Assembly: GCA_030684475.1 (NCBI GenBank)
Contig: JAUXWB010000259.1
Coordinates: forward strand, 1-64,000
Length of the DNA: 64,000 bases
Direction: 5' to 3'
DNA from: Reyranella sp.
GTDB taxonomy: Bacteria; Pseudomonadota; Alphaproteobacteria; Reyranellales; Reyranellaceae
Made by a program: the position numbers and the translations under genes. Positions 1 to 64,000 of the stretch are shown here, one piece after another. The notes under the pieces are model-generated. The model did no database searches. It was not told the DNA's origin and was given only the letters and a program-made list of their open reading frames with translations. Position 1 is the first letter of the stretch. Each line of letters starts with the position of its first letter.

Positions 1-878
1 TCGTCATCGATGATCGTCTCGTAGACGATCAGAGCGCCGCCGTAGGGCAACGCCTGATAGGCCTTGTCGATGAGCAGGCGTTTCTTGTCGAGTCCCCAGT
101 CATGGAGAATGTGGCCCATAACAATCACGTCCGCCTCCGGCAGGCGGTCGACAAAGAAGTCGCCACCGCGGAAAGTAAGACGGTCGGACAATCCCTGCTC
201 GGCAACGAAGGCATCGAAATGCGGGCGCACGGCGGGAAGATCGAACCCGATGCCGGTAAGGTGGGCATGCGCCCGTGCCACGGTCGCCGCCAGACCGCCT
301 TGGGCCGTGCCGATGTCGACGAAGCTCCTGCTGTCGGCCCACGGAAACCTGTCGGCGATGGCGGCAGCCGAACCAAGGCTCAGTCCGGTCATGGCCTTGA
401 GGAATTCGGCCAAGCGGTCCGGCTCGTTATAGAGCTCATCGAACAGATCGCGGCCCTGCTTGGCTTCATTCTGCGGCTCGCCGGTGCGCAACGCCTCGGT
501 GAGCGCTCCCCAGAACGGATAGAGCCGGGCATTGGCCATTTCCAGCAGCCCCCCGACATAGGTCGGCTTGCGACGGTCGAGAAAAAGGCCGGTTGCCGCC
601 GTGTTGGCGTAACGGTCTGCGGTCCGATCCAGCATCCCGAGGGCGACCAGCGCGTCCAGGAAGTCGCGCGCACCACGCTGGTGCAACTTTAGGCGCGCCG
701 TCAGGGTCGCAAGGTCCTGCGGCCCGTCCGCCAAGTGGGTGAACAGGCCAAGCTCGACGGCACTGAGCAAAGCTTTCGATCCCCAGAATCCGAGGCCGAG
801 CTGCATGATCGAGTCGGGGGATATTTGTGCGTCTCTCCCGCTTCCATTCGATTCGGGCGGGCTGATAGTCATGGTCAT
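1..878 (-). CDS. Family 2 SAM-dependent O-methyltransferase, 3' end outside window
   Basis: This is the N-terminal 292 residues of an O-methyltransferase of the acetylserotonin/hydroxyneurosporene (Methyltransf_2) type, which moves a methyl group from S-adenosylmethionine to a hydroxyl of a small molecule. An N-terminal helical winged-helix dimerisation region (residues 20-100) precedes SAM motif I, DIGTAQGG, near residue 187. The HILHDW motif follows near residue 256, and its second His, about residue 259, is the usual catalytic base. The ATG at 878 has a GGAG about ten bases upstream. A second ATG two codons later is possible. It diverges from the regulator at 1044. The substrate is unknown, and the frame is open to the window edge. 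Confidence 0.85.
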
Positions 879-909
879 GGCTGACTCCGGGACTGGCTGG
901 GTGCCGATC

Positions 910-1013
910 GATTTTCAATTGGACGTGAAATCACAATAGCTGAGGGCATTCCTCCCGACCTTGACGAAGCATTGATTTTCACGCGACGTTTCATTGATTT
1001 TCAAATTGACCTG
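910..1013. promoter_or_regulatory. Direct repeats between divergent genes, candidate operator
   Basis: An 11-base repeat ATTGATTTTCA occurs at 971-981 and 993-1003, spaced 22 bases or two helical turns. A related GATTTTCAATTGGACGTG lies at 910-927 and closely matches GATTTTCAAATTGACCTG at 996-1013. The repeats sit between the methyltransferase start (878) and the regulator start (1044). Winged-helix OmpR-type regulators commonly bind such direct repeats, so autoregulation and control of the methyltransferase are inferred. Confidence 0.45.
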
Positions 1014-1043
1014 TTGGCGCCTGGTGCGAGGGAGGACAGCGGT

Positions 1044-2594
1044 TTGCGTGTCCAATTTGACCGCTACAGTCTCGACACGGCGCGGCGCGAGCTGAGAGCA
1101 GGTTCGGCGCTGATCTCGGTACAGCCCCAGGTATTCGATGTCCTCGTCTACCTGATCGAAAACCGCGACCGCGTCATCAGCAAGGACGATCTTATCGCAT
1201 CGGTCTGGAACGGGCGCACGGTTTCAGAGTCGACCTTGACCAGCCGGATCAATTCGGCGCGCCGCGCCATCGGCGACGACGGCGAGCATCAGCGGTTGAT
1301 CAGAACAGTCGCTCGTAAAGGCATCCGGTTCGTGGGAACGGTCCAGGAAATCCCTCCATCGGCCGGCGTTGCTCCCCAACTGGAGGCGCCGGGACAGCCG
1401 GCTCTGCGCCTGGCGGCTCACGATCGCTCCTGCATCGCGGTCTTGCGATTCGCCAGCTTGTCCAAGGATGCAGAGCAGGAGTATTTTGCCATTGGAATCA
1501 CCCAGGACATCGTCACTGCGCTGAGCCGAATACGGCAGTTTTTCGTGGTCGCGGGGAACTCGACCGAGCGTTCATCGGCGGACGTGCGCCAGATCGCGTC
1601 CAGCCTCGGCGTGCGCTACGTGGTCGAGGGCAGTGTCCGCAAGGCTGGCGACTGTATCAGGATCTCGGTCCAGCTCATCGACGGCGGGAGCGGCAAGCAT
1701 ATCTGGGCCGAACGATTCGACCGCGAGCTCGGTGACATTTTCGCCATCCAGGATGAAATCACCCAGTCCATCGTCGGGCAGATTGAGCCGGAGCTCGGCC
1801 GTGCAGAGTACGAGCGGGTCAGGGTAACGCCGCCGGAGAGTCTCGGCGCCTGGGAGCTTTTCCACCGAGGCATGACCTTCATCGCTCGGCGAACCAAGGA
1901 TGGCAACGCGGAGGCGCGCCGATTGCTGACTCGATCGCTGGAGCTGGACCCAGGCTTTGCATCTGCCCACGCGGCCATCGCGTGGAGTGACGCCGAGGAT
2001 CTTTTCTTCCGCTTTGCCGATCCCGATCCACAGGACATTCTCACCCGTGCCCGCCGGGCGGTGACGCTCGACGACAAGGACCCGTTGGCTCATCTGGCGA
2101 TGGCTTGGGCGCTGACCTTCGCCCGGCAACCCGAACTCGCAATCGAGGAAGCGAGACGCGCCACCGAGATCAACCCCAGCTTTGCCCATGCCCACACGAT
2201 TCTCGGGCGTATCCTCGTTCATTCCGGCCGGTGTTCGGAGGGCATGCAGCATGTCAAGCTGGCGCTCTGCCTCAGTCCTTTCGATCCCAGTGCACGCCAA
2301 TACCTGAACGTTCTCGCCGTTGGTAATTTGTACCTTGGCAACGACGCGAAGGCGGTGGAGCTAGGCCGCCACGTCCTTCAGACATTCGACACCTGGGCCG
2401 GCCGGATAGTCATCACCGCGGCGCTGGGCCATCTCGGCGATCTGGCAGGCGCCGAGGAATCCCGGGTCGAGATGGAGAATCGCTGGCCGGGATTCTCGAT
2501 CGACCAGGTTCGAAGGAACTATTTCGTTTTCCACGAACCTTACCTTGAACGGTTGCTTGACGGGCTTCGCAAGGCCGGCGTCTTGGAGAAGTAG
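1044..2594 (+). CDS. Winged-helix regulator with TolB-like and TPR domains
   Basis: This is a one-component transcription regulator of the CadC-like type common in alphaproteobacteria. Residues 1-100 are an OmpR/PhoB-type winged helix (QPQVFDVLVYLIENRDRVIS, with the recognition region near residues 54-78). A TolB/FlgO-like domain follows (about 130-260, from CIAVLRF to the IFAIQDEIT motif), then TPR-like helices to residue 500. There is no obvious membrane helix, so it should be cytoplasmic. The frame opens further upstream, but the TTG at 1044 is preceded by GGAGG at 1031-1035 with eight bases of spacing, and it gives the N-terminus usual for this family. Direct repeats just upstream suggest autoregulation. 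The inducer is unknown. Confidence 0.85.
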   Translation: MRVQFDRYSLDTARRELRAGSALISVQPQVFDVLVYLIENRDRVISKDDLIASVWNGRTVSESTLTSRINSARRAIGDDGEHQRLIRTVARKGIRFVGTVQEIPPSAGVAPQLEAPGQPALRLAAHDRSCIAVLRFASLSKDAEQEYFAIGITQDIVTALSRIRQFFVVAGNSTERSSADVRQIASSLGVRYVVEGSVRKAGDCIRISVQLIDGGSGKHIWAERFDRELGDIFAIQDEITQSIVGQIEPELGRAEYERVRVTPPESLGAWELFHRGMTFIARRTKDGNAEARRLLTRSLELDPGFASAHAAIAWSDAEDLFFRFADPDPQDILTRARRAVTLDDKDPLAHLAMAWALTFARQPELAIEEARRATEINPSFAHAHTILGRILVHSGRCSEGMQHVKLALCLSPFDPSARQYLNVLAVGNLYLGNDAKAVELGRHVLQTFDTWAGRIVITAALGHLGDLAGAEESRVEMENRWPGFSIDQVRRNYFVFHEPYLERLLDGLRKAGVLEK

Positions 2595-2735
2595 AGCTAT
2601 TCGCTGTGGTCCGCTCTTGGCACTTTTCGGACTTCACGCGATGTCCGACTTGAGTCCGCAACCCGGCGCAGTTCCAGTTGATCGCCTCCATGGACGCTCA
2701 AAGTCGCGTTGCCCTTTTATCAGGGCGTTCCGGTG
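2595..2735. other. Intergenic stretch with small inverted repeat
   Basis: The 141 bases after the regulator contain an inverted CGGAC/GTCCG pair (around 2627-2646) and further GTCCG-like copies. No gene or clear terminator is visible. It could be a dispersed intergenic element, but that cannot be judged without genome comparison. Confidence 0.25.
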
Positions 2736-3182
2736 ATGCTCAAGTCATTGAGACAAAAGGATTATTCCGAAAGTCCTCAAACCCTAGGCGAACACCTCAA
2801 GAAACGACGCCGCAAACTTAGCCTTCTCCAGCGGGAGGCGGCCGAGCAGATGGGTATCCTGACCGAAACGTACGCGAACTGGGAAAAGGACAAGACGGCG
2901 CCTGTTGCGGCTCAATTCCGGCCCGTGGTGGCCTTCCTCGGGTACGACCCTACACCTGCCGCTCAAACCCTCGCCGAGCGCCTACAAGCCAAGCGCCGGG
3001 AGCTGGGCGTCACGTTCTCTGAGGTCGCCCGGCACGTCGGCTGGGACGAGGGAACCCTGACCCGGTACCTCAACGGGACCTGGCGTATGCCTCCCGCTCG
3101 CGAAGCCGCCCTAGATGAATTCTTAACAACCCCTACAGCTGAGCTTGCCTCAGTCCACCACCGACTAAGAAGGCGTCCTTAG
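2736..3182 (+). CDS. Double helix-turn-helix (XRE-like) regulator
   Basis: A 148-residue protein with two tandem HTH units. The first is an XRE-type fold around residues 17-70 (LGEHLKKRRRKLSLLQREAA, then TYANWEKDKTAP). The second, around 82-133, is a related HTH (LAERLQAKRRELGVTFSEVA, then GTLTRYLNG). Such proteins usually bind DNA as repressors. The frame is open from 2709, but ATG 2736 (or the adjacent GTG 2733) gives the shorter, more family-like start. It stands alone at the left of the defence genes and could control them, though no operator was recognised. Confidence 0.75.
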   Translation: MLKSLRQKDYSESPQTLGEHLKKRRRKLSLLQREAAEQMGILTETYANWEKDKTAPVAAQFRPVVAFLGYDPTPAAQTLAERLQAKRRELGVTFSEVARHVGWDEGTLTRYLNGTWRMPPAREAALDEFLTTPTAELASVHHRLRRRP

Positions 3183-3402
3183 CCTGGGCGTAGGATAGAA
3201 AGCATGCCACGAGGTGAACCGTCCCGGGTTTGCCGGAGGCTGTTGGCAATATGCTTGCGTTAAGCCACCGCACACCGGACTTGATTGAATAACCGAGAGC
3301 GTTAATCGTGCTTAGTTGCGGGGTGGGTAGGAGGTGGAAGCCTCAAAGAACGCCTCCGGGGCCCGATTTAGTCCCGGGCAATGTGCTGACTCACAGGGGC
3401 TC

Positions 3403-5028
3403 ATGATGGCATCGTCTTTTTCGGAGGCGTTGAGGCCGCTGGCGGCGAGATTTCCCAAGGTCGTTCGAGAGCACGAGATACTGAGGGTTGCTGCAACAGT
3501 CGATGGCAGGAATGGCGCGAAAGATGCCGAGGGGGTTCGCCGCGAGGTCCTGACTTGGGCGCAAAACAGAAGCGGCGGTCGTCTCCCCCAGGAGGCATGG
3601 AATAGCCACAACTTTGACTACTTGTCAGGCGGTCGCAACAGTGCGGGCGTCCGCATCGTTGGTGACGGGTTCGACATGTGGGCAATCCGGGCAGACGATC
3701 CGGACAAGTTGGTTCCGGGCCGCATTTGGACGACCGAGGTCGTAGTCGGGATTATGGGTGGCATGCGGCCGCGTTTCAGTGCGCGCCTCCTTGCGTCCAC
3801 ATCCGAAGGCGAATTTGACGTCGAACCGCATACCCCTGGCTTCGTGCAGCAGGTTGTAGAGCGCTGCGGCCTATCACGGGGTCAATATGCACTCAGCCCA
3901 CAACCGTGGATGATCGACTCAAGTGATGAGGCTGAACGGCTTGCTGACATGTTGGTCGATCCGGAGCGGGCACTCCCTGTCTTTGTTTTGACCCTGCCCG
4001 AGAATGCACTGGATTTAATCTACCCTTTTTTTGACGCGGCGGCGCTTGCTCGCGCCATGCTCGGGACAGCACATATTGCCATTCTTCCAGCTACCCAAAC
4101 TTGGGTCCTGACTGACCGGTTCGGAAAGCTGCGTTCAGTGTTTGGCGGCGCTGCGCGGGCCTATCTGCCAGGATTTGCTGAGGACGCAAATCCCTACAGC
4201 CATCGTCTGGTACTTCCAGAGTTCATTGGTACACCTCAAACTGCTGCGCAGTGCATCCGTTGGATGAGAACTCTGGCGGCCTCGGAGAGCGTCCGGCGTG
4301 TTCGCATGGGCCGAGACATCCTGGCGTTCTCTGCCATTCGCAACACGAGTCTCGAAACTAGGCAACGTGAACTGGAGACCGAAGGGGCAAGCGAGAGCGA
4401 ACAACTGTTAGCGGCAAATGCGCTTATCGAGGCGCTTCAGAAGCAAGTCGATGATGAAACAGCTTCCCAAGAATATTTTGCCGGCGAGCATCGGCAAGCA
4501 GAGGACCGCGCCGCGACAGCGGAGGCACAGTTTGCGGGGGCAACTTTTCACATTCAGCAATTGCTCAGCCAGATTCGAGGACGTGGTGAGAACCCAGACG
4601 CGGACGTTCCTCTGCCGGGAAGCTGGGTCGAATTCACTAGTTGGTGTGATGCCAGCTTGATCGGCCGCCTAGTCCTGAGTCCACGGGCGCGAAGAGGCAT
4701 CCGCACCGCTGAGTTCGAGGATGTGGCACTTGCTGCCCGGTGCCTTCTGTGGCTCGCGAACGACGGGCGCGAAAGAAGAATTCAGGGTGGCGATGGTAGT
4801 CTTGCAGACGAGCGGGTCGAAGAAGGAATCCGCAACGCTCATTGTGGAGGAGATCAGTTCGAGCTCGACTGGCAGGGACGTCGCCACTCGGTCGATTGGC
4901 ATATCAAGAGCGGGGGAAATACGAGAAACCCAAAACGCTGTCTGCGAATTTATTACTTCTGGGACCCTTCGTTACAGCAGATTGTTGTTGCCGAAATGCC
5001 CGCGCATCGACGGACTTGGGCAACATAG
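3403..5028 (+). CDS. Unknown coiled-coil protein with conserved C-terminal domain
   Basis: I do not recognise a named family. The 541-residue protein has an N-terminal alpha/beta region (1-310) with stretches such as AHIAILPATQTWVLTDRFGK and DANPYSHRLVLP. A predicted coiled coil rich in Glu, Gln and Ala spans about 317-396. A compact C-terminal domain (about 420-541) ends in RCLRIYYFWDP, whose strand pattern recalls small RelE/HigB-like toxin folds; that resemblance is weak. There is no signal peptide or membrane segment. The ATG at 3403 has AGGGG just upstream and is preferred over a GTG at 3334. It is followed by a Nudix gene and a membrane-protein gene on the same strand, and a shared function is inferred from position only. 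Confidence 0.6.
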   Translation: MMASSFSEALRPLAARFPKVVREHEILRVAATVDGRNGAKDAEGVRREVLTWAQNRSGGRLPQEAWNSHNFDYLSGGRNSAGVRIVGDGFDMWAIRADDPDKLVPGRIWTTEVVVGIMGGMRPRFSARLLASTSEGEFDVEPHTPGFVQQVVERCGLSRGQYALSPQPWMIDSSDEAERLADMLVDPERALPVFVLTLPENALDLIYPFFDAAALARAMLGTAHIAILPATQTWVLTDRFGKLRSVFGGAARAYLPGFAEDANPYSHRLVLPEFIGTPQTAAQCIRWMRTLAASESVRRVRMGRDILAFSAIRNTSLETRQRELETEGASESEQLLAANALIEALQKQVDDETASQEYFAGEHRQAEDRAATAEAQFAGATFHIQQLLSQIRGRGENPDADVPLPGSWVEFTSWCDASLIGRLVLSPRARRGIRTAEFEDVALAARCLLWLANDGRERRIQGGDGSLADERVEEGIRNAHCGGDQFELDWQGRRHSVDWHIKSGGNTRNPKRCLRIYYFWDPSLQQIVVAEMPAHRRTWAT

Positions 5029-5212
5029 GCCGGCGAGTTCCGGTCGATCGGATGGAGGCGCTCGAAAGACTGCTGTCGGCCGAGAGCGCAGATTTGGCAA
5101 CGATCCATCGTGTACCCAGGCGCTTGAGGCGGAAGGGTGTCAATTCGGCTAGCAATAGCCACTTGGGCGCTAATTGCTCCTTGGCGACGCTACCTCCAGC
5201 CTGCAGAGTTGA

Positions 5213-5692
5213 GTGATGATGACACCAATCTGCGATCACACCAGTGTAGGTATCTTAATATGGCGAGATCGACGTCTGCTTTTGATTGAGCGTCGGAAAC
5301 CTCCACCCGGCTTCGCACCGCCTGCGGGGCACGTTGACGACCACGGTAGCTACGAAGATGCAGCGAGAGCCGAGGTTCGGGAAGAAGTTGGATTGGAGGT
5401 TGTCTCGTTGCGCCTCCTTGGGGAAGGACGACGCGACAACCCATGTCGGCGCATCGATGGAACGTGGCACTATTGGAAGATTTTCGAAGCTCAGGTGAAA
5501 GGGGAACCCAACCGTAGCCACGAAGAAACGAAGGGACTTCTGTGGGCCGATGATGAAGTACTTCAAAAGCTCGCTAGCCGTACGTTGACTTGGCAATCAA
5601 AGAAATTGAGTGACCAAGAATGGATTGCCTCGCCGGGCATCGAGCCTGTATGGTTGCAATGGATGAGTGAGTTACGCGTGATACGGCGTTGA
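5213..5692 (+). CDS. Nudix hydrolase
   Basis: A 159-residue Nudix-fold protein. The box spans about residues 38-60, from GHVDDHGSYEDAARAEV to REEVGL. Spacing matches the 23-residue consensus and the metal-binding Glu cluster (EVREE) is kept. Two consensus positions differ: the first Glu is Gly and the Arg before the Glu cluster is Ala, so activity or specificity may be altered. Family members hydrolyse nucleoside diphosphates linked to other groups, such as ADP-ribose or modified nucleotides. Translation may start at GTG 5213 or at the ATG codons directly after it. It lies between the unknown coiled-coil gene and a membrane-protein gene on the same strand. Confidence 0.8.
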   Translation: MMMTPICDHTSVGILIWRDRRLLLIERRKPPPGFAPPAGHVDDHGSYEDAARAEVREEVGLEVVSLRLLGEGRRDNPCRRIDGTWHYWKIFEAQVKGEPNRSHEETKGLLWADDEVLQKLASRTLTWQSKKLSDQEWIASPGIEPVWLQWMSELRVIRR

Positions 5693-5714
5693 AATTTCCA
5701 CTCGGAGACGGCTT

Positions 5715-6293
5715 GTGACTGATGTGCAGAAGCCAATAAACGACGACTCTGATAACGAAGATCATGATGCAGCCCGAGGTGGGGACGCGGGCGGGCGAAC
5801 TGACTCGCAACGCGCCGCCGCAACGTATGCTTGGGAGTACTTCAAATATCATGCCCAGCAAAGGCAGGCTGTGTTCCGGTTTTTTCTCGTCATTGCTGGC
5901 GCTCTCTTTGCTGCTTACCTACTAAGCTTCCAGAGCACTGCCGCTGATTTGAAGGATGCACGACCTTTGATCGCTGCCATGTTGGCGGTGATGAGTTTTC
6001 TCTTTTGGCGATTGGATGTGCGCAGTTATCAGCTCGTCAAATTGGCCGAAGATTACTTGGTACGCGACGAAGGAAGTTTGGCTACCGCACTCGGAACCGA
6101 GGACGTTCGTCTCATTGGAAGATCCAATGAAGCGAAGCCCAAGCGGGTGCCACTTAAGTGGTTCGCTAGTTTCAGATTGATTTATGCATGGGTATTTTTC
6201 TTTGTAGGGGCGCTTGGGTTGTACCTACTTGCTTGGGACAGGGCCTTGGAGCCACTTAAGCGCCTAGTAGCTTGTACCGGTACTTGGTTCTAG
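5715..6293 (+). CDS. Small membrane protein, three predicted TM helices
   Basis: A 192-residue protein with an acidic, Asp-rich N-terminal 30 residues. A YAWEYFKYHAQQRQAVFRFF helix leads into TM1 (about 54-72). TM2 lies at about 83-98, and TM3 near 152-175. A soluble stretch between TM2 and TM3 contains YQLVKLAEDYLVRDE. The layout recalls small membrane effectors linked to nucleotide-signalling defence systems (SLATT-like), but I cannot confirm a family match. GTG 5715 has GGAG upstream, and the gap to the Nudix gene is only 22 bases, suggesting one transcript. It is convergent with the P-loop gene at 6315. Confidence 0.6.
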   Translation: MTDVQKPINDDSDNEDHDAARGGDAGGRTDSQRAAATYAWEYFKYHAQQRQAVFRFFLVIAGALFAAYLLSFQSTAADLKDARPLIAAMLAVMSFLFWRLDVRSYQLVKLAEDYLVRDEGSLATALGTEDVRLIGRSNEAKPKRVPLKWFASFRLIYAWVFFFVGALGLYLLAWDRALEPLKRLVACTGTWF

Positions 6294-6314
6294 CAAATCG
6301 CACTAAAAGGTTCG

Positions 6315-7871
6315 TTATTTCGCCTGATTAATTGCGTCGTCAGCAGACGAAGTGGCCATAGCAGACAACATCTGTTCGGTCTGGCGAACCCTTTCTTGCA
6401 CGTTCTTGTCGACATTCTTTTGGATCCAGTCTTCTAGTTCAAGGTGCATCGCGTTCTGGTTTTCTGCGAGATGAAGGTTGCTGCCATTCAGTATTCGAAA
6501 GGCGGAAACCAGGAGCCCGAGTTTGTCTTCATCTAATTCCAGGTCGTGGCTCGTATCCCTGATAACGACAACCTTTCTGTCTACTCCCAGGGCGTACCTG
6601 TATTCTTCTTGTGTGCCGCCACTCCATTTACCGTCATACTTTTTATTCTTACTGTTCAAAGTGGGCCGGTAGATGACAACACAATCAGACTGGTCAATCA
6701 TTCGAAAATCGCGCTCCGCTATTTGATAATCCAAATCTGACTTTCCTGCCACGCTTTGGCCAGGTAGCCGTGTTGACTCATCATCGATGAGTCTAAGCAT
6801 TTGCTCGGCGCCTGTGCTTGGGGCATCTGAATGCTGCGTAGGACTATCACGGGTTTGCGCGTACAGACGCGCAGAGATCTCAAAAACGTCTTTGACAAAC
6901 AGATCCACGGCAGTCCGTGCTTCTCCTATGATCGTCTTACCCCAGTCTAACGGCCAATGATGGCCAGCTTCGATTGTAATTCGTTCGTCGAGAGAGACAG
7001 GCTTATCGCCTTTACCTTTTAAGAACTGCTCCAGTGCCTTAACCATTGGCAGTTCATCGATTGCTGCTGGATTGAAGACGGTAAACTTGCTGCACAGCCA
7101 GGCATTATGCCTGTTGATCTCGGCTATTGTGGCTTCTGACTTTTTTGGGTCTTCGAGCGTGCGTGGCCGACTAATCGGGAACGATGAGTACACACGCGGG
7201 AGGTCCTTATTTAAAAAGAATCGTGTAAAACTTCGTACGTCATTGCGGCTCGCAATAACTGGTGAGAATTCATAAGGATATAGCTCAAAAATATCTGACT
7301 GATTTGCGGGAATGGCTAGTGATCTCTTACTCCCTGCATAAAAGTGGGTGAGATTTGCAATCGAGTCCGCTGAGTAAGTTTCAGCATTTCGCCATCTTAG
7401 GAGATCTTTCAAGGTGACATTGGCAGACTTCACTTTCCGATGAGCTGCCTGGATATCATCAATTATCGTCGCGACGTAGTGGGGTGCGAACTTGCCAACA
7501 ATGTACTTGAAGATTATCGGCTCAATCTCGTTCGTCTGGCCGTCAGTAACATGCCACGACTGCGGCTGAATGATTAGTCCACTTGCGAAGTAGGACAAGT
7601 GCATAGAGAGAATAATCAGATCAACGCTGTCTGACGCAGTCTCCACTTCTGTGATCGCTTTCCGGGCAAACTCTAATACAGTTTCCTTTTGGTCAACGGT
7701 GTTGGGTGTTCCTGCAAGGATATGATCCATTTGGGATTTTTCAAACTTTACATGTCGAAGTGATTTGTTTTCCTTTTGCAGGGCTTCAGAAATGCGATCG
7801 ATGATGCGCGATTTGCTAACGCCAGAATGGCCAGCAAGTAAGATTCTGATGGGGGCGGGTCTAGTCGTCAT
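6315..7871 (-). CDS. P-loop kinase-like protein with C-terminal deoxyribosyltransferase-like domain
   Basis: A 518-residue two-part protein. The N-terminus carries RILLAGHSGVSKS, a Walker A-like loop (residues 14-21) in which the usual last Gly is Ser, and a strand VDLIILSMHL reminiscent of nucleotide kinases. The C-terminal part (about 385-450) has IDQSDCVVIYRP, then SGGTQEEYRYALG and KVVVIRD. This matches the layout of nucleoside 2-deoxyribosyltransferase-like (Rossmann, TIR/SLOG-related) domains, where the Glu after the GT motif is catalytic. The middle 250 residues are unrecognised. An attractive but unproven reading is a nucleotide-consuming defence effector. No ribosome site is seen before ATG 7871; a terminator-like hairpin sits there instead. 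Confidence 0.6.
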   Translation of the reverse strand: MTTRPAPIRILLAGHSGVSKSRIIDRISEALQKENKSLRHVKFEKSQMDHILAGTPNTVDQKETVLEFARKAITEVETASDSVDLIILSMHLSYFASGLIIQPQSWHVTDGQTNEIEPIIFKYIVGKFAPHYVATIIDDIQAAHRKVKSANVTLKDLLRWRNAETYSADSIANLTHFYAGSKRSLAIPANQSDIFELYPYEFSPVIASRNDVRSFTRFFLNKDLPRVYSSFPISRPRTLEDPKKSEATIAEINRHNAWLCSKFTVFNPAAIDELPMVKALEQFLKGKGDKPVSLDERITIEAGHHWPLDWGKTIIGEARTAVDLFVKDVFEISARLYAQTRDSPTQHSDAPSTGAEQMLRLIDDESTRLPGQSVAGKSDLDYQIAERDFRMIDQSDCVVIYRPTLNSKNKKYDGKWSGGTQEEYRYALGVDRKVVVIRDTSHDLELDEDKLGLLVSAFRILNGSNLHLAENQNAMHLELEDWIQKNVDKNVQERVRQTEQMLSAMATSSADDAINQAK

Positions 7872-7876
7872 GCAAC

Positions 7877-7903
7877 AAAAAAGCTGCCACGAGAGACAGC
7901 TTT
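7877..7903 (-). terminator. Terminator-like hairpin just upstream of a start codon
   Basis: On the minus strand AAAGCTG (7903-7897) pairs with CAGCTTT (7886-7880), and the second arm runs into six T residues (7882-7877). This has the form of a Rho-independent terminator for the small gene at 7953-8243. The T-run ends only five bases before the ATG of the P-loop gene, so the hairpin could also control that gene. Confidence 0.6.
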
Positions 7904-7952
7904 AAGTTGAATACGGCTCCAACATTCGTAATTTCTTATAGAGCTAAGAATG

Positions 7953-8243
7953 TTAGGCCAAACTGCGTATCGTAACGAACAGTGCGTTGATCGCTCCGAC
8001 GCCGCGATAAACCGATCCACGTCCTGCTTCCAAGCGTGGCCGGACATCATACGGATCCGTGTCGCTCTTTTTGGTGGGAACGTTGTCGCCCAGTTCCTGT
8101 TTGACAATCTCGACAGCCTGCCGATCCTCGCTTGTTGGTGTCTCGTGGATGTAAAGCACAGCGCCCTTCGTCATCCGTTCCCGAAACCGAGCAGTCCTGC
8201 ACTGTTTGGTGATCATCGTATCGGATGCTTCCATGAAGCTCAT
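7953..8243 (-). CDS. Small hypothetical protein upstream of the P-loop gene
   Basis: A 96-residue protein of unknown function. The ATG at 8243 follows an excellent ribosome site, AAGGAGGT, with good spacing, so translation is well supported even though the family is not recognised. A GTG two codons earlier overlaps the ribosome site and is less likely. Readable segments are KGAVLYIHETPTSEDRQAVE and AGRGSVYRGVGAINALFVTI. It is soluble and slightly basic. It precedes the P-loop gene on the same strand, separated by 81 bases containing a terminator-like hairpin. An attenuating or partner role for the larger gene is a guess. Confidence 0.55.
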   Translation of the reverse strand: MSFMEASDTMITKQCRTARFRERMTKGAVLYIHETPTSEDRQAVEIVKQELGDNVPTKKSDTDPYDVRPRLEAGRGSVYRGVGAINALFVTIRSLA

Positions 8244-8335
8244 TAGCACCTCCTTGAGAACAAACTAGGAACATTATCCCACGGCCTAACGAACACCTGT
8301 CAAGGCGGGAAAGTGGATAAATCAATGATCGAGCT

Positions 8336-8518
8336 TCACCCATCGACCAGCGCTTGCCAAGCGCCTCGTGCTGGATGCCGCAGGAAAGTAATCCCGCCGC
8401 TGTGCGACGCGAGGATTAGATTCGCGATGTTCGCGTTGACGAACTCGGGGCCGGCAGCGAGGGGCAACTGCAACCCATTGTTGTTATGGTCATTCTTAAC
8501 GCTAGATATTGAATGCAC
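8336..8518 (-). CDS. Possible small protein or gene remnant
   Basis: A 60-codon frame whose second half reads like real protein (LPLAAGPEFVNANIANLILA, then GGITFLRHPARGAWQALVDG) and uses GC-rich third positions like neighbouring genes. The start is uncertain: GTG 8518 lacks a clear ribosome site. It may be the 3' end of a longer gene that has been lost, or a small stand-alone protein. Together with short flanks it accounts for the 342-base gap between the 96-residue gene and the large ATPase gene; nothing else was recognised there. Confidence 0.35.
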   Translation of the reverse strand: MHSISSVKNDHNNNGLQLPLAAGPEFVNANIANLILASHSGGITFLRHPARGAWQALVDG

Positions 8519-8585
8519 AGGAGTCTGCCGTCAACCCAAATTCCTGGTCGAACGAGCACAATGATCTGCTGCAAGAGATAGCCGA

Positions 8586-11360
8586 CTACACTCCGGCTTG
8601 GTCCTCTCGACGCACGCCTCTAAGTGATCCAGCAATTACCAATGCCACAGCGGATCTGCGCCGCACCGCCTCTTCCGGATCAATGACCGCTGTTGTCGTT
8701 CGCACCTTGTAGCCACGAACGGTGGTGGCAACTGCCGTTCCCGTCCATCCCTCAAGAAGTGCAAGGCCCTCCTCCGGGCTAACGAAATGAATCTTGCCGC
8801 GCTCGTCATCTTCGAATTGACCTCCCGCGAGCTTTTCCATTGCCTTTACGTGCCGGGCGTCGCCAGAAACAAACAGGACGTGTGCGTATCCGGCAGCTAA
8901 ACACTTTTCGATGTTGCCGAGTTCGTAGTCCCGGCCCGTCGTCACTGAAATCTCACACGCAATCCGCAATGCGTCTTTAGTCAGCGAAACGTCCACCCTC
9001 CCGGCGCCGTCCAGGATCTGCTCCTCGATCACGGCGTGATAACCCTTGGAAATCGCAAATTCCTTGATGAGAGTTTGCAAGTACTTGTGCTCCTTGCCAC
9101 CCCGTCCCAATGGCGGCGGCGCAGCGAAGGCCGCCATCGCCTTTCGAGGCGGTACAGCTTTCGGCGCCGTTTCCACCGCAGGAGGTTCAATGATTGCAGG
9201 ATGCAGCGACGGGGCTTCAGCCTGTGACGGGACGATTATCGGCGGCTGATCAGGTGCGGATGACGGAATAGGTTCGGGTGGCTCTGCTTTCTTCGGCTGT
9301 TGCTTTTTCGGCTTTTCGCTCTGAGGAGGTGGCAGTGGGACCGGCACCAGGTGAAGCGGCACGCAGTACTGCGCTCGATTGAGATCCTGAAGAAGCTGCT
9401 GATCCTGCCGATCCATTGTCGGGAGCTGCTCCACGACGCCAAGCGGTACCGATATCCCAAGCGCTTGCGGTGTAATATTTCGGACATAGCAGGCAAAGGA
9501 AGTCGAATTCTTGCGTTTGCGCTGTGCTTGTATGAACTCGGCGTCTGAATGCATCTCGGCCGCGAATGCCGCCGCGTCCTTGTTAGAGACGCCACCAGCA
9601 AATTTGATGCTCGTGCTCGAAAAGAATGAAGCCCTAAGAGACGATGAAAGCTGGTCGAGATTCTGGTGTGCCAGCGTCATGCCCACTTTGTACTTGCGTG
9701 CCTGATTGAGAAGGCTCCCCATACGATCATCAAAATAGTCGGCGGCTTCGTCGATGTAGACGAAGCAAGGCCGCCGCTCGTGCGCGGGAACGGTTGCCCG
9801 CCGCATCGCAGCCTGGGCGATGAGCGCGATGAAAAAGCGACCGAGGATGGAAGCGCCCTCGTCTTTCAGGAGATCTTTGGCCGTGTTGATGAAGATGATC
9901 TTGCCCTCCTGAAGGGCAGAGAACATGTCCACCTTTGATTGCGGATGCGAAAACATCCGATCAAAGGTCGCGTTGGAGAGCACGCCCCAAAGGCGAGTGA
10001 GTACCTGCTTCTTTGTTTCGTTGAAGGAACGGTCGAAGAACCGCGTTTCGAAGAAGGCGCGCGCGGTGGGCGGTAGCTTTTCCATGTACGGACGGAATGG
10101 TTCGCCATCCTCCATGAGTTGCCTGAACGTGTGAACAGTAGCGCCTGGTATCTCCAGGAGGAGCCGAGCGAGATACTTGAAGATGATTCCTTGGCGTGCG
10201 GTCAGTTCGGCGCCAAGGAGCGCGCCAAAGAAGTACTCGTAGAGTTCGATAGTGCCGTTGAGAATGCGCTCCCGGTCCACAAGCGGAAGCTCCGCTACAC
10301 CCTCCCGGTTGAAGTCGAACATGTTGAGTGCCACGGGAAACTCAACATCCGTGGGATCAATGATCATTACCCGATCTGCAAGACCGCTTGGATCATCAGG
10401 CGCGAGAAATGAGAGACTGGAGATAGTCTTGAGCAAATCTCCCTGCGAGTCCATGACCACGATGGACCGTCCATCGGCTGCACTCTCGATGAGGTCGCGA
10501 ACGATCTGAAGCTGAAGGAGTTGCGTCTTTCCATGGCCCGAGCCACCCACAATATGCGTGTGCTCGAACCGTGCAGGGAACGGAATTGCAAACGGGAGCG
10601 GCGTTAGGAAGAACCGCAGCCACGGTGTGCCCTGAAGATATAGTTCTGCAAGTTGCGCCGGCACCGCCCCATTGGCCATCGACGGGTAAATCGCCTTGCG
10701 CCTCGTGATGAAGCGCTCGTCCCACCGGATGTCAGACGCAATGCAAACCCTTCGTTCGAATTGCTCTCTCAGTGACGTGAACAGGTCTGCCTTGGTTACG
10801 TCGTCATCATGGAAGGTAATGATAAGTCGGTCGAGAGTTTCGGCGGGTGTCTCCAACAACTCTATGAGCGGGACTGTTGCGCCGGGTACGCCTTCGTCCG
10901 GATCGCTGTCATCCCAACGCTCCTTGAATGCAGTAGACGGCAGATAGCTTAGCAAGCCCGCGAGGATGCGGATTACCTTCTCGCGCCAGATGTCGAGCTG
11001 GCGTTCATGGTCCCGAAGGAACCGCTCCTTGCGTGCCAGAAGGGTACGCAAGGCCACGGCTTCGTCAGTAGTCAGCCCATCAAGGTGCCGGACTTCGGGA
11101 AGACCGAATATGAGGGAATCGAAGTCGAGTAGATCATCAATCACAAATCCGAGGGCTTCAACGAGCGCGCCAATCGGCACCACTTCGGCTCGACCGCAGG
11201 CCTCAATGAGCAGATCGATGACAAATTCCCGTCGCTTGTCCTCGGCATACGGCGATGCCGTTTGCAGAGTCCTGACGCGCTCGTAGCTCGTCGCCGTATC
11301 GCGCTGCTCTTTCCCGACTGTTCCGCCAGCCAGGAAATTTAGGAGATTGTTCCACGCCAT
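8586..11360 (-). CDS. TraG/HerA-like ATPase fused to a PD-(D/E)XK-like domain
   Basis: A 924-residue protein of the VirD4/TraG–HerA motor superfamily. Walker A is GGSGHGKTQ near residue 270 and Walker B is CFVYIDEAADYF near 533, followed by a sensor-like region with TLAHQNLDQL. A Pro/Lys-rich linker (about 670-740) leads to a restriction-endonuclease-like domain (about 750-850) with GAGRVDVSL and IACEISVTT; the usual ExK is EIS here. The protein could pump DNA and act on it. ATG 11,360 is preferred to an earlier in-frame start because it has GGAG upstream and lies four bases after the stop of the small upstream gene. No other conjugation genes are present, so defence rather than mating is plausible. 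Confidence 0.75.
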   Translation of the reverse strand: MAWNNLLNFLAGGTVGKEQRDTATSYERVRTLQTASPYAEDKRREFVIDLLIEACGRAEVVPIGALVEALGFVIDDLLDFDSLIFGLPEVRHLDGLTTDEAVALRTLLARKERFLRDHERQLDIWREKVIRILAGLLSYLPSTAFKERWDDSDPDEGVPGATVPLIELLETPAETLDRLIITFHDDDVTKADLFTSLREQFERRVCIASDIRWDERFITRRKAIYPSMANGAVPAQLAELYLQGTPWLRFFLTPLPFAIPFPARFEHTHIVGGSGHGKTQLLQLQIVRDLIESAADGRSIVVMDSQGDLLKTISSLSFLAPDDPSGLADRVMIIDPTDVEFPVALNMFDFNREGVAELPLVDRERILNGTIELYEYFFGALLGAELTARQGIIFKYLARLLLEIPGATVHTFRQLMEDGEPFRPYMEKLPPTARAFFETRFFDRSFNETKKQVLTRLWGVLSNATFDRMFSHPQSKVDMFSALQEGKIIFINTAKDLLKDEGASILGRFFIALIAQAAMRRATVPAHERRPCFVYIDEAADYFDDRMGSLLNQARKYKVGMTLAHQNLDQLSSSLRASFFSSTSIKFAGGVSNKDAAAFAAEMHSDAEFIQAQRKRKNSTSFACYVRNITPQALGISVPLGVVEQLPTMDRQDQQLLQDLNRAQYCVPLHLVPVPLPPPQSEKPKKQQPKKAEPPEPIPSSAPDQPPIIVPSQAEAPSLHPAIIEPPAVETAPKAVPPRKAMAAFAAPPPLGRGGKEHKYLQTLIKEFAISKGYHAVIEEQILDGAGRVDVSLTKDALRIACEISVTTGRDYELGNIEKCLAAGYAHVLFVSGDARHVKAMEKLAGGQFEDDERGKIHFVSPEEGLALLEGWTGTAVATTVRGYKVRTTTAVIDPEEAVRRRSAVALVIAGSLRGVRREDQAGV

Positions 11361-11364
11361 GGAA

Positions 11365-11745
11365 TCACTCCAGGGCGACGACCTCTTCGCCTCCGAACGT
11401 CGCGGCAGCTTCAAGCACCAGCTTGAACGTCTTTGATGCTTCTCTGATCTGATCTTCGACGGCCAACATCTCGATGATGTCTTTGCATTCGATTTGCTTG
11501 CCGTCAGTGAGATCGTCCACGCTTACCGAAATATTCATCGCCTTGAATGCAAGGCGGGAAGCAAGCCCGAGAAGCCCGGAACCGCCGTCGGCCATTGCAC
11601 CACGGCTATAGAGAACGGTCTTGCCGAGCTTGTACCTGGAAATGTTCTTTTTTTCTTCCGGGCTTAGATCAGCGCGAACATTGAGCTGAAACGAGATTCC
11701 TCCAATGAGGCCGGATTTCTGATCCCGGCGCAGTAGTAGCTTCAT
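11365..11745 (-). CDS. Small conserved-looking partner of the large ATPase
   Basis: A 126-residue soluble protein, family not recognised. It starts MKLLLRRDQKSGLIGGISFQ and has a helical C-terminal half (ECKDIIEMLAVEDQIREASK). ATG 11,745 follows GGGGGA at good spacing; an ATG six codons earlier is also open. Its stop lies four bases before the ATPase start on the same strand, so the two are almost certainly cotranscribed and probably work together. It diverges from hsdR across a 196-base intergenic region that must hold promoters for both directions. Confidence 0.6.
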   Translation of the reverse strand: MKLLLRRDQKSGLIGGISFQLNVRADLSPEEKKNISRYKLGKTVLYSRGAMADGGSGLLGLASRLAFKAMNISVSVDDLTDGKQIECKDIIEMLAVEDQIREASKTFKLVLEAAATFGGEEVVALE

Positions 11746-11941
11746 TGTCTTCCCCCAGTTCATTTTTTGAGGACAACGCGAACGCTACAGACCACTAACG
11801 CGAGCCACTATTTGGCCCTGCAACCGAAAGGAATGCAACCGTCAATGCCACTTCCTGTTGAACTTTGAAACCGCCTCGGGTGATGAGGTTCGCCGGGCAA
11901 AGCGCTTTGCGCTATGATTCAAAGGTGAGAGATCGAAAATC

Positions 11942-14293
11942 ATGACCGAAGCTGATACGTGCCGAAAATTTGTTGTGCCCAAACTGCAATCCGCAGGCTG
12001 GGACGACGACCCCCATAGCATCGCGGAACAGCGAACCATTACCGACGGGCGCATCATTCCTGTTGGCACTGGCTTCGTGCGCAAGCCGCCGAAGCGCGTC
12101 GACTATCTATTGAGATACACCCGAGACTTTCCGCTGGCTGTCGTTGAAGCAAAGGCTGCGTACAAAAGCGCGGCTGATGGGCTGCAACAAGCCAAACAAT
12201 ACGCCGAAATGCTTGGCCTTAAGTTTGCCTACGCTACGAACGGCCATGACATTATTGAATACGACTACACCACTGGAATTGAGAGTAGTCGGCCAGACTT
12301 TCCGACACCACAAACGCTCTGGCAGCGCTATCGAAAACAGAGCGGTCTTGAAACGGACGTGCAAGTCGAGCACCTCTTGACGCCCTTCAATCATACGGTT
12401 GGCAAGGGAGAACGCTACTATCAACAAATCGCCGTCAATCGCACAGTTGAAGCGATCGTGAAGGGTGATCGCCGCATCCTGCTAACGATGGCGACGGGCA
12501 CCGGCAAGACAGCGGTAGCGTTCCAGATTTGCTGGAAGCTTTGGTCCAATCGCTGGAATCGCACAGGCGAACATCGGCGACCACGAATTCTCTATTTGGC
12601 GGATCGGAACATTCTTGTCGATCAACCAAAGGACGGACTTTTCGCAGCCTTCGGTGACGCCAGGCACAAGATTGAGTCCGGCGAAGTGGTAAAGAGCCGC
12701 GAAATGTACTTCGCGATCTATCAGGCACTTGCAGAAGATGAGCGACGGACCGGTTTGTTTAGGGAGTTCTCGCCCGATTTTTTTGATCTGATTATTGTTG
12801 ACGAATGCCATAGAGGTAGCGCCCGCGATGACAGCTCATGGCGTGTTATTCTCGACTACTTCAAACCAGCCTTCCAGCTCGGCATGACGGCAACGCCTCT
12901 ACGGGAGGAAAGCCGAGACACGTACGAGTACTTTGGTAATCCGATCTATGAGTACAGTTTACGCCAGGGCATTGAGGACGGTTTTCTAGCGCCATATCGC
13001 GTCCATCGCGTTGTCACCGAGTGGGATGCAGCGGGATGGCGCCCGAGCAAGGATGAATTGGATCGATACGGACGGGCGATACCTGATGATGAGTATGAGA
13101 CCAAAGACTTCGAGCGCGTTGTCGCATTGCGAGCACGAACCGAGGCCATGGCGCGTCATCTGACTGATTTCATGAGAAAGAATGATCGCTTTGCGAAAAC
13201 GATAGTCTTTTGTGTTGATCAAGAACACGCGGCCGAAATGGCAACGGCGTTGGGCAATCTCAACAGTGACCTACGTGTGCAGTATCCAGACTATGTTTGT
13301 CGAGTGACTGCCGATGAAGGCGATATTGGGAGAGGCCATCTTGGCCGCTTCCAAGACGTTGATACAAAGACGCCGGCGATATTGACCACATCTCAATTGC
13401 TGACAACTGGTGTCGATGCGCCGACGTGCAAGAATGTTGTGCTCGCACGCGTAGTTGGTTCCATGAGCGAGTTCAAGCAAATCATCGGGCGCGGAACCCG
13501 CGTGAGGGATGACTACGGCAAGCTCTGGTTCAACATCATCGACTACACGGGGTCTGCGACGCGTTTGTTTGCTGATCCCGATTTCGATGGCGAGCCGGTG
13601 CGCGTAACAGAGCAACAGATCGATCGAGATGGAGAAGTCGTATCGGAAACGACGGAGCAAACTGAAACCGAACCTCCGGAGGAATCCGGCCCGGACATCT
13701 TCGAACCACCGACCGAAGAGCGTCACAAGTTCTACTTCGACGGCGGACAGGTCGAGATTGCCGCTCATCTCGTCTACGAACTCGATCCGGAGGGCAAGCA
13801 ACTGCGAGTCGTGCGCTATACTGACTACGCAGCCGACGCAGTGCGTTCAATCTGTTCCGATTCGCGCCAGTTACGAAGTGAATGGGCCGATCCAACTCGC
13901 CGAGCTGAGATTATTGGCCGGCTGCACGAACGAGGAATTGATTTTGAGAAATTAGCTGAAGCAATTGGTCGTCCTGAGGCAGACCCTTTCGACCTTCTCT
14001 GTCACCTTGCCTTCAACGCCCCACTCAAGACTCGCCGCGAGCGCGCACAGGCCCTTCGTTCGAAGAGTAGGGATCTGTTTGAATCGTTTGGTCCCGAAGC
14101 TCGGCAAATCTTAGACGAGTTGTTGGAAAAGTACGCAGAGTACGGTGACGCTCAGTTCGTCTTGCCTGATGTATTGAAGGTGCCGCCGATTTCGAGCCAC
14201 GGTCAGGTCAGTGACATTATTCGTCTGTTTGGCGGTGCAGATCGATTGCGTATCGCTGTAAGTGAGCTTCAAGGACATTTGTATGCCGCGTAA
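11942..14293 (+). CDS. hsdR: Type I restriction enzyme, R subunit (EcoEI-like)
   Basis: The motor and nuclease subunit of a type I restriction-modification complex, which translocates unmodified DNA using ATP and cuts at a distance. The N-terminal PD-(D/E)XK nuclease shows VDYLL and VVEAKA (residues 53-71). Helicase motif I is MATGTGKTAVA (about 183) and motif II is VDECHRGS (about 287). Motif III-like GMTATPLR and motif VI-like IIGRGTRVRD follow. The 783-residue length and a C-terminal EcoEI-type region fit the shorter HsdR class. All key motifs are intact. The ATG at 11,942 begins MTEADTCRKFVVPKL, as expected. The stop overlaps the start of hsdM by 11 bases, indicating translational coupling. 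Confidence 0.95.
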   Translation: MTEADTCRKFVVPKLQSAGWDDDPHSIAEQRTITDGRIIPVGTGFVRKPPKRVDYLLRYTRDFPLAVVEAKAAYKSAADGLQQAKQYAEMLGLKFAYATNGHDIIEYDYTTGIESSRPDFPTPQTLWQRYRKQSGLETDVQVEHLLTPFNHTVGKGERYYQQIAVNRTVEAIVKGDRRILLTMATGTGKTAVAFQICWKLWSNRWNRTGEHRRPRILYLADRNILVDQPKDGLFAAFGDARHKIESGEVVKSREMYFAIYQALAEDERRTGLFREFSPDFFDLIIVDECHRGSARDDSSWRVILDYFKPAFQLGMTATPLREESRDTYEYFGNPIYEYSLRQGIEDGFLAPYRVHRVVTEWDAAGWRPSKDELDRYGRAIPDDEYETKDFERVVALRARTEAMARHLTDFMRKNDRFAKTIVFCVDQEHAAEMATALGNLNSDLRVQYPDYVCRVTADEGDIGRGHLGRFQDVDTKTPAILTTSQLLTTGVDAPTCKNVVLARVVGSMSEFKQIIGRGTRVRDDYGKLWFNIIDYTGSATRLFADPDFDGEPVRVTEQQIDRDGEVVSETTEQTETEPPEESGPDIFEPPTEERHKFYFDGGQVEIAAHLVYELDPEGKQLRVVRYTDYAADAVRSICSDSRQLRSEWADPTRRAEIIGRLHERGIDFEKLAEAIGRPEADPFDLLCHLAFNAPLKTRRERAQALRSKSRDLFESFGPEARQILDELLEKYAEYGDAQFVLPDVLKVPPISSHGQVSDIIRLFGGADRLRIAVSELQGHLYAA

Positions 14294-15839
14294 ACCAAAA
14301 AAAGAAATCGCAACTCAACAAACGACGGCGCAGTCGCTCGGCAGTTTGCTGAAGTCTGCGCGTGACATCATGCGCAAGGATAAGGGTCTCAATGGCGACC
14401 TGGATCGCTTACCCTTGCTGACCTGGATCATGTTCCTAAAGTTCTTGGACGATCTGGAGATGCAGCGTGAAGAAGAGGCGACTCTGTCCGGAAAGCGTTT
14501 CAAGCCCGCGATCGAAGCACCATATCGCTGGCGCGACTGGGCTACCAGTCCACAAGGAATAACAGGCGACGAACTCCTGGCTTTCATAAACCAGGATGAA
14601 ACCATGAGGCCCGACGGATCACGTGGCCCTGGCCTATTTGCATATCTTAGAGCGCTTTCCAGCAGCAACGGTGACAATCGCCGTGATGTGATTTCGACGG
14701 TCTTCCGTGGCGTCGATAATCGCATGAAGAGTGGCTATCTCCTGCGGGATGTGGTCAACAAAGTAGCAGGGATACATTTCACTTCGAGCGACGAACTTCA
14801 TACGCTGGGAACGCTTTACGAAACGATGTTGCGTGAAATGCGCGATGCTGCTGGCGATTCGGGTGAATTCTATACACCTCGTCCAGTCGTCCGCTTTATG
14901 GTCGAAGTTAGTGACCCGCGCCTCGGCGAGGCTGTGCTGGACCCTGCCAGCGGCACTGGCGGCTTTTTGGTTGAGGCGTTCAACTATCTAGCCAAGCAAG
15001 TTAAGACCGTCGCTCAGCGGAAGACACTCCAAGATAAATCTTTAAGCGGCTATGAGCCGAAGCCCCTTCCATATTTGCTATGCCAGATGAATCTGCTCCT
15101 TCACGGTCTCGATTCACCACAAATCGACGCCGGTAATGCCCTTCGGTTTAAGTTGACGGAGATTGGCGAGAAGGAGCGCGTGGACGTTATTCTCACGAAC
15201 CCACCGTTCGGCGGTGAAGAGGAGAAGGGAGTACAAGGCAACTTTCCCGAAGACCGACAGACTTCCGAGACAGCACTACTTTTCATGCAATTGATCATGC
15301 GGAAGCTCAAACGTAGCCAATCGACGGCAGGGCGATCTTCGCGAGCAGCTGTAGTCGTGCCCAATGGTCTACTCTTCGGTGATGGTGTGAGTGCTCGTAT
15401 CAAGGAGGAGCTGTTCAAAGACTTCAATCTCCACACCATCGTCCGCCTACCCAACGGCGTATTCGCGCCCTACACAAGTATTCCAACCAACATCCTTTTC
15501 TTCGACCGCACCGGGCCGACGCGCGAAGTTTGGTATTACGAACACCCACTACCTGAAGGTCGGAAGAACTACACCAAGACCGCACCTCTCCAATTCGAAG
15601 AGTTTGTTGACTGTATGAAATGGTGGGGCAAGCGTGAAGAAGGCGACCGCGCTTGGCGCGTGCCTGCCGCCGAACTACTCGCCAACAACTGGAACCTCGA
15701 CCGTAAAAACCCCCGCGCTAAAGAAGACATAACTCACCTGCCACCGGGTGAGCTTGCCACCAGCATCCTTCAAAAGGAGCAGCGCATAGCGGAAATCATG
15801 AGCACGATAAGCGGTCTCCTCGCAAAAAACGACGCATGA
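14283..15839 (+). CDS. hsdM: Type I restriction-modification DNA methyltransferase, M subunit
   Basis: The N6-adenine methyltransferase subunit (518 residues), needed with HsdS for methylation and with HsdR for cutting. An N-terminal helical domain (about 15-140) precedes the SAM-binding motif DPASGTGGFLVEAF (about 220) and the catalytic TNPPFGG (about 304), of the NPPF type typical for adenine methylation. The C-terminus LATSILQKEQRIAEIM fits the family. ATG 14,283, with AAGGA seven bases upstream, is preferred to an in-frame GTG at 14,262 inside hsdR. The TGA overlaps the hsdS start by four bases (ATGA). Confidence 0.95.
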   Translation: MPRKPKKEIATQQTTAQSLGSLLKSARDIMRKDKGLNGDLDRLPLLTWIMFLKFLDDLEMQREEEATLSGKRFKPAIEAPYRWRDWATSPQGITGDELLAFINQDETMRPDGSRGPGLFAYLRALSSSNGDNRRDVISTVFRGVDNRMKSGYLLRDVVNKVAGIHFTSSDELHTLGTLYETMLREMRDAAGDSGEFYTPRPVVRFMVEVSDPRLGEAVLDPASGTGGFLVEAFNYLAKQVKTVAQRKTLQDKSLSGYEPKPLPYLLCQMNLLLHGLDSPQIDAGNALRFKLTEIGEKERVDVILTNPPFGGEEEKGVQGNFPEDRQTSETALLFMQLIMRKLKRSQSTAGRSSRAAVVVPNGLLFGDGVSARIKEELFKDFNLHTIVRLPNGVFAPYTSIPTNILFFDRTGPTREVWYYEHPLPEGRKNYTKTAPLQFEEFVDCMKWWGKREEGDRAWRVPAAELLANNWNLDRKNPRAKEDITHLPPGELATSILQKEQRIAEIMSTISGLLAKNDA

Positions 15840-17044
15840 GCATGCCACGGCCACTGGTGAAGCTTGGCGATGTCCTCACGCGCGTTGCTCGTGGGGAAGT
15901 GGTTGATCCGTCGAAGGAGTATCGCCTACTCGGGATTCGGCTCGACGGACAAGGGCCGTTCCTTCGTGAAGTGGTTATGGGAACGCAAACTTCGGCGACC
16001 AAGCTTTTTCGCGTTGCCAAAGGCGATTTCATATATAGCCGCTTGTTCGCATGTCGTGGCGCGTTCGGTGTCATCGGCGAGGAGCTGGACGGCTGTTACG
16101 TCTCCGGAGAATTCCCGACGTTTTTGCCCGTCCCGGACAAAATCGATGTTGAGTTTTTGAAATACTGGTTCCGGCTACCGCGCGTCATCGCTCGTGTGGA
16201 CCAGGATTGCACCGGCAGCACTCCGCTGACGCGGAATCGATTCAAAGAGAATTTTTTTGTCGCACTTGAAATTCCACTGCCGTCGTTAGAGGAGCAGCAC
16301 AGAATAGTGGAGCGGACAGGGCAAATAGCCGTCCAAATTCACGAGGCCCGCATTCTACGCCGCCAAGCTACCGAAGAAGCAGACGCGCTTCCACTCGCAG
16401 AGCTCAGAGCGATATTCGAGCGAGAGACCAAACGGCACGGACTGGCGCGACTCGAAACGTTACTCGTCGCGGCAGGCTACGGTTCTTCAGAGAAGTGTGA
16501 TTCCGAGCGGATGGAAGGCGCGACACCAGTCCTACGGATTCCCAACGTAGCGGCCGAGCGAATTACCTTTTCCAATTTGAAATATGCACGTTTGAATAGA
16601 TACGGCATAGAGCGACTGTTGCTTTCGGAAGGTGATGTCTTAGTCGTTAGAACAAACGGCAGCTTGAGTCTTGTCGGACGAAGCGCAGTCGTACCTAAGC
16701 TCACCGAAGACTTCGCTTTTGCATCCTACATGATTCGATTGCAATTTGATCATAGTCGCATCGTACCCGCCTATGCGCAGCGCATGTTGCAACACTTGCG
16801 TATGGCGGGAGTTCTTATTGATTTCGCCCGAACGACGGCAGGACAATACAATGTCAGTTTGGGAAGGCTGCGAGCAGCGGAAATTCCTGTCCCTCCACTC
16901 GACGAACAACGCCAAATCGTGACCGAGTTGGATGCTTTGCAGTCGAAAGTCGACACCTTGAAGGACGTTCAGGCGGAAACTGCGGTCGAGATAGGCGCGA
17001 TGATGCCCTCAATTCTGAACAAAGCGTTTAGCGGTAGTCTTTAG
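15836..17044 (+). CDS. hsdS: Type I restriction-modification specificity subunit
   Basis: The 402-residue DNA-recognition subunit. Two target-recognition domains (about 8-150 and 200-350) are each followed by a conserved helix: the first after EIPLPSLEEQHRIVE, the second after EIPVPPLDEQRQIVT. This is the normal two-half HsdS layout, so the enzyme should read a bipartite site, which cannot be predicted here. The start codon overlaps the hsdM stop (ATGA). The 3' end overlaps the convergent ATPase gene by four bases. The gene seems intact. Confidence 0.93.
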   Translation: MSMPRPLVKLGDVLTRVARGEVVDPSKEYRLLGIRLDGQGPFLREVVMGTQTSATKLFRVAKGDFIYSRLFACRGAFGVIGEELDGCYVSGEFPTFLPVPDKIDVEFLKYWFRLPRVIARVDQDCTGSTPLTRNRFKENFFVALEIPLPSLEEQHRIVERTGQIAVQIHEARILRRQATEEADALPLAELRAIFERETKRHGLARLETLLVAAGYGSSEKCDSERMEGATPVLRIPNVAAERITFSNLKYARLNRYGIERLLLSEGDVLVVRTNGSLSLVGRSAVVPKLTEDFAFASYMIRLQFDHSRIVPAYAQRMLQHLRMAGVLIDFARTTAGQYNVSLGRLRAAEIPVPPLDEQRQIVTELDALQSKVDTLKDVQAETAVEIGAMMPSILNKAFSGSL

Positions 17045-18195
17045 GTAGTCGCGCTGAACGCTTTGCTCGGCTGCCCGTCGATCATAAGCTTCAAGTAGAT
17101 GTGCCGGTTTTTGAGATTTAGAAGATCCCCAACTTCGAAACGACCATCAAATTCTCGTGAGACGTACTTCGCATCTTCGGCTCCCAGGCGAAATGAGATT
17201 AGAGTGCCGGCGTTGCCGAGAACAGCGTGCCGGATCTCTGGTTCGAGCTGGTGGAGATATTGATGAGCCATAGTCAGTCCCACTCGATACTTGCGCAGCT
17301 CGGAGAGCATGTTGGCGACGGCAAGCGTCGTGAAGCTCTGAAACTCATCCACGTACACGAAGAAGTCCCGGCGGTTTTCCGGCGCCGTATCTGCCCGGCT
17401 GTATGCTGCCAGGCCAATCGTGGTCACGAGGAGCCCGCCTAAGAGCGCAGAACTGTCCTCGCCAATCCTACCCTTGCCAAGGTTGACCAAGAGCACCTTG
17501 CCCTCGTCCATGATGCGCCGGAGAGAGATCGGCTCCTTTGGTTCGGTAAGGATACGCCGCATGACCGGGTCTGCGAGGAAAGCACCGATCTTGTTCTGGA
17601 TTGAGGCTACTCCATCCGCGCGGTACGCAAACGAGTAGCGTTCGAACTCCTTTTCCCAGAAGAGGCGGACCGGCTCGTTCTGGAGCGATGCGGCGATGCG
17701 CTTGCGGTATGAGCTATCGCGGAACAGGCGTGGAATATCCGAGAGCGTCGCGTTCTTCTGTTCCAGCAGTGCATAGAGAGCGTTTCTAAGGATGTGTTCC
17801 ATGCGAACACCCCAAGCATCGCTCCACATCTTTTTGAAGACTTCGATGAGCCCGGACGCCGCGAGCGGAATGCGATCAGCGCGGACGTGTCGAAGCGGGT
17901 TGTATCCGTAGGGCTGGGCTGGATCTGTAGCGTCGAGATAGATCACGTCCCGCAAGCCCGCACTGACAGCATCATTGTATAGACGTTCGACTAGGTCGCC
18001 GTGAGGGTCGATCAGTGCAAAGCCGTTACTGTTCAGAAGATCTTGGGCGGCCATATTGCCCAAGAGAGTAGATTTCCCGGCGCCGGTTTTGCCAATGACG
18101 TAGGTGTGAAGAAACCGGTCTTCGCGCTTCATACCAAAGCGCCGACGATCACTCCGATGATCGACGCATCCGATGTGCGTGATGGCATCTAGCAT
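17041..18195 (-). CDS. TraG/HerA-like ATPase, stand-alone
   Basis: A 384-residue motor ATPase of the TraG/VirD4–HerA group, much shorter than conjugation coupling proteins and without membrane helices. Walker A is VIGKTGAGKSTLL near residue 34, followed by NGFALIDPHGDLVERL. Walker B is FFVYVDEFQSF near 275, and the following LTMAHQYLHQL matches the equivalent position in the larger ATPase at 8586-11,360. ATG 18,195 is chosen for its family-like start; a TTG at 18,240 is also open, and neither has a strong ribosome site. It is the last gene of a three-gene leftward set with an unknown protein and a PD-(D/E)XK nuclease. Confidence 0.75.
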   Translation of the reverse strand: MLDAITHIGCVDHRSDRRRFGMKREDRFLHTYVIGKTGAGKSTLLGNMAAQDLLNSNGFALIDPHGDLVERLYNDAVSAGLRDVIYLDATDPAQPYGYNPLRHVRADRIPLAASGLIEVFKKMWSDAWGVRMEHILRNALYALLEQKNATLSDIPRLFRDSSYRKRIAASLQNEPVRLFWEKEFERYSFAYRADGVASIQNKIGAFLADPVMRRILTEPKEPISLRRIMDEGKVLLVNLGKGRIGEDSSALLGGLLVTTIGLAAYSRADTAPENRRDFFVYVDEFQSFTTLAVANMLSELRKYRVGLTMAHQYLHQLEPEIRHAVLGNAGTLISFRLGAEDAKYVSREFDGRFEVGDLLNLKNRHIYLKLMIDGQPSKAFSATT

Positions 18196-18282
18196 CCGTA
18201 CAGAGTACGTGTCGCGCAGGCGCGGAAAAGACGGGTACAATCGCAGAAATGTGGGCTGTGCTCGCCGGAAGCTTGGGCAAGC

Positions 18283-19269
18283 CTATGACCACAGCGTCTT
18301 TGGCGAGATGGATAGTGAGCGCTTGGCTTCAATATCATCGAGGAAAGCCAACCACAGGTCTGTGCCCATACGCTTCGACGCATAGGCGGCCGCCATACAC
18401 GAGAAGGCAAGCAACACACTCGTCAAATCTGCAACGAATCCGTCGACAAGTGTTGGCACTGACCTGCCGTACGCGAGGAAGATAGCATCGCGATAGTTTG
18501 CCTTTCCTCGATACCGCGATGCTTCGTGCAAGAAGGCAATGCTTCGCTTAGCATACCAACTATCCCTCAACGTCCGAGCGGGGCCTGTGCGGAAATTAGT
18601 GACGTGCAAGTCTTTGAATTCTCGACTGTCGACGATGCGCTCGCGAATGTTCCATTGCTCCCACTCGGCCGTCCCAGACAAGTATTCGGCATGACATCCC
18701 CACGCTTGTTGCGCCGTGGTCGGAGCAATTGTCAGCGAGTGTGTGCCGCGTGCACGAATGGGCGCCAACTCCTGTTCTACATTGGCTTGAACCAACTGGG
18801 ACAAGCGATCTGCAAATGGCGGCATCACAAGCGCGGTCTGTGAGAGTTGCCTATCCCACTGCCTCGCGGTAGCCGCGTGAGTATCTGGAAATGATCCGTC
18901 TGCGGCCGCGATCATTGCTGATGCCGACCCGTACACGCCGTAGTACCACGCGACGATGGCAATGCGCGCGACGTCGGCCTTGTTTGGAATAATGAGCATC
19001 GCCTGAAGACTCGACAACTGATGCAATGCGAAGAGAAGCTGCTCGCAAATCGAATTGGTCTCTTTGTCGGAAAGCGGGCGCCGTTGGACATTCACATAGA
19101 AGTTCGTTGCCGTCGGAAAGGAGACGTTGCGATCCTTCGCAAGTATCGCGAGCGCGCGCATCCAATGAATAGTGGACGGAAGAGCGAAGCGTGAATCTGG
19201 AATATCAGCCGCCGTTTCCGTTAGCGTCCCCTGCTCCTTCATGCGTGCGTAGAGTGAAAAAGTCGTCAT
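18283..19269 (-). CDS. Unknown helical protein between ATPase and nuclease genes
   Basis: A 328-residue, mostly helical soluble protein with no family recognised. A segment VARIAIVAWYYGVYGSASAM resembles the helix found in HEPN domains, and an RARGTH (Rx4H) sequence occurs near residue 173, but one short motif is not enough to call a HEPN nuclease. The C-terminal half contains RYRGKANYRDAIFLAYG. It lies 25 bases after the nuclease gene and 87 bases before the ATPase gene, on one strand, so the three are likely an operon. Confidence 0.55.
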   Translation of the reverse strand: MTTFSLYARMKEQGTLTETAADIPDSRFALPSTIHWMRALAILAKDRNVSFPTATNFYVNVQRRPLSDKETNSICEQLLFALHQLSSLQAMLIIPNKADVARIAIVAWYYGVYGSASAMIAAADGSFPDTHAATARQWDRQLSQTALVMPPFADRLSQLVQANVEQELAPIRARGTHSLTIAPTTAQQAWGCHAEYLSGTAEWEQWNIRERIVDSREFKDLHVTNFRTGPARTLRDSWYAKRSIAFLHEASRYRGKANYRDAIFLAYGRSVPTLVDGFVADLTSVLLAFSCMAAAYASKRMGTDLWLAFLDDIEAKRSLSISPKTLWS

Positions 19270-19294
19270 ATCGTTTCGCTTCTACTGTTGCCGC

Positions 19295-19714
19295 TCAAGC
19301 GGTTACTCGAATGAGTTCGAACGTCTCCCGCCTCAATTCAACGCGGAACAAGAATTCATATCCATACTCAGCGGCAAGTCTCTTGAGATTGGTCTCATCC
19401 TCTTCTCGGTCTTCGGTATTCCAATATCCCTTGACCTCAATGGCGACGAGATTAGGACCTGCCTTAACGCCGGCTGTATGAATAACAATATCGGGGATGA
19501 TCAATCCCATGCCGTCCTGCTTCGACTTCCGGCCAGCTCCTTCGCGATTATAGTGCGCGTCGACATCCCAACCTGGAAATAGAGGATCCAAATATCTTGC
19601 GAGTCGACCAACAATTCCGTCCTCAAGTGCGCTATTGGCAATGAGCCGCCTTTGCTCCGCGTATAGTTGCGAGCAAGCTCGGGAGATACCTTCTTCTACT
19701 TCTCGTGAGGTCAT
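19295..19714 (-). CDS. PD-(D/E)XK nuclease-like protein
   Basis: A small (139-residue) restriction-endonuclease-fold protein. After an N-terminal helical part, LIIPDIVIHTAG and NLVAIEVKGYW give the PD...ExK catalytic pattern (about residues 75-100), with KQDG just before and a conserved-looking tail EYGYEFLFRVEL. It is the first gene of the leftward set with the unknown 328-residue protein and the TraG/HerA-like ATPase. An ATG at 19,804 would add 30 residues but leaves only 17 bases to the divergent AAA gene; ATG 19,714 leaves promoter room and is preferred. Confidence 0.65.
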   Translation of the reverse strand: MTSREVEEGISRACSQLYAEQRRLIANSALEDGIVGRLARYLDPLFPGWDVDAHYNREGAGRKSKQDGMGLIIPDIVIHTAGVKAGPNLVAIEVKGYWNTEDREEDETNLKRLAAEYGYEFLFRVELRRETFELIRVTA

Positions 19715-19821
19715 GTCCTGAGCATACCGTATATTCCGCGTAGCCGATTCGATGCAGTAACCGCGAGCACCGGATAGCAGCAGTATTTGACTATCCGCAA
19801 CCATAGCGGGAAACTAGATAC

Positions 19822-22476
19822 GTGAGCGTCCGCAAGCAAATCCTTGATTGGTCTAAGAGCCAGCCCACATGGCGGCAGGATGCGTTGCGGCGACTACTTG
19901 CCGGTGCATTGTCAGAAGAGGATCAGGCGCAACTCTTCGTGCTGCTCAAAGCGGCTCACGATCTGGAAGCCACGGAAATCGTTGCCGTTCCCCTGACCGA
20001 TTTCGAAGGTGAAGACGCCGCCGCATCAGCGAGCCCAATCAAGCTCTGCAAGGTGTATGAGGTCAATAACGCTAACCGCCTAGCGCCAGACCAAACGTTG
20101 TCCTTTGCCCTTGGTGGCGTCACGCTCGTATATGGCGACAATGGAAGCGGCAAATCGGGTTACGCTCGCATTTTAAAGGGGGCCTGCAGCGCGCGGGCGG
20201 CTGCGGAGCCCATACTCAACAACATCTTTGCAAAGGCGCCCAAGACGCCGGCATCAGCGAAGATAGAGTTTGTTGACGGGGGGGACCCTCCATCAACAGT
20301 CGATTGGACGGACGGAAAGACACAAAATCAGCAACTTCGTCGCATCAGCGTTTTCGACAGTAAATGTGCAGCGGTGTACGTAGACAACGAGAACCAGGCG
20401 ACGTTCGTCCCATATGGCCTTGATTGCTTTGAGCGCTTGGTCGGCCTCTGCGACCAACTAAAGAGCAAGCTCGCCGCCGAAAAGCAATCGCTGCAGGGCG
20501 TGACGGCCGTTGCTGTCGTCACAACGATTGAAGGTACGCCCGCCCACGCCTTTCTTGCAGCTCTCGGCGACAAAACCGACGCTGATTTTGACACTGCAAC
20601 GACGTGGAGCGAGCCAGACGGAGTTCGACTAACGGCAATTACGCCGCTGATATCAGATGCCGACAAACGCGCAATCGCCTTGAAGGTTCTTCATTCGACG
20701 GCCGAGAGCTGGGCCAACCTAGCGACCGTCGCGTCGACACAGCTATCCAACGCTGCCGTCGACACGCTCAAGAAGTTGAAAGCGGACTTGAAAGCTGCGG
20801 GCGAGGCACTTCGCTTGGCAGCGACTTCGTTCAAGAATGAACCCGTGCAAGGCGTCGGCTCTTCTTCGTGGAGAACGCTGTTCGAAGCCGCGCGCCAGTT
20901 CTCGGAAAAAGAAGGATATCCTTCGAAGACATTTCCGGTAACTGAGGATGCCGCGAGATGCATTCTATGCCAGCAAATCCTTGACGATGACGGACAGAAG
21001 CGACTACGGCGGTTCGACACCTTCATTCGCGATGCCGTAACCACTCGCGCCGACAGTGCTCGCGCGGCATGGGCGCAGGCAGTGGAGGTCTTTCAAGACA
21101 AAACTAAGGGAGTGCAGGCGCTCCCCGAGGACGTAGCGGCCCAACTGAAGGCAGAGTGCCCAAACCTGCAAACAGTCCTTCTCTCATTTTTTGAGGCCGC
21201 CGCTGCCCGTTATACCCAAGTTCTGGCAGGAGTGATCGGAGACGATCCTCTTGAACTAGGAGCTGAACCTGCGGTCGATGCCGCCGTTGCAAACACGGCG
21301 CTCGGCGAGCTGAAAGCGATGTATGAGGCCGCTGAAGCTGCGACCAAGGCCGAAGGGGCGAAAGCTCTTCGCAAAGAATTCGAAGAACTGACGAGCAAGA
21401 AGGCTCTCTGCGATAATAAACAGCAGGCTAAGAAGCGCCTCGACGATCTTCGCCATAGCAAGAAACTCGACGCCGCTATAGCGGGGTGCGTAACCACTGG
21501 AATCTCGGCAAAGGGTACCGCACTCCTGAAGGAACACGTCAGCACCGCATTCGAGAAAGCATTAACCAAGGAACGTCAGGCACTTGGCATAAAACAAATT
21601 CCTTTGACCCTCTTTTCGCGGAGTCCGAAGGGCGTCGCTTCACATCAGCTACGCCTGGAAGCAACGACTTATGCAGGCAACACCTCGGCGATTTTGAGCG
21701 AAGGCGAGCATCGGTCCGTTGCGCTTGCTGCGTTCTTTGCCGAGCTGGGTATGGCTGGCGGCGCCGACCCAATCATCGTCGATGATCCAGTCTCTTCGCT
21801 CGACCATCAGCGGCGCCTGGACGTTGCACGGCGACTTGTCGAGGAAGCAAAGGCACGCCAAGTGATTATCTTCACCCATGATCTGCTGTTCTACATAGAC
21901 ATTGCTACGCTCGCGGCAGAGGCGAAAGTGCCGGTTACAAGAGTGGCAGTGCAACGTGGCGCCAAGGGATTTGGCACAGTCGATCCGGACGGAGATCCAT
22001 GGGAAGCAAAGCTGTTGGGTCGGCGTAGAGCTTGGCTGGAACAGCAGCTCGCAAAACTTAAGAAACTCCATGCCGCTGGACAAAAAGATGAGTACGAGAA
22101 AGAGGCGCAGTATTTCTATATTAGGCTACGGGAAACGTGGGAGCGAATGGTCGAGGAAAAGCTATTTGCCAACGTCGTGGTGCGCTTTCGTCGATCCGTT
22201 GAGACAAAGCGGCTAGCAGAGGCAGTAGTTGATGATGAACTAGTGACAAAGGTCTTCCACGGCATGTCTGCCATAAGCTCATACGCCGCGCACGACACGC
22301 CAGCTGCAGCGGGCGTACATTGGCCAGACCCCGATGGGGTGGCAGCGCATCTTTCTTCGCTTTCAGAGTGTCTGGCTGCAATTGAGGTTGAGTCGAAGGC
22401 CACTAAGGTGCGACGAGAGAAGCTGGAGAAAGCACCCAAATCGGCGACAGTGACCACGTCTCCGAAAAATAATTGA
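19822..22476 (+). CDS. AAA_13 ATPase, RloC/PrrC-like candidate anticodon nuclease
   Basis: An 884-residue SMC/ABC-type ATPase split by a coiled coil. Walker A is GDNGSGKSGYARIL near residue 105. A CILC motif near 380, in the middle of the coiled-coil part, looks like a zinc hook as in RloC. The signature LSEGEHRSVAL lies near 624, Walker B IIVDDPVSSLD near 650 and the switch His IIFTHD near 685. The C-terminal domain has RETWE (about 768) and a downstream AAHD (about 822). This resembles the R-x3-E...H arrangement of PrrC/RloC tRNA anticodon nucleases. PrrC and RloC genes are often linked to type I restriction loci, as here. tRNA cleavage is inferred. Start is GTG 19,822 with only a weak ribosome site. 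Confidence 0.7.
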   Translation: MSVRKQILDWSKSQPTWRQDALRRLLAGALSEEDQAQLFVLLKAAHDLEATEIVAVPLTDFEGEDAAASASPIKLCKVYEVNNANRLAPDQTLSFALGGVTLVYGDNGSGKSGYARILKGACSARAAAEPILNNIFAKAPKTPASAKIEFVDGGDPPSTVDWTDGKTQNQQLRRISVFDSKCAAVYVDNENQATFVPYGLDCFERLVGLCDQLKSKLAAEKQSLQGVTAVAVVTTIEGTPAHAFLAALGDKTDADFDTATTWSEPDGVRLTAITPLISDADKRAIALKVLHSTAESWANLATVASTQLSNAAVDTLKKLKADLKAAGEALRLAATSFKNEPVQGVGSSSWRTLFEAARQFSEKEGYPSKTFPVTEDAARCILCQQILDDDGQKRLRRFDTFIRDAVTTRADSARAAWAQAVEVFQDKTKGVQALPEDVAAQLKAECPNLQTVLLSFFEAAAARYTQVLAGVIGDDPLELGAEPAVDAAVANTALGELKAMYEAAEAATKAEGAKALRKEFEELTSKKALCDNKQQAKKRLDDLRHSKKLDAAIAGCVTTGISAKGTALLKEHVSTAFEKALTKERQALGIKQIPLTLFSRSPKGVASHQLRLEATTYAGNTSAILSEGEHRSVALAAFFAELGMAGGADPIIVDDPVSSLDHQRRLDVARRLVEEAKARQVIIFTHDLLFYIDIATLAAEAKVPVTRVAVQRGAKGFGTVDPDGDPWEAKLLGRRRAWLEQQLAKLKKLHAAGQKDEYEKEAQYFYIRLRETWERMVEEKLFANVVVRFRRSVETKRLAEAVVDDELVTKVFHGMSAISSYAAHDTPAAAGVHWPDPDGVAAHLSSLSECLAAIEVESKATKVRREKLEKAPKSATVTTSPKNN

Positions 22477-22477
22477 A

Positions 22478-22512
22478 CAGGTACCCCAAAAGCAAAAGTC
22501 GGGCTGTACCTG
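22478..22512. terminator. Hairpin between convergent genes
   Basis: CAGGTAC (22,478-22,484) pairs perfectly with GTACCTG (22,506-22,512) across a 21-base loop, between two convergent genes. There is no T-run, so a terminator role for both directions is only suggested. Confidence 0.3.
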
Positions 22513-22529
22513 AAATGCAAATGAAAGAC

Positions 22530-23084
22530 TTAGATTGGTTCGTCTGTGTCAATCGGCGGCTCAACAGAAAGCGGTGCATCTGGGTTCATAAGATTGAAAA
22601 GCATTCGAAGTGCAGTGTGAATTCCTTCCCACTCCCGTCGCGTATGAATTGGTTCTGCACTGTTAGACCATCTCATCTGCCTAACCGCTTCTTTGGTGGC
22701 AAAGTTATTGTTCATGTTGTCCAACACGCCAGCAGCGGAGAAAATCCTGTTTGAAGCGGTGCTCATGTAGTAGCCAACTGTCCAAGCACTTGCGCGCTTG
22801 TCATCACCGAACGTGATCGCGTTTGTCGATACAACCGTCGAGAGGAAGTTTCGTTGAGCGTTGCGCCTGGAGCTGTCCGTGCGCGGCTCCTCAGCAAGGA
22901 ACACAGCCCTCCACAAGGAGAAGGCGGCTGCAATCAAAGCGTCGATCACTTCTTCCTTGGCGGACCACGCTTCGTCTGGTGGAGTTTCACTCACGTAGAT
23001 GTAGAGTGCCAATAGGGTATGCTGTACCTTGGCGCGCTGATCGATCGCCCATTCTAGGTGGTCGGTGTCCGGCTGGCCGGTCAT
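22530..23084 (-). CDS. Hypothetical helical protein
   Basis: A 184-residue soluble protein I do not recognise. It is mostly helical (for example EEVIDALIAAAFSLWRAVFL and SAWTVGYYMSTASNRIFSAA) and ends in an acidic, Pro-rich tail. It is convergent with the RloC-like gene, and a hairpin sits between the two. The ATG at 23,084 lacks a visible ribosome site. Codon use resembles that of the island neighbours. It could be a cargo or defence gene; nothing more can be claimed. Confidence 0.5.
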   Translation of the reverse strand: MTGQPDTDHLEWAIDQRAKVQHTLLALYIYVSETPPDEAWSAKEEVIDALIAAAFSLWRAVFLAEEPRTDSSRRNAQRNFLSTVVSTNAITFGDDKRASAWTVGYYMSTASNRIFSAAGVLDNMNNNFATKEAVRQMRWSNSAEPIHTRREWEGIHTALRMLFNLMNPDAPLSVEPPIDTDEPI

Positions 23085-23351
23085 TTAAAGCTCATGCTAA
23101 GGAGACATCGCCGGACAAAGGTTGAATTGATCCACGCCGAAAACTCCCGTCCGCGACGAAGGAAGAGACTTGAGGACCGTCAAACCGACCCTATCCAGCG
23201 ATCCCGACATCGAAGGCAACGTGCCGGAATCAAGCGAACACTAATAAGTGCTTCGAAACAACATGGAATCCAAGCCCACACAATTTGCCGAACTATGATC
23301 GCATCGCCACGTCTTAGCGCGTCTTAGAGAGCGGCTATGCTGATTGCTACC

Positions 23352-23525
23352 ATGTCAATTAGCGATGAGCGGCTGCAAGAGTTCATAGACATCATCGAGA
23401 AAGAGACCGGCAAACGGATCACTGAGGGGGAGGCGACGCATCTCGCTCACAAGCTTTTGCACCTATATGAGCTTCTGTATTCTTCGCTGCTGGGAGAGAA
23501 ACATTCTTCTCCTCCAAGCGCGTAG
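23352..23525 (+). CDS. Small protein next to serine recombinase, antisense overlap
   Basis: A 57-residue protein, beginning [19 protein letters not shown] with [20 protein letters not shown] after it. From memory, short proteins of this pattern often sit beside serine recombinase genes, with no known function. Its 3' 107 bases overlap the 3' end of the recombinase on the opposite strand. An ATG five codons earlier (23,337) is also open. The conserved-looking sequence makes it more than a chance frame, despite the lack of a strong ribosome site. Confidence 0.5.
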
Positions 23526-25098
23526 GGTCACGTTTATCTTTCTCTAGTTCTTCACGACATGTGCCGATCAACTTCAGCAATTTCTTATCTCTTCCGCGCC
23601 ATCGGGTTCGAAATTCGTCCATAGCTGCCAACATTGAGCGTGAAGATGCGTTTTTCGTGATTGTCGAGAACGGAAAGGCGGCTTCACATATGAGTTCTTT
23701 GTCGATCAGCATCGGGTTCGAACTGAAGCATTCGGCAATCTGTCGCTTCTGAAGATCACTCGCATGGCGGAGCCAGGATACGGCTCTATCACTTGCTGAA
23801 ATCGCCATACTTAAGGGTTCGAACCAATTTTCTGACCCATCGGCACTTGCGAGGGTCGCTTCAAGCTTCTCTCGGTCACGCTGGATGCGTTGGCGATCGT
23901 TAACAAACTCCGCATCGTCGATGAGGTTTCTCAGCCGGAGATCCTTCGTGTTGGCATACTCACGTTCAAGATCACGGAGCGCTTTCTGTCGGGCGTCATG
24001 CGTGAGTTCATCTTGCTTCCTCCGAGCTTCCGCAGTTTGCCGATGCTCGTCTACCAACCATTTATGAATGCGCGGCGGAATGGCGACAGTCCCGAGAAAA
24101 GACTCAAATTGGTGCTCAAGCGTTTCAGCTCGGATGTGCGGCTGAGAGCAGGGCCAATCGAGGCGCTTTTTGGTGCAGTGGTAATAGGTGTACCGGCTAC
24201 CAAATCGGTTGGTCTTGTGCTCCGCCGTGATTCCTCCGCCACACTCCCCGCAGCGAATGAAAGCTGTGAACGGGAAGTGGTGCTTCTCCGGCGACGGCTT
24301 GCCCTTGCGTCTCAGCAGCGATTGCACTTGAGAGAGTTCTCGTTCCGTAAGTAGCGGTTCGTGCGCACCTTTGTGCATCTCGCCGTTCCAGCTAAACCGA
24401 CCGACATAGAAGGGGTTGATCAGCACGTGGTGCACGTTGCTAATGCTGAGGTAACGCCCACCCATCTTTCGTCTCTGAACGGTCTTCAACCCCCACTCGC
24501 GCGTCAGGAGGGTCATGTCGCGAAGGGAGTAGGTCCCCGTCAACGCAAGGTCGAAGAGCTTTCGGATTAGCGGAGCGCGCTCGCGGTCGACGTTGATCGT
24601 CTTGGAGACTGGGTCGTTCAGATATCCAATCGGTGCATGGTTAGGGCGCCATCCGTGAGCGATCTTGGTCCGATTTCCCCGCTTAACATTTTCCGAAAGG
24701 CTATCGACATAATATTTCGAATAACCAAACAGAATGGACAACATGAACTTCCCTTGCGGGTTGTTTTCGAACGTGTAGGTAGCGAAGCGAATATCGAGTA
24801 GCCGCTTTTGATCCAGTAGGTGAATTATCCGGCCGCCGTCGACCGAATTGCGTGCCAAGCGATCCGGATGCCAGGCGCAGATGCCGTCGGCTTCACCCCG
24901 CTCAATGCGAGCGATCATAGTGTCAAAGATCGGACGCCCGGGCGCTTTCGCGCTCTTGGATTCCTCGTACCTCCCGACGATTTCGATATCGGGATTGCCT
25001 TCGAACGCTTTGGATAGTTCCTGCTTTTGGCTCTCAATTGAGAGCGCTTGACGGTCTTCCGCCTCGCTCGATTTACGACAATAGAGGAAGTATTTCAT
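23419..25098 (-). CDS. Large serine recombinase (first copy)
   Basis: A site-specific recombinase of 559 residues. The N-terminal resolvase domain has YCRKSSE with the catalytic Ser near residue 10, followed by WHPDRLARN and [18 protein letters not shown]. The recombinase domain (about 165-270) is followed by a zinc ribbon [15 protein letters not shown]...YYHC, then a coiled-coil and C-terminal part. All expected parts are present, so it should be active. An in-frame start at 25,116 is also possible. It is unrelated in detail to the second recombinase at 28,772, so the island may be a composite of two elements. Confidence 0.88.
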
Positions 25099-25277
25099 TG
25101 GAGACGATGAAGTCACGCATCGTCCGATTCCGATTTTACCGGACCAAGGACTTTTGCGCGAATCTCATTGCCCCAATCGTATGGGCGGGGGCGCACCCGA
25201 CACAGAGGTAGAAATGCTAGGACATTTGGGCCTTTGCACCTCTGCGCTTCGACTAACGCAGCCCGTACGATGACACT

Positions 25278-26573
25278 ATGCCGGAAATCCCCGCAACCAA
25301 GCGACGCGTGTTGGTCGTCTCTTCCGTCGAAGATGATGGCACACTGATCGAAACCGTCCTGGAGCAAGACAGTCGCCGTACCGCACTCTTGGTGGCTCGC
25401 GGCAACGACGTAGAGATTGTTCCAGAAATTGAGCGAAGCGGGCAGCGGTTAGTTCCGGTGAGTGTGGGCAACAACCTGCTTAAACACCGTGCCGTGCTAC
25501 TGCCGAGCGAGGCAGCAGAGTTCGGAAGCATTGATGATCTCGTTGCTGACATCACCGCATATATCGAACGGTACGTGGCACTCCCCGAAGACGGCCTTCA
25601 ACTTTCGGCAGCATATGTGCTGCTGTCCTGGGTGTACGACGCTTTTCGCGAGGTGCCTTACCTGCGCTTTCGGGGAGACTATGGCACCGGCAAGACCCGA
25701 GCCTTGCTCGTCGTCGGGTCGATCACATACAAGCCCTTCTTTGCCTCTGGCGCGTCAACAGTGTCGCCAATCTTTCATACGCTCAACACGTTTCGCGGCA
25801 CGCTCATCTTCGACGAGGCCGATTTTCGGTTCTCAGACGAGAAGGCAGAGCTAGTAAAGATTCTCAACAACGGCAACGTGGACGGCTTCCCGGTGCTGCG
25901 CACCCAGGTGACGAACAGTAAGGAATTCGATCCACGCGCCTTTCTTGTCTTCGGTCCGAAGCTGGTCGGCATGCGCGGTCACTATGAAGACCGCGCGCTC
26001 GAAAGCCGGTTTCTCACCATAGAGATGGAGCCAGGCCGGGCGGCGGGCGTTCCGATCAATATGCCGGATACGCAAGAAGGCGATGCCCTGTGTCTGCGCA
26101 ACAAGTTGCTCATGTATCGGCTGCGCAATCGGCTCAGCGTAAAGCTCGATCCAACGCTTGCCGATCCGCGTCTTGAGCCCCGAATGAACCAGATTCTTCT
26201 GCCTCTTCTGTCTGTGACATCAGACCCGGAGATGCGAAGCGCCATCCTGGCGTCAGCCCGAGCGCTCCAAGGCGGCATCGTGGCCGAGCGCGGCATTTCA
26301 AGCGAGGGGCAAGTCCTCGCCATTATCGGCGCGCAATCGTCGGATCGCTTACCTCTTGCCGCGATCACTGCTGCCTTCGCAGTCGAATACGGAACTGAAT
26401 TCGAGCGCCCGATCACTAATCGCTGGATTAGCTCAGTGCTACGGAGGCTAGGTCTATCGCTCTACAAAAGCGATGGCGTCTATGTACTCGCGCCCGGACA
26501 ACGGCAGCATATTGAGGCGCTTTGCGCTCGCTACGGCGTATCAGTGGATATCGCGGGGAAAAACTCTGCATAA
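25278..26573 (+). CDS. P-loop ATPase, probable replication protein of the element
   Basis: A 431-residue ATPase. Walker A is FRGDYGTGKTRALLVVG near residue 130 and Walker B is GTLIFDEADFRFSD near 174, followed by an Arg-rich sensor region (MRGHYEDRALESRF). The C-terminal 100 residues look like a winged helix (ITNRWISSVLRRLGLSLYK). The pattern fits DUF927/DUF3631-type primase-helicase ATPases of integrative elements rather than a metabolic enzyme. Iterons and a hairpin lie immediately downstream, which supports a role in element replication. The ATG at 25,278 is the first good start after the divergent recombinase; the 161-base gap between them holds no other visible gene. Confidence 0.6.
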   Translation: MPEIPATKRRVLVVSSVEDDGTLIETVLEQDSRRTALLVARGNDVEIVPEIERSGQRLVPVSVGNNLLKHRAVLLPSEAAEFGSIDDLVADITAYIERYVALPEDGLQLSAAYVLLSWVYDAFREVPYLRFRGDYGTGKTRALLVVGSITYKPFFASGASTVSPIFHTLNTFRGTLIFDEADFRFSDEKAELVKILNNGNVDGFPVLRTQVTNSKEFDPRAFLVFGPKLVGMRGHYEDRALESRFLTIEMEPGRAAGVPINMPDTQEGDALCLRNKLLMYRLRNRLSVKLDPTLADPRLEPRMNQILLPLLSVTSDPEMRSAILASARALQGGIVAERGISSEGQVLAIIGAQSSDRLPLAAITAAFAVEYGTEFERPITNRWISSVLRRLGLSLYKSDGVYVLAPGQRQHIEALCARYGVSVDIAGKNSA

Positions 26574-26580
26574 TTTTTGA

Positions 26581-26704
26581 GGGACATCAGGGACGAGAGG
26601 GACATGGCAAAGGGCATCCATCGCTGGATGCCCTTATGCCGTCCCATCTTAATCCATTCAGTCTCGCGGAGCCACGTATGCCGGATCTTCGTCCCTGACG
26701 TCCC
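26581..26704. repeat. Nine-base iterons flanking a hairpin, candidate replication origin
   Basis: GGGAC recurs exactly every nine bases at 26,581, 26,590 and 26,599. Inverted GTCCC copies lie at 26,641, 26,691 and 26,700, the last two again nine bases apart. The left and right arms form a 17-base inverted repeat with one mismatch (26,580-26,596 against about 26,689-26,705). A perfect hairpin lies between them. The layout is like an iteron origin beside a replication ATPase gene; function is inferred. Confidence 0.5.
26610..26635. repeat. Perfect 11-bp hairpin
   Basis: AAGGGCATCCA (26,610-26,620) and TGGATGCCCTT (26,625-26,635) form a perfect 11-bp stem with a TCGC loop. It sits at the centre of the iteron region. 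No T-run follows on the strand of the upstream gene, so a simple terminator is less likely than a structural origin element. Confidence 0.6.
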
Positions 26705-26822
26705 TGAAATTCTCCATGCGCCGACATTCGTGCATTTCCACCACTTCGCACCGAGGTGCGGTAGGTAGACAATGTATGTGCTGACGATGGTTCTATTAAC
26801 CCCCATCGCCAGACATAACCTT

Positions 26823-27179
26823 ATGAGCAAGGTTTCTTGTTATCTGCGCACCCTCAGACGTGAGTGGGAGGTGACGCAAGACGAGGTCGCGTTCCTGGTG
26901 GGAAAGGGCGACCGCAACCGGGTCTCCGACGTTGAGCGCGGGAAAGCCCGCCCCAACGTCCGCGAAATCCTAGCATATGCGCTCATTTTTGGCTTCCCAG
27001 CGCGGGACATCTTCCCGGCCTTCTATGACGGGCTTGAGGAAGCCGTTATGCGCAATGCCTACAAGCTGGACCAACAATTGGAAGGCAACGCTTCCTTGAA
27101 GGCGTTGAGGAAGCGCAAATTGCTGAGCGAGATGCTGGCGCGGGCCACTGGCAAGAAAGCTAACCCGCTTGACCTATGA
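26823..27179 (+). CDS. XRE-family regulator
   Basis: A 118-residue protein whose N-terminal 60 residues form an XRE-type helix-turn-helix (CYLRTLRREWEVTQDEVAFL, then RNRVSDVERGKARPNVREIL). The C-terminal half is helical (MLARATGKKANPLDL at the end). ATG 26,823 gives the family-like start; an ATG at 26,772 is open too. The stop overlaps the next gene by four bases (ATGA), so regulator and RuvC-like gene are translationally coupled. It probably controls the element module 26.8-28.7 kb. Confidence 0.75.
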   Translation: MSKVSCYLRTLRREWEVTQDEVAFLVGKGDRNRVSDVERGKARPNVREILAYALIFGFPARDIFPAFYDGLEEAVMRNAYKLDQQLEGNASLKALRKRKLLSEMLARATGKKANPLDL

Positions 27180-27700
27180 GCCGCCGCCTTCCGCGCGAGC
27201 TGCTGCTCGCTGTGTATCCATTCGCTCGGGGTTTTGCATTTGCATACTTCGAAGGTCCGCTTTCTCCCGTTGATTGGGGCATCAAAGAAATCCACGGCCC
27301 GGACAAAAATGCCATCGCACTTAAAGCGCTTCGAGATCTAGTCGAACGACTTCAGCCCGACGCGCTGGTCCTTCAAGATTGCACCGGCCCGCTCGCAAGG
27401 CGGGCAAAGCGTATCAAGCGCCTGCACCAACTCATCGGACACTTTGCCGCCGTTCAAGCAATCGACGTGCACGCATACACGCGTGATCAGGTCCGTGGGT
27501 GCTTCTCTAAGGTAGGTGCACGTACACGATTCGAAATCGCTCAAGCGATCTCAGGCCAAGTGCATGCATTCGGCCATCGTCTGCCGCCGGTGCGCAAGAT
27601 TTGGCAGAGCGAAGACCCACGCATGAGCCTGTTCGACGCCGCAGCGCTTGCGATGACCCACTACAGCAACGTCGGGCTCGCGCCGGACGGAATGACATAA
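27176..27700 (+). CDS. RuvC-like RNase H-fold protein of mobile elements
   Basis: A 174-residue protein with a RuvC/RNase H-like layout: a first strand LLLAVYPFARGFAFAYFEGP, a central PDALVLQD strand, and SEDPRMSLFDAAALAMTHY at the end. It resembles small Holliday-junction resolvase-like proteins of phages and plasmids. The first-strand Asp of RuvC (in its DPG motif) is replaced by Tyr-Pro, so classic two-metal catalysis is doubtful, although later acidic residues are present. It is coupled to the XRE gene upstream and followed by ardC. Confidence 0.6.
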   Translation: MSRRLPRELLLAVYPFARGFAFAYFEGPLSPVDWGIKEIHGPDKNAIALKALRDLVERLQPDALVLQDCTGPLARRAKRIKRLHQLIGHFAAVQAIDVHAYTRDQVRGCFSKVGARTRFEIAQAISGQVHAFGHRLPPVRKIWQSEDPRMSLFDAAALAMTHYSNVGLAPDGMT

Positions 27701-27772
27701 AGCCCCGCCTCCCGAGTGTCCGGAGGTACGGGAATTGTCCTGTGCCTCCGTCGCGCCCCGGAGGCTCCTATG
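27701..27772 (+). promoter_or_regulatory. Structured leader of ardC with mutually exclusive hairpins
   Basis: Four alternating segments lie before the ardC start: CCTCC (27,708), CGGAGGTAC (27,721-27,729), GTGCCTCCG (27,742-27,750) and CGGAGGC (27,759-27,765). The last contains the ribosome site. Segment 2 can pair with segment 3 (nine pairs, one G-U), or segment 3 with segment 4 (seven pairs). The second pairing hides the ribosome site. The design is like an attenuator or translational switch. Confidence 0.5.
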
Positions 27773-28657
27773 ACTGATGTTCTTTCACAAACGTCCAAGC
27801 TTGATCTTCATCAGCGGGTCACGGATGAGATCGTGGCAGCTATCGAAGCCGGCACTGGCAAGTTCATCATGCCCTGGCATGGTATTCCGCAGGGTATCCC
27901 TCGGAATGCCATGACGGGCGACCCCTATCATGGCGTCAACACTTTGGTTCTATGGGCAGTCGCTCGAAACCACGGTTATAGCACTTCGTATTGGGCTACC
28001 TATCGCCAGTGGCGAGAGATGGGAGTCCAAGTACGCAAAGGGGAGAAGGCAACGGTCGTTGTCTTCTACAAGCAGGTACCGCTTGAAGCCGAGGATGTAG
28101 AAACTGGCGACATGGTGCGTGACTATCGACTTGTTGCTCGCGCCTTCTTCGTCTTCAACGGCGACCAGGTGGATGGCTGGAAAGCCCCGGGTCCCCAACT
28201 CACCAATTTGGTTGAGAACCACGACCGGATTGAGGACTTCGTGCAGTCAACGGGAGCCGACATCCGGTCGGCTGGCCTAAGGGCGTACTATGACCGCGTC
28301 GGGAACTACATCATGATCCCGGATCGCATTCGGTTCCTTGGTTCGCCGACGAGTTCAGCCACGGAGGGCTACTACAGCACGATCTTTCACGAGTTGGTTC
28401 ACTGGACCGGGCATCACTGGAGGCTCAGTCGAGATCTCTCTGGGCGCTTTGGTTCGGAGAGCTACGCGATGGAGGAGCTAGTGGCCGAACTTGGTGCCGC
28501 GTACCTTTGTGCCGAGTTCCTCGTGCCGAACAAACCGCGAGCCGATCATGCCGAATACATCGCGGATTGGCTGAAGGTTCTAAAGGGGGACAAACGCGCG
28601 ATCTTTGCAGCATCAACCAAGGCCAGCGAGGCGGTCCTCTTCCTTAGAAGTTCGTAA
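27770..28657 (+). CDS. ardC: ArdC-like antirestriction protein
   Basis: A 295-residue ArdC-type protein. The N-terminal ssDNA-binding domain (about 10-150) shows MPWHG...NAMTGDPYHGVNTLVLW and KGEKATVVVFYK. The C-terminal zincin domain carries HELVHWTGH (about 205) and a downstream MEELVAELGAAYL Glu. ArdC proteins bind single-stranded DNA and can shield an incoming element from restriction. ATG 27,770 has GGAGG five bases upstream, inside a hairpin. A strong terminator follows the gene. Its presence beside a type I restriction operon in one island is notable. Confidence 0.85.
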   Translation: MTDVLSQTSKLDLHQRVTDEIVAAIEAGTGKFIMPWHGIPQGIPRNAMTGDPYHGVNTLVLWAVARNHGYSTSYWATYRQWREMGVQVRKGEKATVVVFYKQVPLEAEDVETGDMVRDYRLVARAFFVFNGDQVDGWKAPGPQLTNLVENHDRIEDFVQSTGADIRSAGLRAYYDRVGNYIMIPDRIRFLGSPTSSATEGYYSTIFHELVHWTGHHWRLSRDLSGRFGSESYAMEELVAELGAAYLCAEFLVPNKPRADHAEYIADWLKVLKGDKRAIFAASTKASEAVLFLRSS

Positions 28658-28660
28658 TCC

Positions 28661-28685
28661 AAGCCCCGCGAAAGCGGGGCTTTTC
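28661..28685 (+). terminator. Rho-independent terminator after ardC
   Basis: AAGCCCCGC, a GAAA loop and GCGGGGCTT form a perfect nine-pair stem followed by a T-rich run. It lies three bases after the ardC stop and ends this leftmost-to-right module before the recombinase gene. Confidence 0.9.
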
Positions 28686-28771
28686 TTTGTTGATGCGCCT
28701 CTTCCCAAACGTGTTGCAAAGGCTGAGAATCACTCAATCATGTGCAACGCGTTCGGTGCCGGAGTGTGAGC

Positions 28772-30310
28772 ATGAAGAAGGCAGTTGATATCGAGACCGC
28801 GCGCAAGCACGTCGGTATCTGGATACGCGTCTCGACCGAAGAACAGGCGCAAGGCGATAGCCCCGAGCATCATGAACGTCGTGCTCGGCATTATGCGGAA
28901 GCCAAAGACTGGAACGTTGTCGATGTATATCGGCTAGAAGCGGTCAGCGGCAAGGTGGTGATGGAGCACCCCGAAGCAAAGAGGATGCTCGCGGACATCA
29001 AGAAGGGAAAGATCACAGGCTTGATCTTCTCCAAACTTGCCCGTCTAGCCCGGAATACCAAGGAGCTGTTGGGGTTCGCAGATTACTTTCGCGACCACGA
29101 AGCCGATCTCATCAGCCTGGGCGAAAGTATTGATACAAGTTCGCCTGCGGGCCGCCTCTTCTACACCATGATCGCGGCGATGGCGCAGTGGGAGCGCGAA
29201 GAAATTGCCGCGCGCGTGTCCGCGTCGGTTCCCATTCGCGCCAAACTTGGGAAGCCGCTTGGAGGGCAATCACCATTCGGTTTCGTTTGGAAGGACGGAA
29301 AATTCACGGCCGAGCCGTCCGAAGCGCCGATCAGGAAACTCCTGTACGAACTTTTTCTTAAGCATCGGCGGAAGAAGACGGTCGCGCGCCTGCTCAATGA
29401 TCAGGGCTACCGCACCCGCAACGGGGCCAAATGGTCCGACACCACGATTGAGCGCCTGCTTCGCGACCCCACGGCAAAAGGCGTACGGATCGCGAACTAC
29501 ACGAAGAATGTCGGGAAGAGCAAGCCCATCGAACTAAAGCCCGAGAGTGACTGGGTCTACCACTCGTGCGAGCGCATTGTGTCTGATGAACTTTGGGACG
29601 AGGTCAACGCCGCACTAGATGCCCAGCGCACCTCTGGAAAGCGGCAGACTAAGCAGACGGTCCACCTCTTTGCCGGGAAGGCGATCTGCGAGTGCGGCGG
29701 GAAGCTCTACGTCAACACGTCCAACAAGAGCCGCTACGTCTGCCAGAAGTGCAAGATCAAGATCCCCATCGTCGATCTTGAGGGCATTTTCCACGAGCAG
29801 CTTCGGACCTATGCCGTCTCACCAGGGGAGGTCCAAAGCCACCTCCAGGCAGCCAATGATCTAGTCCGTCAAAAAGAGGAACTGATTGCCGTCCTCGAAT
29901 CCGAGCGCAATAAAATTACAAAGCAGCAAAATACGTTCATCGATCTTTTTCAGTCCGGGAAGCTTTCAAAGAACGACTTCGGGACCCGCTATGCGCCACT
30001 CGCTGACCGCCTTAAGGAGATCGAGGAAGAGCTTCCGGCCCTAGAAGCCTCCCGGGATGTGCTCCGGATAAACAGCCTCTCTGCCGAGGAGGTAATGGGG
30101 GCTGCCGCTGACCTGTATAGCCGGTGGCCTACACTCTCTAGGGAAGAACAGCGCTCCATCATTGAAGCTATCGTGGAGCGCATAACCGTTGGGAAAGACG
30201 AAATCGCGATCGCTCTTCTCGTGTCTAAGTCCGTTGAAATGCCGTCGAATGGGCAACGCACAAACAGGGGTTCATCGCCGCCACGAGCTGGAAACGCGCC
30301 GGATAGGTGA
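28772..30310 (+). CDS. Large serine recombinase (integrase) at the attR end
   Basis: A 512-residue serine recombinase. The catalytic Ser is in [12 protein letters not shown] near residue 22. The resolvase core continues through [16 protein letters not shown] and [13 protein letters not shown] recombinase domain, a short zinc ribbon (CECGGK...CQKCK) and a coiled-coil tail follow. ATG 28,772 has GGAG upstream at good spacing. The last 15 or so codons are read from comM sequence, on the strand opposite to comM, so the gene crosses the attachment site. This is very likely the enzyme that inserted the island into comM. Confidence 0.93.
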
Positions 30311-31322
30311 CGTGGGCGCTGGCGCGCGCCACGGTCACGCGGCCCGACTCCAGGGGTTGCCGCAGCGCCTCCAGGGTGGCGCGGCTGAACTCCGGCAGTT
30401 CATCGAGGAACAGCACGCCGTGATGGGCCAGTGACACCTCGCCGGGCCGCACGCGCTGGCCGCCGCCGATCAGCGCCTGCAGGGTCGCCGAATGGTGCGG
30501 GTCGCGGAAATTGCGGCGGCGGCTGAGCTTGCCTTCGGTGAGGTCGCCGGCCAGCGAACGCACCATCGAGGCCTCCAGCGCCTCATCCGGTTCGAGCGGC
30601 GGCAGCAAGCCAGGCAGGCGCGCGGCCAACATCGACTTGCCCGAGCCCGGCGGGCCGATCATCAGCAGGTTGTGGCCGCCGGCCGCCGCCACTTCAAGCA
30701 CGCGCTTGGCGCTTTCCTGGCCCTTGATTTCCGCGAGATCGGGATAGACGGCGCGGTCGTCGGCGATCAAGGCCTCAGGCGCCGGCAGGGTCTGCTGGCC
30801 GCGCAGGTGATTGATCAGGGCGAGCAGCGAGGGCGCCGCCACGATGGTGGGTCGATCGGAGTCGTCGGACTCGAAGCCACCCCAGGCGGCTTCGCCACCG
30901 CACACCGCCGGGCAGATCAGGCCGCGCCCGGACGAGGCTGCGGCAATGGCCGCCGGCAGCACGCCGGGCACGCGGCTGAGCGTTCCATCCAGCGCCAGTT
31001 CACCCAGCACCACGAAGTCCTCAAGGCACTCGCGCGTCAGCACGCCCATGGCCGCAAGCAGAGCGAGCGCAATCGGCAGGTCGTAGTGGCTGCCTTCCTT
31101 GGCGAGGTCGGCCGGCGACAGATTGACCGAGATGCGCTGCGGCGGCAGGGCGAGACCCAGTGCCCGGAGCGCCGCCCGCACCCGCTCGCGGCTTTCGCCC
31201 ACCGCCTTGTCGGCGAGGCCAACGATGGCAAAGGCCAGCTGGCCCGGCGCGATCATCACCTGGACGTCGACCGGCAGGACGTCGACGCCCTGGAAGGCCA
31301 CGGTCCGAACCCTTGCCTGCAT
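30225..31322 (-). pseudogene. comM: comM (YifB, Mg-chelatase-like), 3' end cut off by island
   Basis: The 5' two-thirds of comM, the AAA+ branch-migration helicase used in natural transformation. The N-terminal LonC-like domain (residues 1-170), Walker [16 protein letters not shown] (about 215) and Walker [12 protein letters not shown] are intact. Homology ends after VAAMNPC near residue 353; full proteins are about 505 residues and continue with the lid and C-terminal domain. Twelve foreign codons follow before a stop. ATG 31,322 follows GGGAGAA and is preferred to an earlier in-frame start. Loss of the C-terminal part should inactivate the protein. Confidence 0.93.
30258..30272. other. attR junction between island and comM
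   Basis: On the minus strand comM reads normally to ATGAACCCCTGT and then departs from the family sequence, giving an early stop at 30,225. The crossover must lie close to 30,258-30,266. The recombinase gene runs through it from the left. The exact core cannot be fixed without attL or an empty site. Confidence 0.75.
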
Positions 31323-31399
31323 ATCGTTCTCCCGGTCGCAACAGGAGAACAATCATAGTACGCAGCATGAGAAAGTAAATCTCGTTAAAGTTGTATTCC

Positions 31400-32410
31400 T
31401 CAGCGCCCGTGCAGATGGCAGGCAACGGCGCGGCCGTCGCCCATGTCGCGCATCGACGGGTCGACGCTCCGGCAGACCTCCATCACCCGGGGGCAACGGG
31501 TGTGGAAGCGGCAGCCGGGCGGCGGCCGCATGGCCGACGGCACCTCGCCGGTGATGATCTGCTGCGGCCGCGACGCCTCGACCTCGGGATCGGGAATCGG
31601 GATCGCCGCCAGCAGCGCCTCGGTATAGGGATGCAGCGGACGGGCATAGAGATCGGCGCGCGAAGCGATCTCGACGATGCGGCCGAGATACATCACGGCG
31701 ATGCGGTGGCTGATGTGGCGGACCACGGCAAGGTCGTGGGCGATGAAGATGTAGGTCAGCCCCAGCCGCTCCTGCAATTCCTGGAACAGGTTCACGACCT
31801 GGGCCTGGATCGACACGTCGAGCGCCGACACCGGCTCGTCGCAGATGATCAGCGACGGCTCGAGCGCCAGCGCGCGGGCAATGCCGATCCTCTGGCGCTG
31901 GCCGCCGGAGAACTCGTGCGGGTAGCGGTCGGCCATGTCGGGCAGCAGCCCCACCATGTCGAGCAGGCTGGCGACGCGCTCGCGATAGACCGCGCGGTCG
32001 GTCGCCATGCCGTGCACCTCCAGCGGCTCGCCTACGATCTCGGCCACCTTCATGCGCGGGTTCAGCGAGCCGAACGGGTCCTGGTAGACCATCTGCATGC
32101 GGCGGCGGATCGGCCGCATGCGGGCGCGGTCGTAACCGGAAATGTCCTCGCCCTCGAAGACGACCTGGCCCGAGGTGATGTCGAGCATTTTCAGGACGGC
32201 GAGTCCGGTCGTGCTCTTGCCGCAGCCCGACTCGCCCACCAGGCCCAGTGTTTCGCCGCGCCGGACGTCGAACGACACGCCATCGACGGCCTTCACGCTA
32301 CCGACCTGCCGGCGCAGGACGGCGCCGGCCATCACCGGAAAGTGGACCTTGAGGTCGCGGACCTCGAGGACCGTCCTGGGGAGGCCGGCGTCAGGCGCTG
32401 AGCTGGTCAT
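31400..32410 (-). CDS. Peptide-type ABC transporter ATPase (OppF-like)
   Basis: The second ATPase of a family-5 ABC importer, 336 residues. Walker A is [10 protein letters not shown], the signature is [18 protein letters not shown] and Walker B is [12 protein letters not shown], with a switch His in FIAHDLAVV. The C-terminal oligopeptide-type extension has [16 protein letters not shown] 32,410 overlaps the stop of the preceding OppD-like gene by 20 bases. It is the last gene of the leftward transporter operon. The substrate is unknown. Confidence 0.9.
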
Positions 32411-33374
32411 GGAAATGACAGGCGGAAAGATGTTCGGGACCGCTTCGGACCAAGGCCGGCCGCTCGGACCGGCAACGATCGACGGCATTGCGACACCGCG
32501 GGGCGAAGGCGCAGCCCGGCGGCAGGTCGGCAAGATTGGGCGGCTGGCCGTCGATCGGCACCAGGCGCGTGCCCGTCGCCTGATCGAGCCGCGGCACCGA
32601 GGCCATCAGGCCGATCGTGTAGGGATGGCGCGGGCGGGCGTAGATCTCGCGGGCCGAGCCGGCCTCGACGATGCGGCCGCCGTACATGACGCAGACCCGG
32701 TCGGCGTAGCGCGCCACGACGCCGAGATCGTGGGTGATCAGGATCAGCGCCGAATTGGCCTCCCGCGTCACCTCCTTCAAGAGCGCCAGGATCTGGGCCT
32801 GCACCGTGACGTCGAGCGCCGTGGTCGGCTCGTCGGCGATGATCAGCTGCGGCTGACAGGCCAACGCCATGGCGATCATGGCGCGCTGGCGCATGCCGCC
32901 CGAGAACTGGTGCGGATAGGCCTTCAGCCGGCTCCTGGCGTCAGGCAGGCGCACGCGGCCAAGCAGCTCGACCGCCATGTCCATCGCCGCCGCCCACGGC
33001 GTCCTGCGGTGCAGGTTGATCGGCTCGGCGATCTGCAGGCCGATCGTGAGCGAGGGATTGAGCGAGCTCATCGGCTCCTGGAAGATCATGGCGATGCGGT
33101 TGCCGCGGATGGCGCGGATCTCGTGGTCCTCCAGCTTCAGGAGGTCGCGGCCGTCGAACACCACCTCGCCGGTGGAAATGCGGCCCGGTGGATCGGGGAT
33201 CAGGCGCAGGATCGACATGGCGGTCACGCTCTTGCCCGAGCCCGACTCGCCCACGATGGCGAGCGTCTCGCCTGCCGCCAGATCGAAGGAAACATCGTCG
33301 ACCGCCTTGACAGTGCCGCGCTCGGTGCGGAACTCGGTCGACAGGCCTCGAACGCTAAGCAGGGGCGCGCCCAT
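32391..33374 (-). CDS. Peptide-type ABC transporter ATPase (OppD-like)
   Basis: The first ATPase of the importer, 327 residues. Walker A is [13 protein letters not shown], the signature is [18 protein letters not shown] and Walker B is [12 protein letters not shown]. The C-terminal [15 protein letters not shown] cluster is typical of OppD/DppD. ATG 33,374 lies in the loop of a GC-rich hairpin and has no clear ribosome site; a TTG seven codons earlier is an alternative. It follows the binding-protein gene after 31 bases. Confidence 0.9.
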
Positions 33375-33386
33375 CAGGCGCGCCCC
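33362..33386 (-). promoter_or_regulatory. Hairpin with the oppD-like start codon in its loop
   Basis: GGGGCGCGCC and GGCGCGCCCC form a perfect ten-pair stem with a five-base loop, TGATG on the minus strand, which holds the ATG of the OppD-like gene. It follows the binding-protein stop by 20 bases. Such hairpins between a binding protein and its ATPase genes often protect the upstream mRNA and lower downstream expression. Confidence 0.55.
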
Positions 33387-33405
33387 CGTACGCAATGAAC
33401 CATGC

Positions 33406-35094
33406 TCAGTGGCCCATCTTCTTCTTCAGTTCCTGGTCTAGCCACATGCGGGCATAGATCGGGCCCGGCCGCACCGAGCCGGCGCGCAGCTCGCCGGCGT
33501 AGTTCTTCACCCACGGCCACCACGCGGTGTAGACGTAGGGAGTCGGTAGCCAGATGTACGGCGCGAGGTCGAGAATCTCGACCGTCATTTCGCGCAGCAT
33601 CTTGATGCGCGTGGCCTCTTCCTTGGTGCGGTAGACCTCGTCCATCTTGGCGTCGTACTTCGGATCGGACCAGCCACCCGGGTTCCATTGCTGGCCGGTG
33701 GTGAAGCTCTTGCGGATGGTCGTCGTCGGGTTGGTGTGGCCGTTGTTCATCATGTAGCCGATGGAGTGCTTGCGCGTGGTCATGGCGCTCAGGAACGCGC
33801 CATACTCCATGGGCTGGATTTCCATCTTCACGCCGACCTGCTCGAGGTAGGCCGAGATCAGCGGCAGCAGGTCCATGTGGTCGGGATTGCAGGAGCAGAC
33901 CTGGACCTTGAAGGTGAAGCCATTGGGGTGCCCCGCCTCGGCCAGCAGCTTCTTGGCCTTGGCCGGATCGAACTTGAAGAGCTCCTGGACCGACGCCGGC
34001 ATCTCCTTCAGCGGCTGGAAATAGCCGACGTAGTCGGGATGCATGGGGTAGGCAAAGAGTTCGGCGTTGCCGTTGTAGTAGGCCTTGACGATCTCCTCCT
34101 TGTTCACCGCCATGTTGAGCGCGCGACGCACGCGGACGTCCTTGAACGGACCGTCGACGTCGACACGGAACGCCAGGAACGTGCCGCTCATGTTCAGCCA
34201 GCGGTTCCACTTGAGCTGCGGCACGCTCTTCTTCAGCGAGTCGACGTTCTGCCAGCGGATCGTCTCGAGGATGTCGAGCTTGCCGGTGCGCAGCGCCGTG
34301 ACGTAAGTCGCCTCATCCTTGATGGTGCGGTAGACGATCTTGTCGATGAACGGCAGCTTGTATTCCTGGCCGCCGATCTTGTCCTTGTCCCAGTAGATGG
34401 GGTTCTTGGTGTAGGTGTTGGAATTGCCGGAAACGAAGTCGGTCAGCATGTAGGGTCCGGTGCCGTTCACGTTCTTCCAGTTGTTGGCGCCGGCCTCGAC
34501 GACTTCCTTGGGATAGATGCCCGAGAAATAGCCGTAGCCGAAGCGGTAGTCCCACTCCGCGAAGTAGTCCTTGAATTCGAACACCACCGTATGCTTGTCG
34601 GGTGCATGGACCTTGGAGATATGGTCGAAGTAGCCCTTGATCTTGCGCGGGCTGCTGTCGAGGCGCGTATAGGTGAACACCACGTCGTCGGCGACGAACT
34701 CGCGGCTCTTCATGACGCCCGGCTTGTCCGGCCACATGATGCCCTTGCGCAGCTTGATCTCGACGCGGAGCGGATTCTCCTTCCATTCCCAGCTCTCGGC
34801 CAGCTCGCCGCGCGTCGCATCCGACGGCAGCCAGGCATCGGCGACGAAGGGATGCTTGCCGCCGGCCTTGACGCTCTTGCTGAGGTCGGCGGCAAAAAGC
34901 TGTTCGTAGACCAGGCCGGTGTCGTGATTGTGCTTCCAGTTGAAGTCGTGGGCGTCCCACGACAGGGCCGAGAGCGTCACGTAAACCGTGCCGATCTCGA
35001 CGGCGCCGCCGTATTTCGGCTTTTCGTCGTTGGCGATGGCGACGGGTGCGGCCAGCAGTATGGCGCCGCACAGTAGTGCTGACTTCAGGTTCAT
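33406..35094 (-). CDS. Periplasmic substrate-binding protein, ABC family 5
   Basis: A 562-residue extracytoplasmic binding protein of the peptide/nickel type. The signal peptide is MNLKSALLCGAILLAAPVAIA with an AxA-type cleavage site. Family features include the RKGIMWPD region, VFTYTRLDSSP, and the RVRRALNMAVNKEEIV helix. Family-5 proteins bind peptides but also opines, sugars and other organic molecules; the catabolic neighbours suggest a non-peptide ligand, which is inference. ATG 35,094 follows GGGAGGAAGGGAAG. It lies 49 bases after the OppC-like gene, so binding protein and ATPases may be expressed separately through an internal promoter or hairpin. Confidence 0.9.
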   Translation of the reverse strand: MNLKSALLCGAILLAAPVAIANDEKPKYGGAVEIGTVYVTLSALSWDAHDFNWKHNHDTGLVYEQLFAADLSKSVKAGGKHPFVADAWLPSDATRGELAESWEWKENPLRVEIKLRKGIMWPDKPGVMKSREFVADDVVFTYTRLDSSPRKIKGYFDHISKVHAPDKHTVVFEFKDYFAEWDYRFGYGYFSGIYPKEVVEAGANNWKNVNGTGPYMLTDFVSGNSNTYTKNPIYWDKDKIGGQEYKLPFIDKIVYRTIKDEATYVTALRTGKLDILETIRWQNVDSLKKSVPQLKWNRWLNMSGTFLAFRVDVDGPFKDVRVRRALNMAVNKEEIVKAYYNGNAELFAYPMHPDYVGYFQPLKEMPASVQELFKFDPAKAKKLLAEAGHPNGFTFKVQVCSCNPDHMDLLPLISAYLEQVGVKMEIQPMEYGAFLSAMTTRKHSIGYMMNNGHTNPTTTIRKSFTTGQQWNPGGWSDPKYDAKMDEVYRTKEEATRIKMLREMTVEILDLAPYIWLPTPYVYTAWWPWVKNYAGELRAGSVRPGPIYARMWLDQELKKKMGH

Positions 35095-35143
35095 CTTCCC
35101 TTCCTCCCTTTGCTGATTTTCTTTGTCTTTGTTCTTGTCCCCG

Positions 35144-36040
35144 TCAGCGGCTGCCGCGCATGCGCGGATCGAGCAGATCGCGCAGCGCGTCGCCGAAAAC
35201 GTTGATGGCGTAGACGACAATGGTGATGCAGAGCCCCGGCGCGAGCGCCAGCCAGGGTGCCAGATACATGAAAGAACGGCCCGAACCCGACAGCATGCCG
35301 CCCCAGGTCGGCGCCGGCGGTGGCACGCCAAGACCGAGAAAGGCGAGGCCCGATTCGGCCAGGATCACCGCGCCGACGCGGGTGGTGAACAGCACGATCA
35401 CCGGCGCCATGACGTTGGGCAGAATGTGCCGCCACAGGATTCGCGGCAGCGAGGCCCCGGTCGATTGCGCGGCATGGACATAGGCGTTCTCGCGCACCGA
35501 AAGCACGGCGCTGCGAATGATGCGGCTGCCGCCGATACCGTAGAGCAACCCCAGGATGACGATCACCGGTCCCATGCCCGGCCCGACCACGGAGACGACC
35601 ACGATCAGGATGACCAGATCGGGGAAGCTCATCCAGGCGTCGACGAAGCGCTGCATCACCATGTCGAACTTGCCGCCGAGGTAACCCGACACGATGCCGA
35701 CGAACACCGAGACTACGGTGGCGAGCCCCGCCGCCGACAGGCCGATGATGACCGAGAGCTGTGCCCCGTAGAGACAGCGCGAGAGCATGTCGCGGCCGAG
35801 ATTGTCGGTGCCGAGCCAGAACTGCGCACTGGGCGGCTTCAACCGGTTGAGCGGGCTGACCTGGTTGTAGCCGTAGGGCGCCAGCACATCGGCGAAGAGG
35901 CCGCAGAACAGGAAGATGACGCAGATCACGAAGCCGAAGGCGCCCAGCGGCTTGTCGCGGAACAGCCGTCCGACGAAACGCATCGTGCCCGACGGCGGCG
36001 CCGGCGGGGGTGGACGGAGGGTCTCGGTGATCGCGACCAT
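35144..36040 (-). CDS. ABC transporter permease (OppC-like)
   Basis: The second inner-membrane permease of the importer, 298 residues. An N-terminal cytoplasmic Pro-rich stretch precedes the first TM (FGFVICVIFLFCGLFADVLA). The FWLGTDNLGRDMLSRCLYGA motif is characteristic of OppC/DppC. Further TMs surround the EAA-type loop (YVHAAQSTGASLPRILWRHI). ATG 36,040 overlaps the OppB-like stop by one base (TGATG). Confidence 0.92.
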   Translation of the reverse strand: MVAITETLRPPPPAPPSGTMRFVGRLFRDKPLGAFGFVICVIFLFCGLFADVLAPYGYNQVSPLNRLKPPSAQFWLGTDNLGRDMLSRCLYGAQLSVIIGLSAAGLATVVSVFVGIVSGYLGGKFDMVMQRFVDAWMSFPDLVILIVVVSVVGPGMGPVIVILGLLYGIGGSRIIRSAVLSVRENAYVHAAQSTGASLPRILWRHILPNVMAPVIVLFTTRVGAVILAESGLAFLGLGVPPPAPTWGGMLSGSGRSFMYLAPWLALAPGLCITIVVYAINVFGDALRDLLDPRMRGSR

Positions 36041-36996
36041 CAGCGATACCTCACCTTGGGATCGAGCAGCCCGTAGCTGAGGTCGACCAGCAGGTTGATG
36101 AAGACCACGGCCACGCCCACGATCAGGAAGACGCCGGTGATGATCGGATAGTCGCGCTGGCTGACTGCTTCGAGCAGCAACAGGCCCATGCCGGGAATGA
36201 CGAAGATCTGCTCCAGGATGACGGCGCCGCCGAACAGCACCGGAGCCTGCAGGCCGACCAGGGTGACCACCGGGATCAGCGCGTTGCGCAGCGCGTGGCG
36301 CAGGATCGTGGTGCGCGTCGCAAGGCCCTTGGCGAGCGCGGTGCGGATGTAGTCCTGGCGCATCACCTCGAGCATCATGGTGCGCGTCAACCGCATGACG
36401 ACGGCGGAAAATGCCATGCCCAGGATCAGCGCCGGGATGGCCATCTGGCCCATCTGGCGCAGCGGGTCTTCCATGAAGGGCGTCAGCTTCACGTCCGGCG
36501 ACCAGCCCCACCAAATGGATGGAAAGACCATCACCAGCGTGCCGACCCAGAAGCCGGGCAGCGCCAGCGCCAGAATGGCGAAGGAGCGCGTGACATAGTC
36601 GCCGATCGTGTCCTGGGCGACCGCCGAGTAGACGCCGATCGGAATGCCGACGATCAGTGCCACAGCCAGCGCCATCAGGCCGAGCTCGAAAGTGAGCGGC
36701 AGGCGGTGGAGGATGTCCTCCATGACCGAGGTATTCTGCCATAGCGACTTGCCCAGGCTGCCCTCGAACAGGAGCGCACCGATCCAGCGGAAGTACTGGC
36801 TGAACATCGGCCGGTCGAGGCCGAGCGCCGCCTCGAGCTGCTCGCGGCTCTTCTTGTCGGCGCCGATATCGTTGGTCGACAGCATCAGGTCGATCACGTC
36901 GCCGGGGATCAACCGCACGGTGACGAACACGATCAGGCTGGCGAAGATCAAGGTCGGAATCAGCGCCAGCACGCGGCGGATCACATAGGCGTGCAT
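36040..36996 (-). CDS. ABC transporter permease (OppB-like)
   Basis: The first permease of the importer, 318 residues, with a typical N-terminal TM (VLALIPTLIFASLIVFVTVRL), the GDV loop and LGLDRPMFSQYFRWIG. The EAA-type loop is DYIRTALAKGLATRTTILRHALRNALIP. Its ATG overlaps the TGA of a truncated ligase gene by one base (TGATG), so it is translationally coupled to that remnant. Confidence 0.92.
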   Translation of the reverse strand: MHAYVIRRVLALIPTLIFASLIVFVTVRLIPGDVIDLMLSTNDIGADKKSREQLEAALGLDRPMFSQYFRWIGALLFEGSLGKSLWQNTSVMEDILHRLPLTFELGLMALAVALIVGIPIGVYSAVAQDTIGDYVTRSFAILALALPGFWVGTLVMVFPSIWWGWSPDVKLTPFMEDPLRQMGQMAIPALILGMAFSAVVMRLTRTMMLEVMRQDYIRTALAKGLATRTTILRHALRNALIPVVTLVGLQAPVLFGGAVILEQIFVIPGMGLLLLEAVSQRDYPIITGVFLIVGVAVVFINLLVDLSYGLLDPKVRYR

Positions 36997-37652
36997 CAGC
37001 CGCCCCCTCCGGCGACGATCGCCTGCAGATCGGCGAGATTGCCGTGGGAGCTCAGCACGCTCCTGAGCAGCCCGGTCGGCCCCGAGGTGAACAGGATCCT
37101 GGCCGGCGTGTCCGCCGCGATGTGCAGGCGCCGCTCGGAGACCGCGGCGTCGATCGAGCAGGACGCGAGCGCCGCGAACGCGAGACCGCGTTTGCCGTCG
37201 ACGGTGACGATCCGCGCGCCGCGGGCCTGGACGCGATCGAGCGCGGGGCGGTAGGCGGCCGAGTCCTGGGCGAAGACCAGGCCCGGTTCGACGACGTCGA
37301 GTGCGTGGTCGAGGCCGGCGAAATCACCCGACAGGGAATAGTCCGGGGGAAGCGGCGCTACCACCACGCCGGCGCGCAAGGCGCCAAGAAGGAAGATCGC
37401 GCTCTCGAGACTGTCGTCGGACAGGAGCGCGACCGGCGCGCTTTGTGGCCCGAACCCCTGCGCGATCAGCCACGAGGCAATGGCGCCCGTCCGCGCCCAG
37501 GCCTCGGCATAGGTCAGATCCCGCCCGACACGGAAAATGGTGCCGGGGTGGCGTTCGGCCGCGTGCTGCAACTGGTCGATGGCCAGCGGCCGCTCGACGG
37601 AAGCCACCGGCTCGGGTCGATCAGGCGCGCGCAGCGGGGCCACATGGCTCAC
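36996..37652 (-). CDS. Truncated AMP-binding (acyl-CoA ligase-like) protein
   Basis: Only the N-terminal part of an AMP-dependent ligase, 218 residues against the usual 500-600. It keeps DLTYAEAWARTGAIASWL and a core motif ILFTSGPTGLLRSVLSSHGN. In functional enzymes the motif is TSGSTGxPK; the Pro-Lys is replaced here by Leu-Leu-Arg. The protein then ends. It cannot be a complete ligase. GTG 37,652 has AGGAGGG at good spacing; ATG 37,661 lies too close to it. The reading frame is intact and coupled to the OppB-like gene, so it may persist as a translational leader or have a new binding role. Remnant status is likely. Confidence 0.65.
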   Translation of the reverse strand: MSHVAPLRAPDRPEPVASVERPLAIDQLQHAAERHPGTIFRVGRDLTYAEAWARTGAIASWLIAQGFGPQSAPVALLSDDSLESAIFLLGALRAGVVVAPLPPDYSLSGDFAGLDHALDVVEPGLVFAQDSAAYRPALDRVQARGARIVTVDGKRGLAFAALASCSIDAAVSERRLHIAADTPARILFTSGPTGLLRSVLSSHGNLADLQAIVAGGGG

Positions 37653-37775
37653 TCGGTACATCCCTCCTGAAACGTTTCCTCGTCGCCCGCTTGTGCGGGC
37701 GTTCTTGTTGGCGACAAGCTGCCGGGATCGCAGGTGTACTGTCAATCGGCGGTAGCGGCGATTGGGCTGCCGGCT

Positions 37776-38915
37776 CTAGCCTTCGAGCGTGCCTGCCAGG
37801 CGCTCGGCAGCTTCGGCGTAGTCCTTCATGAAATCGTAGACGACCGAACGTGCCGACTGTTCGGTGTTCATGAGACCGACCGCCTGACCGACATAGTAGG
37901 TCGCGAGCCGCTGGGCACCTTCGTGGCCGCTCGCGGCAAGTTTATCGATCTTGGCCAATGCCGGCCGGCTGACGAGGCCTTGCAGCGGCATCGGCAGCGG
38001 ATTGGGCGCCGCCTCTCCGTGCCAGCCATCGGTCCAGGCCGAGCGGAGCTGCCGCGTCGGCTTGCCGGTCCGGCTGCGTGACCGCACAGTGTCGCGCGAC
38101 GTCGCCGCCAGCATCTTCTTCTTCACCGTCGGGGTGGTTTCGGCCTCCGCCGTCGTCAGCCAGACCGACGCGGTCCAGGCGCCGGCCGCGCCCATCGCCA
38201 TGCACGCCGCCATCTGACGCCCGGTCGCAATGCCTCCGGCGGCCAGCACGTCGATGCCCTTGTAGCCTTCGATGGCCTGCAACACTTCGGGCACCAGCAC
38301 CATGGTCGAAACCTCGCCGCAGTGCCCGCCCGCCTCGGTGCCGGCGACCACGAGAATGTCGACACCGGCCTTGGCATGCTTGATCGCATGCTCCCTGGCG
38401 CCGGTGAGCGCGCCCACCAGGATGCCCTTGGCCCGAGCGCGGGTCATGATTGCCGGCGGCGGCACGCCGAGCGCGTTCACGAACAGCTTGATCGGGTGGT
38501 TGAACGCGACATCGAGAAGCCGCGCCGCACCACCTTCCCGCATGTTGTCCGTATAGTCGTGGACGCCCTGCCCGGCAGACCACAGGTCGGCGGTATCGAT
38601 GCCGTGCTGGGCCAGCAGGTCGGCGACATGCCGGCGGTGCTCGGGCGGCACGCGCGCCTCGAGGTCGGCCGACGTCAGCCCGCCCTCCTTGTCCTCCATC
38701 TTGTTGGGAATCAGCAGGTCGATGCCGTAGGGCTTGCCGTTCACGTGCTCGTCGATCCACTTGAGATCGATCTCGAGGCTCTCCGCGGTATGGGCGACGG
38801 CCCCCAGCACGCCGAAGCCGCCGGCGTTTGACACCGCGGCCACGACGTCGCGGCAATGGCTGAAGGCGAACAGGGGAAACTCGATCCCGAGCTTCCGGCA
38901 CAAGGCAGACTTCAT
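37776..38915 (-). CDS. Nitronate monooxygenase (2-nitropropane dioxygenase family)
   Basis: An FMN-dependent TIM-barrel enzyme of 379 residues that oxidises nitroalkanes or related carbanions. Family features are SHCRDVVAAVSNAGGFGVLG, the AGTEAGGHCGE loop with the conserved His, and VLAAGGIATGRQMAACMAMGA for phosphate binding. ATG 38,915 follows GGGGA. The gene is 41 bases after the luciferase-like monooxygenase gene on the same strand, so both probably act in one oxidative pathway, with the downstream transporter feeding it. Confidence 0.88.
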   Translation of the reverse strand: MKSALCRKLGIEFPLFAFSHCRDVVAAVSNAGGFGVLGAVAHTAESLEIDLKWIDEHVNGKPYGIDLLIPNKMEDKEGGLTSADLEARVPPEHRRHVADLLAQHGIDTADLWSAGQGVHDYTDNMREGGAARLLDVAFNHPIKLFVNALGVPPPAIMTRARAKGILVGALTGAREHAIKHAKAGVDILVVAGTEAGGHCGEVSTMVLVPEVLQAIEGYKGIDVLAAGGIATGRQMAACMAMGAAGAWTASVWLTTAEAETTPTVKKKMLAATSRDTVRSRSRTGKPTRQLRSAWTDGWHGEAAPNPLPMPLQGLVSRPALAKIDKLAASGHEGAQRLATYYVGQAVGLMNTEQSARSVVYDFMKDYAEAAERLAGTLEG

Positions 38916-38956
38916 CGTTCCCCTCTCCCGGCGGCGTTCGACTGCGCGGCGTCCCG

Positions 38957-40189
38957 CTACTTCGCCGCCTGCTTGCCCAGGCCCTTCGGCACCTGCGCGG
39001 CCGCGGCGCTGACGCGCGGGTTGGAAGTAACCTTGAGCGCCTCGGCGGCGTCCTTGTTCTCCATGATCTTGGCCATGATGGCCTGACCGGCGCGATCGAA
39101 GACGGCACGGTTTTCCTGCAGGTACTTCTGCGATTCGCGCAGCTTGGTGACGTAGCCGTTGATCTCGGGGATGACGTAGCGCGCAACCATGTCCCAGCTG
39201 CGGAAGGTATTCTCCGGATTTGCCCAGTCGTGCACGAAGCCGACGCAAGTCCCGAAGCCGCCGCTCTTGTCGACCACGCTCTTGATCATGTTCACCAAGT
39301 CGTCCGGCGTGCCGATGACGGCGGCGGAGCCTTCGCCCGACATCTCGTCGACGGCTTCATCCGGCGACTTGTAGGGGGCCGAGCCCGGCCGCTGCAGGGT
39401 GCCGTAGATGTACTCGTTGTGCCAGCGCATCAACCCGTGACGCGCCTCCTCGCGCGCCTTCTCGCGGGTCTCGGCGATGTGCCAGTTGAGCAGCACGCGC
39501 CAGTTCTTGCGGTCGACGGTCGTGCCGGCCTTCTTGGCGGCCGACTCGGCGAAACCCCACTGCGTCGGGAGCGCGGTCAGGCCCTCGCTCGACATCGAGC
39601 CCAGCGAAATGATGCCGATGCCGTATTTCCCCGCCAGCGTCATGCCCGACGGACTGATCTGCGAAGCGACGGCGAACGGCATGTCCTCCTGCAGCGGCAG
39701 GAGCTGCAGGGCGGCGTCCTGCATCGTGAACCATTCGGACTTGTGGGTGACGCGCTCGCCCTTGAACAGGCGGCGGATGATGCCGATCGCCTCGTCCTGG
39801 CGGTCGCGCTGGGTCATCGGATCGATGCCGAGCGTGTGGGCGTCGGACGGCAGTGCCCCGGGACCCGAGCCGAAGATCGCGCGGCCGCCGGTCATGTGGT
39901 CGAGCTGCACCATGCGCTGCGCCACGTTGTAGGGATGGTGATAGGGCAGCGAGATCACGCCGGTAGCGAGCTTGATGCGCTTGGTGTGCTCGCCAGCCGC
40001 GGCCAGGAACATCTCGGGCGAAGCAATCATTTCCCAGCCCGATGAATGATGCTCGCCGCACCAGAACTCATCGTAGCCCAGTTCGTCGAGATGCTTCACG
40101 AAGGCGATATCGCGCCGAAACTGCAGCATCGGATTTTCGCCGATGGGATGATGGGGGGCGAGAAAGGCGCCAAATCCTAGCCGCGACAT
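38957..40189 (-). CDS. Luciferase-like flavin-dependent monooxygenase
   Basis: A 410-residue LLM-class oxidoreductase that uses reduced FMN. The N-terminus MSRLGFGAFLAPHHPIGENP, the segment FWCGEHHSSGWEMIASPEMF and the FGSGPGALPSDAH loop are typical. Substrate is unknown; related enzymes oxidise aldehydes, sulfonates, alkanes or amines. It begins a leftward set with nitronate monooxygenase, a ligase remnant and an ABC importer. The C-terminal tail is Ala-rich. The ATG at 40,189 is well placed. Confidence 0.88.
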   Translation of the reverse strand: MSRLGFGAFLAPHHPIGENPMLQFRRDIAFVKHLDELGYDEFWCGEHHSSGWEMIASPEMFLAAAGEHTKRIKLATGVISLPYHHPYNVAQRMVQLDHMTGGRAIFGSGPGALPSDAHTLGIDPMTQRDRQDEAIGIIRRLFKGERVTHKSEWFTMQDAALQLLPLQEDMPFAVASQISPSGMTLAGKYGIGIISLGSMSSEGLTALPTQWGFAESAAKKAGTTVDRKNWRVLLNWHIAETREKAREEARHGLMRWHNEYIYGTLQRPGSAPYKSPDEAVDEMSGEGSAAVIGTPDDLVNMIKSVVDKSGGFGTCVGFVHDWANPENTFRSWDMVARYVIPEINGYVTKLRESQKYLQENRAVFDRAGQAIMAKIMENKDAAEALKVTSNPRVSAAAAQVPKGLGKQAAK

Positions 40190-40297
40190 GGGAATACTCC
40201 TCGGTGAAGACAGTCAGCCGCCGCCAGACTTGTGCCGGGCCGGCCCCCTGTCCAGAGGGATCGACCGCATCGCGATCCGGCGCCGGAAACAGCAGGT

Positions 40298-41458
40298 TCA
40301 GGGGCCGTTCAGACGCCGCTTCAGTTCGCCCGCGATCAGCTCATAGGTATAGGCGGTCGGGTGACCGTCGTGGGGAATGAGGAGAAGCGAGACATCGATC
40401 TCGCTCGTCAGCTGGTCGACCGACAGCAGCGGGATCCCGATCTTCCTCAGCTGCTGCAGCACGGTGACCAGGAAGGGTGACGACGCGCCGTAACCGCCCT
40501 TGGATGTTTCATCCGGCCATGAATAGATGACGATCAAGGGCGCGCCGAACTTCTCGCGGACCAGCTGTTGCAGGCGCGCCATCAGCGCAACGAACAGGTC
40601 GGCCTGCTCGTCCTGGCGCTGGCGCATGCCGATCGCGTCGACGAACAGGAACTGTTCGCCCAGCAGGTACTTCAGTCCGGCGAGCGGGTGGGTCCAGCGA
40701 TATTCGTTGAACGACCCCGTGTGTCGCGGCGCGCCATTCTCGAGAACATAGCGCGGCGAGGATCCCAGCCAGGCGCCGTCGCCGGTCACCCGTGCGAGGT
40801 GCGCCGGAATGATCCAGCTCACCACCGCCTTGACCGACTGGTCGGCATAGCGGTCGAGCAGGCCCGTCTCGAAGGCCCGCACGAGGTGGTTGGGGCCATA
40901 GCCCGGCACGCCGAGATTGACGGTGCGGACCTTGTAGTCGTTCGCCTTGGCGAACTGCGAGGCGAGACTCTGGTCGTCGACGAGCCCCTGGCCGAAGATG
41001 AAGGAATCGCCCAGGAACAGGTAGGTGTCGGCGCCGGACGGGCCGGCCGGCGTGACGCGCGCCGCGGTGCCGTCGAAATGATAGGTGCGACGATAGATCA
41101 GCTCCGGGCCGAACGTCGCCGTGGCGACGACTTCCGTGTTCGGTTGCGGACGGAAGCCCAGCACCGGATCGGCCGGTGGCCACCATTTGGGATCGGTCGT
41201 TTGCACCAGACCGTGTCCCATCGGCGCAGGCGACAGAACGCCCGCGACGACATCGAGCAGCGCCAGGCTCGCGGCGAGCGCCGAGGCGAGCAGCGCGCCC
41301 GTGCGCCAGCGATTGCCGCGCAGAAGGACGACGCCCGCCAGGCCGAGCAATGCCGCCAGGCTGCACGCCCACAGGGCGGACGGCAGGACCGCCGCACCGA
41401 CGGCGAGCAGGACCAGCAGCCCCGCGGCGATCCCGTAGTTCCGACGATTGCCGTCCAT
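40298..41458 (-). CDS. Membrane-anchored SGNH/GDSL hydrolase
   Basis: A 386-residue protein with two or three N-terminal TM helices (about residues 8-75) and a soluble SGNH hydrolase domain. The catalytic Ser is in FLGDSFIFGQG and the Asp/His pair is in DGHPTAYTYELI. The oxyanion Gly and Asn appear in NLGVPGYGPNHL. Such enzymes remove or transfer acyl groups on envelope glycans. ATG 41,458 follows GAGG. It diverges from the CoA transferase gene at 41,519 with 60 bases between. Confidence 0.75.
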   Translation of the reverse strand: MDGNRRNYGIAAGLLVLLAVGAAVLPSALWACSLAALLGLAGVVLLRGNRWRTGALLASALAASLALLDVVAGVLSPAPMGHGLVQTTDPKWWPPADPVLGFRPQPNTEVVATATFGPELIYRRTYHFDGTAARVTPAGPSGADTYLFLGDSFIFGQGLVDDQSLASQFAKANDYKVRTVNLGVPGYGPNHLVRAFETGLLDRYADQSVKAVVSWIIPAHLARVTGDGAWLGSSPRYVLENGAPRHTGSFNEYRWTHPLAGLKYLLGEQFLFVDAIGMRQRQDEQADLFVALMARLQQLVREKFGAPLIVIYSWPDETSKGGYGASSPFLVTVLQQLRKIGIPLLSVDQLTSEIDVSLLLIPHDGHPTAYTYELIAGELKRRLNGP

Positions 41459-41518
41459 TGACCTCAAGGCGTCTCCCCGGAGTAGGGTGCGATGTACGTG
41501 TTCGAAAGGAAAACATCA

Positions 41519-42730
41519 ATGAGCGGGCAGTTGCCGCTAAAAGGCCTCCGGGTGCTCGATCTGGCGAGTTTCATCGCCGGTCCCGTGGCGACCACGGTGA
41601 TGGGCGACTACGGCGCCGAGGTCATCAAGATCGAGCCGCCGGGCGAGGGCGACCCGCAGCGCAAGCTCGGCCAGGCGCATTCGATCCCGCAGCATCCGGT
41701 CAACTTCTGCTGGCACCTCACCAACCGCAACAAGCGGGCGATCGTGCTCGACCTCAAGAGCGAGGGTGGCCGCGCCGCCTTCGACCGGCTGGCGAAGACC
41801 GCCGACGTGATGGTGGTGAACTTCCCGCTGAAGGTGCGCGAGCGCCTCAGGATGCGCTACTCCGACGTGGCGCCGCTCAATCCCCGGCTGATCTACGCCT
41901 CGATGACCGGCTACGGCGAGACCGGGCCCGATGCCGAGCAGCCGGGCTTCGATTCCACGGCCTTCTTCGCCCGCTCCGGCCTGCTCGATGCCCTCACCTA
42001 CGAAGGCGGGCCGCCGGCCTTCTCGCTGCCGGCGCAGGGCGACCAGATGGCCGGCATGAACCTGTTCGCCGCCATCGTCCTGGCGCTGCTGCACCGCGAG
42101 CGCACCGGCGAAGGCTGCGAGGTCGGCACCTCCTTGCATGCGAGCGGCCTGTGGTCGAACGCCATGCTGGCGCAGGGTGCCCTGCTCGGCGCCTACGTGG
42201 CGCCGCGGCCGCCACGCACCCAGCCGAGGAGCGCGCTCGCCAACCAGTACCGCACCGCCGATCACCGTTGGATCCAGCTCACCATCGTGCGCGAGGACAA
42301 GCTCTGGCCCGAACTCTGCCAGGCGATCGAGCGGCCCGAGCTGCTGGACGACCCGCGCTTCAAAACGACCGAAGAGCGCCGCGCCCACGCCACGGAACTG
42401 GCGGCGATCCTCGATCCGGTGTTCGCAGCCCACCCCTGGCTGCACTGGCGGCTGAGACTCCGCCATCACGGCATCACCTTCGGCCTGCTGGGCGTCATGC
42501 GCGACGTGCCGCACGACGAGCAGGCCGTCGCCAACGGCGCCGTGGTGCCGAGCACGCTCGAGGAGATGCCTCGCACGATCTCGGCGCCGATCCGGCTCTC
42601 CTTCGCCTCAGAGCCGATGCCGGCCGGCGCCGGCCCCGGCCACGGCCAGCATACCGACGAGGTGCTGGGCGAGCTGGGCTACAGCGCGACCGAAATCGCC
42701 GGCCTCAGATCGGTCGGCGCGCTCGGTTGA
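41519..42730 (+). CDS. Family III CoA transferase (CaiB/BaiF)
   Basis: A 403-residue CoA transferase that moves CoA between carboxylic acids. The N-terminus LKGLRVLDLASFIAGPVATT, then YGAEVIKIEPPGEGDPQRK, and the catalytic Asp in QPGFDSTAFFARSG (about residue 145) are all present. ATG 41,519 follows AAAGGA. It is well separated from the SGNH gene and ends at a hairpin. Substrate unknown; it may activate an acid formed by the neighbouring oxidative genes. Confidence 0.9.
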   Translation: MSGQLPLKGLRVLDLASFIAGPVATTVMGDYGAEVIKIEPPGEGDPQRKLGQAHSIPQHPVNFCWHLTNRNKRAIVLDLKSEGGRAAFDRLAKTADVMVVNFPLKVRERLRMRYSDVAPLNPRLIYASMTGYGETGPDAEQPGFDSTAFFARSGLLDALTYEGGPPAFSLPAQGDQMAGMNLFAAIVLALLHRERTGEGCEVGTSLHASGLWSNAMLAQGALLGAYVAPRPPRTQPRSALANQYRTADHRWIQLTIVREDKLWPELCQAIERPELLDDPRFKTTEERRAHATELAAILDPVFAAHPWLHWRLRLRHHGITFGLLGVMRDVPHDEQAVANGAVVPSTLEEMPRTISAPIRLSFASEPMPAGAGPGHGQHTDEVLGELGYSATEIAGLRSVGALG

Positions 42731-42738
42731 GACCAGTC

Positions 42739-42761
42739 TGCGGCACACGAAGTGTGCCGCA
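42739..42761 (+). terminator. Perfect hairpin after the CoA transferase gene
   Basis: TGCGGCACAC and GTGTGCCGCA form a perfect ten-pair stem with a GAA loop eight bases after the stop. It has no T-run, so termination would need Rho or another mechanism. The rest of the gap to the sigma gene (to 42,940) holds nothing recognised. Confidence 0.5.
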
Positions 42762-42940
42762 AAAGAACGCCAGCCGTGCCGGAGCGTGTGCCGCGGTGCC
42801 GGGATTCGTACGATTTCCCAAAGGGTTGCGCCGACTCGCCGGAACAACGCCGATGCCTCTCCGGAACAGGCCCGAATCGCGGCGTTGTGCCATCAGCGCA
42901 CTGCGCGATTCCGCGACGGCACGCCGGATCGCTTCTGCCG

Positions 42941-43522
42941 TCAGGAAACGGGGCGTGGCGCCGCGGCGAAACCGTCGATCGCCGGCGTGCCGGTGTCGTT
43001 CCAGACCACGCCGCCGACGGTTGAGTCGTCGCCCGTGAGCATCCGGTCGAGGGCCGCCCGGCCGCGCGAGATGCGGCTCTTGACCGTGCCGACCGAAACG
43101 CCGGAAAGCGCGGCGATTTGCTGATAGGACCAGCCCTCGAGCACCGAAAGCAGCAAGGCTTCGCGCTGGCCATCGTTCAGGAAGCGAAAGGCCCTGGTGA
43201 ACTCGCGCATGATCAGACCGCTATCCTGTGCAGGCTCGTGCGAGAGCTTGTTGGCGGTCGCCTCGTCGAGGCATACGGTCGGCCGCTGGCGGCGCAGGCC
43301 GGAGATGAATTCGTTGCGCTGAATGCGGAACAGCCACGCCGCGAGGTTCGTCCCCGGGCGGAAGGATTGCCGGCCGGCCAGCGACTTGACGACGGTTTCC
43401 TGGACGAGGTCGTCGGCGCGGTCGCGGTCGCGGGTCAGCGACAGGGCGTAGACGCGCAGGCGCGGCAGAAGAGCCTCGAGGTCGGCATGGAAGTCACCGG
43501 TCAGTGTCTGGGGAAGGGACAT
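42941..43522 (-). CDS. ECF-type RNA polymerase sigma factor
   Basis: A 193-residue sigma factor with region 2 (YALSLTRDRDRADDLVQETV, NLAAWLFRIQRNEFIS) and region 4 (LLLSVLEGWSYQQIAALSGV, VGTVKSRISRGRAAL), separated by a short linker. It lacks regions 1 and 3, as ECF factors do, and has a 35-residue tail. No anti-sigma gene lies next to it and no classical promoter match was found between it and the glucan synthase gene, so its signal and regulon are unknown. Confidence 0.9.
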   Translation of the reverse strand: MSLPQTLTGDFHADLEALLPRLRVYALSLTRDRDRADDLVQETVVKSLAGRQSFRPGTNLAAWLFRIQRNEFISGLRRQRPTVCLDEATANKLSHEPAQDSGLIMREFTRAFRFLNDGQREALLLSVLEGWSYQQIAALSGVSVGTVKSRISRGRAALDRMLTGDDSTVGGVVWNDTGTPAIDGFAAAPRPVS

Positions 43523-43989
43523 ATCGTATTCCGATCTCTCGTCGTTCTGGCAATTTTTCGAGGAACGCTAAATGAATGCTGGCCTGGTCGATCGGGTGCC
43601 GGCGACGCAACGGTGCGTCGAGCCACGGTCGCGATCGACATCAACGCTTCCCGGATCTAAGGAACTTGGCGCTGCAGATACTTGGAGAGATCAATCGGGT
43701 CCGCCGCCCTGCCGGCGCGGTCGATACCCTGATGTGACGACGGGCGGCCTTCCATTCAAAGGGCGCAGGGTCGTTCAGCGTCTCTTCTGTAGATTGACGT
43801 GGTGCCCCGCGTGCCTGATTGCAATGGCTCCAGCGGCTGGACTTCCGCAGCCGCGCCACAACGGAGTGATTCGTCCGGATCGTTTGCTGTAGAGGGAACG
43901 TCCGCAGCGCTCGCTTCAGGAGCGCTTCCCGCATATGCGATGCAACCTTGGCGTTGCTCCCGCGTTATTGCCCGAAAGGCCGGGTCATA
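43523..43989. other. Long intergenic region before the glucan synthase gene
   Basis: The 467 bases separate the divergent sigma factor and glucan synthase genes. Open frames here lack ribosome sites and familiar sequence. Several GGAAC motifs (43,562, 43,661, 43,895) were checked for a GGAAC-N17-CGTT general-stress promoter, and none has the second box. Promoters for both genes must lie here but were not located. Confidence 0.4.
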
Positions 43990-46900
43990 TTGAAATCGCT
44001 GCTGCGGCGCGCCTTCGGGCTCGCGCCCGAAATTTCCTTTGGGGACAATGAAGCCCCCATTCGCAGCGAGCTGTTCGGCATCGAGCGTCTGGAACAGCAC
44101 GCCGAAAGCCTGGCAGCCCATCAGCCCGTTTCGACCTCCGTCACCTCGGGCAGACGCCTGGCTGTTCGGCTGCAGGAAAACGAGGCGCTTCTGCTCAAGG
44201 CTTATCACGGAATTGCTCAGGCCGCCGCCGACGGTCGCGCCATCACGCCCGCCGCCGAGTGGTTGCTCGACAACTATCATTTGGTCGAGCAACAGGTCCG
44301 CGAAGTCCGTACCGATCTGCCGCCGGGATACTACCGCCAGCTGCCGAAGCTCAGCGACGGACCGCTGGCGGGCTATCCGCGGGTCTACGGGCTGGCCTGG
44401 GGATTCGTTGCCCACACCGACAGCCGGTTCGATCCCGAGGCGCTGACGCGCTTCGTCCGCGCCTACCAGAGCGTCCAGCCGCTCACCATCGGCGAGCTTT
44501 GGGCCGTGGCGATCTCGCTGCGCATCGTCCTGGTCGAGAATCTCCGTCGGTCGGCCGAGCAGATCATCGAGCGCCGCGCCACCCGCGACGAGGCCGACAT
44601 GGTGGCCGACCGGCTGCTGGGCGTGAACAACCGCCCCGCCGAGCCCACGGCGCTGGCGTCCTACGAGCACGTGCCGCTGTCCGAGGGCTTCACCGTACAG
44701 CTCGTGCAGCGGCTGCGCGACCAGGATCCCGTGAAGACACCGGCCGTCGGCTGGCTGGAGGCGCGCCTCGCGCGCGAGGGAACGACCGCCGAAGACCTCG
44801 TGCACGAGGAGTACCAGCTCCAGGGCGCTACCAACGTCACCGTCCGCAACATCATCACCAGCATGCGCCTGGTCTCCGACGTCGACTGGGCGAAGCTCTT
44901 CGAAGCGGTCAGTCCGGTCGACGATGTCCTGCGCGCCGGCAGCGCCTTCGCCGAGATGGATTTCTCCACCCGCAACCTCTACCGCACCGCCATCGAGCAG
45001 ATGGCACGCGGCACGCGGTTGAGCGAACCCGAGATCGCGCGACGCGCCCTGGCGGCCGCGGACGCCGCGGTCGCCCTTCCCGACGGCGACCGGCGACAAG
45101 GCGATCCCGGCTATCACCTGATCGGCGGCGGACGGGCGGCCTTCGAGCGCTCGATCCAGTTCCGCCCGCCCGGCCTCGCGCTCCGGCGGCGGGTCGCCAC
45201 CGCCGGAATTGCGGGCTACGTCGGCAGCGTCGCAGCCATGGCGGGTGTCATCCTCTTCCTGCCGTTGCTGGTGCTGGCGGAGACCGGCGTGCTCGGCTGG
45301 CGGCTGGTGGCGATCGTGGCGCTGGGCCTGTTGCCGGCAATCGATGCGGCGCTAATGCTGGTCAACCGCATCATCGCCGGCGGCTTCGGTGCCACACTGC
45401 TGCCGAGCCTGGCCCTGCGCGATGGCGTGCCACCGGAGATGCGCACCCTGGTGGCCATCCCGACCTTGCTGACGAGTCGCGCGGCCGTCGATGAACTGAT
45501 CGAACGGCTGGAAGTCCACTACCTGTCCAATCCCGGCGGCGCCGTCCATTTCGCGCTTCTGTCGGACTGGGCCGATGCACTCGAAGAATCCGAACCGACC
45601 GACGGCGCACTGCTGACGGCGGCCGGTGACGGCATCGCCCGGCTCAACGCCCGCTATCCCAACGCGTCCGGCGCCAATCGCTTCCTGCTGCTCCACCGCC
45701 GCCGCCTGTGGAACGCGGCGCAGGAACGCTGGATGGGGTGGGAGCGCAAGCGCGGCAAGCTCCATGAGCTGAACCGGCTGCTGCGAGGCTCTGCCGAAAC
45801 GACCTTCATCGACACCGGCGCCCGGCCGCCGCCGGATGACGTCCGCTTCGTCGTCACGCTCGACTCCGACACGCGGCTGCCGAGGGACGCGATCTGCCGG
45901 CTGGTCGGCAAGATGGCCCACCCGCTCAATCGCCCGCGGCTCGACCCGGCGCGGGGCCGTGTCGTCGAAGGCTACGGCGTGCTTCAGCCGCGCGTGGCGG
46001 CGTCGCTCCCCGTCGGATCGGAAGGCTCGCTGTTCCAGCGCATCTTCTCGAGCAACAGCGGCATCGATCCCTATTCGTCGGCGGTATCGGACGTCTATCA
46101 GGACCTGTTCGGCGAAGGCTCCTATTCCGGCAAGGGCATCTATGACATCGACGCCTTCGAGGCGGCCCTCGCCGGACGCGTGCCGGACAATTCCATGCTC
46201 AGCCACGACCTCTTCGAGGGTGTGTTCGCCCGCTCCGGCCTTGTAACCGACATCGAGGTGGTCGAGGAGTTCCCCGCCCGCTACGACGTGGCCGTGGCCC
46301 GCCATCATCGCTGGGCGCGCGGCGACTGGCAGTTGCTGCCCTGGATGCTGGGGCTCAACAAGGGGCCGCGGGGCAACTTCGTGCCGGCGATCGGCTTCTG
46401 GAAGATGTTCGACAATCTCAGGCGCACGCTCTCGCCGCCGGCCGCCGTCGTGGCGCTGTTGGCGGGTTGGACCCTGCCGCTGCCGGGCGCGCTGGCCTGG
46501 ACCGCCTTCGTGTTGCTGGTCCTGGCACTACCGGCGCTGCTGCCAATGGCCATGGTGCTCCTGCCGCGCCATGCCGGCATCACGACGCGCAGTCACTTCA
46601 GCGCCCTGGCCTCCGACGTCCGGATCGCCGGCGCCCAGACCGCACTGATCGTGGCGTTCCTCGCCCATCAGACCTGGGTGATGATGGACGCGATCCTGCG
46701 CACCCTGTTCCGGCTCTTCGTCAGCCATCGTCGCCTGCTCGAATGGACGACGGCCGCGCAGTCGCAGCAGTTGCTTCGCACCGACTGGTGGGGCTTCTTC
46801 GCCCAGATGGCGGGAAGCCTGGCCGTCGCCTGCGCGGCGGCCGTCTTCGTCTGGTACGCCGGCCCCGAGACGCTGCCCATCGCCCTGCCCATCCTCATCG

Positions 46901-49900
46901 CCTGGTTCTTTTCCCCCGCGATCGCGCGCTGGGTGAGTCTCGCTCCGACCGATGCCGGCAGCCTCGCAATCTCGGCGGCTGACGCCCGGTCGTTGCGGCT
47001 AATCGCGCGCCGCACCTGGCGTTTCTTCGAGACCTTCGTCACGGAGGCGGAGAACATGCTGCCGCCTGACAATTTCCAGGAGGACCCGAAGCCGGTCATC
47101 GCGCGCCGGACATCACCCACCAACCTCGGCCTCTATCTCCTGTCGACGGTGGCTGCCCGCGAATTCGGCTGGATCGGCACCACGGACGCGGTGCAGCGCA
47201 TCGAGGCGACCTTGGCGACCATGGGGCGACTGAGGCGGTTCCGCGGTCACTTCTATAATTGGTACGACACATCCGACCTCAGGCCCCTCGAACCTCCCTA
47301 CGTCTCGACCGTCGACAGTGGCAACCTGGCGGGTCACCTGATCGCCTTGGCCAACGCCTGCGCCAGCTGGGGCGGCGATCCGGCGCCGCCCACGGCCGCG
47401 ATCGGCGGCGTCAACGACAGTATGGAGCTCGCCCGCCAGGCGCTGCTGGCGCTGCCCGACGATCGTCGCACGCACCTTGTCTCGCATCGGGAACTGACAC
47501 ACGCCTTGGAGGCCCTCGCAGACGCCGTGTCGCTCGAGGATGGATCGGGCGGGCCCGAGGCGCTGGCGACGCAAGCCGGGGCCGTGACCGACCTCGCCCG
47601 CACCCTGGCCAACGAACGCGGCGACGATGCGAGCGCCGACATGCTGTTTTGGATCGAAGCGGCACAGCGGTCGATCGAAAGCCGCCGGCGCGACGTCGTC
47701 CAGACCACCGAGGCACGGACGGCACTCGAACGGCGGCTGCAGACGATCGCCACCACGGCGCGCTCGATGGCCAATGCCATGGAGTTCGATTTCCTTCTCA
47801 ACGAGGATCGACGACTGCTGTCGATCGGCTATCTCGCGACCGAGGACCGGCTGGATCCCAGTTGCTACGACCTGCTCGCTTCGGAGGCCCGGCTCGCCAG
47901 CTTTGTGGCGATCGCCAACGGTGCGGTACCGGCCCGCCACTGGTTCCGCCTGGGGCGCGCGGTGACGCCGGTCGGGCATGGCGCGGCGTTGATCTCGTGG
48001 TCGGGCTCGATGTTCGAGTACCTCATGCCGTCGCTGGTCATGCGGGCGCCGCTCGGCAGCCTGATCGAAAAGACCAACGACCTGATCGTCCGGCGGCAGA
48101 TCGACTATGCCGGCGGGCTCGGCCTGCCATGGGGCGTTTCCGAGTCCGCCTACAATGCGCGCGACAAGGAATTCACCTACCAGTACTCCAACTTCGGCGT
48201 TCCCGGTCTCGGCTTCAAGCGCGGCCTGAGCGAGAACGCCGTCGTCGCCCCCTACGCCACGGCGCTTGCCGCCATGGTCGATCCGCGCGCCGCAGTGGCC
48301 AACTTTTCCCGCCTTGCCAGCATTGGCGGCTGCGGCCGCTTCGGCTTCTACGAGGCCATCGACTTTACCCCGATGCGGCTGCCCGAAGGCAAGACGCAGG
48401 CGGTCGTGCGGGCCTACATGGCCCACCATCAGGGCATGACGATCGTCGCCATCGCCAACGCGTTGCTCGACGGCATCATGCGCATGCGCTTCCATGCCGA
48501 GCCCATGGTCCAGGCGACCGAGCTGCTGTTGCAGGAACGGACGCCGCGCGACGTCTCCGTCGCCCATCCCCGGGCGGAGGAGGTCGGAACCAGCAGCGCG
48601 GTCGAGGACCTGGAGCCTTCAGTGGTGCGGCGCCTGCGCAACCCCAATGCCGCCAGCCCGTCGACCCACATCCTGTCGAACGGCCGCTATTCGGTGATGC
48701 TGACGGCGGCAGGCTCGGGTTTCAGCCGCTGGGGTGATGTGGCCGTCACGCGCTGGCGGGAGGACACCACGCGCGACGATTGGGGCAGCTATATCTTTCT
48801 GCGCGACATCGAGAGCGCGGCGGTCTGGTCGGCGACCTATCAGCCGCGCGGCACGCGGCCCGACAGCTACGCCGTCATGTTCGCCGAGGATCGCGCCGAA
48901 TTCGTAAGGCACGACGGTACGCTTTGCACATCGCTCGATGTCGTGGTCTCGCCCGAGGACGACGCCGAGGTCCGGCGTGTGTCGATCGCAAACACGGGTT
49001 CCCAGGCGCGCGACATCGAGCTGACCTCTTATGCCGAGATCGTGCTTGCGCCGCCGGCAGCGGACGCCGCGCACCAGGCCTTCTCGAAGATGTTCGTCCA
49101 GACCGAATACCTGCCCGCCGCGAGGGCCATCCTGGCGACGCGCCGCCGCCGCAGCCCGGGCGAGCCCGAGCTCTGGGTCGCCCACCTCGCGGTGGTCGAG
49201 GGCGAGACGTTGGGCGAGGTCGAAGTCGAGACCGACCGCGCGCGCTTTCTCGGCCGTGGCAACGACGTCACCGCACCGGTCGCCGTGATCGATGGCCGGC
49301 GCCTGTCCAACACCGTCGGCCCGGTGCTCGATCCGGTGTTCGCGATGCGCCGGCGCGTGTGGGTTCCGGCCGGCGGCACGGCCAAGATCGCTTTCTGGAC
49401 CATGGCCGCGCCCTCCCGCGAACTCCTGTTGGACCTCATCGACAAACATCAGGACACCAGCGCCTTCGAGCGGGCCGCGACGCTCGCCTGGACCCAGGCG
49501 CACGTGCAGCTGCACCACCTCGACATCTCGCCGTCCCAAGCCAGCCTCTATCAACGCCTGGCGGGGCATGTGCTCTACGCCAACCCGGCACTGCGCTCGT
49601 CGTCGGACACGATCCGGCGCGGCCTCGCGCCCCCGTCCGCGCTGTGGGCCCAGAGCATTTCGGGTGACGTGCCGATCGTGCTGGTGCGCATCGACGAGAT
49701 CGAGGATTCGGGAATCGTCCGCGAGCTTCTGCGTGCCCGGGAATACTGGCGCCTGAAGGGGCTGGCGATCGATCTCGTCATCCTGAACGAACGCGGCACC
49801 TCCTATGTGCAGGACCTGCAGGTCCTGCTCGAGACGCTGGTGCGCACGCACGGGGCGCGGACGCATTTGAGCGCCGACGGCGAAAAGGGCGGTATCTTCG

Positions 49901-52521
49901 TTCTGCGCAGCGACCTGATCCCGGCCGAAACCCGCGCCTTGTTGCTCGCCGTGGCACGCGTCGTCCTGCCGAGCCGGCGCGGCAGCCTCGCCGAGCAGCT
50001 CGATCGCCTGCGGACGCCGCCCGGCATATTGCCGCCGCTCCGCCGCCGGCCGCTCACCGATGCCGTTGCGGCAGCGCCGCCCCCGCCTGTCGCTGCCTTG
50101 GGCGCCCTTCAGTTCTTCAACGGCCTCGGCGGCTTCTCGCCCGACGGCCGCGAGTACGTGACCGTGCTCGGACCGGGCCAGTCGACGCCGGCGCCCTGGA
50201 TCAATGTCGTGTCCAACCCGTCGTTCGGCTTCCAGGTCGCGACCGACGGCGGCGGCTACACCTGGTCGCAGAACAGCCGCGACAACCAGCTTACGCCGTG
50301 GTCGAACGATCCGGTCAGCGACCGTCCCGGCGAGGCGCTCTACGTGCGCGACCTCGACAGCGGCGACCTGTGGGGCCCTACCGCGCTGCCGATCCGCCAC
50401 GAGACGGCGCCGTACATCGTCCGTCACGGCCGCGGCTACAGCCGGTTCGACGTCATGGCCAACGGCGTCGCCCTCGAGCTGCTGCAGTACGTGCCGCTGG
50501 GCGATTCGATCAAGATCTCGAAGCTCACGCTCCGCAACGTCTCCGATCGTCCGCGGCGGTTGTCGGTCACGGCCTATGTCGACTGGGTGCTCGGCCTCGG
50601 GCGCGGGGCATCGGCGCCGACGGTCGTCACCGAACGCGACGCCGCGACCGGTGCGATCTTCGCGCGCAATCCCTGGAACATGCATCATGGAACGCGCATC
50701 GCCTTTGCCGACCTCGGCGGCCGCCAGACCGGCTGGACGGCCGATCGCAGCGAATTCATCGGGCGCAACGGCACCGCCGACAATCCGGCGGCGCTCAGCG
50801 GCGCCATTCCGCTGTCGCAGCGCGTGGGCGCCGGCCTCGATCCATGCGCGGCCCTGCAGACCGAGATCGAGATCGGGCGTGGCGCCTCCGCCGAAATCGT
50901 CTTCTTTCTCGGCCAGGCCGACGATGCCGCCTCGGCGCGCGCCCTGATCGAGCGCTATCGGGCCGCCGACCTCGAGGCGATCCGCCGCGAGGTCGTTTCC
51001 TTCTGGGACGAGACCCTAGGCGCCATCCAGGTGAAGACGCCGGATCGCTCGATGGACATTCTCCTCAATGGCTGGCTGCTCTACCAGACGCTGGCCTGCC
51101 GCTACTGGGCCCGCGCCGCCTTCTATCAGGCGAGCGGCGCCTACGGATTCCGCGACCAGCTCCAGGACGTCATGTCGTTGACGGTCGCTCGTCCCGAACT
51201 CGCCCGCGCCCATATCCTGCGCGCCGCCGCCCGGCAGTTCGTCGAGGGTGACGTCCAGCATTGGTGGTTTCCGCCCGCCGGTCAGGGAGTCCGCACGCGC
51301 ATCGCCGACGACCGCGCCTGGCTGGCCACGGTCGCGGCTCACTATGTCGAGACCACCGGCGATAGCGCGGTTCTCGACGAGCCTGTGCCCTTCATCGACG
51401 GCCCGGCACTTCGGCACGGCGAACACGATCTCTACTTCCAGCCCAGCCAGGCGGACGAGACGGCCTCGCTGTTCGAGCATTGCGCGCGCGGCCTGGATCT
51501 CAGCCTCGCCACGGGCGTCCACGGCCTGCCGCTGATGGGCACCGGCGACTGGAACGACGGCATGAACATGGTCGGCGCGGCGGGACGGGGCGAAAGCGTC
51601 TGGCTGGGCTGGTTCCTGCATGCCGCTCTCATGGCCTTCGCGCCGATCGCCAGGGCCCGCGGCGATGCCGCGCGGGCGGAAGCCTGGGCGGCGCACGCCA
51701 CGGCGCTGCGCGAGGCGCTGGACCGCGACGGCTGGGATGGCGAGTGGTATCGCCGCGGCTACTACGACGACGGCACGCCGCTCGGGTCGGCCGCCAGCGA
51801 GGAATGCCGCATCGATTCCATCGCGCAATCCTGGGCCGCGATCTCGGGCGCCGCCGAACCGGGCCGGGCGGTGCAGGCGATGGCGGCGCTCGATCTCCAC
51901 CTCGTGCGTCGCGACGATCGCGTGGCACCCCTGTTCACGCCGCCGTTCGACAAGACGGCTCTCGAACCCGGCTATATCAAGGGCTATCCGCCGGGCATCC
52001 GCGAGAACGGCGGGCAGTACACCCATGCCGCCGCCTGGTCGATCATGGGCTTCGCTGCCCTTGGCCAAGGCGACAAGGCGGCGGAGCTGTTCTCGATGAT
52101 CAACCCGGTCAATCACACGGCGACGCGCGCCGGCGTGCTGCGCTACAAGGTCGAACCCTATGTCGTGGCGGCTGACGTCTATTCGGTGCCGCCGCATGTC
52201 GGACGCGGCGGCTGGACCTGGTATTCCGGCTCGGCCGGCTGGCTCTACCGCGCCGGCGTCGAGGCCATTCTCGGACTGCGCCTGCAGGGCGATTTTCTGG
52301 TGCTCGACCCCTGCATTCCCGAGGCCTGGCCAGGCTTCGACATGACGTTGCGGTATCGCGGCGCCCTCTATGAAATCTCGATTCACAATCCGAACGGCGT
52401 CAGCAAAGGCGTCGCCATCGTGGAAATGGATGGCGTGGCGCAGCCCGTTTCCGGCGGCAAAGCCCGACTTCGGCTACGCGACGATCGCATTGCGCATACG
52501 ATCAAACTGACCATGGGCTAG
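43990..52521 (+). CDS. ndvB: Cyclic beta-1,2-glucan synthase (NdvB/ChvB type)
   Basis: A giant membrane enzyme (2,843 residues, family norm about 2,830) that builds and cyclises periplasmic beta-1,2-glucans from UDP-glucose. TM helices flank the GT84 domain (about residues 400-455 and 820-1,000). GT84 signatures are VVTLDSDTRLPRDA, YSGKGIYDIDAF, SHDLFEG and RHHRWARGDWQLLP. Two tandem C-terminal glycoside-phosphorylase-like regions follow. The last is a GH94 domain with GTGDWNDGMNMVGAAGRGES carrying the catalytic Asp. The frame opens at 43,948, but TTG 43,990 gives MKSLLRRAFGLAPE with AAAGG upstream. Related glucans help with osmotic adaptation and host interaction. Confidence 0.92.
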   Translation: MKSLLRRAFGLAPEISFGDNEAPIRSELFGIERLEQHAESLAAHQPVSTSVTSGRRLAVRLQENEALLLKAYHGIAQAAADGRAITPAAEWLLDNYHLVEQQVREVRTDLPPGYYRQLPKLSDGPLAGYPRVYGLAWGFVAHTDSRFDPEALTRFVRAYQSVQPLTIGELWAVAISLRIVLVENLRRSAEQIIERRATRDEADMVADRLLGVNNRPAEPTALASYEHVPLSEGFTVQLVQRLRDQDPVKTPAVGWLEARLAREGTTAEDLVHEEYQLQGATNVTVRNIITSMRLVSDVDWAKLFEAVSPVDDVLRAGSAFAEMDFSTRNLYRTAIEQMARGTRLSEPEIARRALAAADAAVALPDGDRRQGDPGYHLIGGGRAAFERSIQFRPPGLALRRRVATAGIAGYVGSVAAMAGVILFLPLLVLAETGVLGWRLVAIVALGLLPAIDAALMLVNRIIAGGFGATLLPSLALRDGVPPEMRTLVAIPTLLTSRAAVDELIERLEVHYLSNPGGAVHFALLSDWADALEESEPTDGALLTAAGDGIARLNARYPNASGANRFLLLHRRRLWNAAQERWMGWERKRGKLHELNRLLRGSAETTFIDTGARPPPDDVRFVVTLDSDTRLPRDAICRLVGKMAHPLNRPRLDPARGRVVEGYGVLQPRVAASLPVGSEGSLFQRIFSSNSGIDPYSSAVSDVYQDLFGEGSYSGKGIYDIDAFEAALAGRVPDNSMLSHDLFEGVFARSGLVTDIEVVEEFPARYDVAVARHHRWARGDWQLLPWMLGLNKGPRGNFVPAIGFWKMFDNLRRTLSPPAAVVALLAGWTLPLPGALAWTAFVLLVLALPALLPMAMVLLPRHAGITTRSHFSALASDVRIAGAQTALIVAFLAHQTWVMMDAILRTLFRLFVSHRRLLEWTTAAQSQQLLRTDWWGFFAQMAGSLAVACAAAVFVWYAGPETLPIALPILIAWFFSPAIARWVSLAPTDAGSLAISAADARSLRLIARRTWRFFETFVTEAENMLPPDNFQEDPKPVIARRTSPTNLGLYLLSTVAAREFGWIGTTDAVQRIEATLATMGRLRRFRGHFYNWYDTSDLRPLEPPYVSTVDSGNLAGHLIALANACASWGGDPAPPTAAIGGVNDSMELARQALLALPDDRRTHLVSHRELTHALEALADAVSLEDGSGGPEALATQAGAVTDLARTLANERGDDASADMLFWIEAAQRSIESRRRDVVQTTEARTALERRLQTIATTARSMANAMEFDFLLNEDRRLLSIGYLATEDRLDPSCYDLLASEARLASFVAIANGAVPARHWFRLGRAVTPVGHGAALISWSGSMFEYLMPSLVMRAPLGSLIEKTNDLIVRRQIDYAGGLGLPWGVSESAYNARDKEFTYQYSNFGVPGLGFKRGLSENAVVAPYATALAAMVDPRAAVANFSRLASIGGCGRFGFYEAIDFTPMRLPEGKTQAVVRAYMAHHQGMTIVAIANALLDGIMRMRFHAEPMVQATELLLQERTPRDVSVAHPRAEEVGTSSAVEDLEPSVVRRLRNPNAASPSTHILSNGRYSVMLTAAGSGFSRWGDVAVTRWREDTTRDDWGSYIFLRDIESAAVWSATYQPRGTRPDSYAVMFAEDRAEFVRHDGTLCTSLDVVVSPEDDAEVRRVSIANTGSQARDIELTSYAEIVLAPPAADAAHQAFSKMFVQTEYLPAARAILATRRRRSPGEPELWVAHLAVVEGETLGEVEVETDRARFLGRGNDVTAPVAVIDGRRLSNTVGPVLDPVFAMRRRVWVPAGGTAKIAFWTMAAPSRELLLDLIDKHQDTSAFERAATLAWTQAHVQLHHLDISPSQASLYQRLAGHVLYANPALRSSSDTIRRGLAPPSALWAQSISGDVPIVLVRIDEIEDSGIVRELLRAREYWRLKGLAIDLVILNERGTSYVQDLQVLLETLVRTHGARTHLSADGEKGGIFVLRSDLIPAETRALLLAVARVVLPSRRGSLAEQLDRLRTPPGILPPLRRRPLTDAVAAAPPPPVAALGALQFFNGLGGFSPDGREYVTVLGPGQSTPAPWINVVSNPSFGFQVATDGGGYTWSQNSRDNQLTPWSNDPVSDRPGEALYVRDLDSGDLWGPTALPIRHETAPYIVRHGRGYSRFDVMANGVALELLQYVPLGDSIKISKLTLRNVSDRPRRLSVTAYVDWVLGLGRGASAPTVVTERDAATGAIFARNPWNMHHGTRIAFADLGGRQTGWTADRSEFIGRNGTADNPAALSGAIPLSQRVGAGLDPCAALQTEIEIGRGASAEIVFFLGQADDAASARALIERYRAADLEAIRREVVSFWDETLGAIQVKTPDRSMDILLNGWLLYQTLACRYWARAAFYQASGAYGFRDQLQDVMSLTVARPELARAHILRAAARQFVEGDVQHWWFPPAGQGVRTRIADDRAWLATVAAHYVETTGDSAVLDEPVPFIDGPALRHGEHDLYFQPSQADETASLFEHCARGLDLSLATGVHGLPLMGTGDWNDGMNMVGAAGRGESVWLGWFLHAALMAFAPIARARGDAARAEAWAAHATALREALDRDGWDGEWYRRGYYDDGTPLGSAASEECRIDSIAQSWAAISGAAEPGRAVQAMAALDLHLVRRDDRVAPLFTPPFDKTALEPGYIKGYPPGIRENGGQYTHAAAWSIMGFAALGQGDKAAELFSMINPVNHTATRAGVLRYKVEPYVVAADVYSVPPHVGRGGWTWYSGSAGWLYRAGVEAILGLRLQGDFLVLDPCIPEAWPGFDMTLRYRGALYEISIHNPNGVSKGVAIVEMDGVAQPVSGGKARLRLRDDRIAHTIKLTMG

Positions 52522-52572
52522 GTCACAAAGACGCCTGAGCCGCTGCAAGCGCAGTGGCCAAATTGGTTCGAC

Positions 52573-53037
52573 CTAGGCTGGCACCTGCTTGCTCATATAG
52601 ACCGTGACGCCGAGCGCCGATTGCGCCTCGCGGTCGATGCGGTAGCCGAGCCCGAGGTAGAGCTCGACGTTCGCGGCGAAGCGCTGGTTGGTGTAGAGGC
52701 AGATCGTCGCGTAGCCCTGCGCCGCCGCCAGCCGCTCGGCGTGAGCCATCAGGAACCGGCTGAGGCCGCGGCCCTGGAAGGCCGGTGCCACCGCCACGTT
52801 CTCGACCAGCAGGTGGCCGGGCTCGGGGATCGTCTCGATCAGCGCCGCCAGCTCGTCGCCCAGGTACGCAAGATCGATGCGATGGCGCACGACCGCGGAG
52901 TCGTAGTCCGCGCCCATCGGCTTGGGTTCGCGGCCGATCAGCGGCACCCATTTGGCGTAGGCGGCGCGCACGAGCGCCCGCACGGCGGCGCTATCCGACG
53001 CCACGGCTTGCCGCAGCGTCGGCGTCTCGTTGCGCAC
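52573..53037 (-). CDS. GNAT-family acetyltransferase
   Basis: A 154-residue N-acetyltransferase. The acetyl-CoA binding motif is VENVAVAPAFQGRGLSRFL (about 77-95), followed by the helix AERLAAAQGYATICLYTN and LYLGLGYRIDRE. The substrate cannot be predicted. GTG 53,037 begins two bases after the argC stop, so it is coupled to argC on the same strand; whether it works in arginine metabolism is unknown. Confidence 0.85.
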   Translation of the reverse strand: MRNETPTLRQAVASDSAAVRALVRAAYAKWVPLIGREPKPMGADYDSAVVRHRIDLAYLGDELAALIETIPEPGHLLVENVAVAPAFQGRGLSRFLMAHAERLAAAQGYATICLYTNQRFAANVELYLGLGYRIDREAQSALGVTVYMSKQVPA

Positions 53038-53039
53038 CG

Positions 53040-54002
53040 TCAGGCGACGGCGAGGCCCGTCGCCTCGTCGACGCCGGTCTTGAGGTTGATCACCTGCACC
53101 GCGGCACCGGACGCGCCCTTGCCAAGATTGTCGAGCGAGGCCACGGCAAGGATGTTGCCGTCGGCGTCGTTGCCGTAGACCGCAAGCTCCATCGAGTTGG
53201 TGTCGATCAGCCGATCGGCCCGCAAGAACCGGTCGCGCTCCAGCCAGCTGCGGTCGGCGAGCGGCCGCACGGTGACGAACTTCTCGCCGGCGTAGTAGTC
53301 GGCCAGGGTCTTCTGCACGTCGGCGGCGCTCGCCTGCCTGGCCATGATGTCGCGCGTGATCGGCACCATGATCAGCATGCCCTGGGCATAGTGGCCGACC
53401 GAGGGCACGAACAGCGGCGTGTGGGCGAGACCGCAATACTTCTTCATCTCCGGCACGTGCTTGTGCGTGAGTTCCATGCCGTAGAGGCCGAACGGCTCGA
53501 CGGGGGCCGCGCCCTCGTGGACCGCGATCAGCTCCTTGCCGCCGCCGGTGTAGCCCGAGACGCCGAACACGGCGGGAGTCGAATCGGCGCGCACGATGCC
53601 GGCGTCGATCAGCGGCCGTAGCAGCGCGATGGCGCCGGTCGGGTAGCAGCCGGGATTGCTGATCCGGTTGGAGGCCAAGAGCTTCGCCCGGTGCGCCTTG
53701 CTGAGCTCGGGAAAGCCGTAGGTCCAGCCGTCGGCCACCCGGTGGGCGGTGCTGGCGTCGATGACACAGACATCGGCGTCGCCCAGCGCCGTCATCAGTT
53801 CCTTCACCGCCGCGTCAGGAAGGCAGAGCACGGCGATGTCGGCCGCCCTGGCGATCTCGACCCGTTTCCCTAAATCCTTGCGGTCGGCCATCGGCAGCTC
53901 GAGCAGCTCGATGTCGGGCCGGTCCTTCAGTCGTTCGTGGATCTTGAGGCCGGTGGTGCCGTGCTGGCCGTCGATGAATACCTTGGTCTTGTTCGTGGTC
54001 AT
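53040..54002 (-). CDS. argC: N-acetyl-gamma-glutamyl-phosphate reductase, short type
   Basis: The third enzyme of arginine biosynthesis, which reduces N-acetyl-glutamyl phosphate with NADPH. The 320-residue length and start KVFIDGQHGTTGLKIHERL mark the shorter (type 2) ArgC form. The active-site Cys is in SNPGCYPTGAIAL (about residue 116) and the His in ELTHKHVPEM. GVSGYTGGGKELI is also conserved. The ATG at 54,002 lies in a region with no other gene upstream for 280 bases. Confidence 0.95.
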   Translation of the reverse strand: MTTNKTKVFIDGQHGTTGLKIHERLKDRPDIELLELPMADRKDLGKRVEIARAADIAVLCLPDAAVKELMTALGDADVCVIDASTAHRVADGWTYGFPELSKAHRAKLLASNRISNPGCYPTGAIALLRPLIDAGIVRADSTPAVFGVSGYTGGGKELIAVHEGAAPVEPFGLYGMELTHKHVPEMKKYCGLAHTPLFVPSVGHYAQGMLIMVPITRDIMARQASAADVQKTLADYYAGEKFVTVRPLADRSWLERDRFLRADRLIDTNSMELAVYGNDADGNILAVASLDNLGKGASGAAVQVINLKTGVDEATGLAVA

Positions 54003-54282
54003 GGTCTTCTTTCTCTCGAATTCAGGGCCCTGAATGGTTCCCTTGGGGGGAGCTGGCCGACTGGAGAAGAAGGAAAGTGGGAAGCCGCCTGATCCTCTCC
54101 AGCGGCTTCACGATACGGCGCGTTTGTTACGCGCGCGCGATCTCGCACCGCTTTTCAAAGCGGCGGCGTCGCAGCCGGAGGGAGGCGAACGTGATCATCG
54201 CGGCCGGATATTTCATCGCCGCCCCCCGATGTCAAGACGCCGGGGACGGGGTAGGCTCGAAAATTCACTCTGGAGGCAGCCC

Positions 54283-54765
54283 ATGAGCCAGTCCCCCCAT
54301 CCCGACGGCCTGTCGATGCTCGACAAGAGGAAGATCGAGGCCGAGATCCTGAAGGAGGTCTACGAGACCCTGAAGGCAAGCCACGGCGAGGCCGTCGCCA
54401 GGAGTACCGTCTCCGAATCGGTGCGGCGCTCGGCCATCGAGCAGGCCCGCCAGTTCGCGGCGGCGGCGCCGGGAGGCACGTCGCTCAAAGCCTTCCAAGA
54501 CGTGATGCCTCTGTGGACCAAGGGCGGCGCGCTCGAGATCGAGGTCAAGGAGCAGACCGACACGACCTTCACCTTCAATGTCGTGCGCTGCCAGTACGCC
54601 GAGACCTACAAGGCGATGGGCCTGGGCGAGATCGGCGCCCTGCTGTCGTGCAACCGCGACGGCGCCTTCTGCGAGGGCTACGACCCCAAGCTGAAGCTCG
54701 AGCGCAGCCAGACCATCATGGGTGGCGCCAGCCACTGCGACTTCAAGTACCGATATGAGACGTAG
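54283..54765 (+). CDS. ATC hydrolase-like protein
   Basis: A 160-residue protein similar to L-2-amino-thiazoline-4-carboxylic acid hydrolases. Family features are VVRCQYAETYKAMGLGEIGA, LLSCNRDGAFCEGYDPKLKL and RSQTIMGGASHCDFKYRYE, with conserved Cys and His that may bind metal. Members cleave thiazoline rings in cysteine metabolism. ATG 54,283 follows TGGAGG. Its 3' end overlaps the convergent YeeE/YedE gene by 23 bases. The neighbouring sulfur genes make a sulfur-related role plausible. Confidence 0.8.
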   Translation: MSQSPHPDGLSMLDKRKIEAEILKEVYETLKASHGEAVARSTVSESVRRSAIEQARQFAAAAPGGTSLKAFQDVMPLWTKGGALEIEVKEQTDTTFTFNVVRCQYAETYKAMGLGEIGALLSCNRDGAFCEGYDPKLKLERSQTIMGGASHCDFKYRYET

Positions 54766-55960
54766 CGTCGAGCCGCTGGCGCAGACGCCAGCCGGCCCAG
54801 ACGCCGGCGAAGCAGAAGACGGCGAACATCCAGCCCGACGCGGCGCCTGCCGTGATGCCCGAGAGCAGGACGCCCACGGTGCAGCCGAGCGACACCATGG
54901 CGCCCCAGCCCAGCAGCACGCCGCCGGCGAGGCCGCGCGCGATCTCAGGCGCCGTCGGTAGCCGCGGACGGAATTCGCCGGCGGCGAGAGCGGCGGCGAA
55001 GGCTCCCAGGATCAGCCCGACGACGAACACGCCGTTGCGCGAGACCAGCGCCTGCTTCACGGCGGTGGCGCAGCCGGCCAGCGAGTCGAGGCCTTCGAGC
55101 CGCGCCAGCAGCAGGCCGAGGCCGTCGGCGGCGGTGCGCGACAGCGATCCAAGCTCCGCCGTGACGCCGAGCGGACCAACGCGCAAATAAGCCACGGTTG
55201 CCAGCGCGCCGATCAACGCGCCGCCGAGATACGCCGGCCAGCGGCGGCGCAACACGGCATCGAACAAGGAGTCCGCCGTCCGTTCGGCTGGCGCGCGATG
55301 GCGCATCAGCCAGAACGCCAGCAGCGCCAGGACGGCAAGCTGGAGCGCCAGCGAGCCACCATAGCCGAAAGTCCTCGGTAGCCAGACGATCGGCGCCTCC
55401 TGCACGGCTCCCAGATAAAGGGTGTTCCACGAGAGGAAGCCCAGGCCAAAGCCCGCCGCGGCGCCCATGAGCGCGACGGGCGCCACGGTCGAGCCTTCGC
55501 CCAGGCGATAGAGATGCGCACTGATGCACGAGCCGGAGACGGCCATGCCGACACCGAAGGTGAAGGCACCCAGCGCCAGAACCCAGGAGACCGGGCCGAT
55601 ATGCGCATCGGGCGGCAGGCGACCGCCGGAAGGCTGCGGCAACCAGGCGCCGAAGACCGCGTAGGTGCCGAGCAGGCCGACCGCCAGCGCAACGACGATG
55701 CCCAGTAGCCCGCGCGGATCGCGCCGGTCGATGAAGTCGCGCGCCATGCAGAAGAAGCAGAAGCGCGAGCGTTGCAGCAGCACGCCGAAGGCCCCGCCCA
55801 GCAGCAGGGACAGCGGCAGCGGCCGGCCCAGCGCATCGCTGTCGGGCAGCACCGGCATCAGCGCGAAGAAGGCAGCGGCAACGGCGAGCGCGGCGAACGG
55901 TTGCCCGCGCGCCGCGCTCTCGTCCTTGCTCTCGCTGGGTGCGATTACTTGCCGGTCCAC
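54743..55960 (-). CDS. YeeE/YedE-type sulfur transporter
   Basis: A 405-residue inner-membrane protein with about ten TM helices. YeeE/YedE signatures are RSRFCFFCMARD, GVGMAVSGSCISAHLYRLGE and GAMVSLGCTVGVLLSGITAG; the conserved Cys residues line the thiosulfate path in the relative TsuA. GTG 55,960 lies inside the 3' end of the rhodanese gene (16-base overlap), so translation is coupled. Together with that gene it forms a thiosulfate or sulfane-sulfur module. Confidence 0.88.
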   Translation of the reverse strand: MDRQVIAPSESKDESAARGQPFAALAVAAAFFALMPVLPDSDALGRPLPLSLLLGGAFGVLLQRSRFCFFCMARDFIDRRDPRGLLGIVVALAVGLLGTYAVFGAWLPQPSGGRLPPDAHIGPVSWVLALGAFTFGVGMAVSGSCISAHLYRLGEGSTVAPVALMGAAAGFGLGFLSWNTLYLGAVQEAPIVWLPRTFGYGGSLALQLAVLALLAFWLMRHRAPAERTADSLFDAVLRRRWPAYLGGALIGALATVAYLRVGPLGVTAELGSLSRTAADGLGLLLARLEGLDSLAGCATAVKQALVSRNGVFVVGLILGAFAAALAAGEFRPRLPTAPEIARGLAGGVLLGWGAMVSLGCTVGVLLSGITAGAASGWMFAVFCFAGVWAGWRLRQRLDATSHIGT

Positions 55961-56868
55961 ACCGTACCGGCGACGTTGACGATCGGCACGCCGACGGCGT
56001 TGCCGTACTCGGTCCACGAGCCGTCGTAGTTCTTGACCCGGTAGCCCAGGATCTTGGTCAGCGCGAACCAGGTATGGCTGGAGCGTTCGCCGATACGGCA
56101 ATAGGTGATCACCGGCGTCGAGCCGTCGATGCCCTTGGCGGCATAGAGCGCCTTCAGTTCGGCCGCCGGCTTGAAGGTGCCGTCGGCGGCGACGGCCTCG
56201 CCCCACGGCGCGTTCACCGCGCCCGGCACGTGACCGGCACGGATGGCGAGTTCCTGGATGCCGGCGGGCGCGATGATCTTGCCGTTGAATTCGTCGGGCG
56301 AACGGATGTCGACCAGCTTGGCGTCCGACTTCTTCTCCGCCGCGGCCAGCACGTCGACAAGGCGTGCCCGCAATGCCGGATTGGCATCGGCGAGCGCGAT
56401 CGTGCCGGGCTTGGGCGCCGCGACCTGGGAGGCGAGCGGGCGCTTCTCGGCCTCCCATTTCTTGCGGCCGCCATCGAGCAGCTTGACGTTGGAGACGCCG
56501 TAGATGTCGAGGACCCAGGCGCCCCAGGCGGCGAACCAGTTGTTGGTGTCGCCGTAGAGCACCACGGTGCTGTCGCGATTGACGCCGGCCTGGCGCAGCA
56601 GGCGCTCGAGATCACCCTTCGAGACGATGTCGCGGCGCACGCGGTCGGCAAGGTCGGTGTGCCACACCAGGTTGGTGGCGCCGGGGATGTGGCCGCGTTC
56701 GAACACGCCCGGGTTGACGCTGACCTCGATCACCCGCACCTGCGGATTGGTGAGGTTCTTCTCCAGCCAGTCGGTGCCGACGAGGGCATCGGACGCCTGC
56801 GCGCCCGACAGCCAGAACAAACTCGCAGCGGCTGTGACGACGGCGCTCGCGATACGGGAAAATTTCAT
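55945..56868 (-). CDS. Periplasmic rhodanese (thiosulfate sulfurtransferase)
   Basis: A 307-residue two-domain rhodanese with a signal peptide (KFSRIASAVVTAAASLFWLS...AQA). The N-terminal domain has EVSVNPGVFERGHIPGATNL. The C-terminal domain holds the catalytic Cys in TYCRIGERSSHTWFAL, followed by LGYRVKNYDGSWTEYG. It transfers sulfur from thiosulfate to an acceptor outside the cytoplasm. ATG 56,868 follows GGAGGAG. It is coupled to the YeeE/YedE transporter gene, which suggests that sulfur released in the periplasm is imported. Confidence 0.92.
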   Translation of the reverse strand: MKFSRIASAVVTAAASLFWLSGAQASDALVGTDWLEKNLTNPQVRVIEVSVNPGVFERGHIPGATNLVWHTDLADRVRRDIVSKGDLERLLRQAGVNRDSTVVLYGDTNNWFAAWGAWVLDIYGVSNVKLLDGGRKKWEAEKRPLASQVAAPKPGTIALADANPALRARLVDVLAAAEKKSDAKLVDIRSPDEFNGKIIAPAGIQELAIRAGHVPGAVNAPWGEAVAADGTFKPAAELKALYAAKGIDGSTPVITYCRIGERSSHTWFALTKILGYRVKNYDGSWTEYGNAVGVPIVNVAGTVWTGK

Positions 56869-56976
56869 CGAATCTCCTCCATGGCCCGCGCTGGGCACGA
56901 TGGCGAGAGCCTAGAACTAGGAGAGCAAGATTTCTTCTTCTGCCCGGAGTTCCCGGAAGGATTTTTCTTCCGCCTG

Positions 56977-58350
56977 TCAGTTCAGGAACTCAGCCAGCAC
57001 AATGTGATTGTCCTTGGCCGGCCAGGTCCGGGTCGGGATGGTCTCGTTGTTCAGCACCGCCATCACCGTGCGCGGCTGGGTATCGAAGATGAGCTTGCCG
57101 GTCGAGGCGCCGGGCACGCCGTCGTTGATGCCAGGCGGCACCTTGCCGTCGAGCGAGAACTTGTCGCGGCCGACGCCGAAATAGCCGCGCGGACGGCTCA
57201 TGGTCACGATCGCGCCGGCACCCTCGTCGCCCTTGGCGAACTGCGCCGGGCGCAGGTGGATCACGTCGCTCGAGCGCAGGAACGGCGAACGATAGGTGTG
57301 GGTCACCGGTTGTGCCGACATCCTGAGCACGAACTCGTAGTTCATGTCGGAGCGCGCGATATAGGGCCCCCAGACGCCGTCGTCGCCCGTCGTCTTGCGA
57401 TGCACGGCCACGGCGCTCTTGCGTTCTCCGGTCTTGGCGTCGACCTCGAAGATCTCGACCTCGGCGCCGGCGACCGCGATGTTGGTGTAGACGCCCTCGG
57501 CGACGCCGGTGACCCGCCCGTTCAGCACCGGCAGCGGCTCGTGGGCGATGAACATGCTGGCCGGAGGCTTGCCCGCGATGTGCTCATACATGGCGGCGAA
57601 GGCGAGCTTGTGGAACGCCACCTCTCGGTGATCGAGCCCCTCGAGGATCACGTTCCTGGCGCCGCGCAGCTCGGTGGCATCGAAGCCGACGCCGGTCGGC
57701 TTGCCAGGTGCTCCGACGAAGCGGCCGTCGGGCTGGGCATATTTGTCGAGTTTGTCGGAGCGGATCGCCATCATCTCGACGCCCGCGATCAGGTCGTCGG
57801 CGCCGGCATTGAGGCCCTTGAGGAACGGAGCGGCGCCGTTGAATTCGCTGCCGGGCAGCAATGTGTCGGAGATCACGATGCCCTTGTTCGGCGTGCCGCA
57901 CAGCACCGCGTGGCTCGCGAACTCGACGCCGCCGCCGTTCTTGAGATAGTTGCGCACCGCGTTGCCGCCGCGCGACGAGGCGACCAGCGCCACCCGGCGG
58001 CGGCGCGTGGCCGTGCGCACCTGAGCCACGAAGGCCGCCAGTTCCTTCATCTGATCCTCGGTCGAGGACCGGAACGGCTGGGGCTTGCCATCGTCACGAC
58101 GCGCGCTGGGATAGGTGAAGTCGATGGCGAACAGCTGATTGCGGCGATAGCCGTTGGCCTCGAAGCGCCACAGGTTGTTGATCCACAGCGCGCTCGAATC
58201 GCCGTTGCCATGAACGAACACGATCGGCGGCAGCCCCGGCTCAGCCGGCGGCGGGCGCCGCGGGCCCGACTGCTGGGCAAACGCCAGCGCCGGCCACAGT
58301 GCAGCAGCACCGCCAAGCAACGCGCGTCTTCCGGGCCCCAAGCCCTTCAT
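56977..58350 (-). CDS. Secreted alpha/beta hydrolase
   Basis: A 457-residue protein with a twin-Arg-like signal (GPGRRALLGGAAALWPALAFA). The hydrolase domain has PIVFVHGNGDSSALW (oxyanion loop) and VALVASSRGGNAVRNYL with the likely nucleophile Ser. The second half (about 280-457) is beta-rich, with VLNGRVTGVAEGVYTNIAVA, and may bind a carbohydrate or polymer. A secreted esterase or polymer-degrading role is likely; the substrate is unknown. ATG 58,350 follows GGGGGAGAG. It diverges from ogt. Confidence 0.75.
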   Translation of the reverse strand: MKGLGPGRRALLGGAAALWPALAFAQQSGPRRPPPAEPGLPPIVFVHGNGDSSALWINNLWRFEANGYRRNQLFAIDFTYPSARRDDGKPQPFRSSTEDQMKELAAFVAQVRTATRRRRVALVASSRGGNAVRNYLKNGGGVEFASHAVLCGTPNKGIVISDTLLPGSEFNGAAPFLKGLNAGADDLIAGVEMMAIRSDKLDKYAQPDGRFVGAPGKPTGVGFDATELRGARNVILEGLDHREVAFHKLAFAAMYEHIAGKPPASMFIAHEPLPVLNGRVTGVAEGVYTNIAVAGAEVEIFEVDAKTGERKSAVAVHRKTTGDDGVWGPYIARSDMNYEFVLRMSAQPVTHTYRSPFLRSSDVIHLRPAQFAKGDEGAGAIVTMSRPRGYFGVGRDKFSLDGKVPPGINDGVPGASTGKLIFDTQPRTVMAVLNNETIPTRTWPAKDNHIVLAEFLN

Positions 58351-58414
58351 TTTCTCTCCCCCGGACATCGGGGCCATGTTGGCAAATGCCGGGCGGCGAC
58401 GCTACGTTTCCCGC

Positions 58415-58894
58415 ATGTCCATTTGTTACATCGAAAGCCCGGTCGGCCGCCTCGCGCTCGAAGCCGATGACGATTGCGTGACCGGGGTGCGCTGGGCGAG
58501 CCCAGGCGAACGGGCCACCTCTTCGATGACAGGGGCCGGGAAGGCCGATCCGATCCTGAAGGAGGCCACCCGCCAGCTCGACCGCTACTTTGGTCGCAAG
58601 CTGCGTCGTTTCGACCTGCCGCTCGCGGCTCATGGCACCGACCACCAGAAACGGGTCTGGGCGATGATGCGCGACATCCCGTTCGGCGAGACCGCGACCT
58701 ACGGCGGCATGGCCATGGCACTGGGCTCGGGGCCACGCGCCGTCGGCATGGCTTGCGGTCGCAACCCCCTTCCCATCATCGTGCCGTGCCACCGCGTGCT
58801 GGCCAGCGGCGGCAAGGAAGGCGGCTACTCCGGCGGCCGCGGCCTGCCGACCAAGCGCCAGCTTCTGGCGCTCGAAGGTGTGGTCCTTCCGTAG
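58415..58894 (+). CDS. ogt: Methylated-DNA–protein-cysteine methyltransferase
   Basis: A 159-residue single-use DNA repair protein that takes alkyl groups from O6-methylguanine onto a Cys. The active site is IIVPCHRVLASGG and the helix-turn-helix includes AMALGSGPRAVGMACGRNP. The DNA-binding domain is complete and the small N-terminal domain is short, as in Ogt. ATG 58,415 gives the family-like start; an in-frame start at 58,376 is less likely. It is followed by hemD on the same strand. Confidence 0.93.
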   Translation: MSICYIESPVGRLALEADDDCVTGVRWASPGERATSSMTGAGKADPILKEATRQLDRYFGRKLRRFDLPLAAHGTDHQKRVWAMMRDIPFGETATYGGMAMALGSGPRAVGMACGRNPLPIIVPCHRVLASGGKEGGYSGGRGLPTKRQLLALEGVVLP

Positions 58895-58952
58895 CCAACC
58901 TGTCGCTGCGCCGGACGTTGCGTCCGGCTGGAGCCCCGGCTACGGAGAGCGC

Positions 58953-60941
58953 ATGCGCGTGCTGATCACCCGGCCCGAACGCGAGGCGACGGCGCTGGCC
59001 ACGGCGCTGATCGAGCGTGGCCACACGCCGGTCATCGCGCCGTTGTTCCGGCTGGAAATCCTGCGGCCGCCGCCCGACTTCGCCGCGGCGCTGGCATCTT
59101 GCCAGACCGTGCTGCTGACCAGCGCCAACGGCGCGCGCGCGCTGGCCGAAGCGAACGAGCAGCGTGGCAAGCCGATCCTCGCGGTCGGCGACACCACCGC
59201 CTCGACGGCCGAGGGCCTGGGATTCGCCGCCGTCGTTTCGGCGGCCGGCGACGGCGAAGCGTTGGCCGCGCTGGTACGCCGCGGCCTCGACCCCAAGAAG
59301 GGAGCACTGATCCACATCTCGGGCGTCGATGTCGCGCTCGATCTCGCCCAAACGCTCGCGCCTGACGGTTTCGAGGTGCATCGCTTCGTGCTCTACGACG
59401 CCCGCGAGGAAGGCGCGCTGCCCGAGTCGGCGCGCGCCGCCTTGGCCGCCCGCGCGCTCGATGCCGCGACGTTCTTTTCGTCGCGCGCGGCGACCATTTT
59501 TGCCAAGCTGGCCGGCGAAGCCGGTCTGGCCGATGCCGTGCGAGACGTGACTGCCGTTGCCATCAGCCCCGCAGCCCTCGAGCCGCTCTCGGCATTGCCC
59601 TTCAAGGCGACCGTCGCGGCGGCGCGGCCCACCCGACAGGCCGTGCTGGACGAGATCGACCGGCTGGCCGAAGCCGGCGTACAAGGAGCGCAGACCATGA
59701 GCGACACACCTTCTCCTGCGCCCGAGTCATCGCCGTGGGCATCGACGCCCCCCGCGTCGCCGCCCCCGTCACCTCCCCAGGTCGCGATCCGGCGCGGTCT
59801 CGGCGTGTTCGGCGCCTTCGTCACCGGCGTCTTCGCCGCCGTCCTCGTGCTGGCAGGCGCGGTGATTTCCCTGCCGTTCTGGCCCGAGGAGATCCGCGTG
59901 CTGTGGCGCGGCGAGGCCAGCGCCCCCGCGCCCGCGCCCCCCATCGACCTGCAGGCCGTGCGCGCCGATGCCACGATCGTGGCCAATGCCGCCGTCGACG
60001 CCGCCCGGCGCGATCTCACCGCCCGCCTCGACGAGCTCGACAAGCGCGTGGGAGCCGCCACCGCAGCCGCGGCGGAACGGCCGGCGGCGACGCCTGATCC
60101 GGCCATCGCCGAACTGCGCGGCAAGATCACCGCCCTGGAGAACCGGCCGGCCGCGCCAGCGGCTTCGGGTCCGGCACCGGCTGCGCCACAGGCCGCACCG
60201 GCCGCGAGTGGCGATACCGACAAGGATATCGCCGCCCTGCGTCTGGAGATCGCGACCCTGCGCTCGGCCCTGCAGACGCTCGACCAGGCGATGTCGGGAC
60301 AGAAGGACGAGACGGCCCGCCAGCGCGAGCATGGCAAGGCGCTGGCCGACGCCGTCGACAAGGCACGCGCCGAAGCGAGTGCGATGGGCGCGGGCGAGAA
60401 AAAGGCGCTGGGCGCCGCGCGCGCCTCGGCGGTGATCGGCGTGGCCGCGCGCCTCAGCTCGGCGCTCGAAGCGGGCGCGCCCTACGCCTCGGAACTCGGC
60501 CTGCTGGCGCCATTGGCAGAAGGCGACGCCAAGCTGGGCGAGATCATCACCTCCCTGCAGCCCCATGCAGCGGCCGGCGTCGCCTCACGCGTGGCCCTGT
60601 CCGCAAGTTTCCCCGCCGTCGCCAAGGCAGCACTAGCCGACGATCTCGCCGACGATTCCTTCGGCGAGCGGCTGCTCGGCAAGATCAAGGGGCTGGTGTC
60701 GCTGCGCCGTGTCGGCGCCGACGTCCCGGGCGATGCCGTCGATGCCAAACTGGCGCGTGCCGAAGCCGCCCTCGAAGCCGGTGACGTCGCCAAGGCGGTC
60801 GATCTCATGAAATCGCTGCCACCGCAGACCGCCAAGGCGACGTCGGCCTGGTTGGCGCGCGCCGAGGCCCATCTGGCGGCCAAGCGCGCGGTCGACCAAC
60901 TCGCGTCCTACGCGGTCACCCTGCTCGGCGCGGCGCGGTAG
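58953..60941 (+). CDS. hemD: HemD fused in frame to a MIC60/mitofilin-like protein
   Basis: One 662-codon frame covers two proteins normally encoded separately. Residues 1-240 are uroporphyrinogen-III synthase (MRVLITRPEREATALATALI, VLLTSANGARAL, FFSSRAATIFAKLA), which closes the tetrapyrrole ring. From about 250 comes an alphaproteobacterial mitofilin-like (COG4223) protein: a Pro-rich start, TM helix LGVFGAFVTGVFAAVLVLAG, Ala-rich coiled coils and a C-terminal mitofilin domain. At 59,698 an internal ATG has AAGGAG eight bases upstream, so a separate mitofilin could also be made. No stop lies between the parts. ATG 58,953 follows GGAG. HemY follows directly. Confidence 0.85.
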   Translation: MRVLITRPEREATALATALIERGHTPVIAPLFRLEILRPPPDFAAALASCQTVLLTSANGARALAEANEQRGKPILAVGDTTASTAEGLGFAAVVSAAGDGEALAALVRRGLDPKKGALIHISGVDVALDLAQTLAPDGFEVHRFVLYDAREEGALPESARAALAARALDAATFFSSRAATIFAKLAGEAGLADAVRDVTAVAISPAALEPLSALPFKATVAAARPTRQAVLDEIDRLAEAGVQGAQTMSDTPSPAPESSPWASTPPASPPPSPPQVAIRRGLGVFGAFVTGVFAAVLVLAGAVISLPFWPEEIRVLWRGEASAPAPAPPIDLQAVRADATIVANAAVDAARRDLTARLDELDKRVGAATAAAAERPAATPDPAIAELRGKITALENRPAAPAASGPAPAAPQAAPAASGDTDKDIAALRLEIATLRSALQTLDQAMSGQKDETARQREHGKALADAVDKARAEASAMGAGEKKALGAARASAVIGVAARLSSALEAGAPYASELGLLAPLAEGDAKLGEIITSLQPHAAAGVASRVALSASFPAVAKAALADDLADDSFGERLLGKIKGLVSLRRVGADVPGDAVDAKLARAEAALEAGDVAKAVDLMKSLPPQTAKATSAWLARAEAHLAAKRAVDQLASYAVTLLGAAR

Positions 60942-60948
60942 GCCGCCG

Positions 60949-62307
60949 ATGACCACGCTGCGCATCCTGATCTGGTTCGCGATCGCCGCTGCCGCGATGC
61001 TGGGCGCGGTGTGGCTGGCCGAGCGGCCGGGCACGCTCACCGCCGAGTGGCAGGGCTGGCGGCTCGACACCAATGTCGGCGTGGTGCTGATCGTCGTCGT
61101 GGCGCTGATCCTGTTCGGCGTGGCGGCGTGGCTGCTCTACCGCTGGATCGTCGGCGCCCCGGGCGCCCTACTCGAGGGCTGGGGCGAAAGCCGGCGCCAA
61201 CGCGGCTACCGCGAACTCACCCGGGGATTGGCCGCCGTCGCCGCCGGCGACGGTGCCGAGGCCCAGAAACATGCCCGCAAAGCCGAGCAGCTTCTGGCCG
61301 AACCATCGCTCACCCTGCTGCTGTCGGCTCAGGCCGCCCAGCTCACCGGCGATCGCGACGGCGCCAAGCGGGCATTCGACGCCATGCTCAAGGACGAACA
61401 GATGGCCTTCCTCGGCCTGCGCGGGCTGATCGGCCAGGCGCTGCGCGACGGCGACCAGACCAAGGCGCTGGGCTTCGCCGAGCGCGCCTTCACGCTCCGG
61501 CCGCAGACGCCGTGGGTCGTGCATTCGCTGTTCGACATGCAGGCCCAGGCCGGCCAATGGAAGGCGGCGCAGGCCACGCTGGACCAGGGCATCCGACGCA
61601 AGGTGGTCGCCGCCGACAGGGGCCGCACACTGAAGGCGCTGCTGCTGGTCGAGCGCAGCTGCGACGCCGAACGCGCTGGTCGCGATACCGACGCCCAGGC
61701 GCTGGCGCGCGAGGCCTTCGGCCTGGCGCCGGAGCGCATCGCGGCGACCGGGCGACTGGCCGAGCTGCAGATCAAGGCGGGCGACGGCAAGCGCGCGCTC
61801 AAGACGCTGGAACGCGGCTGGGCGGTGGCACCGCATCCCGATCTGGTCGAGATCTATCTCAGGGCCTCGGGCGAGTCCGATCCCCTGAAGCGCATCGCCA
61901 TCGTGCGCCGCCTGACGGCCCACAACGCCGACGACATCGAAAGCCACCTGGCGCTGGCCCGGGCCTCGCTCGACGCCGGCCTGTGGGGCGAGGCGCGACG
62001 CCACCTCGAGACGGCGGGCGGGACCTCGCCGCCGGTCCGCGTCTGCCGCCTGATGGCCGAGGTCGAGGAGCGCGCCAACGCCGACCCGGCCAAGGTCCAC
62101 GACTGGCTGGCGCGCGCCGCCGTGGCGCCGGCCGATCGCTCGTGGTCCTGCACCGCCTGCGGCGCCCACCACGAGAGCTGGCGCTCGGTCTGCGAGAGCT
62201 GCGGCGCCTTCGGCACGCTGCAGTGGCGCGCGCCCGGCAGCTATGGCCATATCCTGCCGCCCGAGGCGCAGCCTGCGCCTGCGCTTCCTTCTCCGACGGG
62301 GGCCTAG
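60949..62307 (+). CDS. hemY: HemY-like membrane TPR protein with C-terminal zinc ribbon
   Basis: A 452-residue HemY homologue, probably a scaffold of heme biosynthesis or envelope organisation. Two N-terminal TM helices (about 4-24 and 42-64) are followed by TPR-like repeats (80-400). The C-terminus adds SCTACGAHHESWRSVCESCG, a four-Cys zinc ribbon. Its ATG lies seven bases after the hemD–mic60 stop, and its stop directly precedes the MetE-like gene. The hemD–mic60–hemY order matches other alphaproteobacteria. Confidence 0.88.
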   Translation: MTTLRILIWFAIAAAAMLGAVWLAERPGTLTAEWQGWRLDTNVGVVLIVVVALILFGVAAWLLYRWIVGAPGALLEGWGESRRQRGYRELTRGLAAVAAGDGAEAQKHARKAEQLLAEPSLTLLLSAQAAQLTGDRDGAKRAFDAMLKDEQMAFLGLRGLIGQALRDGDQTKALGFAERAFTLRPQTPWVVHSLFDMQAQAGQWKAAQATLDQGIRRKVVAADRGRTLKALLLVERSCDAERAGRDTDAQALAREAFGLAPERIAATGRLAELQIKAGDGKRALKTLERGWAVAPHPDLVEIYLRASGESDPLKRIAIVRRLTAHNADDIESHLALARASLDAGLWGEARRHLETAGGTSPPVRVCRLMAEVEERANADPAKVHDWLARAAVAPADRSWSCTACGAHHESWRSVCESCGAFGTLQWRAPGSYGHILPPEAQPAPALPSPTGA

Positions 62308-63327
62308 ATGTTCGAGACGACCCTGGCAGGCAGCCTGCCCAAGCCCGCGTGGCTGGCCACGCCCAACGTCCTTTGGGCGCCGTGGACGCTTTCCGGCGCG
62401 CCGCTGTTCGAAGCCAAGGACGACGCGACGTTTCTCGCCATCCGCCGCCAGGAAGAGGCCGGCCTCGACATCGTGAGCGACGGCGAGCAGGCGCGGCAGC
62501 ATTTCGTGCATGGCTTCCTGGCCGAGGTCGACGGCGTCGACTTCGACAAGAAGGTCCGCATGGGCATCCGCAACAACCGCTACGATGCCGACTGCCCGAC
62601 GGTCACCGGCCCGCTGAAGCGCCGCAAGTTCGTGCACGAGCGCGAGGCACGCATTGCCCGTGCCGCCACCTCGCGCAAGCTCAAGTTCACCTTGCCCGGC
62701 CCGATGACGCTGATTGACACACTGGCCGACGGTTTTTATGGCGACCGCGTGAAAATGGCCTTCGCTTTCGCCGAGCTCCTGAACCAGGAAGCCAAGGATC
62801 TCGAGAAGCTCGGCGTCGACGTGATCCAGTTCGACGAGCCGGCCTTCAACGTCTACCTCAACGAGACGGTCGACTGGGGCGTGCCGGCGCTGGAGAAGGC
62901 GGCCGAGGGCCTGAAATGCACGACCGCCGTTCACATCTGCTACGGCTACGGCATCGAGGCCAACAACAAGTGGAAGGAAGCGCTGGGCGAAAGCTGGCGT
63001 CAGTATGAGCAGACCTTCCCGGCGCTCGACCGCAGCAAGATCCAGCAGGTTTCGCTCGAAGTCCGCGACAGCCACGTGCCGCCCGAGCTCATGAAGCTGC
63101 TCAAGACCAAGACCGTGCTGGTCGGCGCCATCAATGTCGCGTCCGATAAGATCGAGACGCCGGAGGATGTGGCCGCGACCCTGAAGCTTGCGGCCAGGTT
63201 CGTGGACCCTGAAAGAATTCAGGCCTGCACCAACTGCGGCATGGCGCCGATGACCCTGGGCGTCGCCTATGGAAAACTACGCGCGCTGGCCGAGGGAGCC
63301 GCACTGGCGCGCAAGGCCTTCGGCTAA
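62308..63327 (+). CDS. MetE-core cobalamin-independent methionine synthase-like
   Basis: A 339-residue protein matching the C-terminal catalytic half of MetE. It has [12 protein letters not shown] at the start, the [11 protein letters not shown] segment, [14 protein letters not shown] (zinc His and Cys) and CTNCGM (second zinc Cys). Core MetE proteins methylate homocysteine, some with unusual donors or protein partners. The ATG at 62,308 abuts the hemY stop. It is convergent with mutS, overlapping by three bases. Confidence 0.88.
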
Positions 63328-64000
63328 GGAACGTCCTTGCTGCGGAGGCGCTGACGCAAGGCGTAGAGTAGGTCCAGCGCCTGCTTGGGCGTGAGTTCGT
63401 CGGGATTGACCGACGCCAGCGCCTTTTCGATCTCCGACTCCGCGGCCTTGGCCGTGCCGCTGGCCAGACGCGCCGGGGCTGCTGCAAACAGCGGCAGGTC
63501 GTCGGCAAGTCTGCTCACCGCACCCGACTGCTCGCCCTTCTCCAGCGCCGCCAGCACCTGCTCGGCCCGCGCCACGACGGCAGCCGGCAGGCCGGCGAGC
63601 TGGGCCACGTGGATGCCGTAGGAGCGGTCGGCGGCCCCCGGCGCCACCTCGTGCAGGAACACGACCTCGCTCTGCCATTCCTTGACGCGCATGGTGTGCG
63701 GCGCCAGCGCAGCCAGGCGCTCCTTGAGCGCGCCCAGCTCGTGGAAGTGGGTGGCGAACAGCGCGCGACATTTATTGACGTCGTGCAGGTGCTCGAGCGT
63801 CGCCCAGGCAATTGAAAGACCGTCGAAGGTGGCGGTGCCGCGGCCGATCTCGTCGAGAATGACGAGGCTGCGCGCCGTCGCCTGGTTGAGGATGGCCGCG
63901 GTCTCGACCATCTCGACCATGAAGGTCGATCGCCCGCGCGCCAGATCGTCGGCGGCGCCGACGCGGCTGAACAGGCGATCAACGATGCCGATGGTGGCGG
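63324..64000 (-). CDS. mutS: DNA mismatch repair protein MutS, 3' part
   Basis: The C-terminal part of MutS, continuing beyond the window. [20 protein letters not shown] is the Walker B/signature region, [11 protein letters not shown] is the switch His segment, and [19 protein letters not shown] is the dimer interface. The extreme C-terminus [19 protein letters not shown] is the conserved tetramer tail. GRSTFMVEM before residue 20 of the visible part confirms the family. The 5' part lies to the right of the window. Confidence 0.97.

What the first reader, a model, noticed from the sequence alone, without database searches (positions are those of the whole stretch)
58953..60941. hemD and mitofilin-like gene form one continuous frame
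hemD and the MIC60-like gene are adjacent in alphaproteobacteria but normally separate. Here no stop lies between them, while a good internal ribosome site and ATG remain at 59,698. The cell may make a membrane-tethered HemD fusion, a free mitofilin, or both. This ties heme synthesis to membrane architecture.
Basis: partly seen in the sequence, partly recalled or inferred. Interest (0 to 1): 0.6.

Follow-up and report, generated by a model that had tools for sequence, protein, structure and literature searches.

The report
Heme enzyme fused to cristae-protein homolog
In Reyranella and many other alphaproteobacteria, the heme-making enzyme HemD and the bacterial relative of the mitochondrial crista protein Mic60 are encoded as one continuous protein, and in Reyranella a strongly conserved second start site inside the gene suggests that the cell makes both the fusion and a free Mic60, a lead on what bacterial Mic60 has to do with heme.

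Summary
58953-60941 is one 662-aa frame: complete HemD (PF02602), disordered linker, one transmembrane helix, then coiled coil and Mic60/mitofilin domain (PF09731). It is not a sequencing error: the same fusion is found throughout Reyranella (56 distinct ORFs in the genus and near kin, including isolates) and is the only HemD and only mitofilin hit in single-contig Reyranella genomes.

Its ribosome site AAGGA is invariant in 40/40 sequences that carry the motif, although the codon around it changes amino acid (Gln/Glu/Lys). The Gly codon GGA, normally 7% of Gly codons here, is used in 43/43, the only fully fixed silent site of 169 tested. Selection on the RNA therefore favours internal initiation. 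Best reading: one gene gives two products, an inner-membrane-anchored HemD-Mic60 and a free Mic60. Some deep lineages lack the ribosome site. Whether anchoring matters for heme flux or membrane shape is untested.

The parts
58953..60941 (+). hemD-mic60 fused reading frame, 662 aa
   Evidence: conserved across the genus
58953..59681 (+). HemD (uroporphyrinogen-III synthase) domain, residues 1-243; own ribosome site GGAGAG just upstream of 58953
   Evidence: PF02602 E 1.6e-35; model pLDDT mostly 80-89, Foldseek match to HemD 4es6 E 6e-11
59683..59688 (+). internal Shine-Dalgarno sequence AAGGAG; AAGGA invariant in 40/40 relatives with the motif
59697..59699 (+). internal ATG, start of the presumed free Mic60 (MSDTPSP..., 414 aa); Met249 of the fusion
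   Evidence: invariant in 52/52 aligned sequences
59682..59804 (+). disordered Pro/Ala/Ser-rich cytoplasmic linker, residues 244-284
   Evidence: pLDDT mostly below 50; variable length, always in frame
59805..59867 (+). transmembrane helix, residues 285-305, preceded by RR (N-terminus in the cytoplasm by the positive-inside rule)
   Evidence: sequence, alignment, helix 285-305 in the model
60216..60473 (+). long helix / coiled coil, residues 422-507
60429..60914 (+). C-terminal mitofilin domain, residues 493-654
   Evidence: PF09731 over its cut-off; profile of the genus matches MIC60 in PDB 7pv1, E 3.6e-4
60949..62307 (+). hemY-type TPR membrane protein (HemY_N) with a C-terminal zinc ribbon, next gene of the operon
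   Evidence: PF07219 E 4.4e-25
58376..58894 (+). ogt, methylated-DNA-protein-cysteine methyltransferase, stands where hemC stands in sister genera

Best explanation
One gene, two products. Ribosomes starting at 58953 read through into mic60 because the hemD stop codon was lost. They make a 662-aa inner-membrane protein with HemD on the cytoplasmic face, a flexible linker, one membrane helix, and the Mic60 coiled coil and mitofilin domain in the periplasm (shown: frame, domains, helix, conservation; inferred: topology). Other ribosomes start at the retained mic60 site (AAGGAG, ATG 59697) and make free Mic60 of 414 aa (inferred from selection on the RNA sequence). All HemD is thus made Mic60-anchored unless cleaved, while extra free Mic60 can dilute the anchored form in Mic60 assemblies.
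For: Open fusion throughout the genus and family, including isolates. Only one above-cut-off HemD and only one mitofilin hit in each of several single-contig or near-complete Reyranella genomes, so the fusion must supply both functions. Ten linker lengths, all in frame. Met249 is 52/52; Gly245 codon GGA is 43/43 against a mean of 7% over 29 conserved Gly columns; Val243 GTA is 41/45 against 6%. AAGGA is 40/40 while the codon's first base varies C/G/A. It is the only one of 169 four-fold columns fixed at the third base, at a mean silent identity of 56%. Most fused loci elsewhere also keep an in-frame ATG soon after HemD.
Against: No protein or ribosome data. The test of duplex energy against synonymous recoding was weak (-5.2 against -4.8, SD 0.25). 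Several deep lineages (L022, L023, L110, L112) keep the Met but have no clear ribosome site, and some other fused families have no internal ATG at all, so a free Mic60 is not required everywhere.
Confidence: 0.72

Rival explanations
1. Only the fusion is made; the internal ATG and its ribosome site are relics of the ancestral separate mic60 gene.
For: Some fused families have no internal ATG or ribosome site; the MTD-type deep lineages lack AAGGA.
Against: A relic would have decayed: silent sites are only 56% identical, yet GGA is fixed in 43/43 and AAGGA in 40/40 while the amino acid changes.
Confidence: 0.13
2. The fusion is functionally neutral: stop codons between two adjacent co-expressed genes are lost now and then, and HemD tolerates a C-terminal extension because the linker is disordered. 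Anchoring has no role.
For: In several unfused loci one in-frame stop and a gap of 0-15 nt separate the genes, so one substitution suffices. Fusion state changes about 16 times on a quick tree, of which 3 are forced by well supported branches. Both states occur within one genus, G339 fused and G243 separate.
Against: The fusion has been kept across the whole genus and family through several in-frame linker length changes. The downstream partner in all 43 fused loci is Mic60, but adjacency alone may explain that.
Confidence: 0.4
3. The fusion is an intermediate that a protease cuts in the linker, giving soluble HemD and membrane Mic60.
For: Long, disordered, Pro/Ala/Ser-rich linker.
Against: No conserved cleavage motif was seen in the linker; an internal start would be superfluous.
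Confidence: 0.1
4. Missing stop or frameshift by sequencing or assembly error.
For: The window comes from a fragmented, 85% complete assembly.
Against: Same fusion in dozens of independent assemblies, including single-contig genomes G022, G016 and G069 and named isolates.
Confidence: 0.005

Closest known systems
hemC-hemD-mitofilin(IMMP/HemX-like)-hemY operon of alphaproteobacteria (PMC7641849)
   Same: Same genes, same order hemD-mic60-hemY, same strand.
   Different: Described there as separate genes; here hemD and mic60 share one frame, and hemC lies elsewhere in Reyranella.
Alphaproteobacterial Mic60 (work of Munoz-Gomez and colleagues and of Tarasenko and colleagues, as summarised in PMC12136173)
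   Same: N-terminal membrane helix, coiled coil, C-terminal mitofilin domain.
   Different: N-terminus carries a whole HemD enzyme in the long product; no such form was found in the papers searched.
HemD-HemX fusion proteins of some betaproteobacteria (CDD PRK06975, recalled from memory, not tested)
   Same: HemD joined to a single-span membrane coiled-coil protein of the same operon position.
   Different: HemX (PF04375) instead of mitofilin; no PF04375 match in the window's genome. The few long non-alpha frames I opened were not fusions.
Prokaryotic genes with an in-frame internal start giving a shorter second protein (for example Cas11b, PMC11899642)
   Same: One reading frame, second start site, shorter C-terminal product.
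   Different: Here the two products are a fusion enzyme and a separate membrane protein that is its own gene in relatives.

Membership tests
HemD, uroporphyrinogen-III synthase (PF02602) | Full-length HEM4 domain above the curated cut-off | tested here: met
   122.7 bits, profile 2-229 of 231
HemD, uroporphyrinogen-III synthase (PF02602) | HemD two-domain fold | tested here: met
   Foldseek best matches are all HemD structures, 4es6 E 6.4e-11, TM 0.72 of target
HemD, uroporphyrinogen-III synthase (PF02602) | Converts hydroxymethylbilane to uroporphyrinogen III | not testable with these tools
   Only indirect: sole above-cut-off HemD in near-complete genomes
Mic60 / mitofilin (PF09731) | C-terminal mitofilin domain above the curated cut-off | tested here: met
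   32.4 bits against 27.4; 15 of 17 genomes tested over the cut-off; genus profile matches PDB 7pv1 MIC60
Mic60 / mitofilin (PF09731) | N-terminal transmembrane helix followed by coiled coil | tested here: met
   Residues 285-305 and 422-507
Mic60 / mitofilin (PF09731) | Membrane bending or a role in intracytoplasmic membranes | not testable with these tools
   Reported for other alphaproteobacterial Mic60 (PMC12136173)
HemX (PF04375) | HemX domain above cut-off | tested here: not met
   No match in the window's genome and none in the protein
HemD-HemX fusion (PRK06975) | HemD followed by HemX in one chain | tested here: not met
   The second half is mitofilin, not PF04375; PRK06975 itself was recalled, not compared
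Gene with internal translation start | Conserved in-frame start codon with ribosome site under selection | tested here: met
   not met in some deep lineages
Gene with internal translation start | Second protein product detected | not testable with these tools
   Needs N-terminomics or ribosome profiling

The most novel reading that the evidence does not exclude
Alphaproteobacterial Mic60 is, among other things, a membrane scaffold for heme synthesis: HemD works while docked on Mic60, and lineages have repeatedly made this docking covalent. The conserved internal start sets the ratio of HemD-bearing to free Mic60 in the same assembly. This would point to a heme-linked ancestral role for the protein that later shaped mitochondrial cristae.
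Probability: 0.3. Interest if true: 0.72.

Novelty: new variant of a known kind. Interest (0 to 1): 0.52.

Why it matters
Mic60 is the core of the machinery that shapes mitochondrial cristae, and why its bacterial gene sits in a heme operon has no clear answer in the papers I could read. A covalent HemD-Mic60 protein, found in many families and fixed in a cultivable genus, is classic evidence that the two proteins work together. It gives a direct test: split or anchor HemD and look at heme and at membranes. The preserved internal start also makes this a clean case of a fused gene that kept its second product.

Tried and rejected
Sequencing error: rejected (many independent genomes). HemC-HemD-Mic60 triple fusion, suggested by open frames over 1000 aa in G044, G042, G161 and others: rejected; the upstream part reads as low-complexity Arg-rich sequence, i.e. 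hemC in another frame (in G044 and G088 hemC lies just upstream). HemD-HemX fusions outside alphaproteobacteria: the long frames opened (G384, G433, G536, G558, G400, G387, the last an alphaproteobacterium) were not fusions; the hit list was truncated, so absence is not shown. Ribosome-site strength by duplex energy against synonymous recoding gave only a weak signal, because the amino acids already allow purine-rich codons; codon-level tests were decisive instead. Excess of same-frame arrangement among unfused pairs: 18 of 34, but part of that sample had been picked for long open frames; among the separate loci picked without that criterion it is about 9 of 23, so no excess is claimed. Literature searches for Mic60 with hemD, heme biosynthesis, hemX or orf52 returned nothing; most subscription papers on Mic60 are not in the library.

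Full report
What is there. The frame from ATG 58953 to TAG 60941 is open for 662 codons. Pfam finds HemD (PF02602, residues 14-231, E 1.6e-35 for that part alone) and the mitofilin C-terminal domain (PF09731, residues 493-654, over its curated cut-off) in one chain. Between them lie a Pro/Ala/Ser-rich linker (244-284, pLDDT mostly below 50), a transmembrane helix (285-305) preceded by two arginines, and long helices. The HemD half folds as HemD (Foldseek to 4es6, E 6.4e-11), and a profile of the genus matches both HemD chains and the MIC60 chain 7pv1 in the PDB by sequence. The next gene, at 60949, is a HemY-type TPR protein, so the hemD-mic60-hemY order of the alphaproteobacterial heme operon described in PMC7641849 is kept. 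hemC is not upstream: ogt stands there, and in complete Reyranella genomes hemC is far away, whereas in sister genera (G044, G088) it lies just upstream of the fusion.

It is real and old. The window belongs to Reyranella by its closest named relatives. All genus members with a full-length locus carry the fusion in one frame; one of them, the metagenome assembly G021, has a TAG inside the Mic60 part (codon 326). I extracted 94 loci with 56 distinct ORFs over 500 aa from the genus and near kin. Isolates with the fusion include R. aquatilis KCTC 52223, R. massiliensis 521, Enhydrobacter aerosaccus ATCC 27094 and Vineibacter terrae CC-CFT640, as well as R. soli NBRC 108950. In single-contig or near-complete Reyranella genomes the fusion is the only HEM4 match over the cut-off and the only mitofilin match. 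Heme synthesis by this route must therefore use a HemD made as a fusion.

It is not confined to the genus. A profile search of 289 genomes of the class, followed by reading 80 loci, classified 43 as fused, 34 as separate, and three as having HemD without a Mic60 found nearby. Of the fused ones, 37 are genomes outside the window's family, from 24 family-level groups (groups carry codes, not names). Loci with long open frames were picked on purpose, so these numbers give a minimum spread, not a frequency. Named examples outside Reyranellaceae are Kiloniellaceae assemblies (L137, L138). On a quick tree of 80 loci the fused/separate label needs 16 changes, of which well supported branches force 3; the tree is weakly resolved, so the exact number is uncertain. 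In two members of one genus (G339 fused, G243 separate) the states differ, and in several separate loci a single in-frame stop and a gap of 0-15 nt divide the genes. Loss of one stop codon is thus a likely route.

The internal start. ATG 59697-59699 (one base earlier than reported) is preceded by AAGGAG at 59683-59688. In the genus alignment Met249 is the only invariant residue between Leu238 and Gly282 and is ATG in 52 of 52 sequences. In 40 sequences with the motif the nucleotides AAGGA never vary, although the first base of the middle codon does, so the residue is Gln, Glu or Lys. The Gly codon is GGA in 43 of 43, against a mean of 7% over 29 conserved Gly columns; the Val codon two before it is GTA in 41 of 45, against 6%. 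Among 169 four-fold degenerate conserved columns this Gly column is the only one fixed at the third base, and silent sites are on average only 56% identical between pairs. This is selection on the RNA and fits a ribosome site in use. Limits: the MTD-type lineages (L022, L023, L110, L112) lack a clear site, and of the fused loci elsewhere most keep an in-frame ATG soon after HemD but some have none. The free Mic60 product is therefore probable in most Reyranella and not universal.

How it most likely works. Shown: the frame, the domains, the conservation, the single-copy state. Inferred from the helix and its flanking charges: HemD in the cytoplasm, Mic60 body in the periplasm, which puts HemD on the side where its substrate is made. 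Inferred from silent-site conservation: a second product, free Mic60 of 414 aa. Inferred only by analogy with other gene fusions: that HemD and Mic60 work together also where they are separate. Neutral stop loss with a tolerant linker remains a serious rival for the meaning of the fusion, not for its existence; it can be true together with the two-product reading, so the confidences given are not meant to add up to one.

Known and new. The operon and Mic60's descent are known (PMC7641849, PMC12136173). I found no paper in the library that combines Mic60 with hemD, or reports the fusion; the central Mic60 papers are not held, so prior mention cannot be excluded. HemD-HemX fusions in betaproteobacteria are recalled from memory as the nearest known kind and were not compared here. 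I file this as a new variant of a known kind.

Noticed in passing
L171, L185, L189, L192, L194, L170, L159, L137, L138 (HemD-Mic60 linker): Several alphaproteobacterial Mic60 proteins carry, on the cytoplasmic side before the membrane helix, a helix-turn-helix-like segment 'FGGIRPMAxKLGVxxSTVQGWKxR' weakly resembling P22 Cro/YdaS (below cut-off). Fused to HemD this gives enzyme + putative DNA-binding motif + membrane anchor.
   Followed up: partly
60949-62307: HemY-type TPR protein ends in a zinc ribbon (CTACGAHHESWRSVCESCGAF) similar to LapB/RanBP ribbons (weak Pfam matches).
   Followed up: no
L004 (G021), codon 326: One Reyranella metagenome assembly has a TAG inside the Mic60 part just after the membrane helix of the otherwise intact fusion; assembly error or a real truncation.
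   Followed up: no
58376-58894: In Reyranella ogt stands upstream of hemD; hemC lies far away in complete genomes, while sister genera keep hemC next to the fusion.
   Followed up: partly
G103:C1:1-6392 and 4596528: The hemD-mic60 region appears three times in this single-contig genome, twice as an inverted pair at the contig start; probably an assembly artefact.
   Followed up: no
G256:C1:4319888-4320442: This fused genome has its only above-cut-off mitofilin match at a second locus, far from the fusion; possible second Mic60-like gene.
   Followed up: no
G339 and G243 (L179, L183): Two genomes of one genus differ in fusion state at the same junction (overlapping ATGA in the separate one), a good natural pair for testing fusion effects.
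   Followed up: partly
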